Below, in pieces: positions 1 to 64,000 of a DNA stretch of 64,000 nucleotides. The position numbers were made by a program, and so were the translations under genes. Below the pieces are notes generated by a model. The model worked only from the letters and a program-made list of their open reading frames with translations. It had not been told where the DNA came from and ran no database searches. Numbering within the stretch: position 1 is the stretch's first letter; the number at the start of each line of letters is the position of its first letter. Source of the DNA: Prauserella alba (lineage in GTDB: Bacteria > Actinomycetota > Actinomycetes > Mycobacteriales > Pseudonocardiaceae); contig NZ_JAMTCH010000004.1 in assembly GCF_024171735.1 (NCBI RefSeq), forward strand, positions 434,001 through 498,000, read 5' to 3'.

Positions 1-936
1 CGGGACCTCGACGGCGTCGTCGGACTCGGCGGCTCCGGCGGCACGGCGCTGATCACACCGGCCCTGCAGGCACTGCCCGTCGGCGTTCCCAAGATCATGG
101 TGTCGACCATGGCCGCCGGCGACGTCGGCGCCTACGTGGGCGCGAGCGACATCGCCATGCTGCACTCGGTCACCGACGTCGCCGGTCTCAACCGCATCTC
201 CCGGCAGGTGCTCGGCAACGCCGCCCACGCGCTCGCGGGCGCCTGCGCCCACCCGGTGCCCGCGGGCGACCCCCGCCCGGCCGTCGGCCTCACCATGTTC
301 GGCGTCACCACCCCGTGCGTCGACGCCGTCGCCCACCGGCTCGGTGACGCCTACGACTGCCTCGTCTTCCACGCCACCGGAACCGGCGGCGCGGCCATGG
401 AGAAACTCGCCGACGACGGCCACCTCGCGGGCGTCCTCGACATCTCCACCACCGAGATCTGCGACCTCGTCGCGGGCGGCGTCCTGGCGGCCGGGCAACA
501 CCGCCTCGACGCGATCGCCCGCACCGGAGTCCCCTACGTCGGCTCGTGCGGCGCCCTCGACATGGTCAATTTCGGCGCGCCCGACACCGTGCCCGACCGC
601 TACTCCGGCCGCCTGTTCTACCCGCACAACCCGCAGGTCACGCTCATGCGCACGACCGCGGACGAGGTCCGCGCGATCGGCGAGTTCCTGGCACGCAAAC
701 TCAACGCCTGTCACGGCCCCGTCCGTTTCCTGCTGCCGGAGGGAGGCGTGTCCGCATTGGATGCACCGGGCCAGGCGTTCCACGATCCGGAGGTGGACGC
801 CGTGCTGTTCGACACCCTCGAACGAGAGGTCCACCAGACGGCAGACCGGCAACTGATCCGCTCGCCTCGGCACCTCAACGACCCGGAGTTCGCCGAGGAG
901 CTCGTGGCAGCCTTCACCGACGCAGCAAGGAGTTAA
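1..936 (+). CDS. Tm-1-like ATP-binding (UPF0261) protein, 5' partial
   Basis: The frame is open from the first base, so the gene is cut at its 5' end; about 311 residues remain. The visible part has the glycine-rich stretch [15 protein letters not shown] and later [13 protein letters not shown], which I recognise from the Tm-1-like/UPF0261 family (named after the tomato ToMV-resistance protein Tm-1, whose N-terminal domain binds ATP). The enzymatic role in bacteria is not known to me. The stop overlaps the next gene's start region (TAATGTG), so it is co-transcribed and probably translationally coupled to the PEP-hydrolase-like gene, the usual partner of this family; in Tm-1 itself the two domains are fused. 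Confidence 0.85.
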
Positions 937-937
937 T

Positions 938-1810
938 GTGCCCCGGATCGACAGGCAGGAACTGCTCGCGAAGTTCACCGCGATGGCGGCGCGCGGCGAA
1001 CCCATCGTCGGCGGCGGCGCAGGCACCGGCCTGTCCGCCAAGTGCGAAGAGGCGGGCGGGATCGACCTCATCGTCATCTACAACTCCGGCCGGTTCCGCA
1101 TGGCGGGCCGTGGCTCGCTCGCCGGCCTGCTCGCCTACGGCAACGCCAACGACATCGTCGTCGACATGGCCGACGAGGTGCTGCCCGTCGTCGGCCACAC
1201 TCCCGTGCTCGCCGGCGTCAACGCGACCGACCCGTTCCTCGACACCGACCGGTTCCTGCACCGCCTGACCGACCTCGGCTTCTCCGGCGTGCAGAACTTC
1301 CCCACCGTCGGGCTCATCGACGGCACGTTCCGCGCGAACCTGGAAGAGACCGGCATGGGATACGCCCACGAGGTGGACCTGGTCGCCGCCGCCCGCCGCG
1401 CCGACCTGCTGACGACGCCGTACGTGTTCTCACCCGACGACGCACGGGCGATGACCGAGGCCGGCGCCGACATCCTCGTCTGCCACATGGGACTGACCAC
1501 CAGCGGCAGCATCGGCGCGGTCACCGCGAAAACCCTCGACGACTGTGTCGCGGCGATCGACGAGTGGTCGGCCGCGGCCCGCGAGATCCGCGACGACGTC
1601 CTCGTGCTGTGCCACGGCGGCCCCATCGCCACGCCGGAGGACGCCTCGTACGTGCTGTCACGCACCGAGCGCTGCCACGGGTTCTACGGCGCCAGCAGCA
1701 TGGAACGGCTGCCCGTCGAAGAGGCACTCACGGCACGCACCCGCGAGTTCAAGGCACTGGAGACCGAGAAGAAGCACGCCGAGAAGGCGCCGACCACGGA
1801 GGAGAAGTAG
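938..1810 (+). CDS. Phosphoenolpyruvate hydrolase-like TIM-barrel protein
   Basis: 290 residues starting at GTG, one base after the previous stop. The N-terminal part ([19 protein letters not shown], then [19 protein letters not shown]) and the later [13 protein letters not shown] and [11 protein letters not shown] stretches match the PEP-hydrolase-like TIM-barrel family (PF09370 type). Family members are annotated as PEP hydrolases but substrate data are scarce. The gene sits between a Tm-1-like gene and an SRPBCC gene in a tight run of three, so they probably act on one small molecule; which one cannot be read from the sequence. The last 20 residues are Lys/Glu-rich and probably disordered. 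Confidence 0.85.
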
Positions 1811-2239
1811 ATGCCACGGCCCTACGCGAGCGGAATCGTGCCCGGCGACGTCGACGAGGTGTGGCGGCGCGTCCGCGACTTCAACGGCCTGCCCGCCTGG
1901 CACCCCGGCATCGCCAGCAGCGAGATCGAACCCGGCCACAGCGCCACCGAGGTCGGCGCCGTACGGAAGCTGACCCTCGCCGACGGCGGCGTCGTGCGGG
2001 AACAGCTGCTGTGCCTCGACGACCCCGGCCGCAGCTACACCTACAACATCCTCGACGGCCCGTTCCCCATCCGGCGCTACATCAGCACCATCCGCCTCGC
2101 CCCGGTGACCGCCACCGGCGACACGTTCGTCGAGTGGTGGACCGAGTACGACGCCGACGCCGCCGACGAGCCGACCCTCGACAAGACGTTCAGCCAGGGC
2201 GTCTTCGCGGCAGGCATCGCAGGTCTCGCGGGCGGCTGA
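1811..2239 (+). CDS. SRPBCC (START-like/polyketide cyclase) family protein
   Basis: 142 residues, beginning directly after the previous stop codon (no gap), so probably translated by coupling. The pattern GDVDEVWRRVRDFNGLPAWH near the N-terminus and the alternating beta-strand pattern after it are typical of the helix-grip SRPBCC fold, which binds hydrophobic ligands in an internal cavity. It could act as a ligand carrier, cyclase or aromatase-like enzyme; the substrate is unknown. It is the last gene of the Tm-1-like/PEP-hydrolase-like cluster and is followed by a strong hairpin terminator. Confidence 0.8.
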   Translation: MPRPYASGIVPGDVDEVWRRVRDFNGLPAWHPGIASSEIEPGHSATEVGAVRKLTLADGGVVREQLLCLDDPGRSYTYNILDGPFPIRRYISTIRLAPVTATGDTFVEWWTEYDADAADEPTLDKTFSQGVFAAGIAGLAGG

Positions 2240-2272
2240 CCGCCCGCCCACGGGCAGGGCATGCCGCGACGC

Positions 2273-2308
2273 GCGTACCGGTGCACGACTCCCCGAGCAC
2301 CGGTACGC
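2273..2308. terminator. Bidirectional hairpin terminator
   Basis: GCGTACCGGTGC and its exact reverse complement form a 12-bp perfect stem with a 12-nt loop. It lies between two convergent genes (SRPBCC ending at 2239 and the MmpS-like gene ending at 2351), as expected for a shared terminator. There is no clear T-tract, which is common in GC-rich actinomycetes. Confidence 0.7.
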
Positions 2309-2350
2309 ACCGAGGTTCTCGGGCTGCCCGGTCGCCGGGCGGGCTCGCCG

Positions 2351-2974
2351 TTACTCGGCGAACCCGTTGCAGTTGGCGACCCCGCCGACGCCCTCGGCCT
2401 CGGCGGTCTTGACGACCTCGCCGTCGACCGTCACCTTGCACGCGGCACTACCGCCTCCGGCGCCGACGACGACGCGCAGGTCGCCGCCCTTGAACAGGCC
2501 CTTCGTGGTGAGCTCCTCGGACCACGGCAGCTTGTCCACGCTGGCGGTGTTCGTGGAGTAGTTACCGCCGCCGAACGTGCTGTAGACGACCTCGACGCCC
2601 GATGCGTCGCCGGTGACCTCGTACTGGACGGTGACCTCCCGGTTGGCCTCCTCGGTCACCTCGTTGACGGCCTGGCTCGTCACGATGAGCATCACGATCG
2701 CAACGCCCAGTCCGAGGACGGAGACCACGAGACCCGCGATCGACATGCCCTTGTTGGTGGCCTTCAGATTCTTGACCCGCAGCAGACCGAGGATCGAGAA
2801 GATCAGGCCCAGCACCACCAGCGGCCAGGCGATCACGCCGATGAACGGGATCCAGGAGAACAACAGGCCCACCAGGCCCAGGACGAAGCCGGTGATGCCG
2901 AGGCCGTTCCTGGCCTCGCGGGCCGGCTCCTCGGTCGGAGCCGGGGGCATCTGCGGCGATTGGGTAGCGGACAT
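2351..2974 (-). CDS. DUF4190 / MmpS-like membrane protein
   Basis: 207 residues. After a Pro-rich cytoplasmic start come two transmembrane stretches (about residues 25-60 as a hairpin and 72-98), a pattern like DUF4190, followed by an extracytoplasmic domain (about 100-205) with VQYEVTGDASGVEVVYST and GGSAACKVTVDG, like the C-terminal domain of MmpS transport accessory proteins. MmpS proteins assist MmpL lipid or siderophore exporters in mycobacteria, but no MmpL is in the window, so the partner is unknown. The start is supported by AAAGGAAG about 9 nt upstream. Confidence 0.75.
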   Translation of the reverse strand: MSATQSPQMPPAPTEEPAREARNGLGITGFVLGLVGLLFSWIPFIGVIAWPLVVLGLIFSILGLLRVKNLKATNKGMSIAGLVVSVLGLGVAIVMLIVTSQAVNEVTEEANREVTVQYEVTGDASGVEVVYSTFGGGNYSTNTASVDKLPWSEELTTKGLFKGGDLRVVVGAGGGSAACKVTVDGEVVKTAEAEGVGGVANCNGFAE

Positions 2975-3275
2975 ACCGCGGCACTTCCTTTCGTAGGTGT
3001 GAACTGTGCCCGCGACCCACAGCTCCCCCAGGGTTCCCCTGTTCGAGTGAGCCGCGCTGCTGTGCGGTCACCGTATGGAGCCGTTGTGGTGAAAAGGTGG
3101 TACCGAGGTTGTCCGATTCAGGCAGAAAGTCACATGAGTCCCAGCTGTGAGTCACGGCTGTGAGTCACGCCCTGTGCCGGAATCGCCCGGTGTCGAAATA
3201 TCGGGTCCCGCCCCGTGGTTGTCCCTGACGAGACACCCCGTCTCCCGGTGGATCCCCGACGAAAGGCGCGCGACC
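2975..3275. other. Divergent intergenic region
   Basis: About 300 bp between the start of the leftward MmpS-like gene and the rightward oxidoreductase gene. It must hold both promoters. I see only the ribosome-binding site of the leftward gene and a pair of near-direct repeats (GTGAGTCACGG-like, around 3147-3167), with no convincing operator. Confidence 0.4.
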
Positions 3276-4265
3276 ATGACTCTCCCGCTGTCCATCCTCG
3301 ATCTCGCCACGATCGGCAGCGGAGAGTCCGTGGGCGACGGCCTCCGTAACAGCGTCGCGCTGGCCCAGCACGCGGAGAAGCTCGGCTACGGGCGGATCTG
3401 GTACGCCGAGCATCACAACATGCCGACCATCGCGTCGTCGGCCACCAGCGTGCTCATCGCACACGTGGCCTCGCAGACCGAGTCGATCCGCCTCGGCTCC
3501 GGCGGCGTCATGCTCCCGAACCACGCCCCGCTGACCATCGCCGAGCAGTTCGGCACGCTGGAGACACTGCATCCCGGCCGCATCGACCTCGGGCTGGGCC
3601 GCGCGCCGGGGACGGACCAGAACACGCTGCGGGCGCTGCGCCGTGACCCGAGCTCCGCCGAAGGCTTCCCGCGCGACGTGCAGGAACTGCAGGGCTACCT
3701 GAGCGAGCACTCCATCGTGTCCGGCGTCAACGCGACCCCGGGCAAGGGCACCGGCGTCCCGCTCTACATCCTCGGCTCGTCGCTGTTCGGCGCCAGGCTG
3801 GCCGCCGCGCTGGGGCTCCCGTACTCGTTCGCCTCGCACTTCGCACCGGACGCGCTGCAGGACGCCGTCGCGGCCTACCGGAGCGAGTTCCAGCCGTCCG
3901 AGCAGCTCGACGAGCCGTACGTGATCGCGGGCGCCAACGTCATCGCCGCCGACACCACCGACGAGGCGAACACGGACTTCCAGTTCGTCAAACGCGCGCG
4001 GCTGCGCCTGCTCGCCGGCAGGGGGCGCACCTTCACCGACGCCGAGGCCGATGCGCTGCTCGACTCGCCGCAGGGCACGTCGATCACGAACATGGTCCGC
4101 TACACCGCCGTGGGCACGGCCGACCAGGTCGCCGACTACCTCGACTGGTTCGGCAAGCACGCCGACGCGGACGAGCTGATCGTCACGCACCCGTCGTCGA
4201 GGCTGGCGAACCGTCTCCATTCCGCCGAACTCACCGCGAAGGCAGCAGGACTGAACCCGCGTTGA
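3276..4265 (+). CDS. LLM class flavin-dependent oxidoreductase (luciferase-like)
   Basis: 329 residues. The N-terminal part ([19 protein letters not shown], then [18 protein letters not shown]) and the [13 protein letters not shown] motif match the bacterial luciferase-like monooxygenases that use reduced FMN (or F420 in some actinobacteria) to oxidise small substrates. The close sequence type is the alkanal monooxygenase-like group; substrate unknown. An in-frame extension to 3147 exists, but the ATG at 3276 fits the conserved N-terminus and has a GAAAGG about 10 nt upstream. It stands alone between a divergent membrane protein gene and a DUF421 gene. Confidence 0.85.
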
Positions 4266-4339
4266 TCGCCTGCCGAGCAGGCCCGGGCAACACCGCCGCC
4301 TCGCCTGCCCCGGCCCGGTGATCCACGTACCCTTCCGCC

Positions 4340-4909
4340 ATGTTCGTAGCGCAGCTCGGCTCCCCGTGGGCGACACTCGCACTGGTCGCCGTCAGCACCA
4401 CCGCGATCTATCTGGCCCTCATCGTGTACTCCCGGCTGGCCGGGCTGCGCTCGTTCGCCCAGATGACCAACTTCGATGTCGCAGCGACGGTGGCGCTCGG
4501 CTCGATCACGGCGACGACCGCGGTGAGCACGGAGGTGTCGCTCCTGCAGGGAGCTGTCGGCCTCGGAGTGTTGTTCGCCCTGCAGTGGCTCATCGCGCGC
4601 GTGCGCAAGGCAGACGGGGTCCAGGACGTCGTCGACAACCGTCCGCTACTGCTGATGGTCGGCACGAACGTCATCGAGGAGAACCTCGTCCAGGGCCAGA
4701 TGACCCGCGACGACGTCCGCGCGAAGCTCCGGCTCGCGGGCGTGACCCGGTTGGACCGCGTTCGCGCCGTGGTACTCGAGAGCACCGGTGAGGTCTCGGT
4801 GCTCACCGACGACCCCGGCGGAGAGCCCCTCGATCCGAGCCTGTTCACCAGCGTGCGTGGCTACGAATGGCTCCTCGGCGAGCAGCTGCCGCCGGGCAAG
4901 CCGTTGTGA
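4340..4909 (+). CDS. DUF421 (YetF-like) membrane protein
   Basis: 189 residues with two to three N-terminal membrane segments (about 8-80) followed by a soluble domain. The RSFAQMTNFDVAATVALGS stretch just after the first helix and the later ENLVQGQMTRDDVRAKLR match the DUF421/YetF family, found in Bacillus spore and cell envelope contexts and widely in actinobacteria; no biochemical role is established. There is no clear Shine-Dalgarno before the ATG, so translation may be leaderless. It is in line with the flanking oxidoreductase and transporter genes but with gaps of 70-100 nt. Confidence 0.85.
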   Translation: MFVAQLGSPWATLALVAVSTTAIYLALIVYSRLAGLRSFAQMTNFDVAATVALGSITATTAVSTEVSLLQGAVGLGVLFALQWLIARVRKADGVQDVVDNRPLLLMVGTNVIEENLVQGQMTRDDVRAKLRLAGVTRLDRVRAVVLESTGEVSVLTDDPGGEPLDPSLFTSVRGYEWLLGEQLPPGKPL

Positions 4910-5010
4910 ACCGCCCCTCCCGGCACGGCGCCGGCATCACCTCCGGCAGCGCTACGGCGCGCGCACTCGCGGAGAAGCTGGGATGATCGGCCGACAGCCG
5001 GGAGGTGGCC

Positions 5011-5928
5011 GTGAACGAGAATCACCCACTGCTCGACAACCCGCTGCTCGACACGGGGCTTCCCATCGCCCTGTTCGTCATCATGATCGGGATCGGGCTG
5101 AGCCTCAGCGGCAGGGACTTCAACCAGCTGCTGCGCACTCCCCGGGGCGCCGTTGCCGGGACCGTCGGCCAAGTGGTCCTGATGCCGCTGCTCGGCCTGG
5201 CGCTGGCATGGCTGCTGGCGTTACCGCCGCTCGTCGCGGCCGGCCTGGTGATCATCGCGGCGTGCCCCGGCGGCACGACGTCGAACCTCATCGCGTACCT
5301 GGCCAGGGCCAACGTCGCGCTGTCGATCGTGCTGACGGTGGTCGCCAGCCTCATCACGATCGTGACCCTTCCGGTCTTCGCCAACCTGGCGCTCGGTATC
5401 TGGCCGGTGGCCGGTGTCGGCGAGATCCGGGTGCCCGTGCTGCGCACCATCGCCCTGCTCCTCGTGCTCGTCCTGGTTCCGGTCCTGCTCGGGATGGCGG
5501 TTCGGGCCGCGAAGCCCGCGATCGCCGATGCCATGGAGCGGGTCGTGTCGGTGTTCGGCGGGCTCGTCCTCGCCGCGTTGATCGTGGTGATCTCGGTGTC
5601 GCTGGGCGACGAGTTCTGGGAGTACCTGCGCAGCGCCGGCCTGCCGGTGATCCTGCTCAACCTGGGCGGGCTGGCGATCGGTTTCGGCGCGATGGTGCTG
5701 GCGCGAACCTCGTGGGCCGACCGGGTCGCCGGGGCCGTCGAGCTGGGCATCAAGAACGCCACGATCGGCATCCTGATCGCCGTCACCGTCATCGGGCAGC
5801 CCGAGATGGCGGTGCCGCCCGGGGTATACGGGCTGCTCATGTACGCCTCGGCAGCGGCCGTCATCTGGTACGGGCGGCGACACGCACGACGGCCCGAGCA
5901 CAGGGCGGACGAGCCACACGAGACGTGA
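5011..5928 (+). CDS. Bile acid:sodium symporter family transporter
   Basis: About 305 residues with 9-10 hydrophobic segments. The stretch ACPGGTTSNLIAYLARANV (around residues 85-105) is the conserved crossover motif of the SLC10/BASS family, and GIKNATIGILIA is the second one. These proteins cotransport organic anions with sodium; the bacterial members take up bile acids, pantoate or sulfonates, and the substrate here is unknown. The start is taken at the GTG 6-7 nt after GGGAGG; a GTG two codons upstream is also possible. It has no operon partner. Confidence 0.85.
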   Translation: MNENHPLLDNPLLDTGLPIALFVIMIGIGLSLSGRDFNQLLRTPRGAVAGTVGQVVLMPLLGLALAWLLALPPLVAAGLVIIAACPGGTTSNLIAYLARANVALSIVLTVVASLITIVTLPVFANLALGIWPVAGVGEIRVPVLRTIALLLVLVLVPVLLGMAVRAAKPAIADAMERVVSVFGGLVLAALIVVISVSLGDEFWEYLRSAGLPVILLNLGGLAIGFGAMVLARTSWADRVAGAVELGIKNATIGILIAVTVIGQPEMAVPPGVYGLLMYASAAAVIWYGRRHARRPEHRADEPHET

Positions 5929-6117
5929 CCGGATCGCGAACGCGCCGCACCCGGCGAGTTCCGGCCACAGGTATCCACATCGGACACTAACGAATCGGCG
6001 ACCCGGTCGGTTCGTTCCCGTTGAACCGTGCCTTGTCCTCGTTACCGAAACATATTCTACTTCTGGCGGCTCGCTCCGTGCCACTTTCGTGGTGTTCGAG
6101 AGCCCTCCAACTGGCGG

Positions 6118-6956
6118 TTTCCGGTTTCGGGTTACCGCGCGGACCACATGGCGGTCTCCCCCGACACGGCGAACGCGTCGCCGTGTCGGCATCGACAGGC
6201 CACAGCGTGCACGTCCTGGACATCCGCACCGGCAACGAGGTCGGCTCCTTCGAGACCGGCGACAAGCCGCACGATAACGTCTGCACCGACGGCGGCCGGT
6301 ATCTGTGGAACATGTCCATCGGTGAGGTCCACACACCGTTCGACGACCCCGCGATGGACTTCACCAAAGGTGACCGCAGGATCACGGTGGTCGACACCAG
6401 GACCTTCGACGTGGTCCGGGTGATCGACATGCGCGAACGGCTCGATGCGGCGGGACTGGAGAAGTTCTCGGACGCGCTGCGCCCTGCCGTGTTCAGCCCT
6501 GACGAGTCGAGACCGTACTTCCAGGTCTCGTTCTTCAACGGATTCCTCGAATACGACGTGGCCGAGGACCGGATCACCCGCGTCAAGACGCTGCCGAAGA
6601 ACCCCGACACCACCGAGAACCGCACGAAGTGGGTCAACGACTCCCGGCACCACGGGATATCGATGAACCCGTCCGGTGAACGGCTGTGCGTCGCAGGCAC
6701 CATGGACGACTACGCCACCATCGTGAACCGGGAGACCCTGGAGGAAGGTCCGCTCGTACCGTCGGGAAAGCCGTACTGGGCGACCGTCAACGGCGACGGC
6801 AGCCACTGCGTGATCTCCGAGAGCGCCGACGACAGGGTGAGCGCGATCGACTTCACCACCACCGGGGAGAAGGTCGCGTCGATACCTTTCGGCGACCATC
6901 CACAGCGGATCCGTCTCGGGCACGTCCCCCGGGCATGGGCGGCTTCCGGCCGGTGA
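6118..6956 (+). pseudogene. Degraded YncE-like beta-propeller protein, 5' lost and frameshifted
   Basis: From about 6184 the frame encodes propeller repeats (GHSVHVLDIRTGNEVGSFET, then ERLCVAGTMDDYATIVNR and HPQRIRLG) typical of YncE/YVTN-type seven-bladed proteins of actinobacteria. The preceding blade, GYRADHMAVSPDT, lies in a different frame (6118-6167); the two join as SPDT/GERVAVSAST if one base is restored near 6166-6168. Upstream of 6118 there is no plausible start, signal peptide or first blade. About 270 codons of a protein usually longer than this remain. I conclude that the gene lost its 5' part and carries an indel; a sequencing error could explain the indel but not the missing start. 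Confidence 0.75.
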
Positions 6957-7041
6957 ACCGAGGTTAGTACGGCGAGCGCGTGACGGCCGGCGAGGCGTAG
7001 CTTCGACCGGCTGATCGGACCGGCCGTGCTCACCCTCCGGA

Positions 7042-7683
7042 TCACTCCGGCGGTGCCTGCCCGACCAGCATCATGAGTGTGTCGGCGACCTCGTCGACCG
7101 CCTCATACTGAGCCCGGGCCGGCAAGTCCGCGCACCACACGGGCGCCTGGCTCATCGCCGCGTGCATGCATTGCAGCACGGTGTCGACGCCGGTCACCGT
7201 GAATTCGCCAGCGGCGACGCCCTCCTCGATCAGCGCACGGAAGAGCCGGTCGTGTCGCTGACGCAACTCCTTGATGCTTTCGCGCTGTTCGTGCGGCCAG
7301 CGGCGCGGCACCAAAAACACCTGGAGCGCGGCCGGATGGTCACGCACCGCGATCAGCACGTGTTCGTGAATCAGAGCGCGAAGCCGGTCCGCCGCCGACC
7401 CGCTCGTTCCGTCGACCAGTTTCTGCAGGCGCGCGGTCCACTCGGTGCCCAACGTCTCGATAGCGGCGGTACCGAGCTCGTCCTTGCTCGAGAAGTAGTA
7501 ATACAGCGAGCCCTTGGTCACGTCGAGCCGCTCCGCGACGTCTTCGAGGCTGACCGCGTCGTAGCCGCGTTCGCCGAACAGCTCGGCCGCCGCGGTGAGG
7601 ATCTCCTGAATCCGCCGTCCCCGCTTGCGCTGTACCCGGCTGGACGCCGATCGCGTCGGCTCGATCGTCTCCTCGGTGCTCAT
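7042..7683 (-). CDS. TetR/AcrR family regulator of the cyclohexanecarboxylate operon
   Basis: 213 residues. The N-terminal HTH (about residues 25-70: EILTAAAELFGERGYDAVSL then LDVTKGSLYYYFSSKDEL) is a standard TetR DNA-binding domain, followed by a helical ligand domain with the pattern seen in regulators that sense acyl-CoAs. It diverges from the badI-gcdH operon with 122 bp between the two starts, and that gap has two inverted repeats. The likely role is a repressor released by a pathway CoA thioester such as cyclohexanecarboxyl-CoA or 2-oxo product; this is inference from position. GGGAGG lies 6 nt before the ATG. Confidence 0.85.
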   Translation of the reverse strand: MSTEETIEPTRSASSRVQRKRGRRIQEILTAAAELFGERGYDAVSLEDVAERLDVTKGSLYYYFSSKDELGTAAIETLGTEWTARLQKLVDGTSGSAADRLRALIHEHVLIAVRDHPAALQVFLVPRRWPHEQRESIKELRQRHDRLFRALIEEGVAAGEFTVTGVDTVLQCMHAAMSQAPVWCADLPARAQYEAVDEVADTLMMLVGQAPPE

Positions 7684-7722
7684 GCCAATCCTCCCTCACC
7701 TGCTATCGACTACAGCGTACTC

Positions 7723-7779
7723 ATTTGACTTTACGGTCAAATATTGACTATCACTTCAAACTTCGTCACCGTAGTCAAT
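7723..7779. promoter_or_regulatory. Putative TetR operators in the badI/tetR divergent promoter
   Basis: ATTTGAC-N6-GTCAAAT (7723-7742) is a perfect 7-bp inverted repeat. Directly after it, ATTGACTA (7743-7750) and TAGTCAAT (7772-7779) form a second, 8-bp inverted repeat with a 21-nt spacer. Both share the TTGAC/GTCAA core. They are placed between the divergent starts at 7683 and 7806, where a TetR dimer would block both promoters. Confidence 0.7.
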
Positions 7780-7805
7780 GAACCGACTCGCGAAGGAGCA
7801 CAGCT

Positions 7806-8600
7806 GTGAGCTACGAGGACATCCGCTACGAGATCGACGGCCCGGCGGCGGTGATCGCCATCGACCGTCCGGAGCGCTACAACGCCTTCCGCGGCAGAAC
7901 GGTCGAGGAGCTCATCAAGGCCTTCCGCGCAGCGTGGGCCGACCCGCAGGTACAGGCCGTGATCCTCACCGCAACGGGCGAGAAGGCGTTCTGCACCGGC
8001 GGCGACGTGAAACAGCGCGCCGAGACCGGCGACTACGGCCCCACCGAGAGCGGGATGTTCGAGATCGGCAACCTGCACAAGCTGATCCGCGACATCCCCA
8101 AGCCCGTGATCGCCGCGGTCAACGGCATCGCCGTCGGCGGCGGTCACGTGCTTCACGTGCTCTGCGACGTCTCCATCGCCAGCGAGACCGCGCGCTTCGG
8201 CCAGGCGGGTCCGAAGGTCGGCTCGTTCGACGCCGGGTTCGGCACCGCCTACCTCGCCAGGGTGGTCGGCGAGAAGAAGGCCCGCGAGATCTGGTTCTGG
8301 TGTCGCCAGTACGACGCGACCGAAGCCGAGCGGATGGGCCTGGTCAACGCCGTCGTGCCCGCCGCCGAACTGCGCAAGACCGCTCTGGAGTGGGCCCGCG
8401 AGGTGGCCGAGAAGAGCCCGACCGCCATCCGCTTCTGCAAGCAGTCGTTCAACGCCGACACCGACCATCAGGCCGGTCTGTCCAATTTGGCCATGTCCGC
8501 GCTCGACCTGTTCACGGCTTCCCCCGAGGGGCTGGAAGGCGCGATCGCCTTCGCCGAGAAGCGCAAGCCCGACTTCGCGCAGCACGTGAACTGGCACTGA
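7806..8600 (+). CDS. badI: 2-ketocyclohexanecarboxyl-CoA hydrolase (BadI)
   Basis: 264 residues, crotonase fold. BadI adds water to 2-ketocyclohexanecarboxyl-CoA and opens the ring to give pimeloyl-CoA. The sequence follows Rhodopseudomonas BadI closely in the parts I remember: RPERYNAFRGRTVEELIKA, FCTGGD, the oxyanion-hole GIAVGGGHVLH, FGQAGPKVGSFDAGFGTAYL and ARVVGEKKAREIW. This pattern differs from ordinary enoyl-CoA hydratases and is shared with MenB-like enzymes. GTG start with AAGGAG 7 nt upstream. First gene of the operon, 2 nt before aliB. Confidence 0.88.
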   Translation: MSYEDIRYEIDGPAAVIAIDRPERYNAFRGRTVEELIKAFRAAWADPQVQAVILTATGEKAFCTGGDVKQRAETGDYGPTESGMFEIGNLHKLIRDIPKPVIAAVNGIAVGGGHVLHVLCDVSIASETARFGQAGPKVGSFDAGFGTAYLARVVGEKKAREIWFWCRQYDATEAERMGLVNAVVPAAELRKTALEWAREVAEKSPTAIRFCKQSFNADTDHQAGLSNLAMSALDLFTASPEGLEGAIAFAEKRKPDFAQHVNWH

Positions 8601-8602
8601 CG

Positions 8603-9751
8603 ATGGACTTCACCTTCTCGTCCGAAGAGGACGCCTACCGACAGGAATTGCAGCGCTTCGCCACCAAGGTGCTCGCGCCGCACTATCAGTCCGACGACAA
8701 GGTGGCGAAGCTGCGGTCCGAGCTCGTGACCGACATGGCGGCCATGGGACTGACCGGTCTGCGCATCCCGGAGCGGCACGGCGGCCAGGAGGCCACCGCG
8801 GTCATCGCCGGGATGGCCGCCGAAGAGGTCGCACGGGGCGACTTCAACGCGGGCTACCTGATCATCGTGAACGCGCTGATCAGCGACATCCTCACCCGCA
8901 ACGCCACCGAGCAGCAGCAAGCCGCCTGGCTGCCGCCGATCGCCTCGGGCGAGGCGTTGCCCGCGTTCTGCATCACCGAGCCCGAACACGGCACCGACGC
9001 CGCGAAACTGGAAACGAAGGCCGAACCCGACGGGAGTGGGGGCTGGCGGCTCTCGGGCGAGAAGACGTCCATCACGCTCGGCATGGCCGCGCACTCGGCA
9101 CTCGTGCTCGCCCGCACCGGCGGCCCCGGCGCCCGCGGCGTCAGCGCGTTCTACGTCGACCTCGACAAGCGCTACGTCTCCCGGTCCGCGTTCGACGACC
9201 TGGGCAGCCGCGCCATCGGCCGCGCTTCGCTGCACTTCGACGGGCTTCCCGTGAGCCGTGAACAGCTCGTCGGCGCCGAGGGCGAGGGGTTCGTCTCGGT
9301 GATGCAGGGCTTCGACTACTCCCGCGCGATCATCGGGCTGGCCTGCCTCGGCGCCGCCGCGGCCTCGCTCGACGAGGCCGTGCAGTGGGCCCGCGACAGG
9401 GAGACGTTCGGCTCCCCGATCGGCACGTTCCAGGGCGTCGCGTTCCCGCTCGCCGAGTACACCACGTACCTCAAGGGCGCGCGGCACGTCTGCTACGAGG
9501 CGCTGTGGCGCAAGGACAACGACCTCGAGCACAGCAGCGAGGCCGCCATGGCGAAATTCTGGGCGCCCAAGCTCGCCACGGAGGCGATCCACCAGTGCCT
9601 GCTCACGTTCGGGCACCTCGGCTACTCCAGCGAAAGCCCGGTCGGGCAGCGGCTCCGCGACGTCATCGGCCTCGAGATCGGCGACGGCACCGCACAAGTC
9701 TCCAAGCTCGTCATCGCCCGCAACCTCCTCGGCCGCAACTACGCACCCTGA
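8603..9751 (+). CDS. aliB: Cyclohexanecarboxyl-CoA dehydrogenase (AliB-like acyl-CoA dehydrogenase)
   Basis: 382 residues with the three-part acyl-CoA dehydrogenase layout. In this operon the expected reaction is oxidation of cyclohexanecarboxyl-CoA to cyclohex-1-ene-1-carboxyl-CoA, with electrons to FAD and then ETF. FAD-binding motifs are visible (AFCITEPEHGTDAAK, about 115-130; GEKTSITLG, about 153). The usual catalytic glutamate of the EGT motif is replaced by aspartate: the segment reads EIGDGTAQVSK with D361. That fits a bulky alicyclic substrate but does not prove it. Starts 2 nt after badI. Assignment to CHC-CoA rests largely on the neighbours badI, badH, aliA and badK. Confidence 0.8.
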   Translation: MDFTFSSEEDAYRQELQRFATKVLAPHYQSDDKVAKLRSELVTDMAAMGLTGLRIPERHGGQEATAVIAGMAAEEVARGDFNAGYLIIVNALISDILTRNATEQQQAAWLPPIASGEALPAFCITEPEHGTDAAKLETKAEPDGSGGWRLSGEKTSITLGMAAHSALVLARTGGPGARGVSAFYVDLDKRYVSRSAFDDLGSRAIGRASLHFDGLPVSREQLVGAEGEGFVSVMQGFDYSRAIIGLACLGAAAASLDEAVQWARDRETFGSPIGTFQGVAFPLAEYTTYLKGARHVCYEALWRKDNDLEHSSEAAMAKFWAPKLATEAIHQCLLTFGHLGYSSESPVGQRLRDVIGLEIGDGTAQVSKLVIARNLLGRNYAP

Positions 9752-9762
9752 AAGGCACAACC

Positions 9763-10503
9763 ATGGGCAAGCTCACCGACAAGATCACCATCGTGACCGG
9801 CGCGGGCCAGGGCATCGGCCGCGGCATCGCCGAAAAGCTCGCCGCCGAGGGCGCGACGGTGGTCGTCACCGACGTCAACGAGGTCACCGCAAAGGAGACG
9901 GCCGAGGCGATCGGCGGCGCCGGGATCCGTACCGACGTCACCTCGCGCGAATCCACCGCCGCGATGGTCGAGCAGGTGACGAACCGGTTCGGCCGCATCG
10001 ACGCGCTGGTCAACAACGCGGGCTGGGACAAGGCGGGCCCGTTCGTCGACTCCGATCCGGCCGACTGGGACCGCGTCGTGCAGATCAACCTCTACGGCGT
10101 GCTGAACACCTGCAAGGCCGTGCTGCCGGTGCTCGCCGAGCAGGGACACGGCTCCGTCGTCAACATCGCCTCCGACGCAGGCCGGGTCGGTTCCTCCGGC
10201 GAGGCCGTGTACTCGGCGGCCAAGGGCGGCGTCATCGCGTTCACCAAGTCGATCGCGCGCGAGATGGCCCGCAGCCAGGTCAACGCCAACGCCGTGTGCC
10301 CCGGCCCCGCCGACACCGCGCTGTTCGCCTCGATCGGCGGCGACGACCCGAAGCTGCGCGAAGCACTCACCAAGGCGATCCCGTTCCGCAGGCTCGCGCA
10401 GCCGAGCGACCTCGCGGGCGTCGTCGCCTTCCTCGCCTCCGATGAGGCCGCCTATGTCACCGGCCAGACCGTCAGCGTCAGCGGCGGCCTCACCATGAGT
10501 TGA
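9763..10503 (+). CDS. badH: 2-hydroxycyclohexanecarboxyl-CoA dehydrogenase (BadH), SDR family
   Basis: 246 residues, classical short-chain dehydrogenase. It oxidises 2-hydroxycyclohexanecarboxyl-CoA to the 2-keto compound, the BadI substrate, with NAD. The nucleotide motif TGAGQGIGRG is at about residues 12-21, NNAG at about 84, and the catalytic YxxxK is in GEAVYSAAKGG (about 150). The stretches NIASDAGRVGSSGEAVYSAA, VCPGPADTALF and TGQTVSVSGGLTMS are very like R. palustris BadH. It begins 11 nt after aliB and ends 13 nt before aliA. Confidence 0.88.
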   Translation: MGKLTDKITIVTGAGQGIGRGIAEKLAAEGATVVVTDVNEVTAKETAEAIGGAGIRTDVTSRESTAAMVEQVTNRFGRIDALVNNAGWDKAGPFVDSDPADWDRVVQINLYGVLNTCKAVLPVLAEQGHGSVVNIASDAGRVGSSGEAVYSAAKGGVIAFTKSIAREMARSQVNANAVCPGPADTALFASIGGDDPKLREALTKAIPFRRLAQPSDLAGVVAFLASDEAAYVTGQTVSVSGGLTMS

Positions 10504-10516
10504 TCCGGAGTCCCTC

Positions 10517-12172
10517 ATGTCCTTCACGACGATCCTCAACGACGAGCAGATCGACACCTACACCCGCGCCGGGTTCTGGGTGAATCGCACGATCACCGAT
10601 CACCTCGACGACGTGGCAGCGGCGACACCGGACAAGACCGCGTTCGTCGACTCGCGCCGCAGCGTGACCTACGGCGGGCTCAAGCAGGAGGTCGACCGGT
10701 GCGCACTGGGCCTGCTGGAGCTCGGCGTTCGTCCCGGTGACGTCGTCTCCTTCCAGCTGCCGAACTGGATCGAATGGGTGGTTGTCCACTACGCGGCCAG
10801 CCGAATCGGCGCCATCAGCAACCCGCTGATCCCGATCTACCGCGAGCGCGAGGTGGGCTTCATGGTCGGCCTCGCCGGGTCCAAAGTACTCGTGGTGCCG
10901 GATTCCTTCCGCGGCTTCGACTACCCGGCGATGGTCGACAAGCTCCGTCCACAGTGGCCCGACCTGGAACACGTGCTGGTCGTGGGCTCGTCATGGGACG
11001 AATTCGCCGCGACGCCGTGGGAGGAGCGCCGCGACCCCGCCGAACTCGCGGACCTGCGCCCGGACCCCAACGACGTCACGCTGCTCATCTTCACCTCGGG
11101 CACGACCGGTGAGCCGAAGGGCGTGATGCACACGCACAACACCGCGATAGCGGCCAACAACCCGCTCCCGGAGCGGCTCGGGATCACCTCCGACAGCGTG
11201 ATCCACATGGCCTCGACACTCGCCCACCTCACCGGGTTCCTCTACGGCGCGCGGCTGCCCGTGCAGAACGGCGCGACCTGCGTACTTCAGGACGTCTGGG
11301 ACGCCACCCGGTTCGTCGAACTGGTCGCCGAGCACGGCATCACCTACACGTCGGCGGCCACACCGTTCCTGCACGACCTGCTCTCCGCACCGAACCTCGG
11401 CGAACACGACCTGTCGTCGCTGCGGCGGTTCTGCTGCATGGGCGCACCCATCCCCAGGGCACTGGTGCGCGAGGCGCGCAGCAAACTGTCCGGGCTCGTC
11501 GTGCTCGGCGGCTGGGGGCAGAGCGAGAACGCCCTCGTCACACTCGGCATCCCGGGCGACCCCGACGAGAAGCTGATCGACACCGACGGGTACCCGTGGC
11601 CGGGCATGCACCTCCGAGTCGTGGACAGCGACGGGAAGGAACTGCCCCCTGGCACCGAGGGCAGATTGCAGGTGACCGGACCATTCCTGTTCGTCGGCTA
11701 CGCTGAGCGCCTCGACATGACCCGAGCGTGCTTCTCCCCTACCGATGAGGGCGAAGCGGGCGGAGCAGCGTGGTTCGACACCGGCGACCTGGCCGTACTC
11801 GACGCCGACGGCTATCTGCGCATCGCCGGCCGCACCAAGGACGTGATCGTCCGCGGCGGCGAGAACATCCCGGTCGCCTACGTCGAGAACACGCTCTACG
11901 AACACCCGGACATCGACGCGGTCGCCGTCGTGGCCGTACCCGACCCACGCCTCCAAGAACGGGCATGCGCGTGTGTCGTGCTCAAGCCGGACTCCGCCGA
12001 GCTGGATCTGGAGACGATGCGGACGTTCCTGGCCGAGAAGGGCGTGGCCAAGCAGTACTGGCCGGAACTGCTGGAAGTGATGTCCCAGCTGCCGCGCACC
12101 CCCAGCGGCAAGATCCAGAAGTTCCAGCTGCGAACGCAAGTCGCTCCCCAAGCCACCGAGGACGGACCATGA
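10517..12172 (+). CDS. aliA: Cyclohexanecarboxylate-CoA ligase (AliA-like, AMP-forming)
   Basis: 551 residues, ANL superfamily. It would activate cyclohexanecarboxylate with ATP and CoA, the entry step of the pathway. The P-loop LIFTSGTTGEPKGVMHTH is near residue 190, the A5-type GGWGQSENALV near 330, the hinge GRTKDVIVRGGENI near 440, and the catalytic lysine is K532 in RTPSGKIQKF. The absence of a phenyl-specific signature means the substrate comes from context; a related alicyclic or medium-chain acid is possible. The stop overlaps badK by an ATGA. Confidence 0.82.
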   Translation: MSFTTILNDEQIDTYTRAGFWVNRTITDHLDDVAAATPDKTAFVDSRRSVTYGGLKQEVDRCALGLLELGVRPGDVVSFQLPNWIEWVVVHYAASRIGAISNPLIPIYREREVGFMVGLAGSKVLVVPDSFRGFDYPAMVDKLRPQWPDLEHVLVVGSSWDEFAATPWEERRDPAELADLRPDPNDVTLLIFTSGTTGEPKGVMHTHNTAIAANNPLPERLGITSDSVIHMASTLAHLTGFLYGARLPVQNGATCVLQDVWDATRFVELVAEHGITYTSAATPFLHDLLSAPNLGEHDLSSLRRFCCMGAPIPRALVREARSKLSGLVVLGGWGQSENALVTLGIPGDPDEKLIDTDGYPWPGMHLRVVDSDGKELPPGTEGRLQVTGPFLFVGYAERLDMTRACFSPTDEGEAGGAAWFDTGDLAVLDADGYLRIAGRTKDVIVRGGENIPVAYVENTLYEHPDIDAVAVVAVPDPRLQERACACVVLKPDSAELDLETMRTFLAEKGVAKQYWPELLEVMSQLPRTPSGKIQKFQLRTQVAPQATEDGP

Positions 12173-12957
12173 CCTTCGAAACTGGGCTCACGTTCGAAAC
12201 GCTGCTCGTCGATGTCACCGACGGGATCGCGGTGATCACGCTCAGTCGCCCCGAGGTCCGCAACGCGATCGACGCCCGGGTGCAGGCCGACATCGCCGCG
12301 GCGCTCGAGGCGGTCGGCGCCGACGACGAGGTCGGTGCCGTGGTCTTCACCGGCGCGGGCGACCGTGCCTTCGCGGCGGGCGCCGACATCGGCCAACTCA
12401 AGGACTACACCCTGCGCACCGGGCTGGCCGCGCAGATGCAGCGCCTCTACGACACCGTCGAGGCGTTCGAGAAGCCGACGATCGCAGCCGTCGACGGGTA
12501 TGCCCTCGGCGGCGGCTGCGAACTGGCGATGTCCTGTGACATCAGGGTCGCCGGGCCCACCGCGAAGTTCGGCCTACCCGAAACGATGCTCTCGGCACTG
12601 CCGGGTGCTGGCGGCACCCAGCGCATGGCCCGGCTCGTCGGTGTCGGCAGGGCACTCGAGCTCATCCTCACCGGGCGCACGGTCGACGCCGCTGAAGCAC
12701 GCGAGATCGGCCTGGTGACGGAGGTCGCCGACGACCCGCTGGCCGCGGCGCGCGAGACGGCGCGGCGCATCCTGGCCCGAGGCCCGCTGGCCGTGCGGCT
12801 CGCCAAGCTGGTGATCCGCACCGGAATGGACGCCGACCAGCGCACGGGGCTCACCGTGGAACGGCTCGCCCAGGCACTGCTCTACACCACAGACGACAAG
12901 CGCGAAGGCGCTGAGGCCTTCCTGTCCAAGCGCCCCGCCGCGTTCACGGGGAGCTGA
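12169..12957 (+). CDS. badK: Cyclohex-1-ene-1-carboxyl-CoA hydratase (BadK-like enoyl-CoA hydratase)
   Basis: 262 residues, crotonase family. Expected role is hydration of cyclohex-1-ene-1-carboxyl-CoA to the 2-hydroxy compound. Both catalytic glutamates of enoyl-CoA hydratases are present, E118 in [11 protein letters not shown] and E138 in [18 protein letters not shown]. The oxyanion motif is GADIGQLKD (about 71-79). It overlaps aliA by four bases and ends 2 nt before the next gene. As it is the only hydratase in the operon it may also serve the later pimeloyl-CoA beta-oxidation, or a chromosomal hydratase does that. Confidence 0.82.
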
Positions 12958-12959
12958 CC

Positions 12960-13862
12960 ATGATCGACCGCATTCTCGTCGTCGGCGCGGGCGCCATGGG
13001 CTCGCAGATCAGTCTGGTCTGCGCCCTCGCAGGCCATCGCGTCACGCTGTACGACATCGACGCCGACCGGCTGACGGCGGCCCACGGGGACATCGCCGAG
13101 CTGGTCGCAGGCCGTGTCCACAAAGGGCGAATCTCGGCCGGGGAGGGCGAGGCCACCCTTTCCCGCATCGAGGTCACCTCGGAACTCGACGCCGCTCGCA
13201 CTGTCGACTACGTCGTCGAGGCCGCCGTCGAGCAGCTCGACGTCAAGCGTGAACTGTTCGCCCGCCTCGATGCGCTGGTGCCCGAACACGCGATCCTGGC
13301 CTCGAACTCGTCAGGATTCGTGCCCTCCCAGCTCGCCGAGGCCACGCAGCGGCAGGACCGCGTGTGCAACCTGCACTTCTTCAACCCTGCCATGGTGATG
13401 ACGTGCGTCGAGGTGGTCCGCGGCCCGCAGACGTCCGACGCGACGATCGACGTGACCGTGGCGCTTGCCGAGCGGATCGGCAAGACCCCGGTCGTGCTCG
13501 ACCGCGAGATCCCCGGGTTCGTCGCCAACCGCATCCTGGGCGCCGTCCGGGACGAGGCAATCTCGCTGCTGGAAGGCGACTTCGCCTCGGTCGAGGCGAT
13601 CGACACCGCGTGCCGTACGGCGCTCGGCTACCCGATGGGCCCGTTCGAGCTGATGGACCTCACCGGCATCGACATCGGCTATTTCACCAAGCGCGCCCGG
13701 TTCGCCGAGTCCGGAGATCCGGCCGACGCGCCGAGCCGCAGCGTCACCGCACTCGTCGAACGCGGCGAGCTGGGCCGCAAGAGCGGCCTCGGCTGGTACG
13801 CCTACACCGCCGACGGCACCAAGACTCCCCGGCCGCGACCCCAGGAGCCGACATGGACCTGA
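12960..13862 (+). CDS. 3-hydroxyacyl-CoA dehydrogenase
   Basis: 300 residues, single-domain 3-hydroxyacyl/3-hydroxybutyryl-CoA dehydrogenase type. The NAD motif GAGAMGSQ begins at residue 9; the active-site segment NLHFFNPAMVM has the catalytic histidine H139; the C-terminal domain has the dimer segment (YPMGPFELMDLTGIDIGYF). It would oxidise the 3-hydroxypimeloyl-CoA formed after ring opening, or 3-hydroxybutyryl-CoA after the glutaryl-CoA step; the sequence alone does not decide. It starts 2 nt after badK and overlaps the next gene by 10 bp. Confidence 0.85.
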   Translation: MIDRILVVGAGAMGSQISLVCALAGHRVTLYDIDADRLTAAHGDIAELVAGRVHKGRISAGEGEATLSRIEVTSELDAARTVDYVVEAAVEQLDVKRELFARLDALVPEHAILASNSSGFVPSQLAEATQRQDRVCNLHFFNPAMVMTCVEVVRGPQTSDATIDVTVALAERIGKTPVVLDREIPGFVANRILGAVRDEAISLLEGDFASVEAIDTACRTALGYPMGPFELMDLTGIDIGYFTKRARFAESGDPADAPSRSVTALVERGELGRKSGLGWYAYTADGTKTPRPRPQEPTWT

Positions 13863-15007
13863 CCCTGACCGACGAACAGCAGAAGTTCCGCGAATACGCC
13901 CGCGAGTTCCTCGACGGCGAGGTCGTCGCCCACCGCATGGAGTGGGACCGCGCCGAATCCGTCGACACCGCGATCATCGCGAAGCTCGGTGACATGGGCT
14001 TCTTCGGCCTGACGATCCCGGAGGAGTACGGCGGGCTCGGCGGTGACTACATCTCCTACTGCGTCGGCATGGAGGAGCTCGGCCGGGCCGACTCCAACGT
14101 GCGCGGCATCGTGTCGGTGTCGATGGGGCTGGTGGGCAAGGTGATCCTGTCCCACGGCACCGAGGAGCAGAAACGCCACTGGCTGACGAAGATCGCGACC
14201 GGTGAGGCGCTCGCGTGCTTCGGGCTCACCGAACCGGACACCGGGTCGGACGCGGGAAACCTGAAAACGCGCGCGGTGCGTGAGGGTGGTGGGGACTACG
14301 TCCTCAACGGACAGAAGATGTTCATCACCAACGCGACGTGGGCGGACGTGTGCCTGGTGTTCGCGCGCACCGGCGAGCCGGGCCCCAAGGGTGTCTCGGC
14401 GTTCCTGGTGCCCACGGACATGCCCGGGTTCGAAACCCGCGAGATCAAGGGCAAGCTCGGCCTGCGCGGCCAGGCGACCGGCGAGGTCTACCTGACCGAC
14501 GTGCGCGTACCCGCATCGGCACGGCTCGGCGAGGAGGGGCAGGGATTCTCGATCGCCATGCACTCGCTCGACAAGGGCCGCGTCTCGGTCGGTGCCGGCT
14601 GCGTCGGCATCATCCAGGGCTGTCTCGACTCCGTTGTGGACTACTCGACCCAGCGCAGGCAGTTCGATCGGCCGCTGGCGTCGTTCCAGCTGATCCAGGA
14701 CATGATCGCGGATATCTCGGTGGAACTCGACGCCGCGCGGATGCTCGTCTACCGGGCCGCCGACCTCATCGAACGCGGCGAACCGTTCGGGGTCGCGGCG
14801 TCGAAGGCGAAGTATTTCGCGAGCGAGGCCGCGGTCCGCGCGGCCAACAGTGCGATCCAGATCTTCGGCGGATACGGCTACATCGACGAGTACCCGGTGC
14901 AGAAATACCTGCGCGACGCCCGTGTGATGACCCTCTACGAGGGCACCAGCCAGATCCAGAAACTGCTCATCGGCCGAGCCGAGACAGGCGTCAACGCCTT
15001 CCTGTGA
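13853..15007 (+). CDS. Acyl-CoA dehydrogenase, probably pimeloyl-CoA dehydrogenase
   Basis: 384 residues. All acyl-CoA dehydrogenase hallmarks are intact: CFGLTEPDTGSDAGNLKT (FAD site, about 120-137), FITNATWAD, GGYGYIDEYPVQKYLRDAR and the catalytic base E363 in LYEGTSQIQK. It looks like a short/medium-chain enzyme. In an operon that makes pimeloyl-CoA and also contains glutaryl-CoA dehydrogenase, the open step is desaturation of pimeloyl-CoA to the 2-enoyl form, so that is the best guess. It overlaps the preceding gene by 10 bp, an unusually long coupling overlap. Confidence 0.75.
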   Translation: MDLTLTDEQQKFREYAREFLDGEVVAHRMEWDRAESVDTAIIAKLGDMGFFGLTIPEEYGGLGGDYISYCVGMEELGRADSNVRGIVSVSMGLVGKVILSHGTEEQKRHWLTKIATGEALACFGLTEPDTGSDAGNLKTRAVREGGGDYVLNGQKMFITNATWADVCLVFARTGEPGPKGVSAFLVPTDMPGFETREIKGKLGLRGQATGEVYLTDVRVPASARLGEEGQGFSIAMHSLDKGRVSVGAGCVGIIQGCLDSVVDYSTQRRQFDRPLASFQLIQDMIADISVELDAARMLVYRAADLIERGEPFGVAASKAKYFASEAAVRAANSAIQIFGGYGYIDEYPVQKYLRDARVMTLYEGTSQIQKLLIGRAETGVNAFL

Positions 15008-15101
15008 CCGTTCCGCACTCGACCTGGTGCCACACCAGGGCCGACCGACCACACCGCAACACACGCACCCAGGCGCTGCGCGCCGCAGAAAGGTAGAACC
15101 G

Positions 15102-16268
15102 ATGACTCAGACCCCGCTCGGCCTGTTCGGCAGCGAGGAACTGATCGGCGAGGAGGAGCGCGCGATCCGCGACACGGTGCGCGAGTTCACCGCCGACCAC
15201 ATCCGCCCGCACCTCGCGGACTGGTTCGAACACGCCCGGATCCCGGCCCGCGAACTGGCCCGCGAGCTCGGCAAGCTCGGCGTGCTCGGCATGCACCTGG
15301 AGGGCTACGACTGCGCCGGTACCAGCGCCACCGCCTACGGCCTCGCCTGCCTCGAACTGGAGGCCGCCGACTCGGGTCTGCGCAGCCTCGTCTCGGTGCA
15401 GGGCTCGCTGGCGATGTTCGCGATCTGGCGCTGGGGTTCGGAGGAGCAGAAGCAGGAATGGCTGCCCCGGATGGCCGCAGGCGAGGCGATCGGCTGTTTC
15501 GGACTCACCGAACCGGACTTCGGCTCCGATCCCGGGAGCATGCGCACCCACGCCCGCCGCGACGGTACGGATTGGGTCCTCAACGGCAGCAAGATGTGGA
15601 TCACCAACGGTTCGGTCGCGGATGTCGCCGTCGTGTGGGCCCAGACCGACGACAAGATCCGCGGCTTCGTCGTGCCGACCGACACACCGGGTTTCTCCGC
15701 CCCCGAGATCACGCAGAAGCTCTCGCTGCGGGCATCGGTGACCAGCGAACTGGTGCTCGAGGACGTGCGACTGCCCGACTCCGCGATACTGCCCGAAGCC
15801 CGCGGCCTGTCGGGCCCCCTGTCCTGCCTCAACGAGGCTCGCTACGGCATCGTGTTCGGGGCACTCGGCGCGGCCCGCGACTGCCTCGAGACGACGATCG
15901 CCTACACCGGCGAACGCGACATCTTCGGCAAACCGCTGTCCGGCTACCAGGCCACGCAGCTCAAGCTCGCCGACATGGCGCTGGAACTCGGCAAGGGGAT
16001 GCTGCTCGCGCTGCAACTCGGACGACTCAAAGACGCGCACCGGCTGCGGCCCGAACAGGTGAGCGTCGGCAAGCTGAACAACGTGCGGGAGGCGTTGGCC
16101 ATCGCCCGCGAATGCCGGACCCTGCTGGGCGCCAACGGAATCAGCCTCGAGTACCCGGTGCTGCGGCACGCCAACAACCTCGAGTCCGTCCTGACGTACG
16201 AGGGCACCTCCGAGGTGCACCAGCTCGTCATCGGCCAGGCACTCACCGGGCAGGCGGCCTTCCGCTGA
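15102..16268 (+). CDS. gcdH: Glutaryl-CoA dehydrogenase
   Basis: 388 residues. It oxidatively decarboxylates glutaryl-CoA to crotonyl-CoA and CO2. Family-specific features are visible: R94 in SGLRSLVSVQGSLAM, the position of the arginine that binds the terminal carboxylate in known enzymes, the catalytic E367 in TYEGTSEVHQLVIG, and the C-terminal ALTGQAAF. FAD motif CFGLTEPDFGSDPGSM. The ATG follows AAAGGT by about 8 nt; the gap to the previous gene is 94 nt, so an internal promoter is possible. It closes the route from pimeloyl-CoA via glutaryl-CoA. Confidence 0.88.
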   Translation: MTQTPLGLFGSEELIGEEERAIRDTVREFTADHIRPHLADWFEHARIPARELARELGKLGVLGMHLEGYDCAGTSATAYGLACLELEAADSGLRSLVSVQGSLAMFAIWRWGSEEQKQEWLPRMAAGEAIGCFGLTEPDFGSDPGSMRTHARRDGTDWVLNGSKMWITNGSVADVAVVWAQTDDKIRGFVVPTDTPGFSAPEITQKLSLRASVTSELVLEDVRLPDSAILPEARGLSGPLSCLNEARYGIVFGALGAARDCLETTIAYTGERDIFGKPLSGYQATQLKLADMALELGKGMLLALQLGRLKDAHRLRPEQVSVGKLNNVREALAIARECRTLLGANGISLEYPVLRHANNLESVLTYEGTSEVHQLVIGQALTGQAAFR

Positions 16269-16278
16269 CCGGCTCGTG

Positions 16279-16312
16279 CGGTGGGCCGTCACCGGAGGGT
16301 GCCGGCCCACCG
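16279..16312 (+). terminator. Terminator after the cyclohexanecarboxylate operon
   Basis: CGGTGGGCCG pairs perfectly with CGGCCCACCG across a 14-nt loop, starting 10 nt after the gcdH stop. Confidence 0.65.
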
Positions 16313-16811
16313 TGGTCTCCGGCCGAAGTTCTACGTCTGCCCCGGCGCTGGTCTCGCGGCAAAGCTCATCGCCGATGCCGCACCGCTGCGCGTCGGCCTG
16401 GCACCGCTGAAACGCCTCAACCTGACCACGACTCATCCGTACCCAGCTCCGTCGGATCACTGAAGGCTCGGGCGATACCGGAGCGCACATCACCTACTGT
16501 GCCGCCTCGAGACCGAACGTACGCTCTCCGTCACCCCGGGCCAGTCGATCCCGGTCGGACTCATCGAGCCTCGACCGGAACCTCACCGCCGTGAGACACA
16601 CGTGAGATCTCGCGTGAAACCGTTGTGAGTCAACGGAAAACGTGGTGGTCGACACCATTGACAGCCACGGCGAACGACGGCAGTTTTGCGGTGTCCCCGC
16701 ATGCGCGCGGCCGAGCCCGTTCCTGTCCGCGACGACGCCGACGTCGCTTCGCCCTCTCCTCGCCCGCGACCCCACGCGGGCCGAGCACGCCGATCGAGAG
16801 GTTGCACCACT
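16313..16811. other. Long non-coding stretch
   Basis: About 500 bp with no supported gene. Codon bias in all frames is poor and short overlapping frames have no homology I recognise. It presumably carries the promoter of the membrane acyltransferase; a TTGACA (about 16659-16664) is present, but I find no convincing -10 or operator. Confidence 0.4.
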
Positions 16812-18986
16812 GTGCGTTCGCTGCCGCGGCCAGGGCATTCACCGTCGCGCCACGGAAAATCGCCGTCGAACCGCCGGGACTCGCCATCGAGGTCGGACTC
16901 GCCGCTGACAACGACCTCGGGTGTCTCCGGTACCGGCGAACCGAACGCGCCCGCACCGGGCACCGACGCGGCGCACCGGTTCCGGCCCGACATCGAAGGC
17001 CTGCGCGCGGTCGCGATCCTCGCCGTGCTGCTCTACCACGCCGGACTGCCCGTCACCGGCGGCTACGTCGGCGTGGACGTGTTCTTCGTACTGTCCGGTT
17101 TCCTCATGACCCGGCTCATTCTCGACGAGATCGAACGCACCGGATCACTGTCGATAAGCCGCTTCTATGCCCGGCGCGCGCGACGACTACTGCCGGCCGT
17201 CGCCGTCGTCCTCGCGGCCGTGGCGCTCCTGTCCTGGCTGCTGTTCTCCCCCGTCGACCGTGATTCGGTGGCCGTCGACCTCGTCGCCTCCGCGCTCTAC
17301 GCGATCAACTGGTGGCTGTCGGGCCAGGCGGTCGACTACTTCGCGTCCGGACTGCAGGCCAGCCCCGTGCAGCACTTCTGGTCGCTGGCCGTCGAGGAAC
17401 AGTTCTACGTCGTATGGCCGGTCCTGTTACTCGGAGCGGTGTGGCTGGTGCGGCGATTCACCGGCACGGGAAGTCCCCGGCGAACCCTGCTCGCGGTCGT
17501 CGCGGGCGTGGGAACGGCGTCACTGGCGTATTCGGTGTTCGGCACGCTCCACGCCGCCGACACCGCCTACTTCGACACGGTCGGCCGCGGCTGGGAGTTC
17601 GCCGTCGGCGGCGCGGTCGCCCTCGTCGGCGTCCCGCGGCTCGCATCGAAGGCGGCGACGGTCCTGGCGTGGGCGGGGCTCGCCGCGATCGGCTGGTCGG
17701 CCGTGACGTTCGACGAGGCGACACTCTTCCCCGCGCCGTGGGCACTGCTGCCCGCCCTGGGCACGGCGGCGGTCATCGCCGCGGGCACAGCGCTGCCGTC
17801 GGCCCGGCCGCAACAGCTCCTCGGCACTCCGGTCATGCGCCACCTCGGACGGATCTCGTACTCCTGGTATCTCTGGCACTGGCCGGCACTCGTGTTCGCG
17901 GCGTCGGCTGTCGGCGAGTTGTCGGCGGCCGAGGGGCTCGCGGCCGTCGCGGGCGCCTACGTGCTCGCGACGGCGACCTACCACCTCGTGGAGCAACCCT
18001 TCCGCCGATCGCCCGTCTTCCAGCGGCCACGGCGCGCCCTGACGCTCGGTGCGGCGTGCACCACGATCGCCGTCATCCCCGGACTCGTGCTGTCGCTGAC
18101 CATTCCGTCGCTGCCGACCAAGGCCCCCGGCGAGGCGACCGGAGCCCCCGCACTCGGCCAGGGCGACGCCGTGCAGCGCTCCGTCGACGCGGTGCGCCCG
18201 GAGCCGCGGCTGGCGCGCCAGGACTGGCCCCGCAACTACAACGACGGCTGTCACGCCGACCGGCCCGAGACCACCTCGCCCGCGTGCGTCTACGGCGACC
18301 CGGAGTCCGACCGCACCGTCGTGCTGTTCGGCGACTCCCACGCGATGCAGTACTTCCCCGCGCTCGAACGCCTCGCGAAGGACCGGGGCTGGCGGCTGGT
18401 CTCGCTGACCAAGTCCGGCTGCCCACCGCCGCAGGTCGGCCTGCACAACGACGCGCTGCGGCGCTACTACTCCGAATGCGACACGTGGCGTGCGGACATG
18501 CTGGACCGCATCAAGAAGGAGCAGCCCGACCTGGTCCTCACCGGCGGCCGCGACACGTACACGGTGGTGGACGGCGAACGCCGGCTCGATGCGGCCGGCA
18601 GTGCCGAGGCGCTCCGCGACGGCTACGCCGACACGCTGACCGAACTACGCGGCACGGGCGCGCGGGTCGTCACGATCAAGGACAATCCGCACCCGGACAA
18701 GGACGTGCCCAGCTGCGTCTCCCGCGCCCCTCAGCAACTGGCCGAGTGTGCCATTCCGCAGGACACCGCGTTCGCCTACCCGCACGTGGCCGACCACGCC
18801 GCGAACCGCGTCGACGGTGCGCGGCTCCTCGACCCGACACCGGCGTTCTGCCGCGACGGCACGTGCCCGGCCGTCATCGGCGACGTCGTCGTCTACGGCG
18901 TGACGACCCACCTGACCGCGACGTACGCGCGCACGCTCGCGCCGTGGCTCGACGAGCAGCTCGCCTCGCTGAACGCCCTGAGCTGA
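16812..18986 (+). CDS. Membrane acyltransferase 3 (OafA/YrhL type) with SGNH domain
   Basis: About 724 residues. After a basic, Ser/Pro-rich cytoplasmic tail (about 1-57) comes the acyltransferase-3 domain: RFRPDIEGLRAVAILAVLLY (about 58), then GGYVGVDVFFVLSGFLMTRL and FYARRARRLLPA, with about ten membrane helices to residue 450. The C-terminal part holds an extracytoplasmic SGNH hydrolase-like domain with VLFGDSHAMQYFPAL. Proteins of this layout O-acetylate cell-wall or extracellular glycans. The start is uncertain: GTG at 16812 is the first reasonable one, the frame is open to 16686 and the tail is not conserved. Confidence 0.82.
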   Translation: MRSLPRPGHSPSRHGKSPSNRRDSPSRSDSPLTTTSGVSGTGEPNAPAPGTDAAHRFRPDIEGLRAVAILAVLLYHAGLPVTGGYVGVDVFFVLSGFLMTRLILDEIERTGSLSISRFYARRARRLLPAVAVVLAAVALLSWLLFSPVDRDSVAVDLVASALYAINWWLSGQAVDYFASGLQASPVQHFWSLAVEEQFYVVWPVLLLGAVWLVRRFTGTGSPRRTLLAVVAGVGTASLAYSVFGTLHAADTAYFDTVGRGWEFAVGGAVALVGVPRLASKAATVLAWAGLAAIGWSAVTFDEATLFPAPWALLPALGTAAVIAAGTALPSARPQQLLGTPVMRHLGRISYSWYLWHWPALVFAASAVGELSAAEGLAAVAGAYVLATATYHLVEQPFRRSPVFQRPRRALTLGAACTTIAVIPGLVLSLTIPSLPTKAPGEATGAPALGQGDAVQRSVDAVRPEPRLARQDWPRNYNDGCHADRPETTSPACVYGDPESDRTVVLFGDSHAMQYFPALERLAKDRGWRLVSLTKSGCPPPQVGLHNDALRRYYSECDTWRADMLDRIKKEQPDLVLTGGRDTYTVVDGERRLDAAGSAEALRDGYADTLTELRGTGARVVTIKDNPHPDKDVPSCVSRAPQQLAECAIPQDTAFAYPHVADHAANRVDGARLLDPTPAFCRDGTCPAVIGDVVVYGVTTHLTATYARTLAPWLDEQLASLNALS

Positions 18987-19026
18987 CCACCCCGAGCTGA
19001 CCGCCCGTCCGCACCGACCACACTAT

Positions 19027-19087
19027 TCAACCGCAAGGTTGACAAGCCGGCGCACGCGTCCTAACTTTTATTCAACCAACAAGTTGA
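19027..19087 (+). promoter_or_regulatory. ArsR-type autoregulated promoter with two operators
   Basis: Two copies of TCAAC-N6-GTTGA lie at 19027-19042 and 19072-19087, both perfect inverted repeats of 16 bp with centres 45 bp apart. A TTGACA (19039-19044), 17 nt and TAACTT (19062-19067) form a good sigma-70 type promoter. The first operator overlaps the -35 box and the second follows the -10 box and covers the start of transcription, a classical repressor layout for the ArsR gene starting at 19099. Confidence 0.82.
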
Positions 19088-19098
19088 GGACGAGAACG

Positions 19099-19461
19099 GT
19101 GGACGAACGTACGGAACGGCTCAACCGGGCCTTCGCCGCACTGGCAGACCCGACCCGCCGCGACCTGGTCGCCCGACTGGCCTGCGACGACGCAACCGTG
19201 GGCGAGCTCGCCGAGCACTACGACATGAGCCTCCAGGCCGTCTCCAAGCACGTGAAGGTGCTGGGTGACGCCGGACTGGTAACCCGCAGCAGGGAGGCTC
19301 AGCGCCGCCCGGTCCACCTGGACGCGGACGTGTTCGACCTGATGTCGAAATGGATCGAGCGCTACCGCAGGCAAGCCGAGGAGCGGTACCGCCGACTCGA
19401 CGCACTGCTGGCCGAGACGAGCGGCGACCACGAACAGCACACCGAGACGGAGGCATCATGA
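19099..19461 (+). CDS. ArsR family transcriptional regulator
   Basis: 120 residues from GTG at 19099 (GAGGA 8-12 nt upstream). Winged-helix features: RAFAALADPTRRDLVARLA, then LAEHYDMSLQAVSKHVKVLGDAGLV (about residues 38-62) and a basic wing. This is the subgroup usually coupled to AHSA1 proteins. No metal-binding cysteines are apparent, so a non-metal signal is likely. It is the first gene of a three-gene operon with an AHSA1-domain protein and a TIGR03086 protein and probably represses it through the two upstream palindromes. Confidence 0.88.
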   Translation: MDERTERLNRAFAALADPTRRDLVARLACDDATVGELAEHYDMSLQAVSKHVKVLGDAGLVTRSREAQRRPVHLDADVFDLMSKWIERYRRQAEERYRRLDALLAETSGDHEQHTETEAS

Positions 19462-19946
19462 CCACCACGACGCACGAGACCGAGATCAAGGCCGACGACC
19501 GCGTCCCGACGATCGAGATCGTCCGCGAGTTCGACGCAGAACCGGAGCGCGTGTTCCGCGCCCACGTCGACCCCGAGCTGTACCGCCGTTGGGTCGGGCC
19601 GCACTCGCTGACGACGAGGATCATCAAATGGGACGCCCGCACCGGCGGCGAGTGGGCGTTCGCCAACGACCGGGACGGCGAGGAGATCGCCGCGTTCTAC
19701 GGCAGCTTCCACGAGGTCCGGCCGGACGAACGGGTCGTGTGGACGTTCACCTACGAGGGCGTGCCCGACGGCGTCGCGCTCGAGACGCTGACCTTCGAAC
19801 GGCTCGACGGCGGGCGCACGCGTCTGCGGGTACTGAGCCTCGTCGCGGACTTCGAATCCCGCGACGGCATCCTCGCCAGCGGCATGGACGTCGGTGTCCG
19901 CGAAGGCTACGAGAAACTGGACGAGCTGCTGGCGAAGGCCGGTTGA
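19458..19946 (+). CDS. AHSA1/SRPBCC domain protein
   Basis: 162 residues, overlapping the ArsR gene by ATGA. The pattern EIVREFDAEPERVFRAHVDP, then YRRWVGPHSL and WTFTYEGVPDG is typical of AHSA1-like SRPBCC proteins that are encoded beside ArsR regulators all over actinobacteria. The fold binds a hydrophobic ligand; whether it is an enzyme or a sensor is unknown. Confidence 0.85.
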   Translation: MTTTTHETEIKADDRVPTIEIVREFDAEPERVFRAHVDPELYRRWVGPHSLTTRIIKWDARTGGEWAFANDRDGEEIAAFYGSFHEVRPDERVVWTFTYEGVPDGVALETLTFERLDGGRTRLRVLSLVADFESRDGILASGMDVGVREGYEKLDELLAKAG

Positions 19947-19948
19947 CG

Positions 19949-20515
19949 ATGGCTACCGCACTCGACGGCGCCGCCCGGCGGCACGCCGACGATGCCGCCC
20001 GCTTCAGCGCCCTGGTCGCCTCCGCCGCACCCGGCGACTGGGCTCGGCCGACGCCGGTCGCGGAGTGGACGGCGCTCGACATCGTCGAGCACCTCGTCCA
20101 GTGGTCACGCGGGTTCCTCGCCGGCGCCGGGATCACGTTGCCGGACCTGGACGTGGCGGCCGACCCCGCCGCCGCCTGGAAGCAGCACGTCACCGACATC
20201 CAGGCGATCCTCGACGCGCCCGCCGGGCGAGTGCTCAGCAATCCGCACATCGGTGACAAACCCGTGGCCGAGGCGATCGACGAGTTCTACACCGCGGACG
20301 TCTGGATGCACTCCTGGGATCTGGCCAAGGCGCTCGGCCACGAGCCCGACCTCGGCCAGCAGCGGTGCGCCTCGGCGTTGGAGGGCATGCGGGCCATCGA
20401 AGGGATCCTGCGGGACAGCGGCCAGTTCGGCCCGGCCGTCCCCGTACCCGACGACGCGCCTGCCCAGGATCGGCTGATGGGGTTCCTCGGCCGCGACCCG
20501 GCCTGGCGCCCCTGA
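19949..20515 (+). CDS. TIGR03086 family metal-binding (DinB/mycothiol-type) protein
   Basis: 188 residues. The N-terminal four-helix bundle has WTALDIVEHLVQWSRGF and DVWMHSWDLAKALGH, with the histidines that bind a divalent metal in DinB-like and mycothiol-dependent maleylpyruvate isomerase-like proteins. Members may act as mycothiol S-transferases; the substrate here is unknown. It begins 2 nt after the AHSA1 stop and ends the ArsR operon, so it is probably induced with it. Confidence 0.85.
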   Translation: MATALDGAARRHADDAARFSALVASAAPGDWARPTPVAEWTALDIVEHLVQWSRGFLAGAGITLPDLDVAADPAAAWKQHVTDIQAILDAPAGRVLSNPHIGDKPVAEAIDEFYTADVWMHSWDLAKALGHEPDLGQQRCASALEGMRAIEGILRDSGQFGPAVPVPDDAPAQDRLMGFLGRDPAWRP

Positions 20516-20551
20516 CACCGACAACGTCTCACCGCTGCCCTGACACCGCTG

Positions 20552-20585
20552 CCCGGGTGCCGGCCGGTGCCGGCCGGCACCCGGG
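20552..20585. terminator. Bidirectional terminator hairpin
   Basis: CCCGGGTGCCGGCC pairs perfectly with its complement over a 6-nt loop (14-bp stem). It sits between the convergent TIGR03086 gene (ends 20515) and BCCT gene (ends 20592). Confidence 0.75.
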
Positions 20586-20591
20586 TCCGGG

Positions 20592-22673
20592 TCAGTGCGT
20601 GGTCACCCGGTCGCTGCCCTGGTTGTCGGACCGGTCACCGTTCTGGCTCTCGGGCCGGTCGCCGTCCTGTCCGTCGACGTAGCGTTCGAGCAGCTCCTGC
20701 GAGTGGTGCTCGGCTCCCACCGCGGAGTCGGTGAACTCCGGCGTGTTGAACACCTCGCCCGCGGTCGGGTCGGTGTGCACCCCGTCGTCGTCGAGTCCGA
20801 TCGCGCCGGTCTCCGGGTCGACGGTCGTCGCGTGCGCGGGCACCTCCTGAACCGCGAGAATCGTGCTGTCGGGCTGCAAGGTGCGGGCCGGCGAGGCCGT
20901 TGCGGTGATGTCCAGGCCGCGCAGGGTTGCCGAGGCACGTTTCAAGGCGACGCGACCGTTGCCGTTGCCGTGGTTGTTGCGGGAGCGGAGCAGTTCACGC
21001 AGATTCCGTTCGGCCTCGCGGTCGGTGTCGGAGTTCTCGCGGGCCGCGGAGACCAACGCCGAGGGCGTGGCCTGCGACCGGATGCGAACGTACCGCGGCA
21101 TGGTGGCGACCTCGAGGCGGAACATCCGCCACAGCGCGACCATCGCGAGCACGTAGACGATCGACAGTGGAGCGGCACCGGCCAGCGAACTGACCTGCAG
21201 CACCGTCAACGCCGCCTCACCGCCCGCGAGGAGCAGCAGCGCACCGGCCACACCGACGAGCACCGCCCAGAACACGCGGGTGATCCACGGCGTCTCGCTC
21301 CGTCCGTTGTGCGACAGCACGTCGACCACCAGCGAGCACGAGTCGGCGCTGGTGACGAAGAACAGCGTGATCACCACGATCGCGATGACCGACAGCACCG
21401 TGACGATGCCCTCGGTGACGGGAAGTTCGCCGAAGAGCAGGAACAGCGCGGTGTCCTGGTCGACCGCGCCGTCGTTGCCGACGAGGTTGCCGTCGGTGAG
21501 CTGACTCATCACGCCCGTGCTGCCGAAGATCGTGAACCACACCAGCGACACCAGGGTCGGCGCCAGCAGCGCGCCGAGGATGAACTCGCGGATGGTGCGG
21601 CCACGCGAGATGCGCGCGATGAACATGCCCACGAACGGCGCCCACGCGAGGAACCAGGCCTGGTTGAACAGGGTCCAGTCCAGCGTCCACGTGTCGCCTG
21701 CGCCGGCACCGGTGACGAACGCCAACTGCGGAATGGTCTGCAGGTACTCGCCGAAGTTCTGCACCACCGAACGCAGCAGGAACACCGTCGGCCCGAGCAG
21801 CAGCACCACGACGGCCAGCACCGTGGCGAGCGCCATGTTCGCGTTCGACAACCACCGCAGGCCCTTGTGGAGGCCCGTGACGACCGAGATCGTGCCGAGC
21901 GCGGTGATGCCGAGCACGAGGATCACCAGCAGCGTGTCCGAGGGCTCGAACCAACCCTGGTACGACAGTCCTGCCTGGATCTGCAGTACACCCATGCCGA
22001 GCGAGGTGGCGACACCGAAGACGGTGCCGACGATGGCGACGACGTCGATCACGTGGCCGACCCACGATTCGATGAGCTTGCGGCCGAAGATCGGTTCCAG
22101 CAGCCAGCGGATCGACAGCGGCCGGCCGCGGCGGAACGTCATGTACGCCAGGCCGAGCCCGACGATCGCGTAGATGCCCCAGGCGTGCAGTCCCCAGTGG
22201 AACATCGACTGGCCGATCGCGGCGCGCCCGGCCTCGGCGCTACCGGCCTCGACGCCGGCCACCTCCGGTGGGCTGAACATGTGGTTCAGCGGCTCCGACA
22301 CACCGGAGAAGACCAGGCCGATACCCATGCCCGCGGAGAACAGCATCGCGAACCAGGAATACAGCGAGAACTCCGGCCGCTCGTCGTCCCTGCCGAGGCG
22401 GATATTGCCCACTTTGGACAGCGCAGCCCACAGGCAGAACGCCAGCATCGCGGTGACGACGATGATGTACCACCAGCCGATGTTGGTGCCGATGACGTTG
22501 CGCAACTCGGTGAACGCGTCCGCGGCGCCGTCGCCGTAGCGCGCGCCGTACCACGTCGCGAAGCCCAGCGCGGCGACGATCACGATGACCGCCGGCACGA
22601 ACACCGGCTTGGACAACCGTGCCTTCGGCGGCACCTGCGCCGCCTCCACACTCGCCTCTTCCTGAGAAGCCAC
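20592..22673 (-). CDS. BCCT family transporter (betaine/carnitine/choline type)
   Basis: 693 residues with twelve membrane segments. The family signature is visible as MGIGLVFSGVSEPLNHM (about 140) and the TWTLDWTLFNQAWFLAWAPF segment with spaced tryptophans. BCCT proteins import glycine betaine, choline, carnitine or ectoine with sodium and serve osmoprotection or catabolism. A long cytoplasmic C-terminal tail (about 545-693) is acidic and ends in QNGDRSDNQGSDR-like repeats; such tails sense osmotic strength in BetP. Start GTG preceded by AGGAG at 8 nt. Divergent from a TetR gene. Confidence 0.9.
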   Translation of the reverse strand: MASQEEASVEAAQVPPKARLSKPVFVPAVIVIVAALGFATWYGARYGDGAADAFTELRNVIGTNIGWWYIIVVTAMLAFCLWAALSKVGNIRLGRDDERPEFSLYSWFAMLFSAGMGIGLVFSGVSEPLNHMFSPPEVAGVEAGSAEAGRAAIGQSMFHWGLHAWGIYAIVGLGLAYMTFRRGRPLSIRWLLEPIFGRKLIESWVGHVIDVVAIVGTVFGVATSLGMGVLQIQAGLSYQGWFEPSDTLLVILVLGITALGTISVVTGLHKGLRWLSNANMALATVLAVVVLLLGPTVFLLRSVVQNFGEYLQTIPQLAFVTGAGAGDTWTLDWTLFNQAWFLAWAPFVGMFIARISRGRTIREFILGALLAPTLVSLVWFTIFGSTGVMSQLTDGNLVGNDGAVDQDTALFLLFGELPVTEGIVTVLSVIAIVVITLFFVTSADSCSLVVDVLSHNGRSETPWITRVFWAVLVGVAGALLLLAGGEAALTVLQVSSLAGAAPLSIVYVLAMVALWRMFRLEVATMPRYVRIRSQATPSALVSAARENSDTDREAERNLRELLRSRNNHGNGNGRVALKRASATLRGLDITATASPARTLQPDSTILAVQEVPAHATTVDPETGAIGLDDDGVHTDPTAGEVFNTPEFTDSAVGAEHHSQELLERYVDGQDGDRPESQNGDRSDNQGSDRVTTH

Positions 22674-22833
22674 GAAAACTCTCCTGTTCGACCATGTCTC
22701 GATGGGCCGGATTCGCCACCGGACTGCCCTCGTCCCTGCACCGGCGGTCCCGGCCCGCGAACTCGACATGCGGCGCGGGCGTCCTCGGCGCCTCCTCCGA
22801 CCAGGCGGGGTGTCACAATTCCCGCCAACCCGG

Positions 22834-22884
22834 TATACAGATCGGTAACCAGGCGACGGCCAGGCTATGTATACAGGTTTGTAA
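22834..22884. promoter_or_regulatory. Repeated TATACAG operator upstream of tetR
   Basis: TATACAGATCGGTAA (22834-22848) and TATACAGGTTTGTAA (22870-22884) are direct copies 36 bp apart; the second contains the palindrome TGTATACA. They lie just upstream of the TetR gene (start near 22906) and in the divergent promoter region of the BCCT transporter, so the TetR protein is the likely binder. Confidence 0.6.
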
Positions 22885-22905
22885 AGTCAAGGAGTGGGCC
22901 GAGAA

Positions 22906-23481
22906 GTGGGAGTGGACGACCAGCGCATCGATCTCGATGACCTCACGCCGGGCGCGCGCAAGATTCTCGAGGTCGCTTCCGAGCTGTTCTACGAACAGGG
23001 CATCCATCCGGTCGGCGTCGACACCATCGCGGCCGAGTCGAAAGTCACAAAGCCGATCCTGTACAAGAACTTCGGCAACAAGGACGGCCTGGTCGCGGCC
23101 TACCTCCGGCATCGGCACGACACGTGGTGGCCCGTCCTCGAAGCGGCCATCGCAGCCGCGGAGAAGCCCCGTGCGCTGGCGTTCTTCGACGTCTACGCCG
23201 AGGACGCCAAGACCATCACACGCGGCTGCGCCTACCTCAACGCGGCCGCCGAACTCGCCGAGGAACACCCCGCCTATTCGGTGATCCGCAGGCACAAGCA
23301 CCTGGTGCGGACACGGCTCGCCGAGCTCATCGCCGAGGACCTGCCGGACACGCCCGACCCCGGCAGTCTCGCGGATCACCTGTTCCTGCTGCTGGAGGGC
23401 GCGTTCGCCCACCACCGCATCTACGGCGCGGGCCTGCTCGCCGAGGGCCGCGAGATCGCAGAAGGACTGCTCCGGCGGTGA
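22906..23481 (+). CDS. TetR/AcrR family regulator
   Basis: About 191 residues. HTH at about 20-65: ARKILEVASELFYEQGIHPV then SKVTKPILYKNFGNKDGLV. The start is taken at GTG 22906, 11 nt after AAGGAG; GTG at 22894 or 22912 is also possible. It diverges from the BCCT transporter gene with 232 bp between them, so it may control it; the next gene downstream is convergent. Confidence 0.85.
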   Translation: MGVDDQRIDLDDLTPGARKILEVASELFYEQGIHPVGVDTIAAESKVTKPILYKNFGNKDGLVAAYLRHRHDTWWPVLEAAIAAAEKPRALAFFDVYAEDAKTITRGCAYLNAAAELAEEHPAYSVIRRHKHLVRTRLAELIAEDLPDTPDPGSLADHLFLLLEGAFAHHRIYGAGLLAEGREIAEGLLRR

Positions 23482-23484
23482 GCC

Positions 23485-24684
23485 TCACCGGCCGCGCTGC
23501 GCCGCCTTGACCAGACCGCCACCGATGATCAGCCGCTGGATCTCGCTGGTGCCCTCGTACAGGCGCAGCAGCCGCACCTCGCGGTAGATCCGTTCGACCG
23601 GCACCTCGCGCATGTACCCCGTGCCGCCGTGCACCTGTACGGCGAGATCCGCGACCCTGCCGACCATCTCCGTGCAGTGGAGCTTCGCCACCGACGGCGC
23701 GATCCTGCGATCCTCTCCGGTGTGGTACTTCCGCGCCGCTTCCCGCACGAGCGCCTCGCCGGACATCACGCCGGTCTGCATGTCGGCCAACATCGCCTGC
23801 ACCAACTGGAACTCGCCGATCGGCGTGCCGGCCTGGGTGGCACCCGCCGCATAGGCCACGGACTCGTCCAGCGCCCGCCGGGCCGCACCGACCGCGAGCG
23901 CCGCGATGTGGACCCGGCCCCTGGCCAGGGACATCATCGCGGCCTTGTACCCGACCTCCTCGGAACCGCCGACCAGCGCATCGGCAGGCACGCGCACGCC
24001 GTCGAACGTCACATCGGCCGTCCAGGCACCCTCCTGCCCCATCTTGCGGTCCTTCGGCCCCACGTGGACACCGGGCGCGCCGGCCGGGATCAGGAACACC
24101 GCGATCCCGGGGTCCTTGCCCGCCGCTTCGCGGGTGCGCGCGAACGTCACGAACAGGTCGGCGATCGGCGCGTTCGTGATGAACCGCTTGCCGCCGCTGA
24201 TCACCCAGTCGTCGCCGTCCGCCTCGGCCTTCGTGCGCAGGCCCGCCGGGCTCGACCCGGCATCCGGTTCGGTCAGCGCGAACGAGGCCACGACATCACC
24301 AGAGGCGATCCGCTCCAGCCACGCGGCCTTCTGCGTCTCCGTGCCGTAGTTGACGAGCACCTGGCCCGCGATGCCGTTGTTCGTCCCGAACAGCGACCGC
24401 AGCGCGAGCGACGTGTAGCCCAACTCCATGGCCAGTTCCACGTCCTGCGTCAGGTTCAGCCCGAGTCCGCCCCATTCCTGCGGGATCGCGTAGCCGAAGA
24501 GCCCCATGTCCGCGACCTGGGCGCGCAGGTCGTCCGGGATCGCGTCGGCCTCCATGATCTCGTTCTCCCGCGGGACCACCCGGCTGCGCACGAAGTCGCG
24601 GGCCGCGGCGAGGATCGCGGCGAAGTCGTCGTCGCCGACCTGTTCGAGACCGCGCTTCGACATCGGATCGGGCGTCGTGGTCAT
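23485..24684 (-). CDS. Acyl-CoA dehydrogenase
   Basis: 399 residues. FAD site ASFALTEPDAGSSPAGLRT, GGKRFITNAPIADL, and catalytic base E377 in LYEGTSEIQRLIIG are intact. The ATG has AGGAGG 9 nt upstream. It lies 20 nt after a CaiB-type CoA-transferase gene on the same strand, so the pair would first convert a carboxylate to its CoA ester and then desaturate it. Substrate class (short or branched chain, or dicarboxylate) is not evident from the sequence; it lacks the glutarate-binding pattern seen in gcdH of this window. Confidence 0.85.
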   Translation of the reverse strand: MTTTPDPMSKRGLEQVGDDDFAAILAAARDFVRSRVVPRENEIMEADAIPDDLRAQVADMGLFGYAIPQEWGGLGLNLTQDVELAMELGYTSLALRSLFGTNNGIAGQVLVNYGTETQKAAWLERIASGDVVASFALTEPDAGSSPAGLRTKAEADGDDWVISGGKRFITNAPIADLFVTFARTREAAGKDPGIAVFLIPAGAPGVHVGPKDRKMGQEGAWTADVTFDGVRVPADALVGGSEEVGYKAAMMSLARGRVHIAALAVGAARRALDESVAYAAGATQAGTPIGEFQLVQAMLADMQTGVMSGEALVREAARKYHTGEDRRIAPSVAKLHCTEMVGRVADLAVQVHGGTGYMREVPVERIYREVRLLRLYEGTSEIQRLIIGGGLVKAAQRGR

Positions 24685-24704
24685 GGTGGTGGCCCTCCTG
24701 TCCG

Positions 24705-25913
24705 TCACTGGATCACGCCGTCGGCGCGCAGGTTCTCGAGTTCCCCGGCCGCCACGCCGAGGGCGGTGAGCGTCTCGTCGGTGTGCGCACCGAGCGCGGG
24801 CACGTCTCCCATGACGAGTTCGACGTCGCGGTAGGTCATCGGTGGCAGCAGTGCCCGCACGGGACCGTTCTCGGTGTGCACCTCGCGCCACCGGTCGCGT
24901 TCGGACAGCTGTGGATGGGCGATGAGGCCCGCCATGTCGTTGACCTGGGCGGCGGCCACGCCGGCCTCGACGAGGCGCGCCTCGAGGGTGGCCGTGTCGA
25001 ACCTCGCGGTGCGCACTCCGACCTCCGCGTCACACGCGCCGCGATGCTCCACCCGCAGCACGTTCGTCGCGAACCGTGGATCTGCGGCGAGGTCCGAGTC
25101 GGACAGCACCTCGCGGCACAGCGCCTCCCACCCGCGGTCGTTCTGCACGCCGATCAGCACCTGACCGTCCCGGGTCGGGTAGGCGTCGTACGGCGCGATC
25201 GCGGCGTGGCTCAGTCCGAGCCGTGGCAGCTGCCTGCCCGCGTACATCGCCACGTACATGGGGTGTCCCAGCCATTCTGCGGTGGCGTCGAACATCGACA
25301 CGTCCACGCTCGCGCCCTCGCCCGTGCGTTCGCGCCGGAACAACGCGCCGAGCACCGACGTGAGCACGTACATGCCCGCGGCGATGTCGGACGTGGGGAT
25401 GCCGGTCTTGGTGGCCTGCTCGGGCGTCCCGGTGATCGACACGAGTCCGCTTTCGGCCTGCACGAGCATGTCGTAGGCCTTGCGGCCCGCCTGCGGACCA
25501 CCGTCGCCGTAACCGCTCAGGTCGGCGGTCACCAGCCGCGGATTCCGGTCGCGCAGCGCGGCGGAGTCGAGGCCGAGACGGGCGGCGGCACCGGGCGCCA
25601 GGTTCTGCACGAAGACGTCGGCCGTGGCCAGCAGATCCCCCAGCAACCTGCCGCCCCGCTCCGACTTGACGTCCAGCGCGAGCGACTTCTTCCCGCGGCC
25701 CAGCCACACGAAGTGCGAGGCGACGCCGCCGACCGCGTCGTCGTAGGCCCTGGCGAAGTCACCCTCGCCCACCCGCTCGACCTTGATCACCTCGGCGCCC
25801 AGGTCGGCGAGGTGCCGGGTGGCCAGCGGCGCCGCGACGGCCTGCTCCAGCGCGACCACGCGGATGCCGGCCAGCGGGAGCGTCGGAGCCGAGTCGGCGT
25901 CGGTGTCGACCAT
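24705..25913 (-). CDS. CaiB/BaiF (class III) CoA-transferase
   Basis: 402 residues. GIRVVALEQAVAAPLATRHL at the N-terminus, GAEVIKVERVGEGDFAR, SLALDVKSERG and the catalytic aspartate region SMFDATAEWLGH are typical of class III CoA-transferases, which move CoA between acids through a mixed anhydride. The donor is often succinyl-CoA. It is followed by an acyl-CoA dehydrogenase and divergent from a LysR gene that probably controls it. A role in glutarate, methylsuccinate or similar acid use is possible but unproven. Confidence 0.85.
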   Translation of the reverse strand: MVDTDADSAPTLPLAGIRVVALEQAVAAPLATRHLADLGAEVIKVERVGEGDFARAYDDAVGGVASHFVWLGRGKKSLALDVKSERGGRLLGDLLATADVFVQNLAPGAAARLGLDSAALRDRNPRLVTADLSGYGDGGPQAGRKAYDMLVQAESGLVSITGTPEQATKTGIPTSDIAAGMYVLTSVLGALFRRERTGEGASVDVSMFDATAEWLGHPMYVAMYAGRQLPRLGLSHAAIAPYDAYPTRDGQVLIGVQNDRGWEALCREVLSDSDLAADPRFATNVLRVEHRGACDAEVGVRTARFDTATLEARLVEAGVAAAQVNDMAGLIAHPQLSERDRWREVHTENGPVRALLPPMTYRDVELVMGDVPALGAHTDETLTALGVAAGELENLRADGVIQ

Positions 25914-25936
25914 GCCCTGATCCTGCCAACAGGTCC

Positions 25937-25969
25937 GATACCCGGCAATGGCGTAATCGGTATGGTATC
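25937..25969. promoter_or_regulatory. Putative LysR binding region
   Basis: GATACC (25937-25942) and GGTATC (25964-25969) form an inverted repeat with a 21-nt spacer, and an extra GGTAT lies at 25959. The position between the divergent CoA-transferase and LysR genes is what is expected for a LysR activator site. Confidence 0.5.
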
Positions 25970-26055
25970 CATCGAACACGCGCATCAATTTCCCGCGTTC
26001 CCGCCCGCTGCCGGTCGCCGGTGACCGGCAGCACGCCCGAGCCAGGAGACGCCGG

Positions 26056-26964
26056 ATGGACCTCCACCACGTCAAGGCCTTCCTCGCCGTCGCCGAGGAA
26101 CTGCACTTCGGCAGGGCCGCCGCACGACTGCACATCGCCCAGCCGCCACTGAGCCGCACCATTCAGCAACTCGAACGCCACCTCGGCTCGCCACTGTTCG
26201 ACCGCACCACCCGCCGCGTCAGCCTGACCGCGCAGGGCGAGGCGCTCGTGCCCGCCGCGTACGACATCGTGAACGCCTTCGATGCCGCCGAACGGGCGGT
26301 CGCCCACGCGGGCGAGGGCGCCGTCGGCAAGGTCTCGATCGGCTTCGCCGGCCCGTCGTCACACCCGCTGATCAGCGCCCTCGCCCAGCGCGTCCGCCAG
26401 GAGCAGCCGGGCATCGAACTGGCGTTGAGCAGCACGACCTACGGCTCCGACGCGATCGGCCAGCTCGCCGACGGCACCCTCGACATGGCGATCGTGCGCT
26501 GGGACGCCACGCCGTCCGGCATGCGCTCCCGCGTCGTCCGCGTCGACCACTACGTCATCGTCGTCCCCGAATCGCACCCGCTCGCGGGACGTGACTCGGT
26601 CGGCATGGACGAACTCGTCGACGAGCCGTGGGTGTTCCTCGAAGCCGCGAGCGGCTCGTCGTTGCGTGACACCGCGATCCGCAAGGCCGAACAGACCGGA
26701 TTCACACCGCGTATCGCCCAGCACGGGCCCGACACCTGGACGCTCATGGCACTCGTGGCCGCAGGGGTCGGGCTGACGATGACCGTGGACACGGCGTTCC
26801 GGAACGTCATCACCACCGGCCTGTCGGTCATCCCGCTCGAAGGGGGCAGGGAGGAAGCGCTCGCCCGCCTGATCTGGCGCACCGAGACCACGCCCGCCGT
26901 CGACCGGGTACTCGAACTGTCCGAACGCGCGTTGCCCACACCCGACGGCTACGGCGGGCTGTGA
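26056..26964 (+). CDS. LysR family transcriptional regulator
   Basis: 302 residues. HTH MDLHHVKAFLAVAEELHFGR with RLHIAQPPLSRTIQQLE at residues 1-60, then a two-lobed substrate-binding domain (about 90-300: VSIGFAGPSSHPLISAL). This subtype resembles regulators of aromatic and organic-acid catabolism (CatR/BenM-like). It is divergent from the CaiB/acyl-CoA dehydrogenase pair and convergent with the TRAP/CoA-transferase operon; the first is its likeliest target. Confidence 0.88.
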   Translation: MDLHHVKAFLAVAEELHFGRAAARLHIAQPPLSRTIQQLERHLGSPLFDRTTRRVSLTAQGEALVPAAYDIVNAFDAAERAVAHAGEGAVGKVSIGFAGPSSHPLISALAQRVRQEQPGIELALSSTTYGSDAIGQLADGTLDMAIVRWDATPSGMRSRVVRVDHYVIVVPESHPLAGRDSVGMDELVDEPWVFLEAASGSSLRDTAIRKAEQTGFTPRIAQHGPDTWTLMALVAAGVGLTMTVDTAFRNVITTGLSVIPLEGGREEALARLIWRTETTPAVDRVLELSERALPTPDGYGGL

Positions 26965-26996
26965 CCGGCCGCGGAGCCGTCACCGCAGATTCACCG

Positions 26997-27848
26997 TCAC
27001 CGCAGATACAGCCGCACCGTGTCGATCTCCTCCCGCAGCAGGCGGACGTCCTCGGTGCGGGGCCGCGGCGTCTCCGCCACGTCGCCGCGCACGCGCAGGT
27101 CCCAGCCGGTGTTCCCGGTCACCTCGGCCACCGTGACGCCGGGGTGCACCGCCGCGAGCTCCAGCTCGCCGTCACGGTCGGGCCTGCGCAGCACCCCGAG
27201 CGGGGTGATCACGGTGGTGACCCCGGCACCCTGCGGTTGATGGAACCCGTCCTGCCGCCGCGCCCTGACGGGGCTCGGCGAGGTGCAGAAGTCCACCTCC
27301 TCCGGCAGCGCAGCCGGGTCGTGGCGGCGCAGCACGACCACGATCTCGCGGGCGGAGGCGATGATGTCGCTCGCGCCGCCCGATCCGGGCAGTCGCACCT
27401 CCGGCCGCCGCCAGTCGCCGATCACAGAGGTGTTGATGTTGCCGATCCGGTCGACCTGCGCGGCGCCGAGGAACCCGACGTCGACGTAACCGCCCTGCAG
27501 CACGTAGCCGAACAGCGCGTCCATGCTCAACATCGCCTCGGACCCCGACACCAGAACCGAGTCCGCGATCCCCTCGGCCATCGCCTCCGGATGCGCACCG
27601 ACGACACCGGACTCGTAGACGAGTTCGACGCCCGGGTTGACAGTGCGTTTGGCCAGGTCCACGGCCAGGGTCGGCAGCCCCACCCCGGCGAAGACCCGAT
27701 GGCGCCCTGCGAGTTCGCGCGCGGCGACCGTGGCGAGGAACTCGGCGCTGTGCGGCGGCACCTCGGATACGTCCACAGTGACCCCTTCCGTGATCGCCGC
27801 GTCCGCGGTGGACGAGCCACCGACCCGGGCCGAGGAGTCGGCCGTCAT
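26997..27848 (-). CDS. CoA-transferase subunit beta (glutaconate CoA-transferase B type)
   Basis: 283 residues. The active-site glutamate of class I CoA-transferases is expected in ELVYESGVVGAHPE (about residue 80). The rest (LGAAQVDRIGNINTSVIG, LPGSGGASDII) fits GctB-like and IpdB-like subunits. It overlaps the alpha subunit gene by ATGA, so the two subunits are made together. Substrate might be a C5 dicarboxylate such as glutaconate or glutarate; related proteins (IpdAB) act as ring-opening hydrolases in steroid breakdown, so a hydrolase role is the main alternative. An N-terminal tail of about 30 residues is Ser/Ala/Thr rich. Confidence 0.83.
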   Translation of the reverse strand: MTADSSARVGGSSTADAAITEGVTVDVSEVPPHSAEFLATVAARELAGRHRVFAGVGLPTLAVDLAKRTVNPGVELVYESGVVGAHPEAMAEGIADSVLVSGSEAMLSMDALFGYVLQGGYVDVGFLGAAQVDRIGNINTSVIGDWRRPEVRLPGSGGASDIIASAREIVVVLRRHDPAALPEEVDFCTSPSPVRARRQDGFHQPQGAGVTTVITPLGVLRRPDRDGELELAAVHPGVTVAEVTGNTGWDLRVRGDVAETPRPRTEDVRLLREEIDTVRLYLR

Positions 27849-28768
27849 CCCTGCCTCCGTCCGTACGAGACCGAACCCGACGGGGCCGGAGCGACCCGGA
27901 GCCCGTCCCAGCGCTGCTCGCCGAGCTTGGCGAGATAGCCCGCGTGGTCGGCGGTGCCGTGGATCCACTCGTCGATCCACGCGAGCGCCCTCTCCCTGTC
28001 CCTGCTGATCGGGGTCCACTCCCGGTAGAAGGCGCTGTCCCGGTCGTAACAGCCCTGTGCGTACGACGGGTGCGCGCCGCCGGGCACCTCGACGACCGCG
28101 TCCACTGCGTGTGCGGGGATCAGCGTGCGGTTGGGGTCGGCGCGGACCGTCTCCGGCGCGACGACCTCCTCGACCGTCACGATCACGGCCGAGGCGGCGT
28201 ACGCGGCGGGGGCTTGCGCCCCGGTGATCCCCCACAGCTGCGTGTTGCCGTTCGCGTCGGCCCGCTGGGCGTGCACGATCGTCACGTCGGGATTGAGCGG
28301 CGGTACGACGTACACCCTGCCTTCGCCGTACGGACTCTCCACCGAACGGATACGAGGGTTCAGCGCAGGAAGATCACTGCCCACATAGGACAGCAGCGGC
28401 TGGAACGGCAGTCGCTTCGCACCCGCCTCGTAGCGGCAGTACATCCCGTAGTGCGAGTACTCCTCCGTCTCCAGCGGCGCCGGATCGTGCTGTTCGACCC
28501 GCCGCCGGATCTCGTACAGCGACCCGGCCGAACCGCTGGCGAAGAACGACGCCACGAGCCTGCTCACGCAGCCGGCGACCAGGAGCTGATCGGTGAGGAT
28601 GTCCGGCGTCATCCGGCACATCGTCAGGTCACGCCTGCGCTGCCGGATGATCTCGTGCCCCGCCGCGAACGGGATCAGATGGCCGAATCCCTCCAGTGCC
28701 ACGGTCATCCCGTCCCGCACGTGTGCGGCGACAGCCTCGGCCAGCGTCGTCACCTTCGACCCGGTCAC
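27845..28768 (-). CDS. CoA-transferase subunit alpha (glutaconate CoA-transferase A type)
   Basis: 307 residues. It follows the Acidaminococcus GctA layout that I remember: TLAEAVAAHVRDGMTVALEG at the start, VTIVHAQRADANGNTQLWG in the middle and GAHPSYAQGCYDRDSAFYRE near 240. It pairs with the beta subunit and is coupled by ATGA overlaps to both it and the TRAP permease upstream. This coupling suggests that the transported acid is the substrate to be activated with CoA. Confidence 0.83.
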   Translation of the reverse strand: MTGSKVTTLAEAVAAHVRDGMTVALEGFGHLIPFAAGHEIIRQRRRDLTMCRMTPDILTDQLLVAGCVSRLVASFFASGSAGSLYEIRRRVEQHDPAPLETEEYSHYGMYCRYEAGAKRLPFQPLLSYVGSDLPALNPRIRSVESPYGEGRVYVVPPLNPDVTIVHAQRADANGNTQLWGITGAQAPAAYAASAVIVTVEEVVAPETVRADPNRTLIPAHAVDAVVEVPGGAHPSYAQGCYDRDSAFYREWTPISRDRERALAWIDEWIHGTADHAGYLAKLGEQRWDGLRVAPAPSGSVSYGRRQG

Positions 28769-30927
28769 GTGCGGACCTCCGGATCGTTCTCCCGCCGCTC
28801 ACCCGATCCGGCCCGGTCCGGCGGCCCACCATCCGACACGGCCCCATCCGATACCGCTCCATCCGATACCGACCCGTCGTGGCCGACGTCGCTGCCACCG
28901 CGAACCTCCGGCGGAGCCCCGTAGTGACCGAACGCCCGAAGTGCGGCCAGCAGCACGACCACCACGACCAGGCCCGTCACCGACGAGACCGTCTCCGGCA
29001 GCAGCAGCGCGACACCCGCGACGAGCGCAACCGCGCGCGCCCACCCCGGCATCCGCACCTCCACCAGCGGTGCGTAGCCCTCGAACGCGGCACCCATCGC
29101 GAACACACCGACGATCGCCAAGCCGACGGCCTGCAGCACGGAGCCGACGTCGTCCTGGGCGACCAGGGCGGGGTTGAGCGCGAAACAGAACGGCACGATG
29201 TACTTGGCCGCGCCCAGCCGCATCGCCGTGACGGCCGTGGCCATCGGCGAGGTGCGGGCGATGCCGGCCGCCGCGAACGCGGCCAGCGCGACCGGTGGCG
29301 TGATGTACGAGGCGGCCGCCCAGTAGATGACGAACAGGTGCGCGGCGACCGGGTCGACGCCCAGTTCGACGAGTGCGGGCGCCATCACGATCGCGAGGAA
29401 GACGTACACCGCCGACACCGTCATCCCCATGCCCAGCACGAAGCAGGTGATCGCGCCGGCGATGAGGATCAGCAGCACGTTGTCGCCGACGGCCGCGACG
29501 AGTTCGCGGGCCAGTGACAGCGAAGCCCCGGACATCGACAGCGCACCGACGATCAGCCCGACGCCCGCGATGATGCCGACGATCTCGGCGATCGACCGGC
29601 CCGAGTCGACGACCACGGCGAGCAGGCCACGGGCCCCGAGCCGGTTCCGCGGCCGTAGCACCGCGATCGCCAGCAGCAGCGCCGCCGCCATGAACGGCGC
29701 CTGCGCCTCGTCACGCTGCCAGACCAGCAGCAGGATGAGCGCGCCGAGGGCCAGCAGATACGGCCAACCCGTCCGCAGTGTCGCCAGGGCCTTCGGCAGG
29801 TGTGACCGCGGTTCGCCGCGCATCCCGGTGCGGGCGGCGTAGGCGTCGACCTGGGTGAAGACGCCGACGTAGTACAGCAGCGCGGGCGCTGCCGCCGCGA
29901 GTGCCACCTCGGAGTACGGAATGCCGAGGAACGAGACCATCAGGAACGCCGCCGTGCCCATGATCGGCGGGGTGATCGACCCACCGGTGGCTGCCGTGGC
30001 CTCGATACCGGCCGCGTACGTGCCGGGATAGCCGGCACGCTTCATCGCCGGAATCGTCATCGGGCCGGTGGTGAGCACATTGGACACCGCGGAGCCGCTC
30101 ATCATGCCCATGGACGCGGAGCTCGTCACCGCGACCTTGGCCGAACCACCGCGGGCGTGGCCGAAGACGCTGCGCGCGAGGTCGATGAAGAACTCGGCGC
30201 CGCCGGTGCGCTGCAGCACGACCCCGAACACCAGGAAACCGATCAGGATCGCACCCGCGGTCTGCAACGGCAGTCCGAGGATCGAGTCCGGTCCGAGCGC
30301 GTGGACCGTCGCCGCGCGCTCGATGGGGAACGGCACGCCCTGCAGGAACCCGATGGGCATCTGCTCCGCGATCAACGGGTACAGCGAGAACGCACCCGCG
30401 ATGATCGTGACGACGAGTCCGGCCGTGCGCCGCAGCGCCTCCAGCACCAGCAGCCACAGCACGAACGACGCAACGACCGCGAGCGGCGGTGCGGCGTAGT
30501 CCCAGCCCTCGAGCGAGATCTGCTCGGCGTGGCTCGCGAAGTACAGGTTGGTCGCGACACAGCCGACGGCGAGGACGGCGTCGTACCAGGGCACCGCGAA
30601 GCGGGACCGCTCGGCGGACTTACGCGCCCTGACGAGGATGAAGACCTGCGACAGGAAGCACGCCAGCACGACGTACAGGAACGCGTTCAGCAGCAGCGTG
30701 AAACCGCCTGGGTTCCAGAAGAAGACCTGGTTCAGCACCACCAGCACTCCGGCGACCGTCAGCGTCACGGCCACGGTCGCCCAGAACCGCTGCCCGGCCG
30801 TGAGCCGCGCCGGCTCCGCAGCCGGTGCGGCGGCGTGCCGCTCGCCTGCGGGGTCGCCGTCGCCGTGACTGTCGCCGTGGCCGTCGCCGTGGCCGCCGGC
30901 CGAACGGTCGTCGATCACGTCATTCAT
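28765..30927 (-). CDS. TRAP transporter fused permease (TAXI type)
   Basis: 720 residues, about 16-18 membrane segments: a four-helix DctQ-like part joined to a DctM-like part, as in TAXI-TRAP systems. Key stretches are SSASMGMMSGSAVSNVLTTG, ATGGSITPPIMGTAAFLM and YWAAASYITPPVALAAFAAA. It would import an organic acid with sodium. Two low-complexity tails are unusual: an N-terminal His/Gly/Asp-rich run (GGHGDGHGDSHGDGD, about 10-26) and a C-terminal run of SVSDGA repeats encoded by three 15-bp units (28829-28873). It overlaps the receptor gene by 8 bp and the CoA-transferase alpha gene by 4 bp. Confidence 0.88.
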   Translation of the reverse strand: MNDVIDDRSAGGHGDGHGDSHGDGDPAGERHAAAPAAEPARLTAGQRFWATVAVTLTVAGVLVVLNQVFFWNPGGFTLLLNAFLYVVLACFLSQVFILVRARKSAERSRFAVPWYDAVLAVGCVATNLYFASHAEQISLEGWDYAAPPLAVVASFVLWLLVLEALRRTAGLVVTIIAGAFSLYPLIAEQMPIGFLQGVPFPIERAATVHALGPDSILGLPLQTAGAILIGFLVFGVVLQRTGGAEFFIDLARSVFGHARGGSAKVAVTSSASMGMMSGSAVSNVLTTGPMTIPAMKRAGYPGTYAAGIEATAATGGSITPPIMGTAAFLMVSFLGIPYSEVALAAAAPALLYYVGVFTQVDAYAARTGMRGEPRSHLPKALATLRTGWPYLLALGALILLLVWQRDEAQAPFMAAALLLAIAVLRPRNRLGARGLLAVVVDSGRSIAEIVGIIAGVGLIVGALSMSGASLSLARELVAAVGDNVLLILIAGAITCFVLGMGMTVSAVYVFLAIVMAPALVELGVDPVAAHLFVIYWAAASYITPPVALAAFAAAGIARTSPMATAVTAMRLGAAKYIVPFCFALNPALVAQDDVGSVLQAVGLAIVGVFAMGAAFEGYAPLVEVRMPGWARAVALVAGVALLLPETVSSVTGLVVVVVLLAALRAFGHYGAPPEVRGGSDVGHDGSVSDGAVSDGAVSDGGPPDRAGSGERRENDPEVRT

Positions 30928-32050
30928 CGCCGGCCTCCTCGATGTGCTGCTTCTTCCAGGCCGCCCAGTCCCGGCGAAGATTCTCCGAACCCTTCACCTG
31001 CTGCCAGCCGCGGCGCAGCTGTTTCTCCTGTGCCAGCAGTTCCTCCTGCCGGTGCTGGGCCTCGTCGGTCCACACGCCCTCCTGCTTCAGGACCTCGATG
31101 AGGCCGGGGTGGAACGGCACCTCCACCGGCGCGATCATCGCGTGGTCGGTCGACCACAGATCCGTGGTCGAGGTCGCGTCCCGGTACGTGTCGTAGCTGT
31201 CTACAATGGACTTGGCCAGCTGGGAGGCGACCACGTCGGAGGTACCTGCGTAGGTGATGATCGGAACGGCGTACCAGAAGCCGGTGTCCGAGCCGCCTTC
31301 CTCCTGACCCGGCGCACCGCTGAACGAACGCAGCTCCACCGACGGCACGTTCTCCTCGATCGCCCGCCGCGTGCGCGGATCGCCGGCGTCGAACTCCAAC
31401 CAGTGCACCGGCGTGGTCGATTCGAGTTCCGCGAGCGAGGAGCCGTACACCTGCTGGAACAGCACGTCGAGCTTGCCCGCCTTGAGCGCGTCCGGCTGCT
31501 CGCCGTAGCCGATGTCGACGGGACGGACGTCCGCCCAGCTGAGCCCGGCACTGGCGAGCATCGCCTCGGTCTTCTGGTTGACCGAGGGGTTGGCCGTGAT
31601 CCGCGGGACCCGCTTGCCTTCGAGGTCGGCGGCCCCGCGGATGCCGGAGCCGTCCCGTGCCATCCAGCTGTGCGGCGCGGTCGGGCCCCAGACCACTCGC
31701 GTCGGCTGTGGCCCCCAGTCCTCGTCGGCGAACTCGTGCTCGGCGCGGAAACCGAAGATGTACTCGTCGCCGGTGCGGGCGAACTGTGTCTGGCCGTCCT
31801 TGAGCGGGAGCATCCGCCCGATCGCCGTACCGGAGGTGATGATCCGGAACCGGGTCCCCTGCTCCGCGGTCACGGCATCGGCGACGGCGGCCACGTCGGC
31901 GAACGTCGCCGTGCCCGTGCCGTAGGTGGACAGTGCCACCACGTCGAGCGGGGTCTCACTGCGGGCCGGATCCTCACCTCCTCCGCAGCCGGAGAGGAGG
32001 AGCAGGGCAGCGGCCACGAGCGCGGCCGGCGTGTGACGTCGTGTGTCCAT
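30920..32050 (-). CDS. TAXI family TRAP solute receptor (lipoprotein)
   Basis: 376 residues. The first 22 residues form a lipoprotein signal, with LLLLSGC and lipid-attached C22, so the protein is anchored outside the membrane. Typical TAXI receptor parts follow: GTGTATFADVAAVADAVT, FRIITSGTAIGRMLPLKDG, RVPRITANPSVNQKTEAML. It captures the solute for the fused permease. The frame is open upstream to 32146, but the signal peptide sets the start at 32050. First gene of the four-gene uptake and CoA-activation operon. Confidence 0.87.
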   Translation of the reverse strand: MDTRRHTPAALVAAALLLLSGCGGGEDPARSETPLDVVALSTYGTGTATFADVAAVADAVTAEQGTRFRIITSGTAIGRMLPLKDGQTQFARTGDEYIFGFRAEHEFADEDWGPQPTRVVWGPTAPHSWMARDGSGIRGAADLEGKRVPRITANPSVNQKTEAMLASAGLSWADVRPVDIGYGEQPDALKAGKLDVLFQQVYGSSLAELESTTPVHWLEFDAGDPRTRRAIEENVPSVELRSFSGAPGQEEGGSDTGFWYAVPIITYAGTSDVVASQLAKSIVDSYDTYRDATSTTDLWSTDHAMIAPVEVPFHPGLIEVLKQEGVWTDEAQHRQEELLAQEKQLRRGWQQVKGSENLRRDWAAWKKQHIEEAGDE

Positions 32051-32196
32051 CCATTCGTCCCGTCGTTGGGAGAAGCGCCACCCGCAACGGTGATGGACAG
32101 CACAGGCTCGACGCCAATACTTCTTGTCGAGCCGATTGATACTCACATGGTGTCGTCACGGTCGCCGATTTTGCCGACGGTGGCTGTAATCAGTCC

Positions 32197-32237
32197 CGTG
32201 ACCGCGGTCGACAGACTGGCTGCCGACCGCGGTCACG
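32197..32237 (-). terminator. Terminator downstream of the Gfo/Idh/MocA gene
   Basis: CGTGACCGCGGTCG pairs perfectly with CGACCGCGGTCACG over a 13-nt loop, 35 nt past the stop of the leftward oxidoreductase gene and well upstream of the receptor gene. Confidence 0.7.
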
Positions 32238-32271
32238 GCGGCGACCCGCGGCTTCAGCGAGCGGCGCGGTT

Positions 32272-33297
32272 TCAGCGAGCGGCGAAGCTGTGGGCGCGTT
32301 CGACGAGTTCGAGGACTTCGACCGCGTCGTTCGGGTCAACCGGAACGTCTCCGGTGCCGGCGAGGGCCTCCGCGAGCTTGCGGTAGAAGCCGCCGTAATC
32401 CCCGCGGCGCGGTTCCACCCGCCGCTGCTCGTCCCGCGTACCGACCGTGGCCCACTGTGCCTCACCGCGCACACCCAACCCGGCATCACCAGGCCTGGCA
32501 CCCCCACGCAACGCGTCCTCCTGCGGATCCAACCCCCAGATAGTGAACCCGCCACGCGAACCCGCCACATGGAACCGCGGCGCAGGCAACGCCGCGAACC
32601 CGGACATCACCAACCGCGACCGCGTCCCACTCGCATGCCGCAGCACCACCATCGAATCGTCATCGGCCTTGTCGGACCCGCGCGTGATCACATCCGCCCA
32701 CAGATCCTCGACCGGCCCGAACAACTGCACCGCCTGATCGATCAGATGAGTCCCCAGATCGAACAGAATCCCGCCACCCTCGGCGACCCCCGCACTCGCC
32801 TTCCAACCACGCCCGCCCCCGGGCCGCCACCACTCGAACCGCGACTCGAACGAGTACACCTCACCCAACGCACCGGACTGGACCAACTCCCGCAGCGTCA
32901 GGAAATCCCCGTCCCACCGGCGGTTCTGATACACCGTCAGGACACGCCCCGCCCGGCGCGCGCGGTCGATCAACGCCCGGCCCTGCTCGCTCGTCGTCAC
33001 GAACGGCTTGTCCACCACCACATGCAAACCCGCATCCAGCGCCGCCGCCGCGATGTCCGCATGCGTGGCCGGTGGCGTCCCGATCACCACCAGATCCACA
33101 TCGGACGACCGCTCCCACAACGCGGCCACATCCGGCAACACCGACACCCCCGGATACGACTCCCGCGCCTCCCGCGCCCGCTCCTCGCTACCCGTCACGA
33201 CGAAATCCAACGAGAACGCATCGTCATACTGCAGAAACGGCGCGTGAAACACGCGGCCAGCCAATCCGAAACCGATGACGGCCGTCCGTACGGTCAT
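32272..33297 (-). CDS. Gfo/Idh/MocA family oxidoreductase
   Basis: 341 residues. N-terminal Rossmann domain with VIGFGLAGRVFHAPFL (residues 6-21) and the conserved lysine of VVVDKPFVTT (about 95; DKP in place of the usual EKP). The C-terminal domain has the substrate region GGGILFDLGTHLIDQAVQLF. Such enzymes oxidise or reduce sugars, inositols or related compounds with NAD(P). No sugar genes are nearby, so the substrate is open. It appears to be monocistronic, with a terminator behind it and short tandem repeats in front. Confidence 0.87.
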   Translation of the reverse strand: MTVRTAVIGFGLAGRVFHAPFLQYDDAFSLDFVVTGSEERAREARESYPGVSVLPDVAALWERSSDVDLVVIGTPPATHADIAAAALDAGLHVVVDKPFVTTSEQGRALIDRARRAGRVLTVYQNRRWDGDFLTLRELVQSGALGEVYSFESRFEWWRPGGGRGWKASAGVAEGGGILFDLGTHLIDQAVQLFGPVEDLWADVITRGSDKADDDSMVVLRHASGTRSRLVMSGFAALPAPRFHVAGSRGGFTIWGLDPQEDALRGGARPGDAGLGVRGEAQWATVGTRDEQRRVEPRRGDYGGFYRKLAEALAGTGDVPVDPNDAVEVLELVERAHSFAAR

Positions 33298-33307
33298 GTC
33301 CCCACCT

Positions 33308-33362
33308 TTGCTGTTCCCGGTGTTGCTGTTCCCGGTGTTGCTGTCTTCCGGTGTTGCTGTTC
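33308..33362. repeat. 15-bp tandem repeat upstream of the Gfo/Idh/MocA gene
   Basis: TTGCTGTTCCCGGTG is present about 3.6 times, the third copy with one extra base. It ends about 10 nt before the start codon on the coding strand, so it covers the 5' leader. Copy number changes here could alter expression. Confidence 0.75.
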
Positions 33363-33522
33363 TCGTGCGGGCGGGATGCGGTTCATCGCCGCCGGCGGTG
33401 CGGGCGCCGATGGTACGCCCGCACCGCCGCGGATCCGCGCCACCGCCACGGCACACGACGGGCGGTGCGACCGGCCGTACCCGCCGCCGTGGAGACCGGC
33501 ACACGCTCGGGCGGAACCGCGT

Positions 33523-33996
33523 TCAGGCGAAGACATTGACGCCGTACACGGCGAGGATGCCGCACACCACACCCCAGAGGATGATCGAGATGACCTGCCA
33601 CAGGATCACCCGGTTCCGCGAGGCGCCGAACGACACGATGAGCGCGGACGTGATCTGACTGGGCAGGACCATCTGACCGAGCAGACTCACCCCCGCCACA
33701 CCGTACCGGTCGAACCGCTCCTTGAGCTTCTGCTTCCGGGGCGTCAGCGGGACCTCCTCACGGCCCGCAATGACACGTCCGCGCACCGCGTGCGCCCCGA
33801 ACACGAACGCGAGCATCGAGACGACATTGCCGCCGATCGCCACCGGGATCGCCACGAACGGCGACAGACCCGACAACACGCCGATGACCGACCCGAGGTA
33901 AGACTCGACGAACGGGATAGCCCCCAGTACCAGAATTCCCACCCAGTGAAGGAACCACGGCAGGGAAAGAGCCCATTCCTGCACGCTGCTGATCAT
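33523..33996 (-). CDS. Small multidrug export-like protein (PF06695)
   Basis: 157 residues with four membrane segments. The stretch GAIPFVESYLGSVIGVLSG (about 22-40) with a conserved acidic residue inside a membrane helix, and LPSQITSALIVSFGA later, match the YqaA/COG2426 small export protein family related to DedA. Direct transport evidence for the family is thin. GGGGAG is 5 nt before the ATG. Divergent from a TetR gene with a perfect palindrome between them, so it is probably the regulated target. Confidence 0.8.
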   Translation of the reverse strand: MISSVQEWALSLPWFLHWVGILVLGAIPFVESYLGSVIGVLSGLSPFVAIPVAIGGNVVSMLAFVFGAHAVRGRVIAGREEVPLTPRKQKLKERFDRYGVAGVSLLGQMVLPSQITSALIVSFGASRNRVILWQVISIILWGVVCGILAVYGVNVFA

Positions 33997-34056
33997 GTTC
34001 TCCCCTGATTCCTTTCGTCCCCAGAAAATGCGCACGGACATCGCCTGCGCAGTGAT

Positions 34057-34071
34057 TAGTACACTGTACTA
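34057..34071. promoter_or_regulatory. TetR operator between export protein and tetR
   Basis: TAGTACA-C-TGTACTA is a perfect 15-bp palindrome in the 143-bp gap between the divergent starts at 33996 and 34140. Confidence 0.75.
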
Positions 34072-34139
34072 GTATCGCCGGGACGACAACACGGGCCCAA
34101 CGCCGGAAACGGCGGAACCATCACGACGAGAGGAGAGCC

Positions 34140-34706
34140 ATGGGGGGCCACCGGCAGGGCATCGTGACCGCAGCCCGGGAGATCGCCGTCGAGCAAGGCA
34201 TGGCCGCGTTGAGCGTGCGCGCGGTGGCCGCTCGTGCCGGGGTCGGCGCGAGCACGTTGCGCTACTATTTTCCCACCCAGCGCGACCTGTACGACGTCGT
34301 GACCGACGCGGTGTTCGACAGCAGACTCGGCGACCTGCGTATCCGCGACACACGCATCCCGGCCGTGGACAGGCTGGTCGAATGCCTGCGGCAGTTCGTG
34401 ACACCGGCCGACGGCCTCGAACAGTGGGCGGCCACCGTCGCGGCGGTGGCCGGACCGGATTCGACGCCCGACCGCCGCGCGTTGTGGGCGTCCGCGGTGC
34501 GACGTGCACACGAACGGGTCACCGCGTGGCTCGACGTCCTCGCCGCGGAGGGCGCGCTCCGCGACGGCGACCCCGGCAGGCACGCCCGATTGCTGCTGCT
34601 CGGCGTCGACGGTGGCGCGCTGTGGCTGCTCACCTCGGAGACGGCGGACCTGGCACCGGAGATCGACGAGATCCTCAGGGACCTCGCGGCGACCGTCCTG
34701 CGCTGA
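34140..34706 (+). CDS. TetR/AcrR family regulator
   Basis: 188 residues. HTH at about 5-50: GIVTAAREIAVEQGMAALSV then AGVGASTLRYYFPTQRDLY. A C-terminal effector domain follows with little to identify the ligand. GAGGAGAG precedes the ATG. It is divergent from the small export protein gene and should bind the 15-bp palindrome between them. Confidence 0.87.
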   Translation: MGGHRQGIVTAAREIAVEQGMAALSVRAVAARAGVGASTLRYYFPTQRDLYDVVTDAVFDSRLGDLRIRDTRIPAVDRLVECLRQFVTPADGLEQWAATVAAVAGPDSTPDRRALWASAVRRAHERVTAWLDVLAAEGALRDGDPGRHARLLLLGVDGGALWLLTSETADLAPEIDEILRDLAATVLR

Positions 34707-34712
34707 CCCGGC

Positions 34713-35105
34713 CTACCGCGAGACCGATCCCTGTTCGGCTTCCCGTTCGGCGTCGTCGAAGCGGTCGCGCGCCCGGTTCACCTCGGGAAGCCGCGTGGCG
34801 CTCCACTCCAGCAACGCGTCGATCAGGCCCTGGAGCGTCTTGCCGAGCGGCGTCATCCGGTACTCGACGCCGACCGGCCGGGTACTCACGATCTCGCGCT
34901 CCACCATCCCGTTGCGCTCCAGTCGCCGCAGGGTCGCCGTCAGCGACTTCTGAGTCACCGCGGGAATCGCGCGCCGCAGCTCGTTGAACCGCCGCGGCCG
35001 CTCACACAGCCGGTCGAGCACCTCCAGCGACCACTTGTCCAGCACCTGACCCAGCAGTTCGCGGTGCTCCGGGCCGAGACGCCCCGGATCGGTGGTTTCC
35101 GTCAT
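34713..35105 (-). CDS. HxlR family transcriptional regulator
   Basis: 130 residues, winged helix: LDKWSLEVLDRLCERPRRFNE, then IPAVTQKSLTATLRRLERNG and the wing VEYRMTPLGKTL. The usual HxlR N-terminal redox cysteine is absent; the only possible cysteine is C34 of LCERP, so thiol sensing of the YodB type is uncertain. Divergent from a RidA-family gene that it probably controls. Confidence 0.87.
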   Translation of the reverse strand: MTETTDPGRLGPEHRELLGQVLDKWSLEVLDRLCERPRRFNELRRAIPAVTQKSLTATLRRLERNGMVEREIVSTRPVGVEYRMTPLGKTLQGLIDALLEWSATRLPEVNRARDRFDDAEREAEQGSVSR

Positions 35106-35133
35106 GACACCTGGTCTCGTTGAAGTTCCTTTC

Positions 35134-35160
35134 GGATACAAGGTATTCATCGGATACTTT
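35134..35160. promoter_or_regulatory. Putative HxlR operator
   Basis: GGATAC occurs twice (35134 and 35152, 18 bp apart), and AAGGTAT-N7-ATACTTT (35140-35160) is a nearly perfect inverted repeat, in the gap between the divergent HxlR and RidA-like genes. Confidence 0.55.
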
Positions 35161-35228
35161 CCCCGCAACAGCCGGCGCAGCACATCCGTTCGCGGGCCAC
35201 GGGGCGCACACCGTGAGAGGCGTTCCGC

Positions 35229-35639
35229 ATGACCGTGCAGACCTTCAGCCCCGACGGCATGTTCCAACCCGTCCCGTACCACCACGTGGCCGTCGCGACC
35301 GGAAGCCGGCACGTCCACGTCGCCGGGCAGATCGCCCGCGACGGCGCAGGCAACCCCGTCGCGACCGGCGACCTGACCGAACAGGTCGCGCAGGCGCTCC
35401 GCAACACGGCGCGCGGTCTCGCAGGCGCCGGTGCGAGCTTCTCCGACGTCGTCCGGCTGCGCTTCTTCACCACCGGATGGCATCCGGAAATGATGGAACC
35501 GTTCCTCACCGGGATCGAGAAGGCGGCCGAGGAACTCGGCATTCCCACACCGCTGCCGCCGCTGTCGGTCATCGACGTGGCGTATCTGTTCGAACCCGAC
35601 GTGCTCGTCGAGGTCGAGGCCTACGCCGTGCTCGACTGA
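35229..35639 (+). CDS. RidA (YjgF/YER057c) family protein
   Basis: 136 residues with the RidA trimer fold features HVHVAGQIARDGAGNPVATG, EQVAQALRNTARGLAGAGAS and VLVEVEAYAV. In true RidA imine deaminases a conserved arginine comes a few residues before the final strand (VARLP in enterobacteria); here that segment reads VAYLF, so the arginine is missing. It is therefore probably one of the Rid subfamilies without 2-aminoacrylate deaminase activity. It is monocistronic, opposite an HxlR gene that may sense its substrate. Confidence 0.83.
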   Translation: MTVQTFSPDGMFQPVPYHHVAVATGSRHVHVAGQIARDGAGNPVATGDLTEQVAQALRNTARGLAGAGASFSDVVRLRFFTTGWHPEMMEPFLTGIEKAAEELGIPTPLPPLSVIDVAYLFEPDVLVEVEAYAVLD

Positions 35640-35678
35640 CCGCGAGGAGGGCGCCTGCGGCGGGGCATCTCCTTGCCG

Positions 35679-37178
35679 TCAGGCTCGAACCGGGACGGCG
35701 GCGTCCGTACGTGGGCGGCGCAGCAGGACGACGGCCTGCGCCGCGGTCAGCACCAGCAGCACGGTGCCGGCCACGGCGCTGATCCGCATGCCCGTGACGA
35801 ACGCTTCCCTCGCCGTGTCGAGCAGCGCCTCGGCCTGGCCCTGCGGCAGGTGACGCGCCGCCGCGACGGCACCGCCGAGCGTCTCGCGGGCCGCGTGCGG
35901 CGCATCCGCGGGCACTCCGGAGTGGTAGATCGACATGGCCACACTGCCGAGCACCGCGGTCCCCAGCGCGCCGCCCAGTTCGAAGCCGGTCTCGGAGATC
36001 GCCGCCGCCGAGCCTGCCCGCTCCGGCGGAGCCGTCGACACGATGAGGTCGTTCGTCAGCACCTCCGACAGCGGCACGCCGAATCCGACGAGCACGAGCG
36101 CCGACACGATCAGCCAGGGGCCCGCACCTGCGCCCAGCACGGCCACGGCCGCGAACCCCACCGCGGCGAGCACCAGCCCCGCGCCGATCAGCTGCGGCAC
36201 CGGGACGTGCCGGGCCAACCGTGTCACCAGCAGCGAGCCGGCGACACCCGCCACCGTCATCGGCAGCATCCACAGCGCCGCGGTCAACGGCGGCATCCCC
36301 AGCACGAGCTGGAGATACTGTGGGACCAGCAACAGCAGCCCCGTCATCGCGAACACACCCAGCATGTTGGTGCCGATCGACACGCTGAACTCGCGCTTGG
36401 CCAGTAACTGCAGGTCGATCATCGGGTCGGTGAGCGTCCGCTGCCGGTGCACGAACACGGCACCGACCGCCAGTCCCAGTGCGATCGCGACGAGCGGCGC
36501 CGGTCCGAGTCCGTGCTTGGCGAGATCCTTGATGCCGTAGACCACGGGCAGCGCCGCGGCCAGCGACAGTACCGCCGACGACAGGTCGAACCGGCCCGGC
36601 GCGGGGTCTTTCGCCTCGGGCAGCAGCAGTGGCCCGACGGCGAGCAACACGACCATCACCGGCACGTTGACGAGGAACACCGAGCCCCACCAGAAGTGTT
36701 CGAGCAGCCAGCCACCCGCCACCGGGCCCAGCGCCATCCCGCCCGAGAAACCGGAGCCCCACACCGCGATCGCGAGCCTGCGCTGCGCCGGGTCGGTGAA
36801 GATCGTGCGGATGAGCGACAGCGTCGAGGGCATCAGCGTCGCCCCACCCACGCCGAGCAGTGCCCGAGCGGCGATCAGCATCGTCGGGGTCACCGCGAAC
36901 GCAGCGAGCACCGACGCAGCCCCGAACAGCGCCGCGCCCGACAGCAGCAACCTGCGCCTGCCGATGCGATCGCCCACCGACCCCATCAGCACCAGCAGAC
37001 CGGCGAGTACGAACGAGTAGATGTCCACGATCCACAGCTGCTCGGCACCGGTCGGAGCGAGGTCTTCACTCAGGTAGGGCAGGGCGAAGCCGAGCACCGT
37101 CATGTCCACGCTGATGAGCAGCACCGGGAGTACCAGCACGCCGAGTGCCGCCCAGTCGCGCGTTCCCGCCCTGTCCAC
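35679..37178 (-). CDS. MFS drug efflux transporter, DHA2 (14-helix) family
   Basis: 499 residues with 14 predicted helices. Typical parts are VLLISVDMTVLGFALPYLS (motif D1 region), GSVGDRIGRRRLLLSGA (motif A) and GGMALGPVAGGWLLEHFWW (motif C, antiporter). It resembles QacA/SmvA-type exporters of cationic or lipophilic drugs. GTG start with GGAGGAG 4 nt upstream. Divergent from a TetR gene; two palindromic operators lie in the gap, so it is almost certainly the repressed target. Confidence 0.9.
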   Translation of the reverse strand: MDRAGTRDWAALGVLVLPVLLISVDMTVLGFALPYLSEDLAPTGAEQLWIVDIYSFVLAGLLVLMGSVGDRIGRRRLLLSGAALFGAASVLAAFAVTPTMLIAARALLGVGGATLMPSTLSLIRTIFTDPAQRRLAIAVWGSGFSGGMALGPVAGGWLLEHFWWGSVFLVNVPVMVVLLAVGPLLLPEAKDPAPGRFDLSSAVLSLAAALPVVYGIKDLAKHGLGPAPLVAIALGLAVGAVFVHRQRTLTDPMIDLQLLAKREFSVSIGTNMLGVFAMTGLLLLVPQYLQLVLGMPPLTAALWMLPMTVAGVAGSLLVTRLARHVPVPQLIGAGLVLAAVGFAAVAVLGAGAGPWLIVSALVLVGFGVPLSEVLTNDLIVSTAPPERAGSAAAISETGFELGGALGTAVLGSVAMSIYHSGVPADAPHAARETLGGAVAAARHLPQGQAEALLDTAREAFVTGMRISAVAGTVLLVLTAAQAVVLLRRPRTDAAVPVRA

Positions 37179-37196
37179 GTCTCCTCCGATTTATGA

Positions 37197-37250
37197 ACCG
37201 TCCAGCCGGTATAGTTTGCCAGCACTTCGAAAGTAGACCGTCCAGACGGT
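37197..37250. promoter_or_regulatory. Twin TetR operators of the DHA2 exporter
   Basis: ACCGTCCAGACGGT (37237-37250) is a perfect palindrome and ACCGTCCAGCCGGT (37197-37210) a near-perfect copy 40 bp away. They fill the 99-bp gap between the MFS start at 37178 and the TetR start at 37278. Confidence 0.82.
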
Positions 37251-37277
37251 TCAGTCAAGGCGGTAGAGTGACCCGGC

Positions 37278-37931
37278 ATGGGACGACCATCCGCACGCGA
37301 ACAGGTCCTCGACGCCTACGAGGACCTGCTGATCGAGAAGGGCCTGGCCGCCGTCACGCTCGACGCCGTCGCGTCGAGGGCGGACGTGTCGAAGGGCGGC
37401 CTGCTCTACCACTTCAAATCGAAGGACGCACTCCTCGACGGCCTCATCCACCGGCTACTCGACCGCACCCGCAGCGACATGGAACACGCCAGGAACGCCC
37501 CGGAGGGCATGGTCCGGTACCTGCTCAGCACATCCGTGACCGACGCCGACATGGCCAAGCCCGCCCACCGGACATCCGTGGCGGCGCTCCGCCTACTCGG
37601 CAGCGAACCGAAGGCCGACGAAGCCCTCGCCACGTCGTTTCGCATGTGGACGGACCTGGCCCACGAGTACGTCGACGACCCGCTGACCGCCGAGCTGATC
37701 GGCCTGATCGGGGACGGGCTCTACCTGCGCGCCACCCTCATGGGCCGGGACATGCGGACACCCGTACTCGACGACCTTCCCGAGGTGTTCCGCCGTCTCG
37801 GCATCACCGACAGTCGCGTCATCGGCAGCGGCGCCCAGGACAGCGGCACCCAGGACAGCGGGACTCGGGAGAATCGGGAGCACGGATTCCCGAGCGGCGA
37901 CCTCGACGGGGAGGGCACAGATGAGCGTTGA
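37278..37931 (+). CDS. TetR/AcrR family regulator of the DHA2 exporter
   Basis: 217 residues. HTH at about 7-52: EQVLDAYEDLLIEKGLAAV then ADVSKGGLLYHFKSKDALL, a QacR/YxaF-like type. The last 35 residues are a disordered tail with AQDSGTQDSGT, encoded by a 15-bp tandem repeat (37833-37862); most TetR proteins end before this. Divergent from the drug exporter and expected to bind the twin ACCGTC palindromes. Confidence 0.88.
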   Translation: MGRPSAREQVLDAYEDLLIEKGLAAVTLDAVASRADVSKGGLLYHFKSKDALLDGLIHRLLDRTRSDMEHARNAPEGMVRYLLSTSVTDADMAKPAHRTSVAALRLLGSEPKADEALATSFRMWTDLAHEYVDDPLTAELIGLIGDGLYLRATLMGRDMRTPVLDDLPEVFRRLGITDSRVIGSGAQDSGTQDSGTRENREHGFPSGDLDGEGTDER

Positions 37932-37967
37932 ACGACCGCCGGGCGGCCCCCTGCATACACGCCCGGG

Positions 37968-38150
37968 TCACTCGGGTTCGTCCTCCGTACGCGGCGACCA
38001 TCCCGCGACGTCGGGATCGTCGTCGGCGGGCGGCTCCGGATCCCTCGGCTCGTCCGTCCGCGACGGCCGGTTGCCGCGCAGCGCACCCTCCAGCTCCCGT
38101 TCGAGCTGGTCGTCCACCCTCGGTGCGTGCTGATCACTCTCACGTTTCAT
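37968..38150 (-). CDS. Small acidic hypothetical protein
   Basis: 60 residues, highly charged and without hydrophobic core (begins MKRESDQHAPRVDDQLEREL, ends in PADDDPDVAGWSPRTEDEPE), so probably disordered. The gene is supported by a strong GGAGGG 6 nt before the ATG and by leftward collinearity with the next two small genes. Function unknown. Confidence 0.65.
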   Translation of the reverse strand: MKRESDQHAPRVDDQLERELEGALRGNRPSRTDEPRDPEPPADDDPDVAGWSPRTEDEPE

Positions 38151-38173
38151 TCGGATCCCTCCACCGGAACGGC

Positions 38174-38317
38174 TCAGTAGCGCGGCAGCGCACCGACCCC
38201 GGCCGGCAACTCGACACCATCGACCACGAGCACGTCCGCACCGTGCGAGGCGTCGAAGTACGCGCACGCGAACGGGCCCTCCACGGCCAGCACGTCCCGC
38301 GGTTCGCTGCTGTGCAT
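38174..38317 (-). pseudogene. Mini-ORF, probable in-frame deletion remnant of a baeRF/Rv2629-like gene
   Basis: 47 residues. The first half, LAVEGPFACAYFDASH, resembles the N-terminus of actinobacterial Rv2629/baeRF (release factor 1-like, Vms1-related) proteins, and the second half, ADVLVVDGVELPAGVGALPRY, resembles their C-terminus; about 320 residues in between are missing. The junction is in frame. I rate the homology from memory, so it could instead be an unrelated small gene. It lies between the 60-aa gene and the DUF5709 gene in the same direction, 14 nt from the latter's stop. Confidence 0.5.
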
Positions 38318-38331
38318 CGCCCGTCCTCGCG

Positions 38332-38712
38332 TCACTCGGGCGGCCGCGGCGTGCGGATCGCGTCCGCCACCGAACCGCCGGCCTTGTCAGCCTCCTCACC
38401 ACGCTCGGTGTCGAGCCCGCGCGGCAGATCCGGTTCCTGTTCGGGAGGAGGTGGCGTCGGTGTGTCGGGCTGTTCCTCGGCCAGCCTTTCGTCCAGGGGT
38501 TCACCCTCGCGCTCCTCGGACGGCGTTGTCCCCCAGCGGTCGACACCCGACCACTGTTCGGGCGGCTCGACCCCGCGCTCCAGCGGGTCCTGCTGCAACC
38601 GGTCCTCGTCGAGATCCTCGGCACCGCCCAGTGCGGCCGGATCCTGTTCGACGCTGTCCGGCGCTCCGGTGTCCTGCGGCGGTGTCACCGCTTCGAACTC
38701 GCCGTGCTGCAT
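38332..38712 (-). CDS. DUF5709 domain protein
   Basis: 126 residues, Glu/Asp/Pro rich, no membrane segment. The block VDRWGTTPSEEREGEPLDERLAEEQPD (about 57-83) is the conserved core of DUF5709, found only in actinobacteria and often close to stress-response genes; function unknown. AAAGGAG stands 8 nt before the ATG. First gene of a leftward group of small acidic proteins. Confidence 0.82.
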   Translation of the reverse strand: MQHGEFEAVTPPQDTGAPDSVEQDPAALGGAEDLDEDRLQQDPLERGVEPPEQWSGVDRWGTTPSEEREGEPLDERLAEEQPDTPTPPPPEQEPDLPRGLDTERGEEADKAGGSVADAIRTPRPPE

Positions 38713-38752
38713 CGGGCGCTCCTTTCGTCGCCGGACTACCCCAGCGTTGCCC

Positions 38753-38786
38753 GGCCCGTCGCCCGGATAAACGCGGGCGACGGGCC
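38753..38786 (-). promoter_or_regulatory. Hairpin in the leader of the DUF5709 gene
   Basis: GGCCCGTCGCCCG pairs perfectly with CGGGCGACGGGCC over an 8-nt loop (13-bp stem), ending 41 nt upstream of the DUF5709 start. It could be a terminator of upstream transcription or a 5'-leader structure; there is no T-tract to decide. Confidence 0.5.
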
Positions 38787-38942
38787 GAGGGCCATCGCCC
38801 CGGCGGGCACGCTGCTTCACGCCGTACCGGCTTCACGCGGTATCTACTTCGCCGCGACATGGGCTTCACTGTTAGCTGGGCTGGGCTGTGAATAGGGCCG
38901 GGCTGTGCCATGGGCTTCGCTGCCGCCCCTGCCCGCAACCGG

Positions 38943-38994
38943 CCGGTGGTGGTCGGGTGCCCCGGAACGCTCGGGCACCCGCGACCACCACCGG
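38943..38994 (-). terminator. Strong terminator hairpin
   Basis: A 20-bp stem (CCGGTGGTGGTC then GGGTGCCC pairing with GGGCACCC and GACCACCACCGG, with a 2-nt bulge) and a 10-nt loop, 35 nt past the stop of the leftward 76-aa gene. Confidence 0.72.
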
Positions 38995-39029
38995 AACGTG
39001 CGCCCGAGCGTGCATCGGAGCGCGGCTCG

Positions 39030-39260
39030 TCAGGACGACAGTCGCTTCCGCAACAGTTCCTTGCCCTGCTCGGCGCCCTTACGGCTGTCGGCCTGTGCCT
39101 TGCGGAAGAACTCGGCCAGTTCGGAGTCACCGTCCCGTTCGGCGTCGCCGATGTAGGTCTCCAGGCGCAGCGCGTTGCTCAGGCACGCCTCGACGTACCA
39201 GATGACGTTGTAGTTCTTGTCCTTCGTCCCGGTCACACGACCGCTCTCGGGCGTCGTCAT
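39030..39260 (-). CDS. Small conserved hypothetical protein
   Basis: 76 residues, helical and charged: TKDKNYNVIWYVEACLSNAL, then DAERDGDSELAEFFRKAQAD and a Lys-rich end. I recall similar small proteins in many actinobacteria, without known function; the layout suggests a two-helix cytoplasmic protein. AAGGAGG lies 5 nt before the ATG. Monocistronic with its own terminator. Confidence 0.75.
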   Translation of the reverse strand: MTTPESGRVTGTKDKNYNVIWYVEACLSNALRLETYIGDAERDGDSELAEFFRKAQADSRKGAEQGKELLRKRLSS

Positions 39261-39478
39261 CTGTCCTCCTTTTCCTCACGATTCGTCCGGAGGGCCCGGC
39301 GGTGTCGTCACCGCCGCGTCCCCTCCGTTTCGTGTTCGCCGGCCCCCGCCGGTTTCCCAACGAAGCCGCGAACTAACGGGCCGATCCGTCCGATCTCGGT
39401 ACTCCCGGGTTGCTGCGAATCGCACACCGTTCCCGCCCGTCGCCACCACTGTGGACAGTGCATGAGAAACCGGGCAAA

Positions 39479-39922
39479 TCAGCCATTCCCGCGCTCGCCG
39501 GGCGCGACGGTGTCCCGCACGGGATACCGCGACATCCCGATCGACAACCCCACTAAAGCCGTCACCAGGTGCGCGACGTTGTCGGCCCACGAGAGCGGGA
39601 AGACCCGTTTCACGTCGGCTGGATCCGCCGCGATCGCCGCCGGGATGCCATAGGCCAGTAGCGCGGTGAAACCGACGAACAGGAACCAGCCGAGCGCGGT
39701 GGCCGAGGCACGTGGGTGCAACGCCGTCAGGCACAGCAACCCGACCCCTGCGCGTACGACGTCGAGCAGTGGCCCAGAACTGAAGACCAGTACCCCGCCG
39801 GGGCCGCTCACCCACCCCGCCACGCCGAGGATCAGGTAACACGCACCGATGACACAGACGAGCGTCCGCGCCCAACGGCCGGTGTGCGGCCTGCCCTGGT
39901 GCCACGCATTCCTGTCCGACAT
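39479..39922 (-). CDS. DUF4383 domain membrane protein
   Basis: 147 residues with four membrane segments (about 20-40, 48-65, 75-95, 108-128). ACYLILGVAGWVSGP and NVAHLVTALVGLSIGMSR match the DUF4383 family of actinobacterial four-helix membrane proteins; role unknown. The start is taken at MSDRN; the upstream frame is open but without a clear ribosome-binding site at any start. Confidence 0.75.
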   Translation of the reverse strand: MSDRNAWHQGRPHTGRWARTLVCVIGACYLILGVAGWVSGPGGVLVFSSGPLLDVVRAGVGLLCLTALHPRASATALGWFLFVGFTALLAYGIPAAIAADPADVKRVFPLSWADNVAHLVTALVGLSIGMSRYPVRDTVAPGERGNG

Positions 39923-40152
39923 GTCCGCCGTGTTCCCGGCAACGCCGCACGCAAACGCACCGCTCGCGACACCCGGTGAGCAACGACATCCGGTGATCGG
40001 CACCGCCCTGCAACACGGCGGTGCAGCAGTCACGGCCCTGCAGCAGTCACCGCCAGTGCCGTCACCAGCCGGTGACGGCACCCGTCGTGGGAGCGTCCGG
40101 CCCGGCGCGATCAGGTCGATTCACGTGCGCCGCATCGGGAAATCACTGTGGC

Positions 40153-41556
40153 ATGACGACTTCCGACCGATCCGCCACGCCGACGACAGCCCCCTCGGGC
40201 GGGACGCTCCGCGGGGACCAGCCGCATCCGGCCTCCGACACCGCGTCCGTCGCCGAGACGGCACGGGTCGCCGCGACGGTGCTGGCCCCGACCATCGCCG
40301 CGGGGCCGATCACGCGCCGCCCCGCGGTGATGCACCTGGCGGAACGTTTCGACCTCGACCGCCGCGCCATCGCGACGCTGCGCAGACTCCGGCGCACTCA
40401 CCACGGCAGGCCGGTTCGGCTGCGGTTGCCGGGCCGTTCGGTCACCGTGCTCCTCGATCACGCGGACGCCGGCCGCATGCTCGCTGCTGCGCCGGTTCCG
40501 TTCAGCCCGGCGACACTGGAGAAACGTGCCGCGCTGAGCCGGTTCCAGCCACACGGGGTGCTGGTCTCCGAGGGCCCGTGGCGGCAGCGGCGCCGCGACG
40601 CCAACGAGGACGCACTCGAACCGGGACGGGAACTGCACCATCTGGCAAGCGAGTGGGTGGATCCGATCCGCACCGGTGCGGACGACCTGCCGTCCGGCAT
40701 CGGATGGGAGGACTTCTCCACCGTCTGGTGGCGGATCGTCCGGCAGGTCACGCTCGGTGGCGACACCGCCGACGACCGGGAGGTCACGGATCTGCTCGGC
40801 CGGTTGAGACAGGACGCCAACTGGGCCTATCTGCTGCCGAGAAACCGGCGGCTGCGGGACCGGTTCCTCGCTCTCGTCCGGCAGCAGACCGGTCTGGACC
40901 GGCAGGGCAGCCTCGTCTCCGCACTGAACGCCGTCGCCGCGGACGCGCGGCAGGCTGGCACCGGGCCGGGCGACACGGGACTCGACGCGGCGGGTCAGGT
41001 GCCGCACTGGTTGTTCGCCTTCGACGCCGCAGGCATCGCCACGTTCCGCGCGCTGGCACTGATCGCGACCCACCCCGGCGCACACGCCCGCGCACGCGAG
41101 GAAGCCGGGCACCGCGGCGAGGACGAGGTGCGGCAGCTCCCGTTCCTGCGCGCCTGCGTCCTCGAATCACTGCGGCTCTGGCCCACCACTCCGGCGCTGC
41201 TCCGCGAAGCGCGCGCCGATACCGCGTGGGGCGGCGAGGGCACCACGTTCCTGGCGTTCACACCACTGTTCCACCGTGATTCCGGCAGGCTGCCCTACGC
41301 CGACCGGTTCGACCCCGACATCTGGCTCGACGGCAGGGCACGGGCACAGCCCGCACTCGTTCCGTTCAGCAGCGGCCCCGCGGCCTGCCCCGGCAGGGAC
41401 GTCGTGCTGTTCACGACGGCGACCCTGCTCGCGGCGATCCTGGGACGTCGTGAGGTCCGGCTCACCGGCACGGGTGGTACCCGGCTCGGCCCGGGCCGCC
41501 TGCCCGCGTCGCTGAACCACGTCACGCTGACGTTCTCGAGCCGGCCGTCCACATGA
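40153..41556 (+). CDS. Cytochrome P450
   Basis: 467 residues. Heme-binding FSSGPAACPGRDV with cysteine ligand C412, the K-helix ExxR in VLESLRLWP and the I-helix FDAAGIATFRA are intact, so it is probably active. An unusually long, Thr/Ala-rich N-terminal tail (about 60 residues) precedes the first helix. It resembles actinobacterial P450s annotated as general hydroxylases; no ferredoxin or reductase gene is near. Starts divergent from DUF4383 and ends facing the ABC transporter, separated by a shared terminator. Confidence 0.87.
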   Translation: MTTSDRSATPTTAPSGGTLRGDQPHPASDTASVAETARVAATVLAPTIAAGPITRRPAVMHLAERFDLDRRAIATLRRLRRTHHGRPVRLRLPGRSVTVLLDHADAGRMLAAAPVPFSPATLEKRAALSRFQPHGVLVSEGPWRQRRRDANEDALEPGRELHHLASEWVDPIRTGADDLPSGIGWEDFSTVWWRIVRQVTLGGDTADDREVTDLLGRLRQDANWAYLLPRNRRLRDRFLALVRQQTGLDRQGSLVSALNAVAADARQAGTGPGDTGLDAAGQVPHWLFAFDAAGIATFRALALIATHPGAHARAREEAGHRGEDEVRQLPFLRACVLESLRLWPTTPALLREARADTAWGGEGTTFLAFTPLFHRDSGRLPYADRFDPDIWLDGRARAQPALVPFSSGPAACPGRDVVLFTTATLLAAILGRREVRLTGTGGTRLGPGRLPASLNHVTLTFSSRPST

Positions 41557-41562
41557 GGGAAA

Positions 41563-41608
41563 CGGCAGCGGTCCCCTGCCGGCATGCGCCGACCGGGGAC
41601 CGCTGCCG
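41563..41608. terminator. Bidirectional terminator hairpin
   Basis: CGGCAGCGGTCCCC pairs perfectly with GGGGACCGCTGCCG (14-bp stem, 18-nt loop) between the convergent P450 and ABC permease genes. Confidence 0.75.
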
Positions 41609-41617
41609 GATGATCGC

Positions 41618-42751
41618 CTAGTCCGAGGCCGACGACCAGGCGCGCGAGAGCTTGACCTTACCGCCGGTCTGGAGCAGCGAACCGGTGTAGAGACGGGTCG
41701 CCACGGCCGTGATCACGACGATCATGACGGCGATCAGGCCCAGTGACACGAACGGTTCCCACAGCTGCGCCTCACCGGTGAACAGGCGCACCGGCATCGC
41801 GATGGCCGCGGAGAACGGCACGTACGAGAGCACGGTCATGGCTGTCGCGTTGTCGGCCAGGAAGATGACGGCCATGTACGGGCCGAACACCAGCGTCATG
41901 ACCAGGCCCATCGTCGAGCCCAGATCCTCCTGCCTGCTCACCAGCGACCCGGCGACCGCCCACATGGAGGCCAGCAGCAGGAACGCGAGGATGAGGAACG
42001 GCACGTACCAGCCGAGCGCGGGCAGGATCACCTCGAGCAGCGCCTCGTTGCCGCCGACCTGCAGTGCGATCGGGGCGGCGATGGCCAGCACGACGACCTG
42101 GCCGACGGTGAGCAGCGTGTGGCCCACGATCTTGCCGGCCAGCAAGGATTTCACCGGCAGTGTCGACACGAGGATCTCGACGACCCGGGTCTGCTTCTCG
42201 GTGACGGCGCTCTGCGCGATCGCCGTGCCTCCCATGGCGAAGAGCATGAACACCAGCGCGAACACCATGATGACGAGCTGCTTCTCGCCCTCGCCCACTT
42301 CGCCCGGGTCGAGCAGGTTCACCGGCGGCGGCGAGCCCAGCGACGCCATGAGGTCACTCGGCGGGTTCTCGAGCGCGACGACCGAGACCCCCGTCGCCGA
42401 CTGGCCGGTCGTGTCCGGCACGACCGCCGCCTCGACCTGTTCGGTGCGGACGAGCTCCTCGGCGGCGGCGACGTCGTCGGTGCGTTCGACGTCGAACGGG
42501 CCCGCTTCGAGGGTCTGCGCCACCTCGGCACCGGTGACGGCGACCTTCGTGTCCCCGCCGCCGAGCACGTTCGGCAGGATCGACGCGGCGAACAGGCCGA
42601 TGACGATCGCCGCCAGCCCGATCCAGAATCCCTTCATCTGCAGGAAAGCCTTGATCTCGCGTTCCGCCACGAGCCGCGTGGCCTGCATGAACGACACGCC
42701 GTCACTGTCGTTGCGAGACTCGACGGAGGTCCGCTCCTCGACGCTGGTCAT
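41618..42751 (-). CDS. ABC-2 type permease (NatB-like)
   Basis: 377 residues with six membrane segments; the first at about 40-60 is followed by an extracytoplasmic domain (about 65-190) and then five helices. The motif SAVTEKQTRVVEILVSTLPV is characteristic of NatB/YhaP-type ABC-2 permeases, exporters linked to sodium, drugs or peptides. It overlaps the ATPase gene by one ATGA, so both are produced together. Confidence 0.87.
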   Translation of the reverse strand: MTSVEERTSVESRNDSDGVSFMQATRLVAEREIKAFLQMKGFWIGLAAIVIGLFAASILPNVLGGGDTKVAVTGAEVAQTLEAGPFDVERTDDVAAAEELVRTEQVEAAVVPDTTGQSATGVSVVALENPPSDLMASLGSPPPVNLLDPGEVGEGEKQLVIMVFALVFMLFAMGGTAIAQSAVTEKQTRVVEILVSTLPVKSLLAGKIVGHTLLTVGQVVVLAIAAPIALQVGGNEALLEVILPALGWYVPFLILAFLLLASMWAVAGSLVSRQEDLGSTMGLVMTLVFGPYMAVIFLADNATAMTVLSYVPFSAAIAMPVRLFTGEAQLWEPFVSLGLIAVMIVVITAVATRLYTGSLLQTGGKVKLSRAWSSASD

Positions 42752-43656
42752 CAGATCGCCTCCTTGAAGATCTCGTTGAGTGACGGCACGACGGGCGTGA
42801 ACGCACGCACTTCGCCGCGGCGCATCGCCTCCTGCAGGATCCGCTGGTCCAGCGCCTCCCCACCGTTGCGGAAACCGTCCGTTGACGCGGGTTCGAACAC
42901 CGCCCGCGGACCGTCCACACTGGTCACCTTGATGCCGGGAACATCGCGCAGCCACCCGGCGTCCGAGCCGACGACCAGCTCGTACCGCGGCGTGCCGTAG
43001 CGCTGCTTGAGCTCGTCCCGCTCGCCACTGGCCTTGATCTCACCCGTGGAGATGATCACCAGGTCGTCGCACAGCTGCTCGACCACGCTGAGCTGGTGAC
43101 TCGAGAACAGCACCGGCGCCCCGTCGGCGGCGCGCTGTCGCAGCACCCGCAGCACCGTGTCGACGGCGATCGGGTCCAGGCCCGAGAACGGCTCGTCGAG
43201 GATCAGCAGTTCCGGATCGTGCACCAGCGACGCCGCGATCTGCGCGCGCTGCTGGTTGCCGAGCGAGAGTGCCTCGAGCTTGTCGTTCGCACGCGTGCTC
43301 AGGTCGAGTTCCTCGAGCAGCCGCTCGGTGCTCGACGCCGCCGCTGCCGCCGACATGCCGTGCAGCCTGCCGAACCACTGGATCTGATCCGCGACCTTCA
43401 TCTTCGGGTACAGGCCGCGTTCCTCCGGCATGTACCCGAACCGCTGGCGCACCCCCTGGGTGACCGGCTGCCCGTTCCACGTCACCGAGCCCGCGTCCGC
43501 CTTCAGGACCCCCAGAATGATCCGCATCGTGGTGGTCTTGCCGGCGCCGTTGGCCCCCAGAAACCCCGTCATCCGGCCGGGCTTCACGTCGAACGACACC
43601 GAGTCGAGTACCCGGTGGTCGCCGAAGCTCCGGCTGACGCCATTCACCTTCAACAT
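42751..43656 (-). CDS. ABC transporter ATP-binding protein (NatA-like)
   Basis: 301 residues. Walker A LGANGAGKTTTMRIILG, the YMPEERGLYPKMKV Q-loop region typical of NatA-type ATPases, signature LSLGNQQRAQIAASL, Walker B LLILDEPFSGLDP and switch histidine SSHQ are all intact. A DUF4162-like C-terminal part follows. Its target is the permease it is coupled to. It is 108 nt downstream of the response regulator gene on the same strand, so the transporter may be controlled by that two-component system. Confidence 0.9.
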   Translation of the reverse strand: MLKVNGVSRSFGDHRVLDSVSFDVKPGRMTGFLGANGAGKTTTMRIILGVLKADAGSVTWNGQPVTQGVRQRFGYMPEERGLYPKMKVADQIQWFGRLHGMSAAAAASSTERLLEELDLSTRANDKLEALSLGNQQRAQIAASLVHDPELLILDEPFSGLDPIAVDTVLRVLRQRAADGAPVLFSSHQLSVVEQLCDDLVIISTGEIKASGERDELKQRYGTPRYELVVGSDAGWLRDVPGIKVTSVDGPRAVFEPASTDGFRNGGEALDQRILQEAMRRGEVRAFTPVVPSLNEIFKEAI

Positions 43657-43764
43657 ACGAGCAGCCTAGGAGCCGGCGCCGGCGCGCGCGTCAGGCCGGC
43701 GATGTATCCCGGCCGTCACCCTCGGGGATGATCCCGCCGGACCGCTCGGCGGCGGGCCGGTCGG

Positions 43765-44442
43765 TCATGCCGTGCCGGGGGCCACGATCCCGTTCTCGTA
43801 GGCGAACACCACGGCGTGCGTCCGGTCGCGCAGCTCGAGCTTCGTCAGCACGCGCGACACGTGCGTCTTCACCGTCGCCTCGCTGACGACGAACCGCTCG
43901 GCGATCTCCCCGTTGGAGGCGCCCCGCGCCAACATGACCAGCACCTCGTACTCGCGTTCGGTCAGCACGTCCGGCCTGGTCGCCGGCAACGGTGCGGCGG
44001 GCGGGGCACTGAACCGCGCGATGACGCGGCGCGTGACCTCCGGCGACAGCAGCGCGTCCCCGCGGGCGACGATGCGCACCGACTCGACGAGATCCTCCGG
44101 CGAGGCGTTCTTCAACAGGAACCCGCTCGCGCCCGCCTGCAGTGCCTCGAACAGGTAGTCCTCCCGATCGAACGTCGTGAGGATGACGACCTTGGTCGGG
44201 GCTGCCGAGCCCGCCTGCTCGCCGAGGATGCGGCGCGTCGCCTCGAGGCCGTCCACCTCGGGCATCTGCACGTCCATCAGGACGACGTCCGGGCGCAGCT
44301 CGCCGGCCAGCCGGACCGCCTCCCGTCCGTCGCCCGCCTCGCCGACGACCGTCACGTCGGGCTCGGCTCCCAGGATGACCCGGAACCCCGCCCGTACCAG
44401 GTCCTGGTCGTCCACCAGCACGACCCGCAACGACTCGGTCAT
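43765..44442 (-). CDS. NarL/LuxR family response regulator
   Basis: 225 residues. Receiver domain with acidic pair D11-D12, phosphoacceptor D57 (VVLMDVQMPEVDG), T in ILTTFD and K in FLLKN; LuxR-type HTH at about 155-215 (LTEREYEVLVMLARGASNGE, ATVKTHVSRVL). It receives phosphate from the adjacent histidine kinase, which it overlaps by ATGA. Confidence 0.9.
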   Translation of the reverse strand: MTESLRVVLVDDQDLVRAGFRVILGAEPDVTVVGEAGDGREAVRLAGELRPDVVLMDVQMPEVDGLEATRRILGEQAGSAAPTKVVILTTFDREDYLFEALQAGASGFLLKNASPEDLVESVRIVARGDALLSPEVTRRVIARFSAPPAAPLPATRPDVLTEREYEVLVMLARGASNGEIAERFVVSEATVKTHVSRVLTKLELRDRTHAVVFAYENGIVAPGTA

Positions 44443-45887
44443 CCGGTCCCCTCCTGCGTCCGACGCGGCACCGGACGCGGGCCGAGCGGCACGCTCACCC
44501 ACACCCGGTAGCCCCGTCCGCTACCCCGCGGACCCACCTCGACCCGGCCGCCGTGCACCGCGGCACGTTCCCGCATTCCCGCCTGGCCGAGACCGCTGCC
44601 GCCCTCCGACGGCCGGCCGTAGCCGTCGTCGACGATCTCGACCTCGAGGGAACTCGCCAGGTACCGCAGCCGCACCTCGACCTCGGCGGCCCCGGAATGC
44701 TTGGCGACGTTGGTCAGCGCCTCCTGCGCGATGCGGTAGGCCGACAACGCCACCGCATCCGGCACCGGCCGCTCCTCGCCGTAGACGCCGTACCGCGCCT
44801 CGATACCCGTCGCGTCCATTCTGGACACCAACTCCGGAATGTCGCCCAGGCCGGGCGACGCCGCGCGCCTGCCGAGCTCGCCCTCGTCGCCGTCCGTCAC
44901 GTCACGGCCCGCCGTCCCGTGACCCGCCGTCCCGTCATCTGCAGCGCCGTGGTCGGCACCTTCACCGGCGCCCACCGCCGGGCCGCCGTCGAGCTCGGCA
45001 GGATCGGGTTCCGACCGCAGCACGCCCAGCAGTCCGCGCAGTTCGCCGATCGCCGACCGGGCCGTCTCCTCCACCGTCTGCAACGCCTCGCCTGCCAGCA
45101 CGGGATCGCGGTCGAGCATGCGGCGCGCGGCGCCCGCCTGGACCCCCATCACCGCCACACTGTGCGCTACGACGTCGTGGAGGTCCCGGGCGATCCGTAC
45201 CCGCTCCGCGACGAGCGCCCCGCGGAGGTTCTCCTCCTGCGACCGGCGCAACTGGTCGTTGCGCTGTTCCAGCTCGGCTCGGCGGCGCGCCGTCTCCCAG
45301 GCCATGTTCCCGAAGAAGTACGCGGCTGCGAAGAACACGCCGTTGAACAGGAGTGCGTACACGACCGACGCGAGGACCGGCTCGAACGGCCCCTGTGACC
45401 CGGGGAATTCGGGCAGGTCCTCGGCCATCGCCCAGATGAACGAGGCGGCGAGCCACAGGAACATCGCGATGATCACCGCGACCCGCGACCAGCGCGCCAG
45501 GCTGCGGTTCCGCTCCCACGCGCCCACGCTGTAGCTCGCGAGGAACACGCACACCGACGGCACGGTGTTGTCTCCGATCTGGCGCGCCTGCGCTGCGATG
45601 AACACCGCCCCGACGAACAGCAGCACCGCGACGGGGAATCGCCGCCTCGCCACGAGCGGCAGCGACAGCCCGGTGCCCCAGACCAGCTGTTCCGCCAGCG
45701 ACGGAGCGGTCCCGAAGGTCTGGGCCCCCATGCCGTTGACCGCCAGCATCGCGATGATCATGCCGGCGAACACCCCGGCCGTGATCGCCACGTCCGAGCG
45801 CTGGATCGGCGGATCCGGGCGAGGCCTGCGCCATTCGCTCCACGCCGCTGCCCGGCGCACCACGCCGGGATCGGTACGGGACATCAT
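44439..45887 (-). CDS. Sensor histidine kinase (NarL/DesK class)
   Basis: 482 residues. Four to five membrane segments in the first 180 residues with almost no extracellular domain, so it probably senses a membrane or envelope state. HisKA_3 box ERVRIARDLHDVVAHSVAVM (phosphorylated H near 230), ATPase parts EALTNVAKHSG, VDDGYGRP and GSGLGQAGMRER. A flexible 60-residue Gly/Asp-rich insert, with HGTAG-like repeats, separates the dimer domain from the ATPase domain. With the regulator and the NatAB-like exporter it resembles envelope-stress or antibiotic-response modules. Confidence 0.9.
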   Translation of the reverse strand: MMSRTDPGVVRRAAAWSEWRRPRPDPPIQRSDVAITAGVFAGMIIAMLAVNGMGAQTFGTAPSLAEQLVWGTGLSLPLVARRRFPVAVLLFVGAVFIAAQARQIGDNTVPSVCVFLASYSVGAWERNRSLARWSRVAVIIAMFLWLAASFIWAMAEDLPEFPGSQGPFEPVLASVVYALLFNGVFFAAAYFFGNMAWETARRRAELEQRNDQLRRSQEENLRGALVAERVRIARDLHDVVAHSVAVMGVQAGAARRMLDRDPVLAGEALQTVEETARSAIGELRGLLGVLRSEPDPAELDGGPAVGAGEGADHGAADDGTAGHGTAGRDVTDGDEGELGRRAASPGLGDIPELVSRMDATGIEARYGVYGEERPVPDAVALSAYRIAQEALTNVAKHSGAAEVEVRLRYLASSLEVEIVDDGYGRPSEGGSGLGQAGMRERAAVHGGRVEVGPRGSGRGYRVWVSVPLGPRPVPRRTQEGTG

Positions 45888-45933
45888 GCCCGGTACCGTA
45901 TCCCGCCGCCCGCCGACCCGGAGGCGTTACGCG

Positions 45934-47640
45934 TCATCGGCTCCGTCGGGACAGCAGGGCGCGGCCGACCGACCACACGGTGTCGAGCACGAAGATGAAC
46001 GTCCAGATCCGGCCGGCGTTGAGCAACCAGTGTCCCGAGGAGTTCCAGAAGTACTCCGCCTCGTGCGGCCAGCCGAGCACGGTTTCGACCGGCCAGCTGT
46101 AGCCCGCGATACCCAGTGCGATCTGCGCGACGACATACACCGCCGCGTGCACGCCCCACGCCTGCAGCGGCGAGGCCTTCTCCCGATTCCGTGTGGTTTC
46201 CGCGTCGGTCATCACCGTCTCCGTTTCACTGTGCGGCACCGTGCCGGATTCCGCCCCGGATTCCGTGCCTTCATCGGGATCCCGGGGCTGCTGGGGCAGG
46301 ACTGCGGATGTGGATGCGGCCGCCGCGGCGGTGGTCGATCCGGCCGGCGTGCTCGCCGCGGTATCGGCCCCCGCAGCCGACTGCGAGTCCTCGGTGGCCC
46401 CCTGTTCAGGGGTGGTCGCCGGGTCCGCGGTTCCCGGCGTCGGTGCGGGCCGGTCGGTCACGCCGACCTTCCGCAGTGCGATGCGCATCAGCACCGCGGC
46501 CACGGCGAGCACGCCCGCGGCGAAACCGCACGCGAGCTGCCAGCCGCCGTCGATCTCGTAGAGGGCCCCTGCGCTCGCGGCACCGGCCGTCGCGCCGAGT
46601 AGCACCGCGCTCTCGTACACCGCCATTCCGCGGCCCAGGCTGACGCCCGCCGCCTCGGCGACGGCGGCCTGCTCGACGGGGATCGCCGCCGCGAACGCCG
46701 CAGCCGCGAGGATCCAGGCGCCCGCGATCACCCATGGATTGGGCGCGAACGCGAGTGTGCCCGCGAACACCGCGCTGCACCCCAGCGCCACCGACACGAC
46801 GGTCGTCCTGCCCAGCCGGGTCACCACGCCGTGCAGGTACTCCGGGATCGTGCTGTAGACGATGAATCCGGGCAGGAAGACGGCCGCGATAGCGCCGATG
46901 TCGAGGTCGTGCCCTCGCTGCAGGTGCAGCATCAGCAACAGCGCCACGCCCGTCTCGGCGAGCGCGGTGAGCGCGACCACGCCGAGCAGCGGCCACAGCC
47001 GCCTGCCGAGGGCGCGGAACGCGGGCACCGGTTCCCTCGCCGAGCCGCGCGAAGGTCCACCGCCGGCGAGCACCACCGCGGCGCCCGCCGAGGCCGCGGC
47101 GCCGAGCCAGAACACGCCCGCGTAGTCGATCTGCGACACCGCGGTGAGCGCCACGACGAAGGCGATCCACGTGCCGGTTCCCTCCGCGGCGAACAGCTTG
47201 GCGAACGCGCCCGAATCATCGGTGAGGCCCTCGGCGACCCTGGCCCGGAGCGCCACCCAGAACAACGCACCGCCGATACCGCCCACGACCGCCGCCGCCA
47301 TCGCCATGGTCTGCCCGCCCGCCACCGCGTAGCCGGCGAACGACAGCGCGTACAGCAGCGCACCCGCGGCGGCGACCCGTCCGCGATCCGCCCGGTCGGC
47401 CAGCGCGCCGGCCACCGGGCGTGCCAGCAGCGACACGAGCGTTTCGGTGGCCGTCAGCACGCCGATGGCCGACGGGGACAGCCCGAGCACACTCCCCGCC
47501 CACAGCGGGAGGACGAAGTCCAGGACCTCGACCGGTCCGCGTGCCAGCCCCGCGGCGAGTTCGTTGCCGCGGGCGCTGCGCCTGTCCCTCGTGGGCTGAC
47601 GGCGCCCTTCGTCGCGCTGCGATGCGGCCCGTTGCGTCAT
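45934..47640 (-). CDS. MFS transporter fused to a C-terminal 2TM-like domain
   Basis: 568 residues. Residues about 20-405 are a 12-helix major facilitator protein (LLARPVAGALADRADRGRVAA is the motif A loop). An Ala/Thr/Ser-rich linker (about 410-490) then leads to a hydrophobic C-terminal domain with LQAWGVHAAVYVVAQIALGI and GHWLLNAGRIWTFIFVLDTV, similar to the small 2TM domain proteins. The extra domain is unusual for this family. ATG with GGGGGAGA 3 nt upstream. Divergent from a TetR gene with a 30-bp palindrome between them. Confidence 0.85.
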   Translation of the reverse strand: MTQRAASQRDEGRRQPTRDRRSARGNELAAGLARGPVEVLDFVLPLWAGSVLGLSPSAIGVLTATETLVSLLARPVAGALADRADRGRVAAAGALLYALSFAGYAVAGGQTMAMAAAVVGGIGGALFWVALRARVAEGLTDDSGAFAKLFAAEGTGTWIAFVVALTAVSQIDYAGVFWLGAAASAGAAVVLAGGGPSRGSAREPVPAFRALGRRLWPLLGVVALTALAETGVALLLMLHLQRGHDLDIGAIAAVFLPGFIVYSTIPEYLHGVVTRLGRTTVVSVALGCSAVFAGTLAFAPNPWVIAGAWILAAAAFAAAIPVEQAAVAEAAGVSLGRGMAVYESAVLLGATAGAASAGALYEIDGGWQLACGFAAGVLAVAAVLMRIALRKVGVTDRPAPTPGTADPATTPEQGATEDSQSAAGADTAASTPAGSTTAAAAASTSAVLPQQPRDPDEGTESGAESGTVPHSETETVMTDAETTRNREKASPLQAWGVHAAVYVVAQIALGIAGYSWPVETVLGWPHEAEYFWNSSGHWLLNAGRIWTFIFVLDTVWSVGRALLSRRSR

Positions 47641-47656
47641 GGTCTCCCCCACATCA

Positions 47657-47686
47657 CGGTTTCGGATACGATCGTATCCGAAACCG
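47657..47686. promoter_or_regulatory. 30-bp perfect palindrome (TetR operator)
   Basis: The half-site CGGTTTCGGATACGA is followed directly by its exact reverse complement, so all 30 bases are palindromic with no spacer. It lies in the 104-bp gap between the MFS and TetR starts and is much longer than needed for one dimer, which suggests a high-affinity site or two overlapping dimers. Confidence 0.85.
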
Positions 47687-47744
47687 GGGCGACGTGAGAG
47701 GCTCACCCGCCGCCACTGTCGTGGGATCGACGGGGAGAGGACCG

Positions 47745-48395
47745 ATGCCGAAAGTCGTCGACCGGGAGGCCCGCAGGCTCACCATCGCCGACGCGACGCT
47801 GCGCCTGGCCGCAACGGAGGGGCTCGAATCGGTGAGCATCCGCGCCGTCGCGACCGAGGCCGGAATGTCGGCGGGCGCGGTACAGAAGTACTTCACCACC
47901 AAGGACGAGCTGCTGCTGTGCGCACTCGACCTCTCCGACGAACGGCTCGTCGAACGCTGGAACGCGCTACCGGACGACGCTCCGCTGGCCGACTATCTGC
48001 GCCAGGTACTGCCCCTCGACGAGCACACCCGCGCGGAGAACGCCCTGTTGTGGGCGTTCACCGCCCGAGCGGCCTATCTCCCGCGCTGGGCCGAGCGCAT
48101 CGCCGCGAGCTACGCCCGGCTGCACGAGCGGCTCGTCGCCTCCCTCGACGCGACGTCCGCCGACACAGCCCCCGCCGACACAGCGTCCGCCGACACCGCC
48201 CCCGACGACACGACCCGCGGCGACCCGGCCCCCGGCATGGACACCGGGGAGCTGGCGCACGCGATCATCGCGCTGACCGACGGCTTCGCTCACCGGATGC
48301 TGCAGCACCCGCCCGGGGCTCCCGAGCTCGACACGCTGCGCCGCGCCCTCGAATCCTCGATCGTCGCGCTGGCCGGTGCGGGCCGGCGCGGCTGA
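47745..48395 (+). CDS. TetR/AcrR family regulator of the MFS-2TM transporter
   Basis: 216 residues. HTH at about 10-52: LTIADATLRLAATEGLESV then EAGMSAGAVQKYFTTKDEL. A 25-residue insert of ADTAPADTASADTAP type (encoded by 15-bp repeats at 48155-48214) interrupts the effector domain near residue 140. Divergent from the MFS-2TM gene; the 30-bp palindrome between them is its likely operator. Confidence 0.87.
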   Translation: MPKVVDREARRLTIADATLRLAATEGLESVSIRAVATEAGMSAGAVQKYFTTKDELLLCALDLSDERLVERWNALPDDAPLADYLRQVLPLDEHTRAENALLWAFTARAAYLPRWAERIAASYARLHERLVASLDATSADTAPADTASADTAPDDTTRGDPAPGMDTGELAHAIIALTDGFAHRMLQHPPGAPELDTLRRALESSIVALAGAGRRG

Positions 48396-48511
48396 GGCGC
48401 GATCACGGACGTCCCGCGCGACGCGCTCGAAGCGTCCCCCTTTTCCCGGCGGATGGTCGGGGGCAGACTGGACCCCGTACCTACTCGGCAGTAGACAACG
48501 GGAGGCCAACG

Positions 48512-49813
48512 GTGTCCGTCGCGAAGAAGGCCGTGCGCTGGAGCGTGACCCATGCGATTCCCCGCGTCGCACTCCGCCGTGCCGCGGGAGAAGGCGACCT
48601 GCAGGCGAGACTGTTCACCGAGTCCGCGGAGACCCCGACGAGGGGACTGACGGGCCTGTTCGACGAGGTCCACGGCCGCGGACCGGTCGTCCGCGGGAAG
48701 TACTCCTACCTGGTCTCACGGCATTCCGTCGTCCGCGACGTCCTGACCTCGCAGGACGTGCGCGCCGGGATCGACCGCGTGGACGGCGTACTCGGCAGGC
48801 TGAGCACCTGGTCGGCCTCGAACCACCTGCATCCGGTCGAGGCGCCGTCGATGCTGGCGACCGAGCCTCCCGAGCACACCCGCTACCGCAAGCTCGTGAC
48901 CCGCGTGTTCACCGCCCGCGCGGTGGAGAACCTGCGCAGGCGCACCGAGGAGATCGCAGCCGAGCTACTGGACGCCCTGGAAGCCCGAGCACAGGCGGAT
49001 GACGAGGTCGACCTCGTCGAGACCTACTGCAGCCTGTTGCCGGTGACCGTGATCGCCGAGATCCTCGGCGTCCCGGACCACGAACGGCACAAGGTCCTCA
49101 CCCTCGGCACCGCGGCCGCCCCGAGTCTCGACATGGGCATGTCGTGGCGGCAGTTCCGCGACACCGACCGCGCACTGGACGAGTTCGACGCGTGGCTGGG
49201 CGATCACCTCGCCGCGCTTAAGGCCGACCCGGGCGACAACCTGCTGAGCAAGCTCGTCGAGGCGCGTGAGGACGGCGTTGGCCTGGACGACAAGGAACTC
49301 CGCGCGACGGCGGGCCTGGTACTCGCGGCCGGGTTCGAGACGACCGTGAACCTGCTGGGTAATGGGATCGCACTACTGCGTGAGCACCCCGAACAGCTCG
49401 ACAAGGTGCGCCAGGATCCGTCGCTGTGGCCCGGCGCGGTCGACGAGATCCTGCGGTTCGACCCGCCCGTGCTGCTCACCGGCCGCACCACCGTGCGCGA
49501 CACCGAGATCGCGGGCACCAGGGTCCGCGCGGGTGCGCTCGTGACGACGCTGTTGGCGGGTGCCAACCGGGACCCCGAGGTGTTCGACGACCCGCACACG
49601 TTCGACGTGACACGGCCGAACGCCCGCGAGCACATCGCGTTCTCCTCGGGCCGGCACTACTGCCTGGGTGCCGCACTGGCCCGCATGGAGGGCGAGGTCG
49701 GGCTGCGCGCCCTGTTCGACCGCTTCCCCGGCCTGCGGCTGCTGCCGGGTGCCGAACACCGGCCGACACGCATCCTGCGGGGATACGAGACGCTCCCGGC
49801 CCGGTTGACCTGA
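48512..49813 (+). CDS. Cytochrome P450
   Basis: 433 residues. Heme motif FSSGRHYCLGAALARMEG (ligand C384), ExxR in DEILRFDPP, I-helix AAGFETTVNLLGNG. The length, the ATEPPEHTRYRKLVTRVF stretch and the motif set put it in the large class of soluble actinobacterial P450s like those of mycobacteria (CYP140-like is my impression only). GTG start with GGGAGG 6 nt upstream. No redox partner nearby. Confidence 0.88.
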   Translation: MSVAKKAVRWSVTHAIPRVALRRAAGEGDLQARLFTESAETPTRGLTGLFDEVHGRGPVVRGKYSYLVSRHSVVRDVLTSQDVRAGIDRVDGVLGRLSTWSASNHLHPVEAPSMLATEPPEHTRYRKLVTRVFTARAVENLRRRTEEIAAELLDALEARAQADDEVDLVETYCSLLPVTVIAEILGVPDHERHKVLTLGTAAAPSLDMGMSWRQFRDTDRALDEFDAWLGDHLAALKADPGDNLLSKLVEAREDGVGLDDKELRATAGLVLAAGFETTVNLLGNGIALLREHPEQLDKVRQDPSLWPGAVDEILRFDPPVLLTGRTTVRDTEIAGTRVRAGALVTTLLAGANRDPEVFDDPHTFDVTRPNAREHIAFSSGRHYCLGAALARMEGEVGLRALFDRFPGLRLLPGAEHRPTRILRGYETLPARLT

Positions 49814-50102
49814 GGTTCACCGTCCGCCACCCGTTCGGCCGATGTTGACATGCACGGTTGTCAGTTGGATGCTGGCGGTCGCCGGTCAAGATCAGGTCCC
49901 GGCATGTCCGCTCGACGCGAGGAGGCGCGGATGGAACGGGGCGGATGGAACGGGGAGGTGGGCGACTCCCGCCGTTCGGCCACCGGCAACGGGACGTCGC
50001 CGGCATCGTCATCACGACCATCGGCGGTACCGGTATCGATCGTCCACTGTAGACCCCAAGGGTAGCGAGTTCCGCGAATCCGTTTCTGCGACGGGAGTTC
50101 CC

Positions 50103-51560
50103 ATGGTTTCACTGGTGGAACGCACGAACCGGGCGGCGCGCGAGCGGCTGTCGTCCGTACTCGCGGCGCCCGCCCCGCGAGCCGTCGACGAGGCGTGGCT
50201 GCGCGCGACCCGCGGCCGGGTCGGCTCCCTGGCACCGCCTCCGGACGGCAGCGGCCTGAGACCGGTGCGCGGGGACCACGGCCCGCCTCTCGTGGGCCAC
50301 ACGCTCAGCTACATCCGGTTCGGCAACGAGTTCCTGCGGGACCGCTACGAACGGTTCGGCCCGGTGTCGTGGATGGGCTCGGTCGGCCCCGACGTGGTGA
50401 CCGTCGGCGGCCCCGACGCCACCCAGCAGGTCCTCGTCAACAAGGACAAGGCCTTCTCCCAGGAGGGCTGGACCCAGCTGATCGACGAGTTCTTCCACCG
50501 CGGCCTGATGCTCCTCGACTTCGACGAGCACCGCATGCACCGCCGGATCATGCAGTCCGCATTCACCCGCGACCGGTTGACCGGCTACGTCGATCAGCTG
50601 GGCCCTTCGGTGCGGGCGAGTGTTCCACAGTGGACCGCCGACCGGCCGGTGCGCATCTACTGGCTGCTCAAGCAACTCACGCTGGACGTGGCGACGCAGG
50701 TGTTCATGGGCGGCCGCGGCGGCGACGAGAACCTCGACGAGATCAACCGGGCGTTCGTCGCCGCCGTGCGCGCTGCGACGTCGATCGTGCGGTACCCGCT
50801 GCCCGGGACCCGGTTCCGCGCGGGCGTGCAGGGCCGCAGGACCCTGGAACGCTACTTCCGCAGGCACCTGCCCGCGGCGCGGGAATCCGCCGGCTCGGAC
50901 CTGTTCGCCGGACTCTGCCAGGCGGCCACCGACGACGGCGAGCGGTTCAGTGACGACGACGTCGTCAACCACATGATCTTCCTGATGATGGCCGCGCACG
51001 ACACCTCGACGATCACCACCAGCGCCGCGGCGCACTATCTCGGCAAGCACCCGGAGTGGCAGCAACGCGCCCGTGAGGAGTCGCTCGCCCTCGGCGACGA
51101 CGTCCCCGGCATCCACGCGCTGGAAAGCCTCACGACGCTCGACCTGATCATCAAGGAGTCGCTGCGGCTCGTGGCACCGGTGCCGACGCTGATGCGGATG
51201 ACCGTGAAACCCACCGAGATCGCCGGTCATCACGTCCCCGCCGGGACAGCCGTCGTCGCGGCGCCGGGCGTGAATCACTTCGACCCCGGCATCTGGACCG
51301 GCCCGGATCGGTTCGATCCGGACCGCTTCTCCGCGTCCCGCCGCGAGGACGGCGGGCATCGGTTCGCGTGGATCCCGTTCGGCGGCGGGGTGCACAAGTG
51401 CATCGGCATGCACTTCGGCACGCTCGAGGTGAAGGCGATCCTCCACGAGGTGCTGCGCACCTACACGTGGTCCGTGCCCGAAGGGGTGCACCCACGCTGG
51501 GACAACACCTCGCTGCCGGTGCCCGCCGACGGATTGCCGATACACCTGCACCGCCGTTGA
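50103..51560 (+). CDS. Cytochrome P450
   Basis: 485 residues. Heme motif FGGGVHKCIGMHFG (ligand C433), ExxR in IKESLRLVAP, I-helix MMAAHDTSTITT. The heme motif and the proline-rich N-terminus place it apart from the preceding P450, nearer to CYP51/CYP120-type enzymes acting on larger hydrophobic molecules; the substrate is unknown. It is 289 nt from the preceding P450 gene, so the two are not strictly an operon. The gap holds short inverted repeats but no clear promoter. Confidence 0.88.
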   Translation: MVSLVERTNRAARERLSSVLAAPAPRAVDEAWLRATRGRVGSLAPPPDGSGLRPVRGDHGPPLVGHTLSYIRFGNEFLRDRYERFGPVSWMGSVGPDVVTVGGPDATQQVLVNKDKAFSQEGWTQLIDEFFHRGLMLLDFDEHRMHRRIMQSAFTRDRLTGYVDQLGPSVRASVPQWTADRPVRIYWLLKQLTLDVATQVFMGGRGGDENLDEINRAFVAAVRAATSIVRYPLPGTRFRAGVQGRRTLERYFRRHLPAARESAGSDLFAGLCQAATDDGERFSDDDVVNHMIFLMMAAHDTSTITTSAAAHYLGKHPEWQQRAREESLALGDDVPGIHALESLTTLDLIIKESLRLVAPVPTLMRMTVKPTEIAGHHVPAGTAVVAAPGVNHFDPGIWTGPDRFDPDRFSASRREDGGHRFAWIPFGGGVHKCIGMHFGTLEVKAILHEVLRTYTWSVPEGVHPRWDNTSLPVPADGLPIHLHRR

Positions 51561-51583
51561 CGGGCCCGTCGCCGGAGCGGGTG

Positions 51584-52954
51584 TCAGTCCGGAATGACCT
51601 TGCCGGGGTTGAGGATGCCGTGCGGGTCGAGCGCGGTCTTGACCGCCCGGTGCATGGCGACGACCTCGCCGTCCAACTCCGAGCCGAGCCCGTCCTTCTT
51701 GAGCAGCCCCACGCCGTGTTCACCGGTGACGGTGCCGCCGAGTTCGAGGGCGTCGCGGATGATGTCGTGGAACGCCTCCTGCGCACGCTCGCGGGCGGCG
51801 TCGTCCCCGGGAGGTGTGCTCAGCAGCGGGTGGAGGTTGCCGTCGCCCGCGTGCGCGATGTTGGCGATCCGGGTGTCGTGCCGCGTCGCAGCCGCCTCGA
51901 TCCGGGCCAGCATCTCCGGCACGGCGGCCTTCGGCACGCACACGTCCTCGGTGAGCAGCGGACCGAGCCGTTCCAGCGCCGGGTAGGCCAGGCGGCGGGC
52001 CGCGAACAGCGCGTCGGCCTCCTCCTGATCCGTCGACCGTGCGGCCCACGTGGCGCCGCCCTGCTCGAAACAGGCCAGCATACGGTCGGCCTCCTGCTCG
52101 CCCGCCGCGCCCGGCGCGTCCGTACGGCCGAGCAGCACGACGTCGGCCTCGACCGACAGCCCCATGTTCTTCCACGCGTCGACGGCGGCGAGGCAGTGCC
52201 GGTCGACCAGTTCCAGCGCGGACGGGGTGATTCCCGCGTCGGCGACCGCGGCGACGGCGCGTCCCGCGTCGACGATCGAGGAGAAGTACCCGGCAACGGT
52301 GTGCTCCGGATCGCGCAGCGGCCGCAGCTTCACCGTGACCTCGGTGACGACGCCGAGCGTGCCCTCCGAACCGACCATCAACCCGGCGAGGTCGTACCCG
52401 GCGACGCCCTTCGCGGTGCGCCTGCCGAGCCGCACCAGCTCCCCGGTGCCCGTGACGACCTGCAAGCCGAGGACGTAATCCCGGGTCACGCCGTACTTGA
52501 CGCAGCACAGCCCGCCCGCGTTGGTGGCGACGTTGCCGCCGATCGTCGACCACGGGGCACTGGCCGGGTCCGGCGGATACCACAGGCCGTGTTCGGCGCA
52601 CGCCGCGCGCAGGTCGTCGTTCACCACGCCCGGCTCGACCACGGCCAGTCGTTCGGACTCGTCGATCTCCCGCACTGACGTCATCAGCTCGGTGGACAGC
52701 AGCACGCACCCGTCGACGGCGTTCGCCCCGCCGGACAGGCCCGTGCCCGCACCACGCGTGACCAGCGGGGTTCCGTGCGCGAGGCACGCGCGGACCACGG
52801 TCTGGACCTCTTCGGCCGTGCGTGGTCGCACGACGACCTCCGGTTTGCCGTGCGGCGCCCATTCGGCCTCGTCGTGGACGTATCCGGCGACGACGTCCGG
52901 GTCGTCGACGAGTCGGTCGGCGGGCAGGTCACGGCGCAGGTCCTCGAGCAGCAT
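51584..52954 (-). CDS. FAD-linked oxidase (GlcD/D-lactate dehydrogenase type)
   Basis: 456 residues. PCMH FAD-binding domain with GTPLVTRGAGTGLSGGANAV and IGGNVATNAGGLCCVKYGVT; C-terminal metal/substrate domain with NIAHAGDGNLHPLL, TVTGEHGVGLLKK and HGILNPGKVIPD. Such enzymes oxidise D-2-hydroxy acids (glycolate, D-lactate, 2-hydroxyglutarate). ATG at 52954 is chosen because it gives the usual N-terminus; a GTG three codons upstream is possible. Convergent with the P450 gene. Confidence 0.88.
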   Translation of the reverse strand: MLLEDLRRDLPADRLVDDPDVVAGYVHDEAEWAPHGKPEVVVRPRTAEEVQTVVRACLAHGTPLVTRGAGTGLSGGANAVDGCVLLSTELMTSVREIDESERLAVVEPGVVNDDLRAACAEHGLWYPPDPASAPWSTIGGNVATNAGGLCCVKYGVTRDYVLGLQVVTGTGELVRLGRRTAKGVAGYDLAGLMVGSEGTLGVVTEVTVKLRPLRDPEHTVAGYFSSIVDAGRAVAAVADAGITPSALELVDRHCLAAVDAWKNMGLSVEADVVLLGRTDAPGAAGEQEADRMLACFEQGGATWAARSTDQEEADALFAARRLAYPALERLGPLLTEDVCVPKAAVPEMLARIEAAATRHDTRIANIAHAGDGNLHPLLSTPPGDDAARERAQEAFHDIIRDALELGGTVTGEHGVGLLKKDGLGSELDGEVVAMHRAVKTALDPHGILNPGKVIPD

Positions 52955-53015
52955 GATCCCCACGATATGCGGCTGCGTCCGTCGGCGGTCCCGGTATCGA
53001 TGACGGCCGTCGGAG

Positions 53016-54251
53016 TCACCAACCGGACAGCCGCACCGACACCTCGCCCGCCTCGTCGATCCGCACCTCGGCGGACACGAAGAAACTCACCGACGCGTCG
53101 GTGCCGTCGGACAGGTGGGCGTCCACCAGGCCGTCGCTGTCGGTGTGCAGCCACAGGTACGGGGGCGCGTTGCCGCCGGACTGTGCGAGTCCCAACGAGC
53201 GCACCGCGGGAAATCGGTCGATGGTGGCGCCGGTCATCTCGCGGTAGCCCGCGATTCCGTGCGGGCACCGCGGCAGCGGATCGGGAACGGCTTCGGCACA
53301 CGCCGTGAGCTGCCGTTTCAGCTCCGCGGAGACCGCGTTCAGCAACTCGGGGGTCTCGTCGTAGCCGACCCGCGCCAGGCCGTGGGGCGGCGTGTGGTCG
53401 GCCGGTTGCCAGAATTCGTCGGCGTCCCACGACCGCCGCACCGCGACCAGCGTCTCCGGCTCGGACGTGAAGTACGGCGACTCGACACCGCGCACCGTGT
53501 ACACGCCCGGATACAGCAGGACGTAGGTGCGGTTGACGGCATCGACACCGTGCCGGTTCGCGGGCACGTGCGCGTCGCCGATCGTGGCTCCCTCCATCCC
53601 GGCGACGCCCTCGACCCGCTGCAGCGAGGACTCGACGTACGCGGGGACGACCAGCGGATCGATCACCGTCCAGTGTTCCCACAACCCGAGCGTCGATCCG
53701 CTCAGCCGTGCGCGCAGCGTGGCCTCACCGCGGTACTCCGCTGCGCCTTCGACGAGGTAACCGACGTGAACCTCGGCGATCGCACCGCCCCGGCTGAACA
53801 CCACCGAGTCCGCCGACTCCCCGTCGATCTCCCTGACCTCGATCTTCTCGATGCTCAGCCGGTGCGCGGAGTCGAGCACGGCATCGGTCAGCAGCGACGT
53901 ATCGATCTCGCGTCCGGGGAAGGCCGCCGGATCCACCATGCGGTTCGCCGCCTCGGCATCCCCTCGCGCGATCGTGTCGACGTACTCGCGGACCGCGTCG
54001 GCCGGTGCCGACGAGTTGTGCACCGCCACGACGACGAACCCGGCGACGGCCGCGGCAACCAGACCCGCGCCGCACAGCACGGCGATCCGGTGCCACCGCT
54101 TCGACCGCTTCCACCACCCGTGCCGGTCCGCGGCAGCAGGGCGCCCACCGGTTTCCGCCTCGGCAGGCTCCCCCGGCTCGGCGTCCTACTCCGCCGCGGT
54201 GGCCCGGTCGTCCGCGCCCGCTTCCGGACCTCCACTGCGCCGCTCGTCCAT
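53016..54251 (-). pseudogene. Single-pass membrane protein gene split by an in-frame TAG
   Basis: From ATG at 54251 (AAGGGA upstream) the frame encodes 21 acidic residues (MDERRSGGPEAGADDRATAA and E), then TAG at 54186-54188, and continues in the same frame as DAEPGEPAEAETGG, a basic stretch KRSKRWHR, a membrane helix (IAVLCGAGLVAAAVAGFVVV) and a 340-residue extracytoplasmic domain to 53016. The acidic sequence runs smoothly across the stop. No ATG or GTG is available between the stop and GTG 54080, which is inside the membrane helix. I do not recognise the domain. It may be a nonsense mutant, a read-through case, or a base-calling error. Confidence 0.7.
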
Positions 54252-55423
54252 CACCGCGTCCCTTCGCCCGTGGTGTGTGGTCGGACGGCCCCCGAAGGGC
54301 CAGGGTTCCGTGAGCGCAGCCCCGGTGTCACGGCGAGGGCGATCAGCGCGGCCAGCACCAGCGCGGCGGGGAGTCCGGCGAGCGCCCACGCGGCGAACAG
54401 CACGAGGCCCGCCAGCTCGGTGCCGACCCCGGCGATCGACGTGACCGTCGCCCGCGCGTCACTCGTGATGCGTTCCTGCAACCGCGCCTCCACGACGACG
54501 AGCACCGCCCGGTACAGCGCGTAGAACACCGCAACCAGCGCCAGGCCCGCGGGATGCGCCCACAGTCCTGCGACGGCGAACAGCACCACGCCCGCTGCCA
54601 ACAGTGGAGTCGCCCACGCGTCGCGAACACGCGCTGCGATCAGGGCCCCGACAGCTCCGGCCAGCGGGATACCGAGCACGGCGAGCGGCACCCACTGCAC
54701 CGGAACGTGCCAGTCCTCGGCGAGCAGGCCGAAGTACTCCTCGATGTTGTCGAACGACGTCAGCAGCGCCACGACCAGCAGCGCCGAGCGCACGCCGGGA
54801 CCGCGCGCCGCGGCGACGATCCCGGCTCGCAGCGTGGCGACGTATCCGGGCTCGGCCGGTTCGGTGGTGGCTACGCCGCCTGCGGCGGAGACAGCCCCGT
54901 CGTCGGATCGAGCGGGTTCGGGAAGCCGGACCGTCGCGGTGGCGGCGCCGAGGCAGGTGGCGACACTGACCCAGCCGACCAGCTCGAACCCTCCGAGGGG
55001 CAGCAGCACGGTCGCGCCGAGGGCGGCGGGCACCTGCGCCAGCAGTTCACAGGCGTCGAGCCGGCCGTAGATCCGGCGGAATCGTTCCGGCTCACCGAGT
55101 TCGACGAGGCTGTCGTACAGCCATGCCTCGACGGCGCCGGAGACGAGCGTGCCGCCTACGCCCCACAGCACGAAACCGGCCGCGAACGCGGCGAATCCGG
55201 GAAAGGCCGTCCACAGCACGTAGGCCAGTGCCTGGACCGCACCGCCCGCGGCCATCGAGCCGGTTCGGGAGAAGCGATCGGCGAGCGCACCCGTGGGTAC
55301 CTCGGCGACGACGCCGGTCAGCGACCAGACGGCCAGCAGCGCGGAGATCTCCGCGTCGGACAGGCCGTGCGCGCTGAACAAGAGCGCGTAGAGCGGATAC
55401 AGCGGCACCGCGTCCGCGAGCAC
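54251..55423 (-). CDS. MFS transporter, start uncertain
   Basis: 390 residues from GTG 55423. EISALLAVWSLTGVVAEVPT, then GALADRFSRTGSMAAGGAVQ is the motif A loop; it is a 12-helix protein like those of the tetracycline/multidrug type. The usual N-terminus of this family (SRRACVWAVLADAV here) begins upstream of the GTG but has no in-frame start, while a good ATG (MPEESPRRP) lies in another frame just before it. A small indel near 55460 may therefore disrupt the N-terminus. The stop overlaps the start codon of the broken membrane protein gene. Confidence 0.75.
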   Translation of the reverse strand: MLADAVPLYPLYALLFSAHGLSDAEISALLAVWSLTGVVAEVPTGALADRFSRTGSMAAGGAVQALAYVLWTAFPGFAAFAAGFVLWGVGGTLVSGAVEAWLYDSLVELGEPERFRRIYGRLDACELLAQVPAALGATVLLPLGGFELVGWVSVATCLGAATATVRLPEPARSDDGAVSAAGGVATTEPAEPGYVATLRAGIVAAARGPGVRSALLVVALLTSFDNIEEYFGLLAEDWHVPVQWVPLAVLGIPLAGAVGALIAARVRDAWATPLLAAGVVLFAVAGLWAHPAGLALVAVFYALYRAVLVVVEARLQERITSDARATVTSIAGVGTELAGLVLFAAWALAGLPAALVLAALIALAVTPGLRSRNPGPSGAVRPHTTGEGTR

Positions 55424-55606
55424 CGCCCAGACGCAGGCGCGCCGGGACAGGCGGGCGACGGGGTCGCCGCGGTGATTCTTCGGGCATCGGCGGTACGTCG
55501 AGCGTCACGGTGGAGACATGTCTTGCACGATACCTGCGACGTGCCGGGACCGACAGGGTTTTACCGCCACCGGCCCGCTCATCCGTCGTCGGCACGCCCG
55601 CCGCGC

Positions 55607-56323
55607 CTACCGCGTCGGGTGGGCGCCGCCGTCGAGGTGGAGGTTCTGGCCGGTGATGTGCTGCGAACGTGACGAGAGCAGGAACTCGGTGAGGCCCACG
55701 ACGTCATCGGGAACCCCGGTCCTGCCGAGCGTGGTGGCCGCGCGCAGCTCCTCCTCTCGTTCGGGTGTCATCGTCCCCGCGAAGAACTCGGTCTCCGCGA
55801 TGTAGCCCGGCGAAATGCAGTTGACCCGGATCCTCCGCGGCCCGAACGCGGCGGCCAACCCGAGTGCATAGGAGGCGACCGCGGCCTTGGCCGGCCCGTA
55901 ATAGCCCACACCGTGTTCCGCCGCGATCGACCCGAAGAGCACGACCGAAGCGCCCATGACCAGGTGGCCCGACAGGGCGGAGACGGTCAGGGCCGCCGAC
56001 GTGACGTTGCTGTCGAGAGTCTCCCGCACCAGGTCGGCTTCGGCCTCCAACGTCGACGCTTCCGGGCCACCGATGGCCGGGTTGCCGCCCGCGCAGTGCA
56101 CGAGCCCGTCGACGTCGGCGTCGACCGCCGCGGCGAGCGTCCGTGCGCCCTCCGGTGTCGACAGGTCGCAGCACACGGTCCGCACCGCGCCGCCGGAGTG
56201 ACCGGCGACGTCGTCGAGCGGCGCGCGCCGGCGCCCGGCGACGAGGACAGGCTCGCCGCGCTGGTGCAGTGACAAGGCGACGGCCCTGCCGATTCCGGTT
56301 CCGCCTCCGGTGACGACGTACAC
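55607..56323 (-). CDS. SDR family oxidoreductase
   Basis: 238 residues. VTGGGTGIGRAVALSLHQRG at the N-terminus, HCAGGNP, LFGSIAAEHG with the catalytic serine and GYYGPAKAAV with the YxxxK pair, then HITGQNLHLDGG. It is a classical NAD(P)-dependent short-chain dehydrogenase; substrate unknown. GTG start with AAGGAG 6 nt upstream. Divergent from a MarR gene that probably regulates it. Confidence 0.87.
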   Translation of the reverse strand: MYVVTGGGTGIGRAVALSLHQRGEPVLVAGRRRAPLDDVAGHSGGAVRTVCCDLSTPEGARTLAAAVDADVDGLVHCAGGNPAIGGPEASTLEAEADLVRETLDSNVTSAALTVSALSGHLVMGASVVLFGSIAAEHGVGYYGPAKAAVASYALGLAAAFGPRRIRVNCISPGYIAETEFFAGTMTPEREEELRAATTLGRTGVPDDVVGLTEFLLSSRSQHITGQNLHLDGGAHPTR

Positions 56324-56333
56324 AAGGCTCTCC

Positions 56334-56368
56334 TTAAGGTCTAAACGTGCTGTCTGTTAAGACCTTAA
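56334..56368. promoter_or_regulatory. MarR operator between SDR and marR
   Basis: TTAAGGTCT (56334-56342) and AGACCTTAA (56360-56368) form a perfect 9-bp inverted repeat with a 17-nt spacer; the right arm is also part of TTAAG-AC-CTTAA. It overlaps the ribosome-binding site of the SDR gene and lies 10 nt before the MarR start. Confidence 0.75.
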
Positions 56369-56377
56369 TGTAGGCTC

Positions 56378-56920
56378 GTGGCCGTGAGCAAACAGGATCG
56401 AGCAGCACACATCATGGCCGCGTGGAGCCGGGAACGGCCCGACCTGGACCCGTCGTCGATCGCGATCGTCACGCGGATCTGGCACCTGGCCCACACGTTC
56501 GGCATCGAACGGCGGCAACTGCTGAGCAGACAAGGCATCGACCCGGCACTGATGGACCTGCTCGGCACGCTGCGCCGGAGCGGGGCACCGTACGCGCTGA
56601 CCACGCGGCAGCTCGCCGAGTACGACGGCGTCACCCCTGCCGCGATCTCACAACGGCTGACGCGGGCCGAACGTCAAGGCTGGGTGTCCCGTGAACCCGG
56701 CGAGGACCGCAGCGTTCTCGTACGCCTCACCGAATCCGGGCGCCGGATCGTGGACGACACCGCGGGCGCGATCTTCGCCCACGAGGACCGGCTACTGGCC
56801 GTGCTCGACGAGTCCGAACGCGACGCCCTCGCCGGTCTGCTCCACACGTTGTGCCTGGCGCACACCGGGGACGTGCCGGTCGACCATGTGGGCAGTGGCG
56901 GACCGGGCGCCGAGGCGTGA
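56378..56920 (+). CDS. MarR family transcriptional regulator
   Basis: 180 residues. Winged helix at about 70-115: RQLAEYDGVTPAAISQRLTR then GWVSREPGEDRSVLVRLTES. Start at GTG 56378 (another GTG is two codons later). Divergent from the SDR gene with an operator in the 54-bp gap. Confidence 0.87.
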   Translation: MAVSKQDRAAHIMAAWSRERPDLDPSSIAIVTRIWHLAHTFGIERRQLLSRQGIDPALMDLLGTLRRSGAPYALTTRQLAEYDGVTPAAISQRLTRAERQGWVSREPGEDRSVLVRLTESGRRIVDDTAGAIFAHEDRLLAVLDESERDALAGLLHTLCLAHTGDVPVDHVGSGGPGAEA

Positions 56921-56977
56921 CGACCCGCTCACGCGACAGGCGTCGCGCGAGCGGGGATCACCGCGCAACGCCGTGGA

Positions 56978-57388
56978 TCACCGTGTGATGCCGGCAACCG
57001 CGCGGACCACGGCGATGCACTGGTCCTCGACGTAGTCCATCCCCGCCTCGGCCGCGACGGTGCGCGCCTCCGCCGAGACGATGTCCTGCTGCAGCCACAA
57101 CGCCTTCGCCCCGATCGCCGCAGCCTCCCTGGCAACCCCGGCCGCCTCGGCGGACGGGCGGAACACGTCGACGATGTCCACCGGCTCCGGGACGTCACCG
57201 AGCGAGTGGTACACCCGCTCACCCAGCAGCACGTCGGCCGACGGATGGACAGGGATCACACGGAAACCCGCCGACTGCATCGCCGCGGGCACCGAATGCG
57301 CGGACTTCGCGGCATCACGACTCAATCCCACCACGGCGATCGTCGTGGCCTCGGACAGCACCCGCTCTGCGGTCGCGGTATCACTCAT
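56978..57388 (-). CDS. CoA-binding protein (YccU type)
   Basis: 136 residues, Rossmann-like CoA-binding domain: TIAVVGLSRDAAKSAHSVPA, GFRVIPVHPSAD, IVDVFRPSAEAAGVARE, WLQQDIVSAEA. These small proteins bind CoA; function unknown. The ATG at 57388 gives the family N-terminus although the frame is open further upstream. Confidence 0.85.
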   Translation of the reverse strand: MSDTATAERVLSEATTIAVVGLSRDAAKSAHSVPAAMQSAGFRVIPVHPSADVLLGERVYHSLGDVPEPVDIVDVFRPSAEAAGVAREAAAIGAKALWLQQDIVSAEARTVAAEAGMDYVEDQCIAVVRAVAGITR

Positions 57389-57528
57389 GACGGCCAGCGT
57401 ACGTGGCGAACGCACCTGCAAACCCCACGCCGCGAACCCACCGGCACGGGCCAACCGGCGTCACAGCGCGGCGCCACAACGCGGCGTCACAGCCGGCCGA
57501 CGCCGCCCCTCGGCCGCCCTTCGCGGCG

Positions 57529-57547
57529 CCCCGGGTGCCGCCCGGGG
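57529..57547 (-). terminator. Short hairpin at the end of the ThDP enzyme gene
   Basis: CCCCGGG and CCCGGGG pair over a 5-nt loop directly next to the stop codon of the leftward gene. A weak terminator candidate. Confidence 0.4.
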
Positions 57548-59191
57548 TCAGCGGCGGTACCAGCGAGGCGAGGTGTTCAGCGGCGGACTCAGCTCGGCGG
57601 CCACGACGAGCAGGTTCGGCTCCTCCGAGCGCGTGAACTCGCGGAGTCGCCTGCGGAACGCGCGGCCGAACCCGTCGACCCGGTCGGCGTCGACCCCGAA
57701 GGACTTCGCCAGCCCGACGAAATCCGGTGTCACGAGATCGACGCCCTCCTGGGGCAGCCCACCGCGCGTCTGGTCGTAGCGGAGCATGCCGTATCCACTG
57801 TCGTCGACCACGACCACGGTGATCGGCAGGTTCTCCTGGATCGCGGTGGCCAGTTCGCCGACGCCGTACAGGAATCCGCCGTCGCCGGTCACGCACACCG
57901 CCCGGCCACCGCCCGCGGCGGCGACACCGAGGGACGCGGGAAAACCGAAGCCGAGCGTGCCCCAGCCCATCGGATAAGCCAGTTTGCGCGGCGCGGGCAC
58001 GCGGTAGAAACCGCCGATCCAGTAGCCGGCCACGCACATGTCCGAGACGAGCACCGCACCGTCCGGCACCGTCTCGGCGAGCGCGGTCAGCAGCTCCGCA
58101 GCCTGCGGTTCCTCCCTACGGATGCGCCTGCGCACGCGGGTCTCGATGTCATCGAGCCTACGCGAGAGCTCGGTCAGGCCGGATCGCCGCGGCATGCCCA
58201 GTGCCAGGTTCTCGGTGACCTCGCGGGCGTCACCGGTGAGCTGGAGATCCGGCGGATAGTTCTTCGCCGCGTCGGCGGGATCGACGTTGATGGTGATCAG
58301 CGTCGATGGCTTCGGCATCCGCCAGTTCTGCGTCATCATGCCGTCGAAGTCGGTGCCGACGGCGAGCACGACGTCCGCCTCGTCCCACAGCGCGCCGACC
58401 TCGGGGGTGTGCACGGGGTTCGACGCCCGGCACGGATGGTCCGGCGGCACGATGCCGCGGGCCGCGTAGGTGGTGATGATCGGGGCCGCCAGGCATTCGG
58501 CCAGCTGCCCGAGCGCCTCGCCCGCACCCGCGCGCAGTGCCCCGCCGCCGGCCCAGATCACCGGGCGCCGCGCCGTGCTCAGCAGTTCACGTGCCTGCAG
58601 CAGGGCGGCGACGTCGACGCGATGGATCACCTCCGTCGACTCGGCGGGCACCGGATCGGCGGCCTCCGCGGTGAGGAAGTCCGCGGGAATGCCGACGTAC
58701 ACCGGGCCGCTCTGCGGCCGCCTCGCGATCCGGCCCGCTCTGCGGACCACGCGGGCGATGTCGTCCGGCGACTCGGCGGTCAGCGTCGCCTTCGTCACCG
58801 GGGCGAACATCGCGCCCTGGTCCGACGTCTCGTGCAGCGCCCCTCGCACGACGCCCGGAGTCCGCAGGGTGGCGGGCACGTCCGTGGCGATGACGATCAC
58901 CGGGGACGCCGACGCGTGCGCCTCACCGACGGCCGCGAGGGTGTTCGCGGCTCCGGGACCGGTCGTCACCACCGCCACCCCGAGCCGCCCGGTGGCGCGG
59001 GCGTAACCGTCGGCGGCGAACGCGGCCGACTGCTCGTGGCGCACGCCGATCAGCCGGACCCCCTGCTGGGACAGCGCGTTCCACGCCGGCAGGTTGTGCA
59101 CGCCGGGCAACCCGAACGCCCGATCGACCTCGAGCTCGCGCAGTGCGTCCGCGAGCCGCCTGCCTGCCGTGCATCCTCCGGTCGCTGCCAC
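57548..59191 (-). CDS. Thiamine diphosphate-dependent enzyme (acetolactate synthase-like)
   Basis: 547 residues in three domains. The catalytic glutamate that activates ThDP is E53 (GVRHEQSAAFAADGYAR). The cofactor motif begins GDGGFLYGVGELATAIQ and ends with DDSGYGML. The family also includes benzoylformate decarboxylase, sulfoacetaldehyde acetyltransferase and others; the sequence has no small ilvN subunit gene next to it and is probably not the biosynthetic acetolactate synthase. GTG start. Same direction as the neighbouring CoA-binding protein and glutathionyl reductase genes. Confidence 0.82.
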   Translation of the reverse strand: MAATGGCTAGRRLADALRELEVDRAFGLPGVHNLPAWNALSQQGVRLIGVRHEQSAAFAADGYARATGRLGVAVVTTGPGAANTLAAVGEAHASASPVIVIATDVPATLRTPGVVRGALHETSDQGAMFAPVTKATLTAESPDDIARVVRRAGRIARRPQSGPVYVGIPADFLTAEAADPVPAESTEVIHRVDVAALLQARELLSTARRPVIWAGGGALRAGAGEALGQLAECLAAPIITTYAARGIVPPDHPCRASNPVHTPEVGALWDEADVVLAVGTDFDGMMTQNWRMPKPSTLITINVDPADAAKNYPPDLQLTGDAREVTENLALGMPRRSGLTELSRRLDDIETRVRRRIRREEPQAAELLTALAETVPDGAVLVSDMCVAGYWIGGFYRVPAPRKLAYPMGWGTLGFGFPASLGVAAAGGGRAVCVTGDGGFLYGVGELATAIQENLPITVVVVDDSGYGMLRYDQTRGGLPQEGVDLVTPDFVGLAKSFGVDADRVDGFGRAFRRRLREFTRSEEPNLLVVAAELSPPLNTSPRWYRR

Positions 59192-59213
59192 GCCGAGAGG
59201 ATACGAGGAGACC

Positions 59214-60215
59214 TCATGACCCCGAGGTGATGGCCTCCTCCGGGGGCGGCGGAGGCGGAGGCGTACCGTTGCCGAACGGGCGTCCGCCCAGTTGCTCCCT
59301 GCCGTGCGCGGTGGTCCAGCCCGACAGGTCCGGCCCCTTCGGCACGATGCCCGTCGGATTCACCTGCTCGTGCACGCCGTAGTAATGCCGCTTGATGTGG
59401 TCGAAGTCCACCGTGTCACCGAAACCGGGTGTCTGGAAGAGGTCGCGGGCGTAGGCCCACAGCACCGGCAGTTCGGTGAGTTTGTGGCGGTTGCACTTGA
59501 AGTGGCCGTGGTAGACGGCGTCGAACCGCACCAGCGTGGTGAACAGCCGGATGTCGGCCTCGGTGATGGTGTCACCGACGAGGTAGCGCTGCCGTGCCAG
59601 CCGATCCGACAACGCGTCCAGCCGGGCGAACAACCGATCGTAGGCGTCCTCGTACGCTGCCTGTTTCGTGGCGAAGCCGGCTTCGTAGACGGCCGCGTTG
59701 ACGTCGCGGTGCACGTCGGCGTTGACGGCGTCGATCTCGTCGCGCAGCGCCTCCGGGTACAGCTCGGGCGCCCCCTCGCGTTGCAGCGCCGTCCACTGCG
59801 TGTCGAGGTCGAGCGTGATCCGCGGGTAGTCGTTGGTGACGAGTTTCCCGCTCGGCACGTCGACGATCGCGGGCACGCTGATGCCACCGTCGTAGGCAGG
59901 GTCGGCCCGCTCGTAGGCCTCATACAGGAACCGGATGCCGAGCACCGGGTCGACGCCGCCAGGGTCGAGCGTGAACCGCCAGCTGCGGGAGTCCTGGATC
60001 GGGTCGGCGACGGCCAGCGACAGGACGTCCTCCAGCCCCAGCAGTCTGCGGACGACCAGCGCCCGGCTCGCCCACGGGCACGCGCGGCTCACGACCAGGC
60101 GGTAGCGGCCCGCCTCGACGGGCCAGCCGTCACCGCCGCCGGAGGTGATGCGAGCGGTGAACGCGTTGGGCGCACGGTGGAACTCCCCGGTCTCCGGGTC
60201 CGTCGGAATGGTCAT
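59214..60215 (-). CDS. Glutathionyl-hydroquinone reductase-like (omega-GST) protein
   Basis: 333 residues. Thioredoxin-like domain with active cysteine C46 in VVSRACPWASRALV, then the helical domain with LVGDTITEADIRLFTTLVRF and FKCNRHKLTELPVLWAYARD, typical of the YqjG/ECM4 family, which reduces glutathionyl-hydroquinones. Actinomycetes normally use mycothiol, so the real thiol may differ. The C-terminus has a run of seven prolines. The gene starts at 60215 and its 5' part has an imperfect duplicate upstream. Confidence 0.85.
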   Translation of the reverse strand: MTIPTDPETGEFHRAPNAFTARITSGGGDGWPVEAGRYRLVVSRACPWASRALVVRRLLGLEDVLSLAVADPIQDSRSWRFTLDPGGVDPVLGIRFLYEAYERADPAYDGGISVPAIVDVPSGKLVTNDYPRITLDLDTQWTALQREGAPELYPEALRDEIDAVNADVHRDVNAAVYEAGFATKQAAYEDAYDRLFARLDALSDRLARQRYLVGDTITEADIRLFTTLVRFDAVYHGHFKCNRHKLTELPVLWAYARDLFQTPGFGDTVDFDHIKRHYYGVHEQVNPTGIVPKGPDLSGWTTAHGREQLGGRPFGNGTPPPPPPPEEAITSGS

Positions 60216-60360
60216 ACCACCGACGCTAGTGGGTACCCGCCCACCACCGCACGGCGCGGACGCCGGTATACGAAGGAATTCCCGGCTTGCGGCTCCGTCG
60301 GGATGGTCACGACACCGACACCGGTGCGTACACTCCTGCCACCGCACGCTCCGGGCGGCG
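60176..60360. repeat. Imperfect duplication of the 5' end of the GST-like gene
   Basis: The segment about 60176-60262 (start codon, first dozen codons and leader) is repeated at about 60272-60360 with many substitutions. Shared blocks are TCCGTCGG-ATGGTCA, ACACCGAC/ACCACCGAC and CCACCGCACG. On the coding strand the second copy would read VTIPTEPQAG against MTIPTDPETG of the gene. It is a remnant that now forms part of the leader/promoter region between this gene and the divergent wax ester synthase gene. Confidence 0.7.
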
Positions 60361-60388
60361 GTCCTCGACCCGTGGGAGGTGGCGCCCG

Positions 60389-61759
60389 ATGTCGCTGATG
60401 CCCGTGACCGACTCGATGTTCTTGGCGATCGAAACCCGCGAACACCCGATGCACGTGGGCGGGCTGCAGTTGTTCACGCCGCCCGACGACGCCGGGCCCG
60501 AGTACCTGCGCGAGCTCCGCGAAACCCTGCTGCAGCGCACGACCGTGCGGGAGACGTTCCAGCGGCGGTTGCGCAGACCGGTCAACACCGCGGGCTATCT
60601 CGCGTGGCAGCGCGACCCCCAGCTCGACCTCGACTACCACTTCCGCCACTCGGCACTACCCGGCCCCGGCCGCATCCGTGAACTGCTCGAACTGACGTCC
60701 CGCTGGCACAGCACCCTGCTCGACCGGCACCGCCCGCTCTGGGAGGTGCACCTCGTCGAAGGACTCGCCGACGGACGGTTCGCCGTGTACAGCAAGATCC
60801 ACCACGCGATGATGGACGGCGTGTCCGCCCTGCGGCAGGCGACCGGCGTGCTGTCGGACGACCCCGACGACCGCTCGTGCCCGCCGCCGTGGGGTAAACG
60901 CGACACCCGGCGGCGCACGCCGCGCGGCGCGCCGGACCCGATGGAGGCGCTGCGCACCGCAGCCGGAACTGCACGGGAGCTCGCCGGTGCACCCGGCGCG
61001 GCGCTGTCGGTGGCTCGCGAAGCGTTCCGCGAACGCACGCTCACCCTGCCCCTCGAAGCGCCGCGGACGATGTTCAACGTGCCGATCGGCGGCGCCAGAC
61101 GGTTCGCCGCACAGTCGTGGCCGCTGGAGCGGATCAGGACGGTCGCCTCGTCAGCCGGGGTGAGCCGCAACGACGTCGTACTCGCCATGTGCGGTGGTGC
61201 GCTGCGCGAGTATCTGATCGAACGACACGCGCTGCCGACCTCGCCGCTGACCGCGATGGTGCCGGTGTCGATGCGGTCGGCACGCGAGGTGGGAGAGTCC
61301 TCCGGCAACCAGATCGGCGCGTTGCTCGCGAATCTCGGCACCGACCTGCAGGACGCCGACGAGCGCCTGGCGACCGTCGCGAGGTCCACCTCGGAGGCCA
61401 AACGCGTGTTCCGGGAACTCACCCCGTTGCAGGCGCTGCTGCTGTCGGCGTTCAACGTCGCTCCCCTCGCGGCGAGCCCCGTGCCGGGAATCGCCGGGAA
61501 CACCCGTCCGCCGTTCAACCTGGTGATCTCGAACGTGCCGGGGCCCCGTAAGCAGATGTACTGGAACGGGGCGCGGCTCGACGGCATCTACCCCGCGTCG
61601 GTGCTGCTGGACGGGCAGGCGGTGAACATCACGCTGACCACGTCGGGCGACAACCTCGACGTCGGCATCACGGGTTGCCGACGCAGCGTGCCGCATCTGC
61701 AGCGCCTCCTCACACACCTCGACACGGCGTTGACGGACCTGGAGAAGACCACCCGCTGA
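60389..61759 (+). CDS. Wax ester synthase/diacylglycerol acyltransferase (WS/DGAT)
   Basis: 456 residues. The catalytic HHxxxDG is in YSKIHHAMMDGVSALRQA (about 135-150); RPLWEVHLVEGL precedes it, and SRNDVVLAMCGGALREYL and NLVISNVPGPRKQMY are further family motifs. It makes triacylglycerol or wax esters for carbon storage from acyl-CoA. The GGGAGGT is 10-16 nt upstream of the ATG. Divergent from the GST-like gene. Acyl-CoA from the catabolic operons of the window could feed it, but there is no direct link. Confidence 0.9.
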   Translation: MSLMPVTDSMFLAIETREHPMHVGGLQLFTPPDDAGPEYLRELRETLLQRTTVRETFQRRLRRPVNTAGYLAWQRDPQLDLDYHFRHSALPGPGRIRELLELTSRWHSTLLDRHRPLWEVHLVEGLADGRFAVYSKIHHAMMDGVSALRQATGVLSDDPDDRSCPPPWGKRDTRRRTPRGAPDPMEALRTAAGTARELAGAPGAALSVAREAFRERTLTLPLEAPRTMFNVPIGGARRFAAQSWPLERIRTVASSAGVSRNDVVLAMCGGALREYLIERHALPTSPLTAMVPVSMRSAREVGESSGNQIGALLANLGTDLQDADERLATVARSTSEAKRVFRELTPLQALLLSAFNVAPLAASPVPGIAGNTRPPFNLVISNVPGPRKQMYWNGARLDGIYPASVLLDGQAVNITLTTSGDNLDVGITGCRRSVPHLQRLLTHLDTALTDLEKTTR

Positions 61760-61817
61760 CACCCACCCGGCCGGCCACCCGCAGTAACCGGACGGGCCGC
61801 CCCCTCAGCCGGCGAAA

Positions 61818-61870
61818 GCCCCCAAGGGCACTTTGGTCGCACTCAATGCAACCAAAGTGCCCTTGGGGGC
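61818..61870. terminator. 20-bp perfect hairpin, bidirectional terminator and possible dispersed repeat
   Basis: GCCCCCAAGGGCACTTTGGT pairs exactly with its complement over a 13-nt loop between the convergent WS/DGAT and aldo/keto reductase genes. The stem is unusually long and A/T-containing for this genome; I recall very similar hairpins between genes of Amycolatopsis and relatives, so it may be a copy of a repeated element. Confidence 0.75.
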
Positions 61871-61891
61871 ATGACTGCCGACCACTGCGCG

Positions 61892-62866
61892 TCAGGCGAT
61901 GCCCTCCGGGCTTGCGCCCGTGACGGGGACGCCCGCCGCGGTGATGCGTTCGATCTCCGCCAGCTCGTCCGCCGTCAGCTCCAGGTCCGCGGCACCGACG
62001 CTGTCGGCGATGTTGCGCGCCCTGCGCGCACCGACGATCGCCACGTGCACACCCGGCTGCGCGAGCGTCCACGCGATGGCGAGCTGGCTGACACTCGCGT
62101 TCTTCCCCGCCGCGAACTCCTTCAGTTCCTCGACCACCGCGACGTTCCGCCTCAGGTTCTCGCCCTGGAACGCCGACGACTGCGACCGCCAGTCCGACGC
62201 CTCGAACGTGGCGTCGGCCGTCAGCCCGCCGGTCAACAGTCCGCTGCCGAGCGCGCTGTAGACCAGCACCCCGATGTCGTGGGATCGCGCGTACGGCAGC
62301 GGATCGGTCTCGATGTCACGGCGCAGCAGGTGGTACGGCGGCTGCAGTGTCTCGACCGGCCGCGTGCGATCGAACGCCGCGAGCTGCTCGCTGTCGTAAT
62401 TGGACACTCCCGCGTGGCGGATCTTGCCCTCGTCGACGAGTTCCTGCAGCGCCGACGCCGTCTCCTCGGCCGGTGTCCGCTCGTCGGGCCAGTGCACCTG
62501 GTAGAGGTCGATGTGGTCGACGCCGAGGTGACGCAAGCTCTGTTCCACCCCGCTGCGCAGGTACTCCCGGGTCGCCTTCCGCGGCCGGTCGCTGCCCGGT
62601 TCGATGCCGCCCTTCGTCGCGATGACGACACTGTCGCGGTCCCGGTCCAGATCGGGCCGCAACGCGGTGCCGAGCAGTTCCTCGGACGCGCCGAAGCCGT
62701 ACGCCTGCGCCGTGTCGAAGAATGTCACGCCCAGTTCGCGCGCTTGCCGGATGGCCTCGATCGCGGCGTCGGAGTCGAACGAGCCCCAGTCGCCGCCGAT
62801 CTGCCACGTACCGAAGCAGATGCGCGAGACGTCGAGGCCACTCCTGCCCAAGGTGATCGTCTGCAT
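61892..62866 (-). CDS. Aldo/keto reductase
   Basis: 324 residues, TIM barrel. The catalytic tetrad is in FFDTAQAYGFGASEE (Asp and Tyr), VVIATKGG (Lys) and LYQVHWPDE (His). Closest to YajO/YhdN-type reductases of aldehydes and ketones with NADPH. Its GGAGG is only one base before the ATG, so either the initiation site is unusual or the message starts elsewhere. Divergent from a small regulator gene. Confidence 0.87.
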   Translation of the reverse strand: MQTITLGRSGLDVSRICFGTWQIGGDWGSFDSDAAIEAIRQARELGVTFFDTAQAYGFGASEELLGTALRPDLDRDRDSVVIATKGGIEPGSDRPRKATREYLRSGVEQSLRHLGVDHIDLYQVHWPDERTPAEETASALQELVDEGKIRHAGVSNYDSEQLAAFDRTRPVETLQPPYHLLRRDIETDPLPYARSHDIGVLVYSALGSGLLTGGLTADATFEASDWRSQSSAFQGENLRRNVAVVEELKEFAAGKNASVSQLAIAWTLAQPGVHVAIVGARRARNIADSVGAADLELTADELAEIERITAAGVPVTGASPEGIA

Positions 62867-63002
62867 ACCTCCAGGGTTACCCCGCGTCGCCTTCGTTCGC
62901 ACCGTGAGGTCCTCCACCACGGCGAGGGGAATACGGCGACAACCGCCGACCCCAAAATACACGTTTGACAGTTGCGCTCGCGCCCGCGGAGACTGCCGTC
63001 TC

Positions 63003-63518
63003 GTGACCGAAGACCGCCTCGATCGCCTGCGCGTGCTCGCCCACCCACTGCGCATGCGACTGCTCTCGCTGCTGACCGGAGCGGCGATGAGCTCGGCCGA
63101 AGCCGCCCGCGAACTGGGTGAGAAACAGGCCAACGTCAGCTACCACCTGCGCCGCCTGCACACCGCCGGACTGGTGGAACCCGCAGGGGAAGTGGTGATC
63201 CGCGGTGGGCGTGCCAAACGCTACCGGCACGATCCGGCCAGCGCGGGCCCGTTTCTCGACCGGGAACCCGAGGAGGAACGCATCCTCCTCAACGCACTCG
63301 CCGACGAACTCACACGCCGGTCCGCACAGCGGAAACCGGGGGCCAAGTACTCGACCACGGACGCCGAGGTGTGGGTCGACGAGCGGGTCTGGCAACGCGC
63401 CCGCGCGCTGGCCAACGAACTCGGCAACCTGCTGCACGCCCACGCGAAGCCGCCCCGCACGCCCGGCACCCACCGGGTCAGCGCGACCGTCGCCCTGTTC
63501 CGCTTGGAGCAGCGATGA
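63003..63518 (+). CDS. ArsR-like HTH regulator
   Basis: 171 residues. Winged helix at about 10-70: VLAHPLRMRLLSLLTGAAMS then LGEKQANVSYHLRRLHTAG. The C-terminal half (about 85-171) is helical and without metal-binding cysteine or histidine clusters. GTG start. It overlaps the following MFS gene by ATGA, so the two form an operon and this gene probably regulates that transporter. Confidence 0.85.
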   Translation: MTEDRLDRLRVLAHPLRMRLLSLLTGAAMSSAEAARELGEKQANVSYHLRRLHTAGLVEPAGEVVIRGGRAKRYRHDPASAGPFLDREPEEERILLNALADELTRRSAQRKPGAKYSTTDAEVWVDERVWQRARALANELGNLLHAHAKPPRTPGTHRVSATVALFRLEQR

Positions 63519-64000
63519 CGGCGACACCGCCGCGCGAGCCCGCGCCGACCCCCGAAGGAATCACGGCTCCGCTCCGCCTGCCGGACTTCCGCAACCTGTT
63601 CCTCGGCCGCACGTTCGACGAGTTCGCCAACGCCATCGCGCCGGTCGCGCTGGCCTTCGCCGTCCTGGACCTCACCGGTTCACCCATCCAGCTCGGCCTC
63701 GTCGTCGGGGCGCGATCCCTGGCGAACGTCGCGTTCCTGCTGCTGGCGGGAGTCCTCGCCGACCGGTTCCCGCGCGCGGTGATCCTCCAGGGAACCGGCG
63801 CCGCGGCCGCGCTGACCCAGGCGGCCATCGCGGTCGGTGTCCTCTGTGGATTCGCGAACGTGCCGTTGCTCATCGCGCTGAGCGTCGCCAACGGAGCGGT
63901 GGCCGCGATCTCCCTGCCCGCCGCAGCGGCGCTGACCCCGCAAACCGTGCCGCCGTCACTGTTGACCCAGGCCAATGCACTCGTTCGTGCCGCGGCCAAC
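63515..64000 (+). CDS. MFS transporter, 3' partial
   Basis: The first 162 residues are visible before the window ends. PDFRNLFLGRTFDEFANAIA begins helix 1 and LLAGVLADRFPRAVILQGT is the motif A loop, which puts it in the drug-exporter-type major facilitators of the enterobactin/macrolide (EntS-like) class. Coupled to the regulator upstream by an ATGA overlap. Confidence 0.85.
   Translation, partial: MTATPPREPAPTPEGITAPLRLPDFRNLFLGRTFDEFANAIAPVALAFAVLDLTGSPIQLGLVVGARSLANVAFLLLAGVLADRFPRAVILQGTGAAAALTQAAIAVGVLCGFANVPLLIALSVANGAVAAISLPAAAALTPQTVPPSLLTQANALVRAAAN

Follow-up and report, generated by a model that had tools for sequence, protein, structure and literature searches.

A run of eight enzyme genes in Prauserella alba, from badI to gcdH, is probably a TetR-repressed catabolic operon for cyclohexanecarboxylate (CHC) or a closely related alicyclic acid. 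The genes lie within a 64,000-nt stretch of DNA that we analysed as a whole (the window), and inspection of open reading frames places all of them on the + strand. The pathway itself is known; new here are the compact operon form, the missing thiolase and an unusual ring-opening enzyme. CHC serves as a model for the naphthenic acids of oil-sands waste, and a compact actinobacterial operon with one likely regulator, alongside a nine-gene relative that includes a thiolase, offers a good start for enzymology and for pathway transfer between harmless laboratory hosts.

Gene content and proposed pathway

The run begins at a GTG start with badI (7806..8600), whose product is a BadI-like crotonase, presumed to be the ring-opening 2-ketocyclohexanecarboxyl-CoA hydrolase. 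It continues with aliB (8603..9751; AliB-like cyclohexanecarboxyl-CoA dehydrogenase, predicted base Asp361), badH (9763..10503; BadH-like 2-hydroxycyclohexanecarboxyl-CoA dehydrogenase of the SDR type), aliA (10517..12172; AliA-like cyclohexanecarboxylate-CoA ligase) and an enoyl-CoA hydratase gene (12169..12957), called badK in the first-pass annotation. A 3-hydroxyacyl-CoA dehydrogenase gene (12960..13862; assigned by NCBIfam, presumed substrate 3-hydroxypimelyl-CoA), a second acyl-CoA dehydrogenase (ACAD) gene (13853..15007; assigned by NCBIfam and motif, presumed substrate pimelyl-CoA) and gcdH (15102..16268; glutaryl-CoA dehydrogenase, assigned by phmmer matches to solved glutaryl-CoA dehydrogenases and by alignments) complete the set. 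The spacings from gene to gene are 2, 11, 13, -4, 2, -10 and 94 nt (negative values denote overlaps), in agreement with those first reported for these eight genes, which are presumably co-transcribed. All eight reading frames are open, and the motifs examined are kept.

A search for this gene order in relatives, a check named beforehand, covered 131 loci: three Nocardia loci match the window in all eight genes and their order, and a further 7/131 do so with one extra gene. Because the order recurs in these loci, the arrangement is more than chance. A plasmid location was ruled out, as the contig that carries the operon is 1.46 Mb long, in a genome of 5.61 Mb; the earlier remark about a 'chromosomal' thiolase reads as if the operon were plasmid-borne.

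In the proposed pathway, AliA would convert CHC to its CoA thioester and AliB would oxidize the thioester to the 1-ene, its active site having Gly-Asp where Tyr-Glu is usual. The next steps, by the hydratase and BadH, would generate 2-ketocyclohexanecarboxyl-CoA, which BadI would open by reverse Claisen hydrolysis to pimelyl-CoA. From there, the second ACAD and the 3-hydroxyacyl-CoA dehydrogenase, together with either the operon's hydratase or a different one, would lead to 3-oxopimelyl-CoA, a thiolase encoded elsewhere in the genome would release acetyl-CoA and glutaryl-CoA, and GcdH would yield crotonyl-CoA and CO2.

Homologues of AliA, AliB, BadH and BadI are all encoded together in the window. 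For the first three, the best curated NCBIfam model is that of AliA (TIGR03208), AliB (TIGR03207) and BadH (TIGR03206), respectively, with each score under the cut-off (563 bits vs 792.3, 395.7 vs 575.35 and 285.3 vs 431.2); including BadI, 0/4 of these pathway-specific proteins pass the curated equivalog cut-offs. Controls exceed them (Paraburkholderia BadI, 546.7; Haematobacter AliB, 606). The window AliB carries the GDGT motif of annotated AliBs, whereas the second ACAD and GcdH have YEGT instead. GDGT is present in 33/33 close AliBs and in 27/29 distant ones, a set that takes in both NCBI-annotated proteobacterial AliBs (each GDGT); the remaining two have ADGT. The specific badK call lacks clear support: the best NCBIfam model for the hydratase is PaaF, at 250.5 bits below its cut-off of 371, and no BadK model appears among the 25 NCBIfam matches listed. 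Its position assigns the hydratase to the lower, aab-like block, and it may act like BadK or AabB, perhaps both.

Aligned to 1siq, which we take to be human glutaryl-CoA dehydrogenase, the operon GcdH keeps Glu87, Arg94, Ser95, Tyr369 and Glu370 (human numbering), presumably the residues of a decarboxylating glutaryl-CoA dehydrogenase, and we therefore class it as that type. A second gcdH copy in the same genome has the same motifs. Our gcdH tree drew on 20 of the stand-alone matches, with the second copy in sister species G258 (78%) outside it.

The missing thiolase and known systems

The first-pass annotation proposed complete CHC breakdown to crotonyl-CoA. A CHC-type route is supported by the top-ranked family models, by active-site motifs and by the conserved gene order; 'complete' is too strong, as the thiolase is missing and the two hydration steps have only one hydratase gene between them. 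That annotation was right that the operon lacks a thiolase gene, since aliA and badK overlap; the eight-gene operon likewise has no ETF or transporter gene, and its hydratase is single. Among the 131 loci examined, a thiolase gene lies between aliA and badK in the seven nine-gene relatives (Streptomyces brasiliensis, S. carpinensis, two Streptomyces sp., Hoyosella altamirensis and two MAGs). These share the window's eight genes and their order, and differ in the thiolase and, in six cases (L053 is the exception), in having no window-type divergent tetR beside badI. In a core tree of 26 of the 131 loci plus the window, the window falls in a clade without thiolase; the tree was confined to loci with all four core genes as single matches over >90% of their length, and those with AliB <=60% or AliA <=50% were left out. 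Amycolatopsis and Prauserella relatives are missing further genes, not the thiolase alone.

The one nine-gene thiolase tested (L067) scores 618.1 against the pcaF cut-off of 597, a pcaF-type score that fits a putative dicarboxylic 3-oxoacyl-CoA substrate. The best match to the nine-gene thiolase in the window genome reaches only 52%, and thus no relocated copy was seen there. The genome does have other thiolases, of which the closest is pcaF-like but under the pcaF cut-off; a pcaF-like gene lies at G000:C1:973534-974688.

The Rhodopseudomonas palustris bad/ali genes encode the AliA, AliB, BadK, BadH and BadI steps, as in the window. To our knowledge, its gcdH, pimelyl-CoA dehydrogenase and HAD genes are not in one run with bad/ali; the likeness is one of description, not sequence. 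The same R. palustris steps are cited in PMC9795900. That source describes bad-ali and aab clusters in Aromatoleum sp. CIB and Thauera with the same upper and lower pathway logic as the window, and with a MarR-type BadR, a CAA-N4-TTG operator and at least two transcription units. The window differs in its divergent TetR, its operator and its single run of eight genes.

The presence of gcdH inside the cluster, first singled out as notable, is already in print: Table 2 of PMC5906575 (2018) places gcdH beside bad-ali genes in Rhodococcus aetherivorans, and PMC9795900 (2022) describes its linkage to bad-ali genes in Gram-negatives, with both gcdH and etfAB linked in Thauera phenolivorans and gcdH in others. 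As described in PMC5906575, the R. aetherivorans BCP1 chcpca cluster brings together badI, badH, aliA and genes for glutaryl-CoA dehydrogenase, acyl-CoA dehydrogenase and enoyl-CoA hydratase, as does the window, and it has two TetR genes; the window, too, has a TetR gene and gcdH with badI. This cluster is reported there to be induced about 70- to 290-fold on CHC and more strongly, 180- to 800-fold, on cyclopentanecarboxylate. The response to CHC speaks for the proposed CHC route in the window; because of the second one, a bad-ali-gcdH set is no proof of a six-ring substrate.

The Rhodococcus loci that we examined, a set to which BCP1's own sequence does not belong, differ from the window in several respects. 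Their ligases are only 27-29% identical to its AliA and do not qualify as orthologous to it; BadH is 47-51% identical, and no match is best assigned to the window AliB. Some records contain gcdH (L071, L073, L096 and L117), and the R. opacus/R. jostii records L069 and L074 lack it.

The presumed ring-opening enzyme and alternative readings

The BadI of the window had been called a plain member of its family, a description at odds with its score of 321.5 bits against the TIGR03210 cut-off of 467.6. Two MenB models outscore the BadI model, at 344.6 and 334.5, but neither reaches its own cut-off (380 and 342.7), the second coming close. Trees that place the protein with annotated BadI and apart from MenB (p-AU 0.216) or with MenB (p-AU 0.431) are both retained, and in the best tree annotated BadI and MenB come together (support 51/96); this tree was built without L191, without the MenB-like protein of the window genome and without some BadI rows.

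At E. coli MenB position 258, the window BadI has Thr. Tyrosine occurs at this position in 0/127 BadI-like relatives, as opposed to 4/4 NCBI-annotated BadI and 4/4 MenB-type proteins. The 127 all match over >90% of BadI, and one of them is from a record named Sporosarcina; the count leaves aside L191-L194, of which L192-L194 served as controls. In our alignment the tyrosine is likewise missing from L191, which is encoded on an Azoarcus plasmid. In the column of MenB Tyr97, which lies in a gappy loop and is less sure, the window has Asp and 3/4 MenB-type proteins have Tyr. Window-type BadI keeps the MenB-type Ser161 and Asp163 positions, as well as Gln154, Gly156 and Trp184, which we take to be the bicarbonate pocket of type I MenB. 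The protein is 82-83% identical to BadI of Rhodococcus clusters L069-L071, L073 and L074; across actinobacteria, BadI is conserved and its ligase and dehydrogenase partners are swapped.

We tentatively suggest that ring opening in these operons, most of them actinobacterial, might be the work of a distinct crotonase subfamily rather than of BadI proper. With a smaller residue for the MenB/BadI tyrosine, the enzyme would act as a hydrolase on cyclic beta-keto acyl-CoAs, possibly on larger or substituted ones, through a mechanism that differs somewhat and may be assisted by bicarbonate, and would form a fixed hub for varied ligases and dehydrogenases. With this tyrosine missing, the mechanism by which alicyclic rings are opened can be tested directly.

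A five-ring acid should yield adipyl-CoA, needing no GcdH. The operon GcdH is in keeping with an odd C7 dicarboxylate (pimelyl- to glutaryl-CoA) and the best model for AliB is CHC-CoA dehydrogenase, both of which argue against an operon for a different or broader alicyclic acid (cyclopentanecarboxylate, or alkyl-substituted or terpene-derived rings). We consider such an operon unlikely, but it does draw on a BadI pocket that would be roomier because the tyrosine is replaced by a smaller residue, on the distribution of that tyrosine, and on the constancy of BadI while its partners are exchanged. The response of the BCP1 cluster to both ring sizes (PMC5906575) and the suggestion in PMC9795900 that a badKHI cluster serves monoterpenes in Aromatoleum strains point the same way.

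It is very improbable that the crotonase is MenB or another enzyme and that the operon serves general beta-oxidation of straight-chain or dicarboxylic acids. Its lower half is ordinary dicarboxylate beta-oxidation and the MenB scores are the higher ones, but both MenB cut-offs are missed, MenB Tyr258 is replaced, a separate MenB-like gene is found on another contig, and the AliB motif and the model ranking of AliA, AliB and BadH count against it. Relatives vary in which lower-pathway genes they lack and the window has no thiolase, as might be expected of a remnant in a genome no longer using these genes; given the open frames with the examined motifs intact, the kept operator sites and the other thiolases in the genome, we give this reading hardly any weight. 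A catabolic operon for CHC or a closely related alicyclic acid is the reading we prefer.

Probable regulation and an empty site in sister species

A TetR-family regulator gene (tetR, 7042..7683, - strand; NCBIfam TetR-type models, all under cut-off) is divergent from the operon. Between it and badI lie a perfect TTGAC-N6-GTCAA, a likely operator (7725..7740), a second likely site with one mismatch 19 bp away (7744..7759) and, another 19 bp on, a possible third with two mismatches that is weak alone (7763..7778); none is assigned a strand. TetR would probably bind these tandem sites and be released by a CoA ester of the pathway, with induction of the operon as the presumed outcome. A tetR homologue (at least 55% identity) is divergent beside badI in 34/131 loci. 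TTGAC-N6-GTCAA occurs upstream of badI in 34/34 loci with this tetR, an intergenic set that includes near-identical, hence non-independent, Amycolatopsis regions, and in 2/97 loci without it; the Rhodococcus loci examined have none there, unlike the window. The divergent tetR belongs to the operon unit, and its predicted operator is a marker for finding similar operons. Gram-positive TetR genes are described as usually running in the same direction as their operon (PMC9795900), unlike the window tetR. The genome has four perfect sites, the same number as the control, so there is no sign of operator use beyond this operon.

A sigma-70 promoter scan found none, and the 94 nt preceding gcdH show no more stable folding than shuffled sequences. 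Right after the gcdH stop, a GC-rich hairpin on the + strand (16269..16322; -39.9 kcal/mol, z -2.80) is a possible terminator without a T run, and the T-run terminator scan did not detect it. The first-pass annotation had omitted tetR, the likely operators and this hairpin.

As for scars of a mobile element, the window contains no tRNA, and the repeats listed around the segment carrying tetR and the operon look like chance or shared coding motifs. Three sister species have collinear flanks without this 9.6-kb segment between them, which may reflect gain in the window lineage or loss in the sister species. In G258 the missing stretch corresponds to 6975..16567 (no strand assigned); in G255 and G256 it extends further left, to about 5934-6000.

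Genomic setting of the operon

Re-examination of the open reading frames confirmed the eight genes of the first-pass annotation, with their order, strand and spacing: badI, aliB, badH, aliA, badK, a 3-hydroxyacyl-CoA dehydrogenase gene (HAD), a second acyl-CoA dehydrogenase gene (acad) and gcdH (7806-16268, + strand). The window is G000:C2:434001-498000 of its 5.61-Mb, 11-contig genome (G000), and because contig C2 spans 1.46 Mb, the locus is chromosomal.

The operon is missing from several of the genus's six other species compared here (G254-G259). In G258 the collinear flanks share 87-90% identity, and 835 nt stand in place of window positions 6975-16567; 135 nt replace 6000-16580 in G256, and the flanks adjoin in G255, with 5934-16550 missing. 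The flank search in G257 and G259 found the left flank not at all or barely. A flanking sodium/bile-acid symporter-like gene (5005-5928) lies in DNA common to sister species and is not counted in the operon unit. At E 1e-80 or better, BadI matches occur in 72 of 390 Pseudonocardiaceae genomes, G000 included, and in none of the six sister species. In G254, about 5 kb of other DNA occupies the operon site (L244, G254:C14:42000-56000), making it a possible variable spot.

Operon forms with and without a thiolase

We surveyed 131 homologous loci. The search for the same gene order in other actinomycetes, which the first-pass annotation had proposed, recovered the eight-gene run in three Nocardia (L040, L041, L046). 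Other relatives have a thiolase gene, roughly 400 codons long, between aliA and badK. The resulting nine-gene run is complete at seven loci (Hoyosella altamirensis L051; Streptomyces L053 and L066-L068; MAGs L055 and L091); the thiolase is also present in Intrasporangium L075, with no HAD match, and in Geodermatophilus L076, with other dehydrogenases. Shorter forms continue from aliA as aliA-badK-acad (Prauserella flavalba L042, and L182), aliA-acad-gcdH (Amycolatopsis L038, where both matches are in pieces, L039 and L045) or aliA-acad (A. taiwanensis L054), and nine runs end after aliA (L043, L048, L049, L052, L058, L183-L186). The A. acidicola operon (L039:10001-15926) lacks badH, its aliB and aliA matches lying 57 nt apart.

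In a midpoint-rooted, 27-row tree of four core proteins, all the thiolase-less forms it includes except Blastococcus MAG L056 make up one clade of 18 (100/99), within which the window is sister to Prauserella (100/98). The nine-gene forms lie outside this clade and join the tree in several places. With this rooting, the simplest reading would be loss of the thiolase in the clade of 18, then further erosion; given the midpoint root, gain is a less simple but possible alternative.

The single thiolase tested, that of L067, is a member of the 3-oxoadipyl-CoA thiolase family (618.1 against a cut-off of 597); its closest G000 gene has the same best family at 461.9, under the cut-off. In nine-gene operons the hydratase lies within a block of thiolase, hydratase, HAD, ACAD and gcdH. 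This block resembles the Aromatoleum aab module (PMC9795900) with gcdH added; many bad-ali clusters are without badK, according to that paper. The first-pass call of badK is supported as a hydratase but not specifically as BadK, the best NCBIfam model being PaaF (250.5 versus a cut-off of 371). This hydratase may perform both hydrations, or the lower one only.

A cluster in a record named Sporosarcina beigongshangi (Bacillota; L062:10001-20755) resembles in layout the Arthrobacter sp. SDTb3-6 cluster (L080), its neighbour in the gcdH tree, reflecting either transfer or a mixed assembly.

Enzyme assignments

Window BadI falls outside the curated BadI family, scoring 321.5 bits against the NCBIfam cut-off of 467.6. 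AliB, BadH and AliA have TIGR03207, TIGR03206 and TIGR03208 as top models, each under its curated cut-off; as controls, Paraburkholderia BadI and Haematobacter AliB both pass their own models. On two MenB models window BadI scores 344.6 (cut-off 380) and 334.5 (cut-off 342.7), and our trees rejected a grouping of the BadI-like proteins with neither annotated BadI nor MenB. A separate MenB-like gene lies on contig C3 of G000. The positions of E. coli MenB Gln154, Gly156, Ser161, Asp163 and Trp184 are kept in window BadI and in all 127 relatives counted. Tyr258, which PMC3637252 gives with Tyr97 among the MenB active-site residues, is present in four of four NCBI-annotated BadI and four of four MenB-type proteins (three annotated plus G000's own, presumed MenB). 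Neither the window protein nor any of the 127 relatives has tyrosine there, carrying Thr, Ala, Val, Gly, Ser or Leu instead. Window BadI thus keeps a probable BadI-like function, as first annotated, but not the curated family name.

BadI-like genes also occur in other settings. In Pseudonocardia asaccharolytica (L050:10001-10792; 88% identity), other operon proteins are unmatched within 10 kb either side. A further Pseudonocardiaceae group (L144, L146, L147, L152; about 59-63%) often has extra crotonases and SDRs nearby. An Azoarcus plasmid protein (L191:14001-14786; 58%), also without the tyrosine, is placed among actinobacterial BadI-like proteins in a tree; its gene has a CoA-transferase gene beside it, not an AliA set. 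Mycobacterium dioxanotrophicus has badI (81%) and badH (50%; L195:9001-10534) on a 153-kb plasmid, so pathway parts do occur on plasmids.

The active-site stretch reads GDGT in window AliB versus YEGT in the second ACAD and GcdH. All 33 close AliBs carry GDGT, and so do 27 of the 29 distant AliBs, both annotated proteobacterial proteins among them; the remaining two have ADGT. A 2024 study (PMC11659651) describes a smaller residue before the catalytic glutamate in enzymes that act on alpha-substituted substrates, cyclohexane-1-carbonyl-CoA among them. The glycine of window AliB fits such a substrate and, by that rule, argues against the straight-chain preference named in the first-pass annotation as its refuting case. 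For the second ACAD no such argument holds: its YEGT motif predicts straight-chain substrates, which a role on pimelyl-CoA would need.

The best matches of window GcdH are solved glutaryl-CoA dehydrogenases. The residues that we take to be Glu87, Arg94, Ser95, Tyr369 and Glu370 of that enzyme are all kept. A second, stand-alone gcdH (G000:C1:1763143-1764303) is 89% identical to the operon copy, with the same motifs. The stand-alone copies of G000 and four sister species form one clade (100/99), nested among operon-type genes (ten-row group, 80/91), so the genus's stand-alone gcdH and the operon type seem to have a common origin; among the matches found, the two other sister species show just a distant version.

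Divergent TetR and predicted operator

A tetR gene (7042-7683, - strand) is divergent from the operon. TTGAC-N6-GTCAA occurs in all 35 tetR-badI intergenic regions, the window's included (33 perfect, two with one mismatch; 0.5% at that mismatch level in a first-order Markov control), and adjacent sites, allowing up to two mismatches, are spaced 19 bp apart in 41 of 42 cases. With one mismatch allowed, a site lies within 300 nt upstream of badI at 34 of 34 loci with tetR versus 2 of 97 without (L038, L068), counts that are not independent events, many tetR-bearing relatives being close. This co-occurrence ties the predicted operator to the divergent TetR. Perfect sites across G000 show no excess over control numbers. 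Most nine-gene operons have neither this tetR nor the site and are thus regulated otherwise.

The cyclohexanecarboxylate pathway and bad-ali clusters in Rhodococcus and Corynebacterium are in print (PMC5906575, PMC9795900, PMC4591350). The inclusion of gcdH, singled out as notable in the first-pass annotation, is already published, together with induction, for the Rhodococcus aetherivorans BCP1 cluster (PMC5906575). Our literature search, mostly by title and with thin coverage of subscription journals, returned no single-run eight-gene form, thiolase-bearing relatives, TetR operator or BadI tyrosine loss, which is weak evidence for their novelty.

A hairpin of -39.9 kcal/mol lies 3′ of gcdH.
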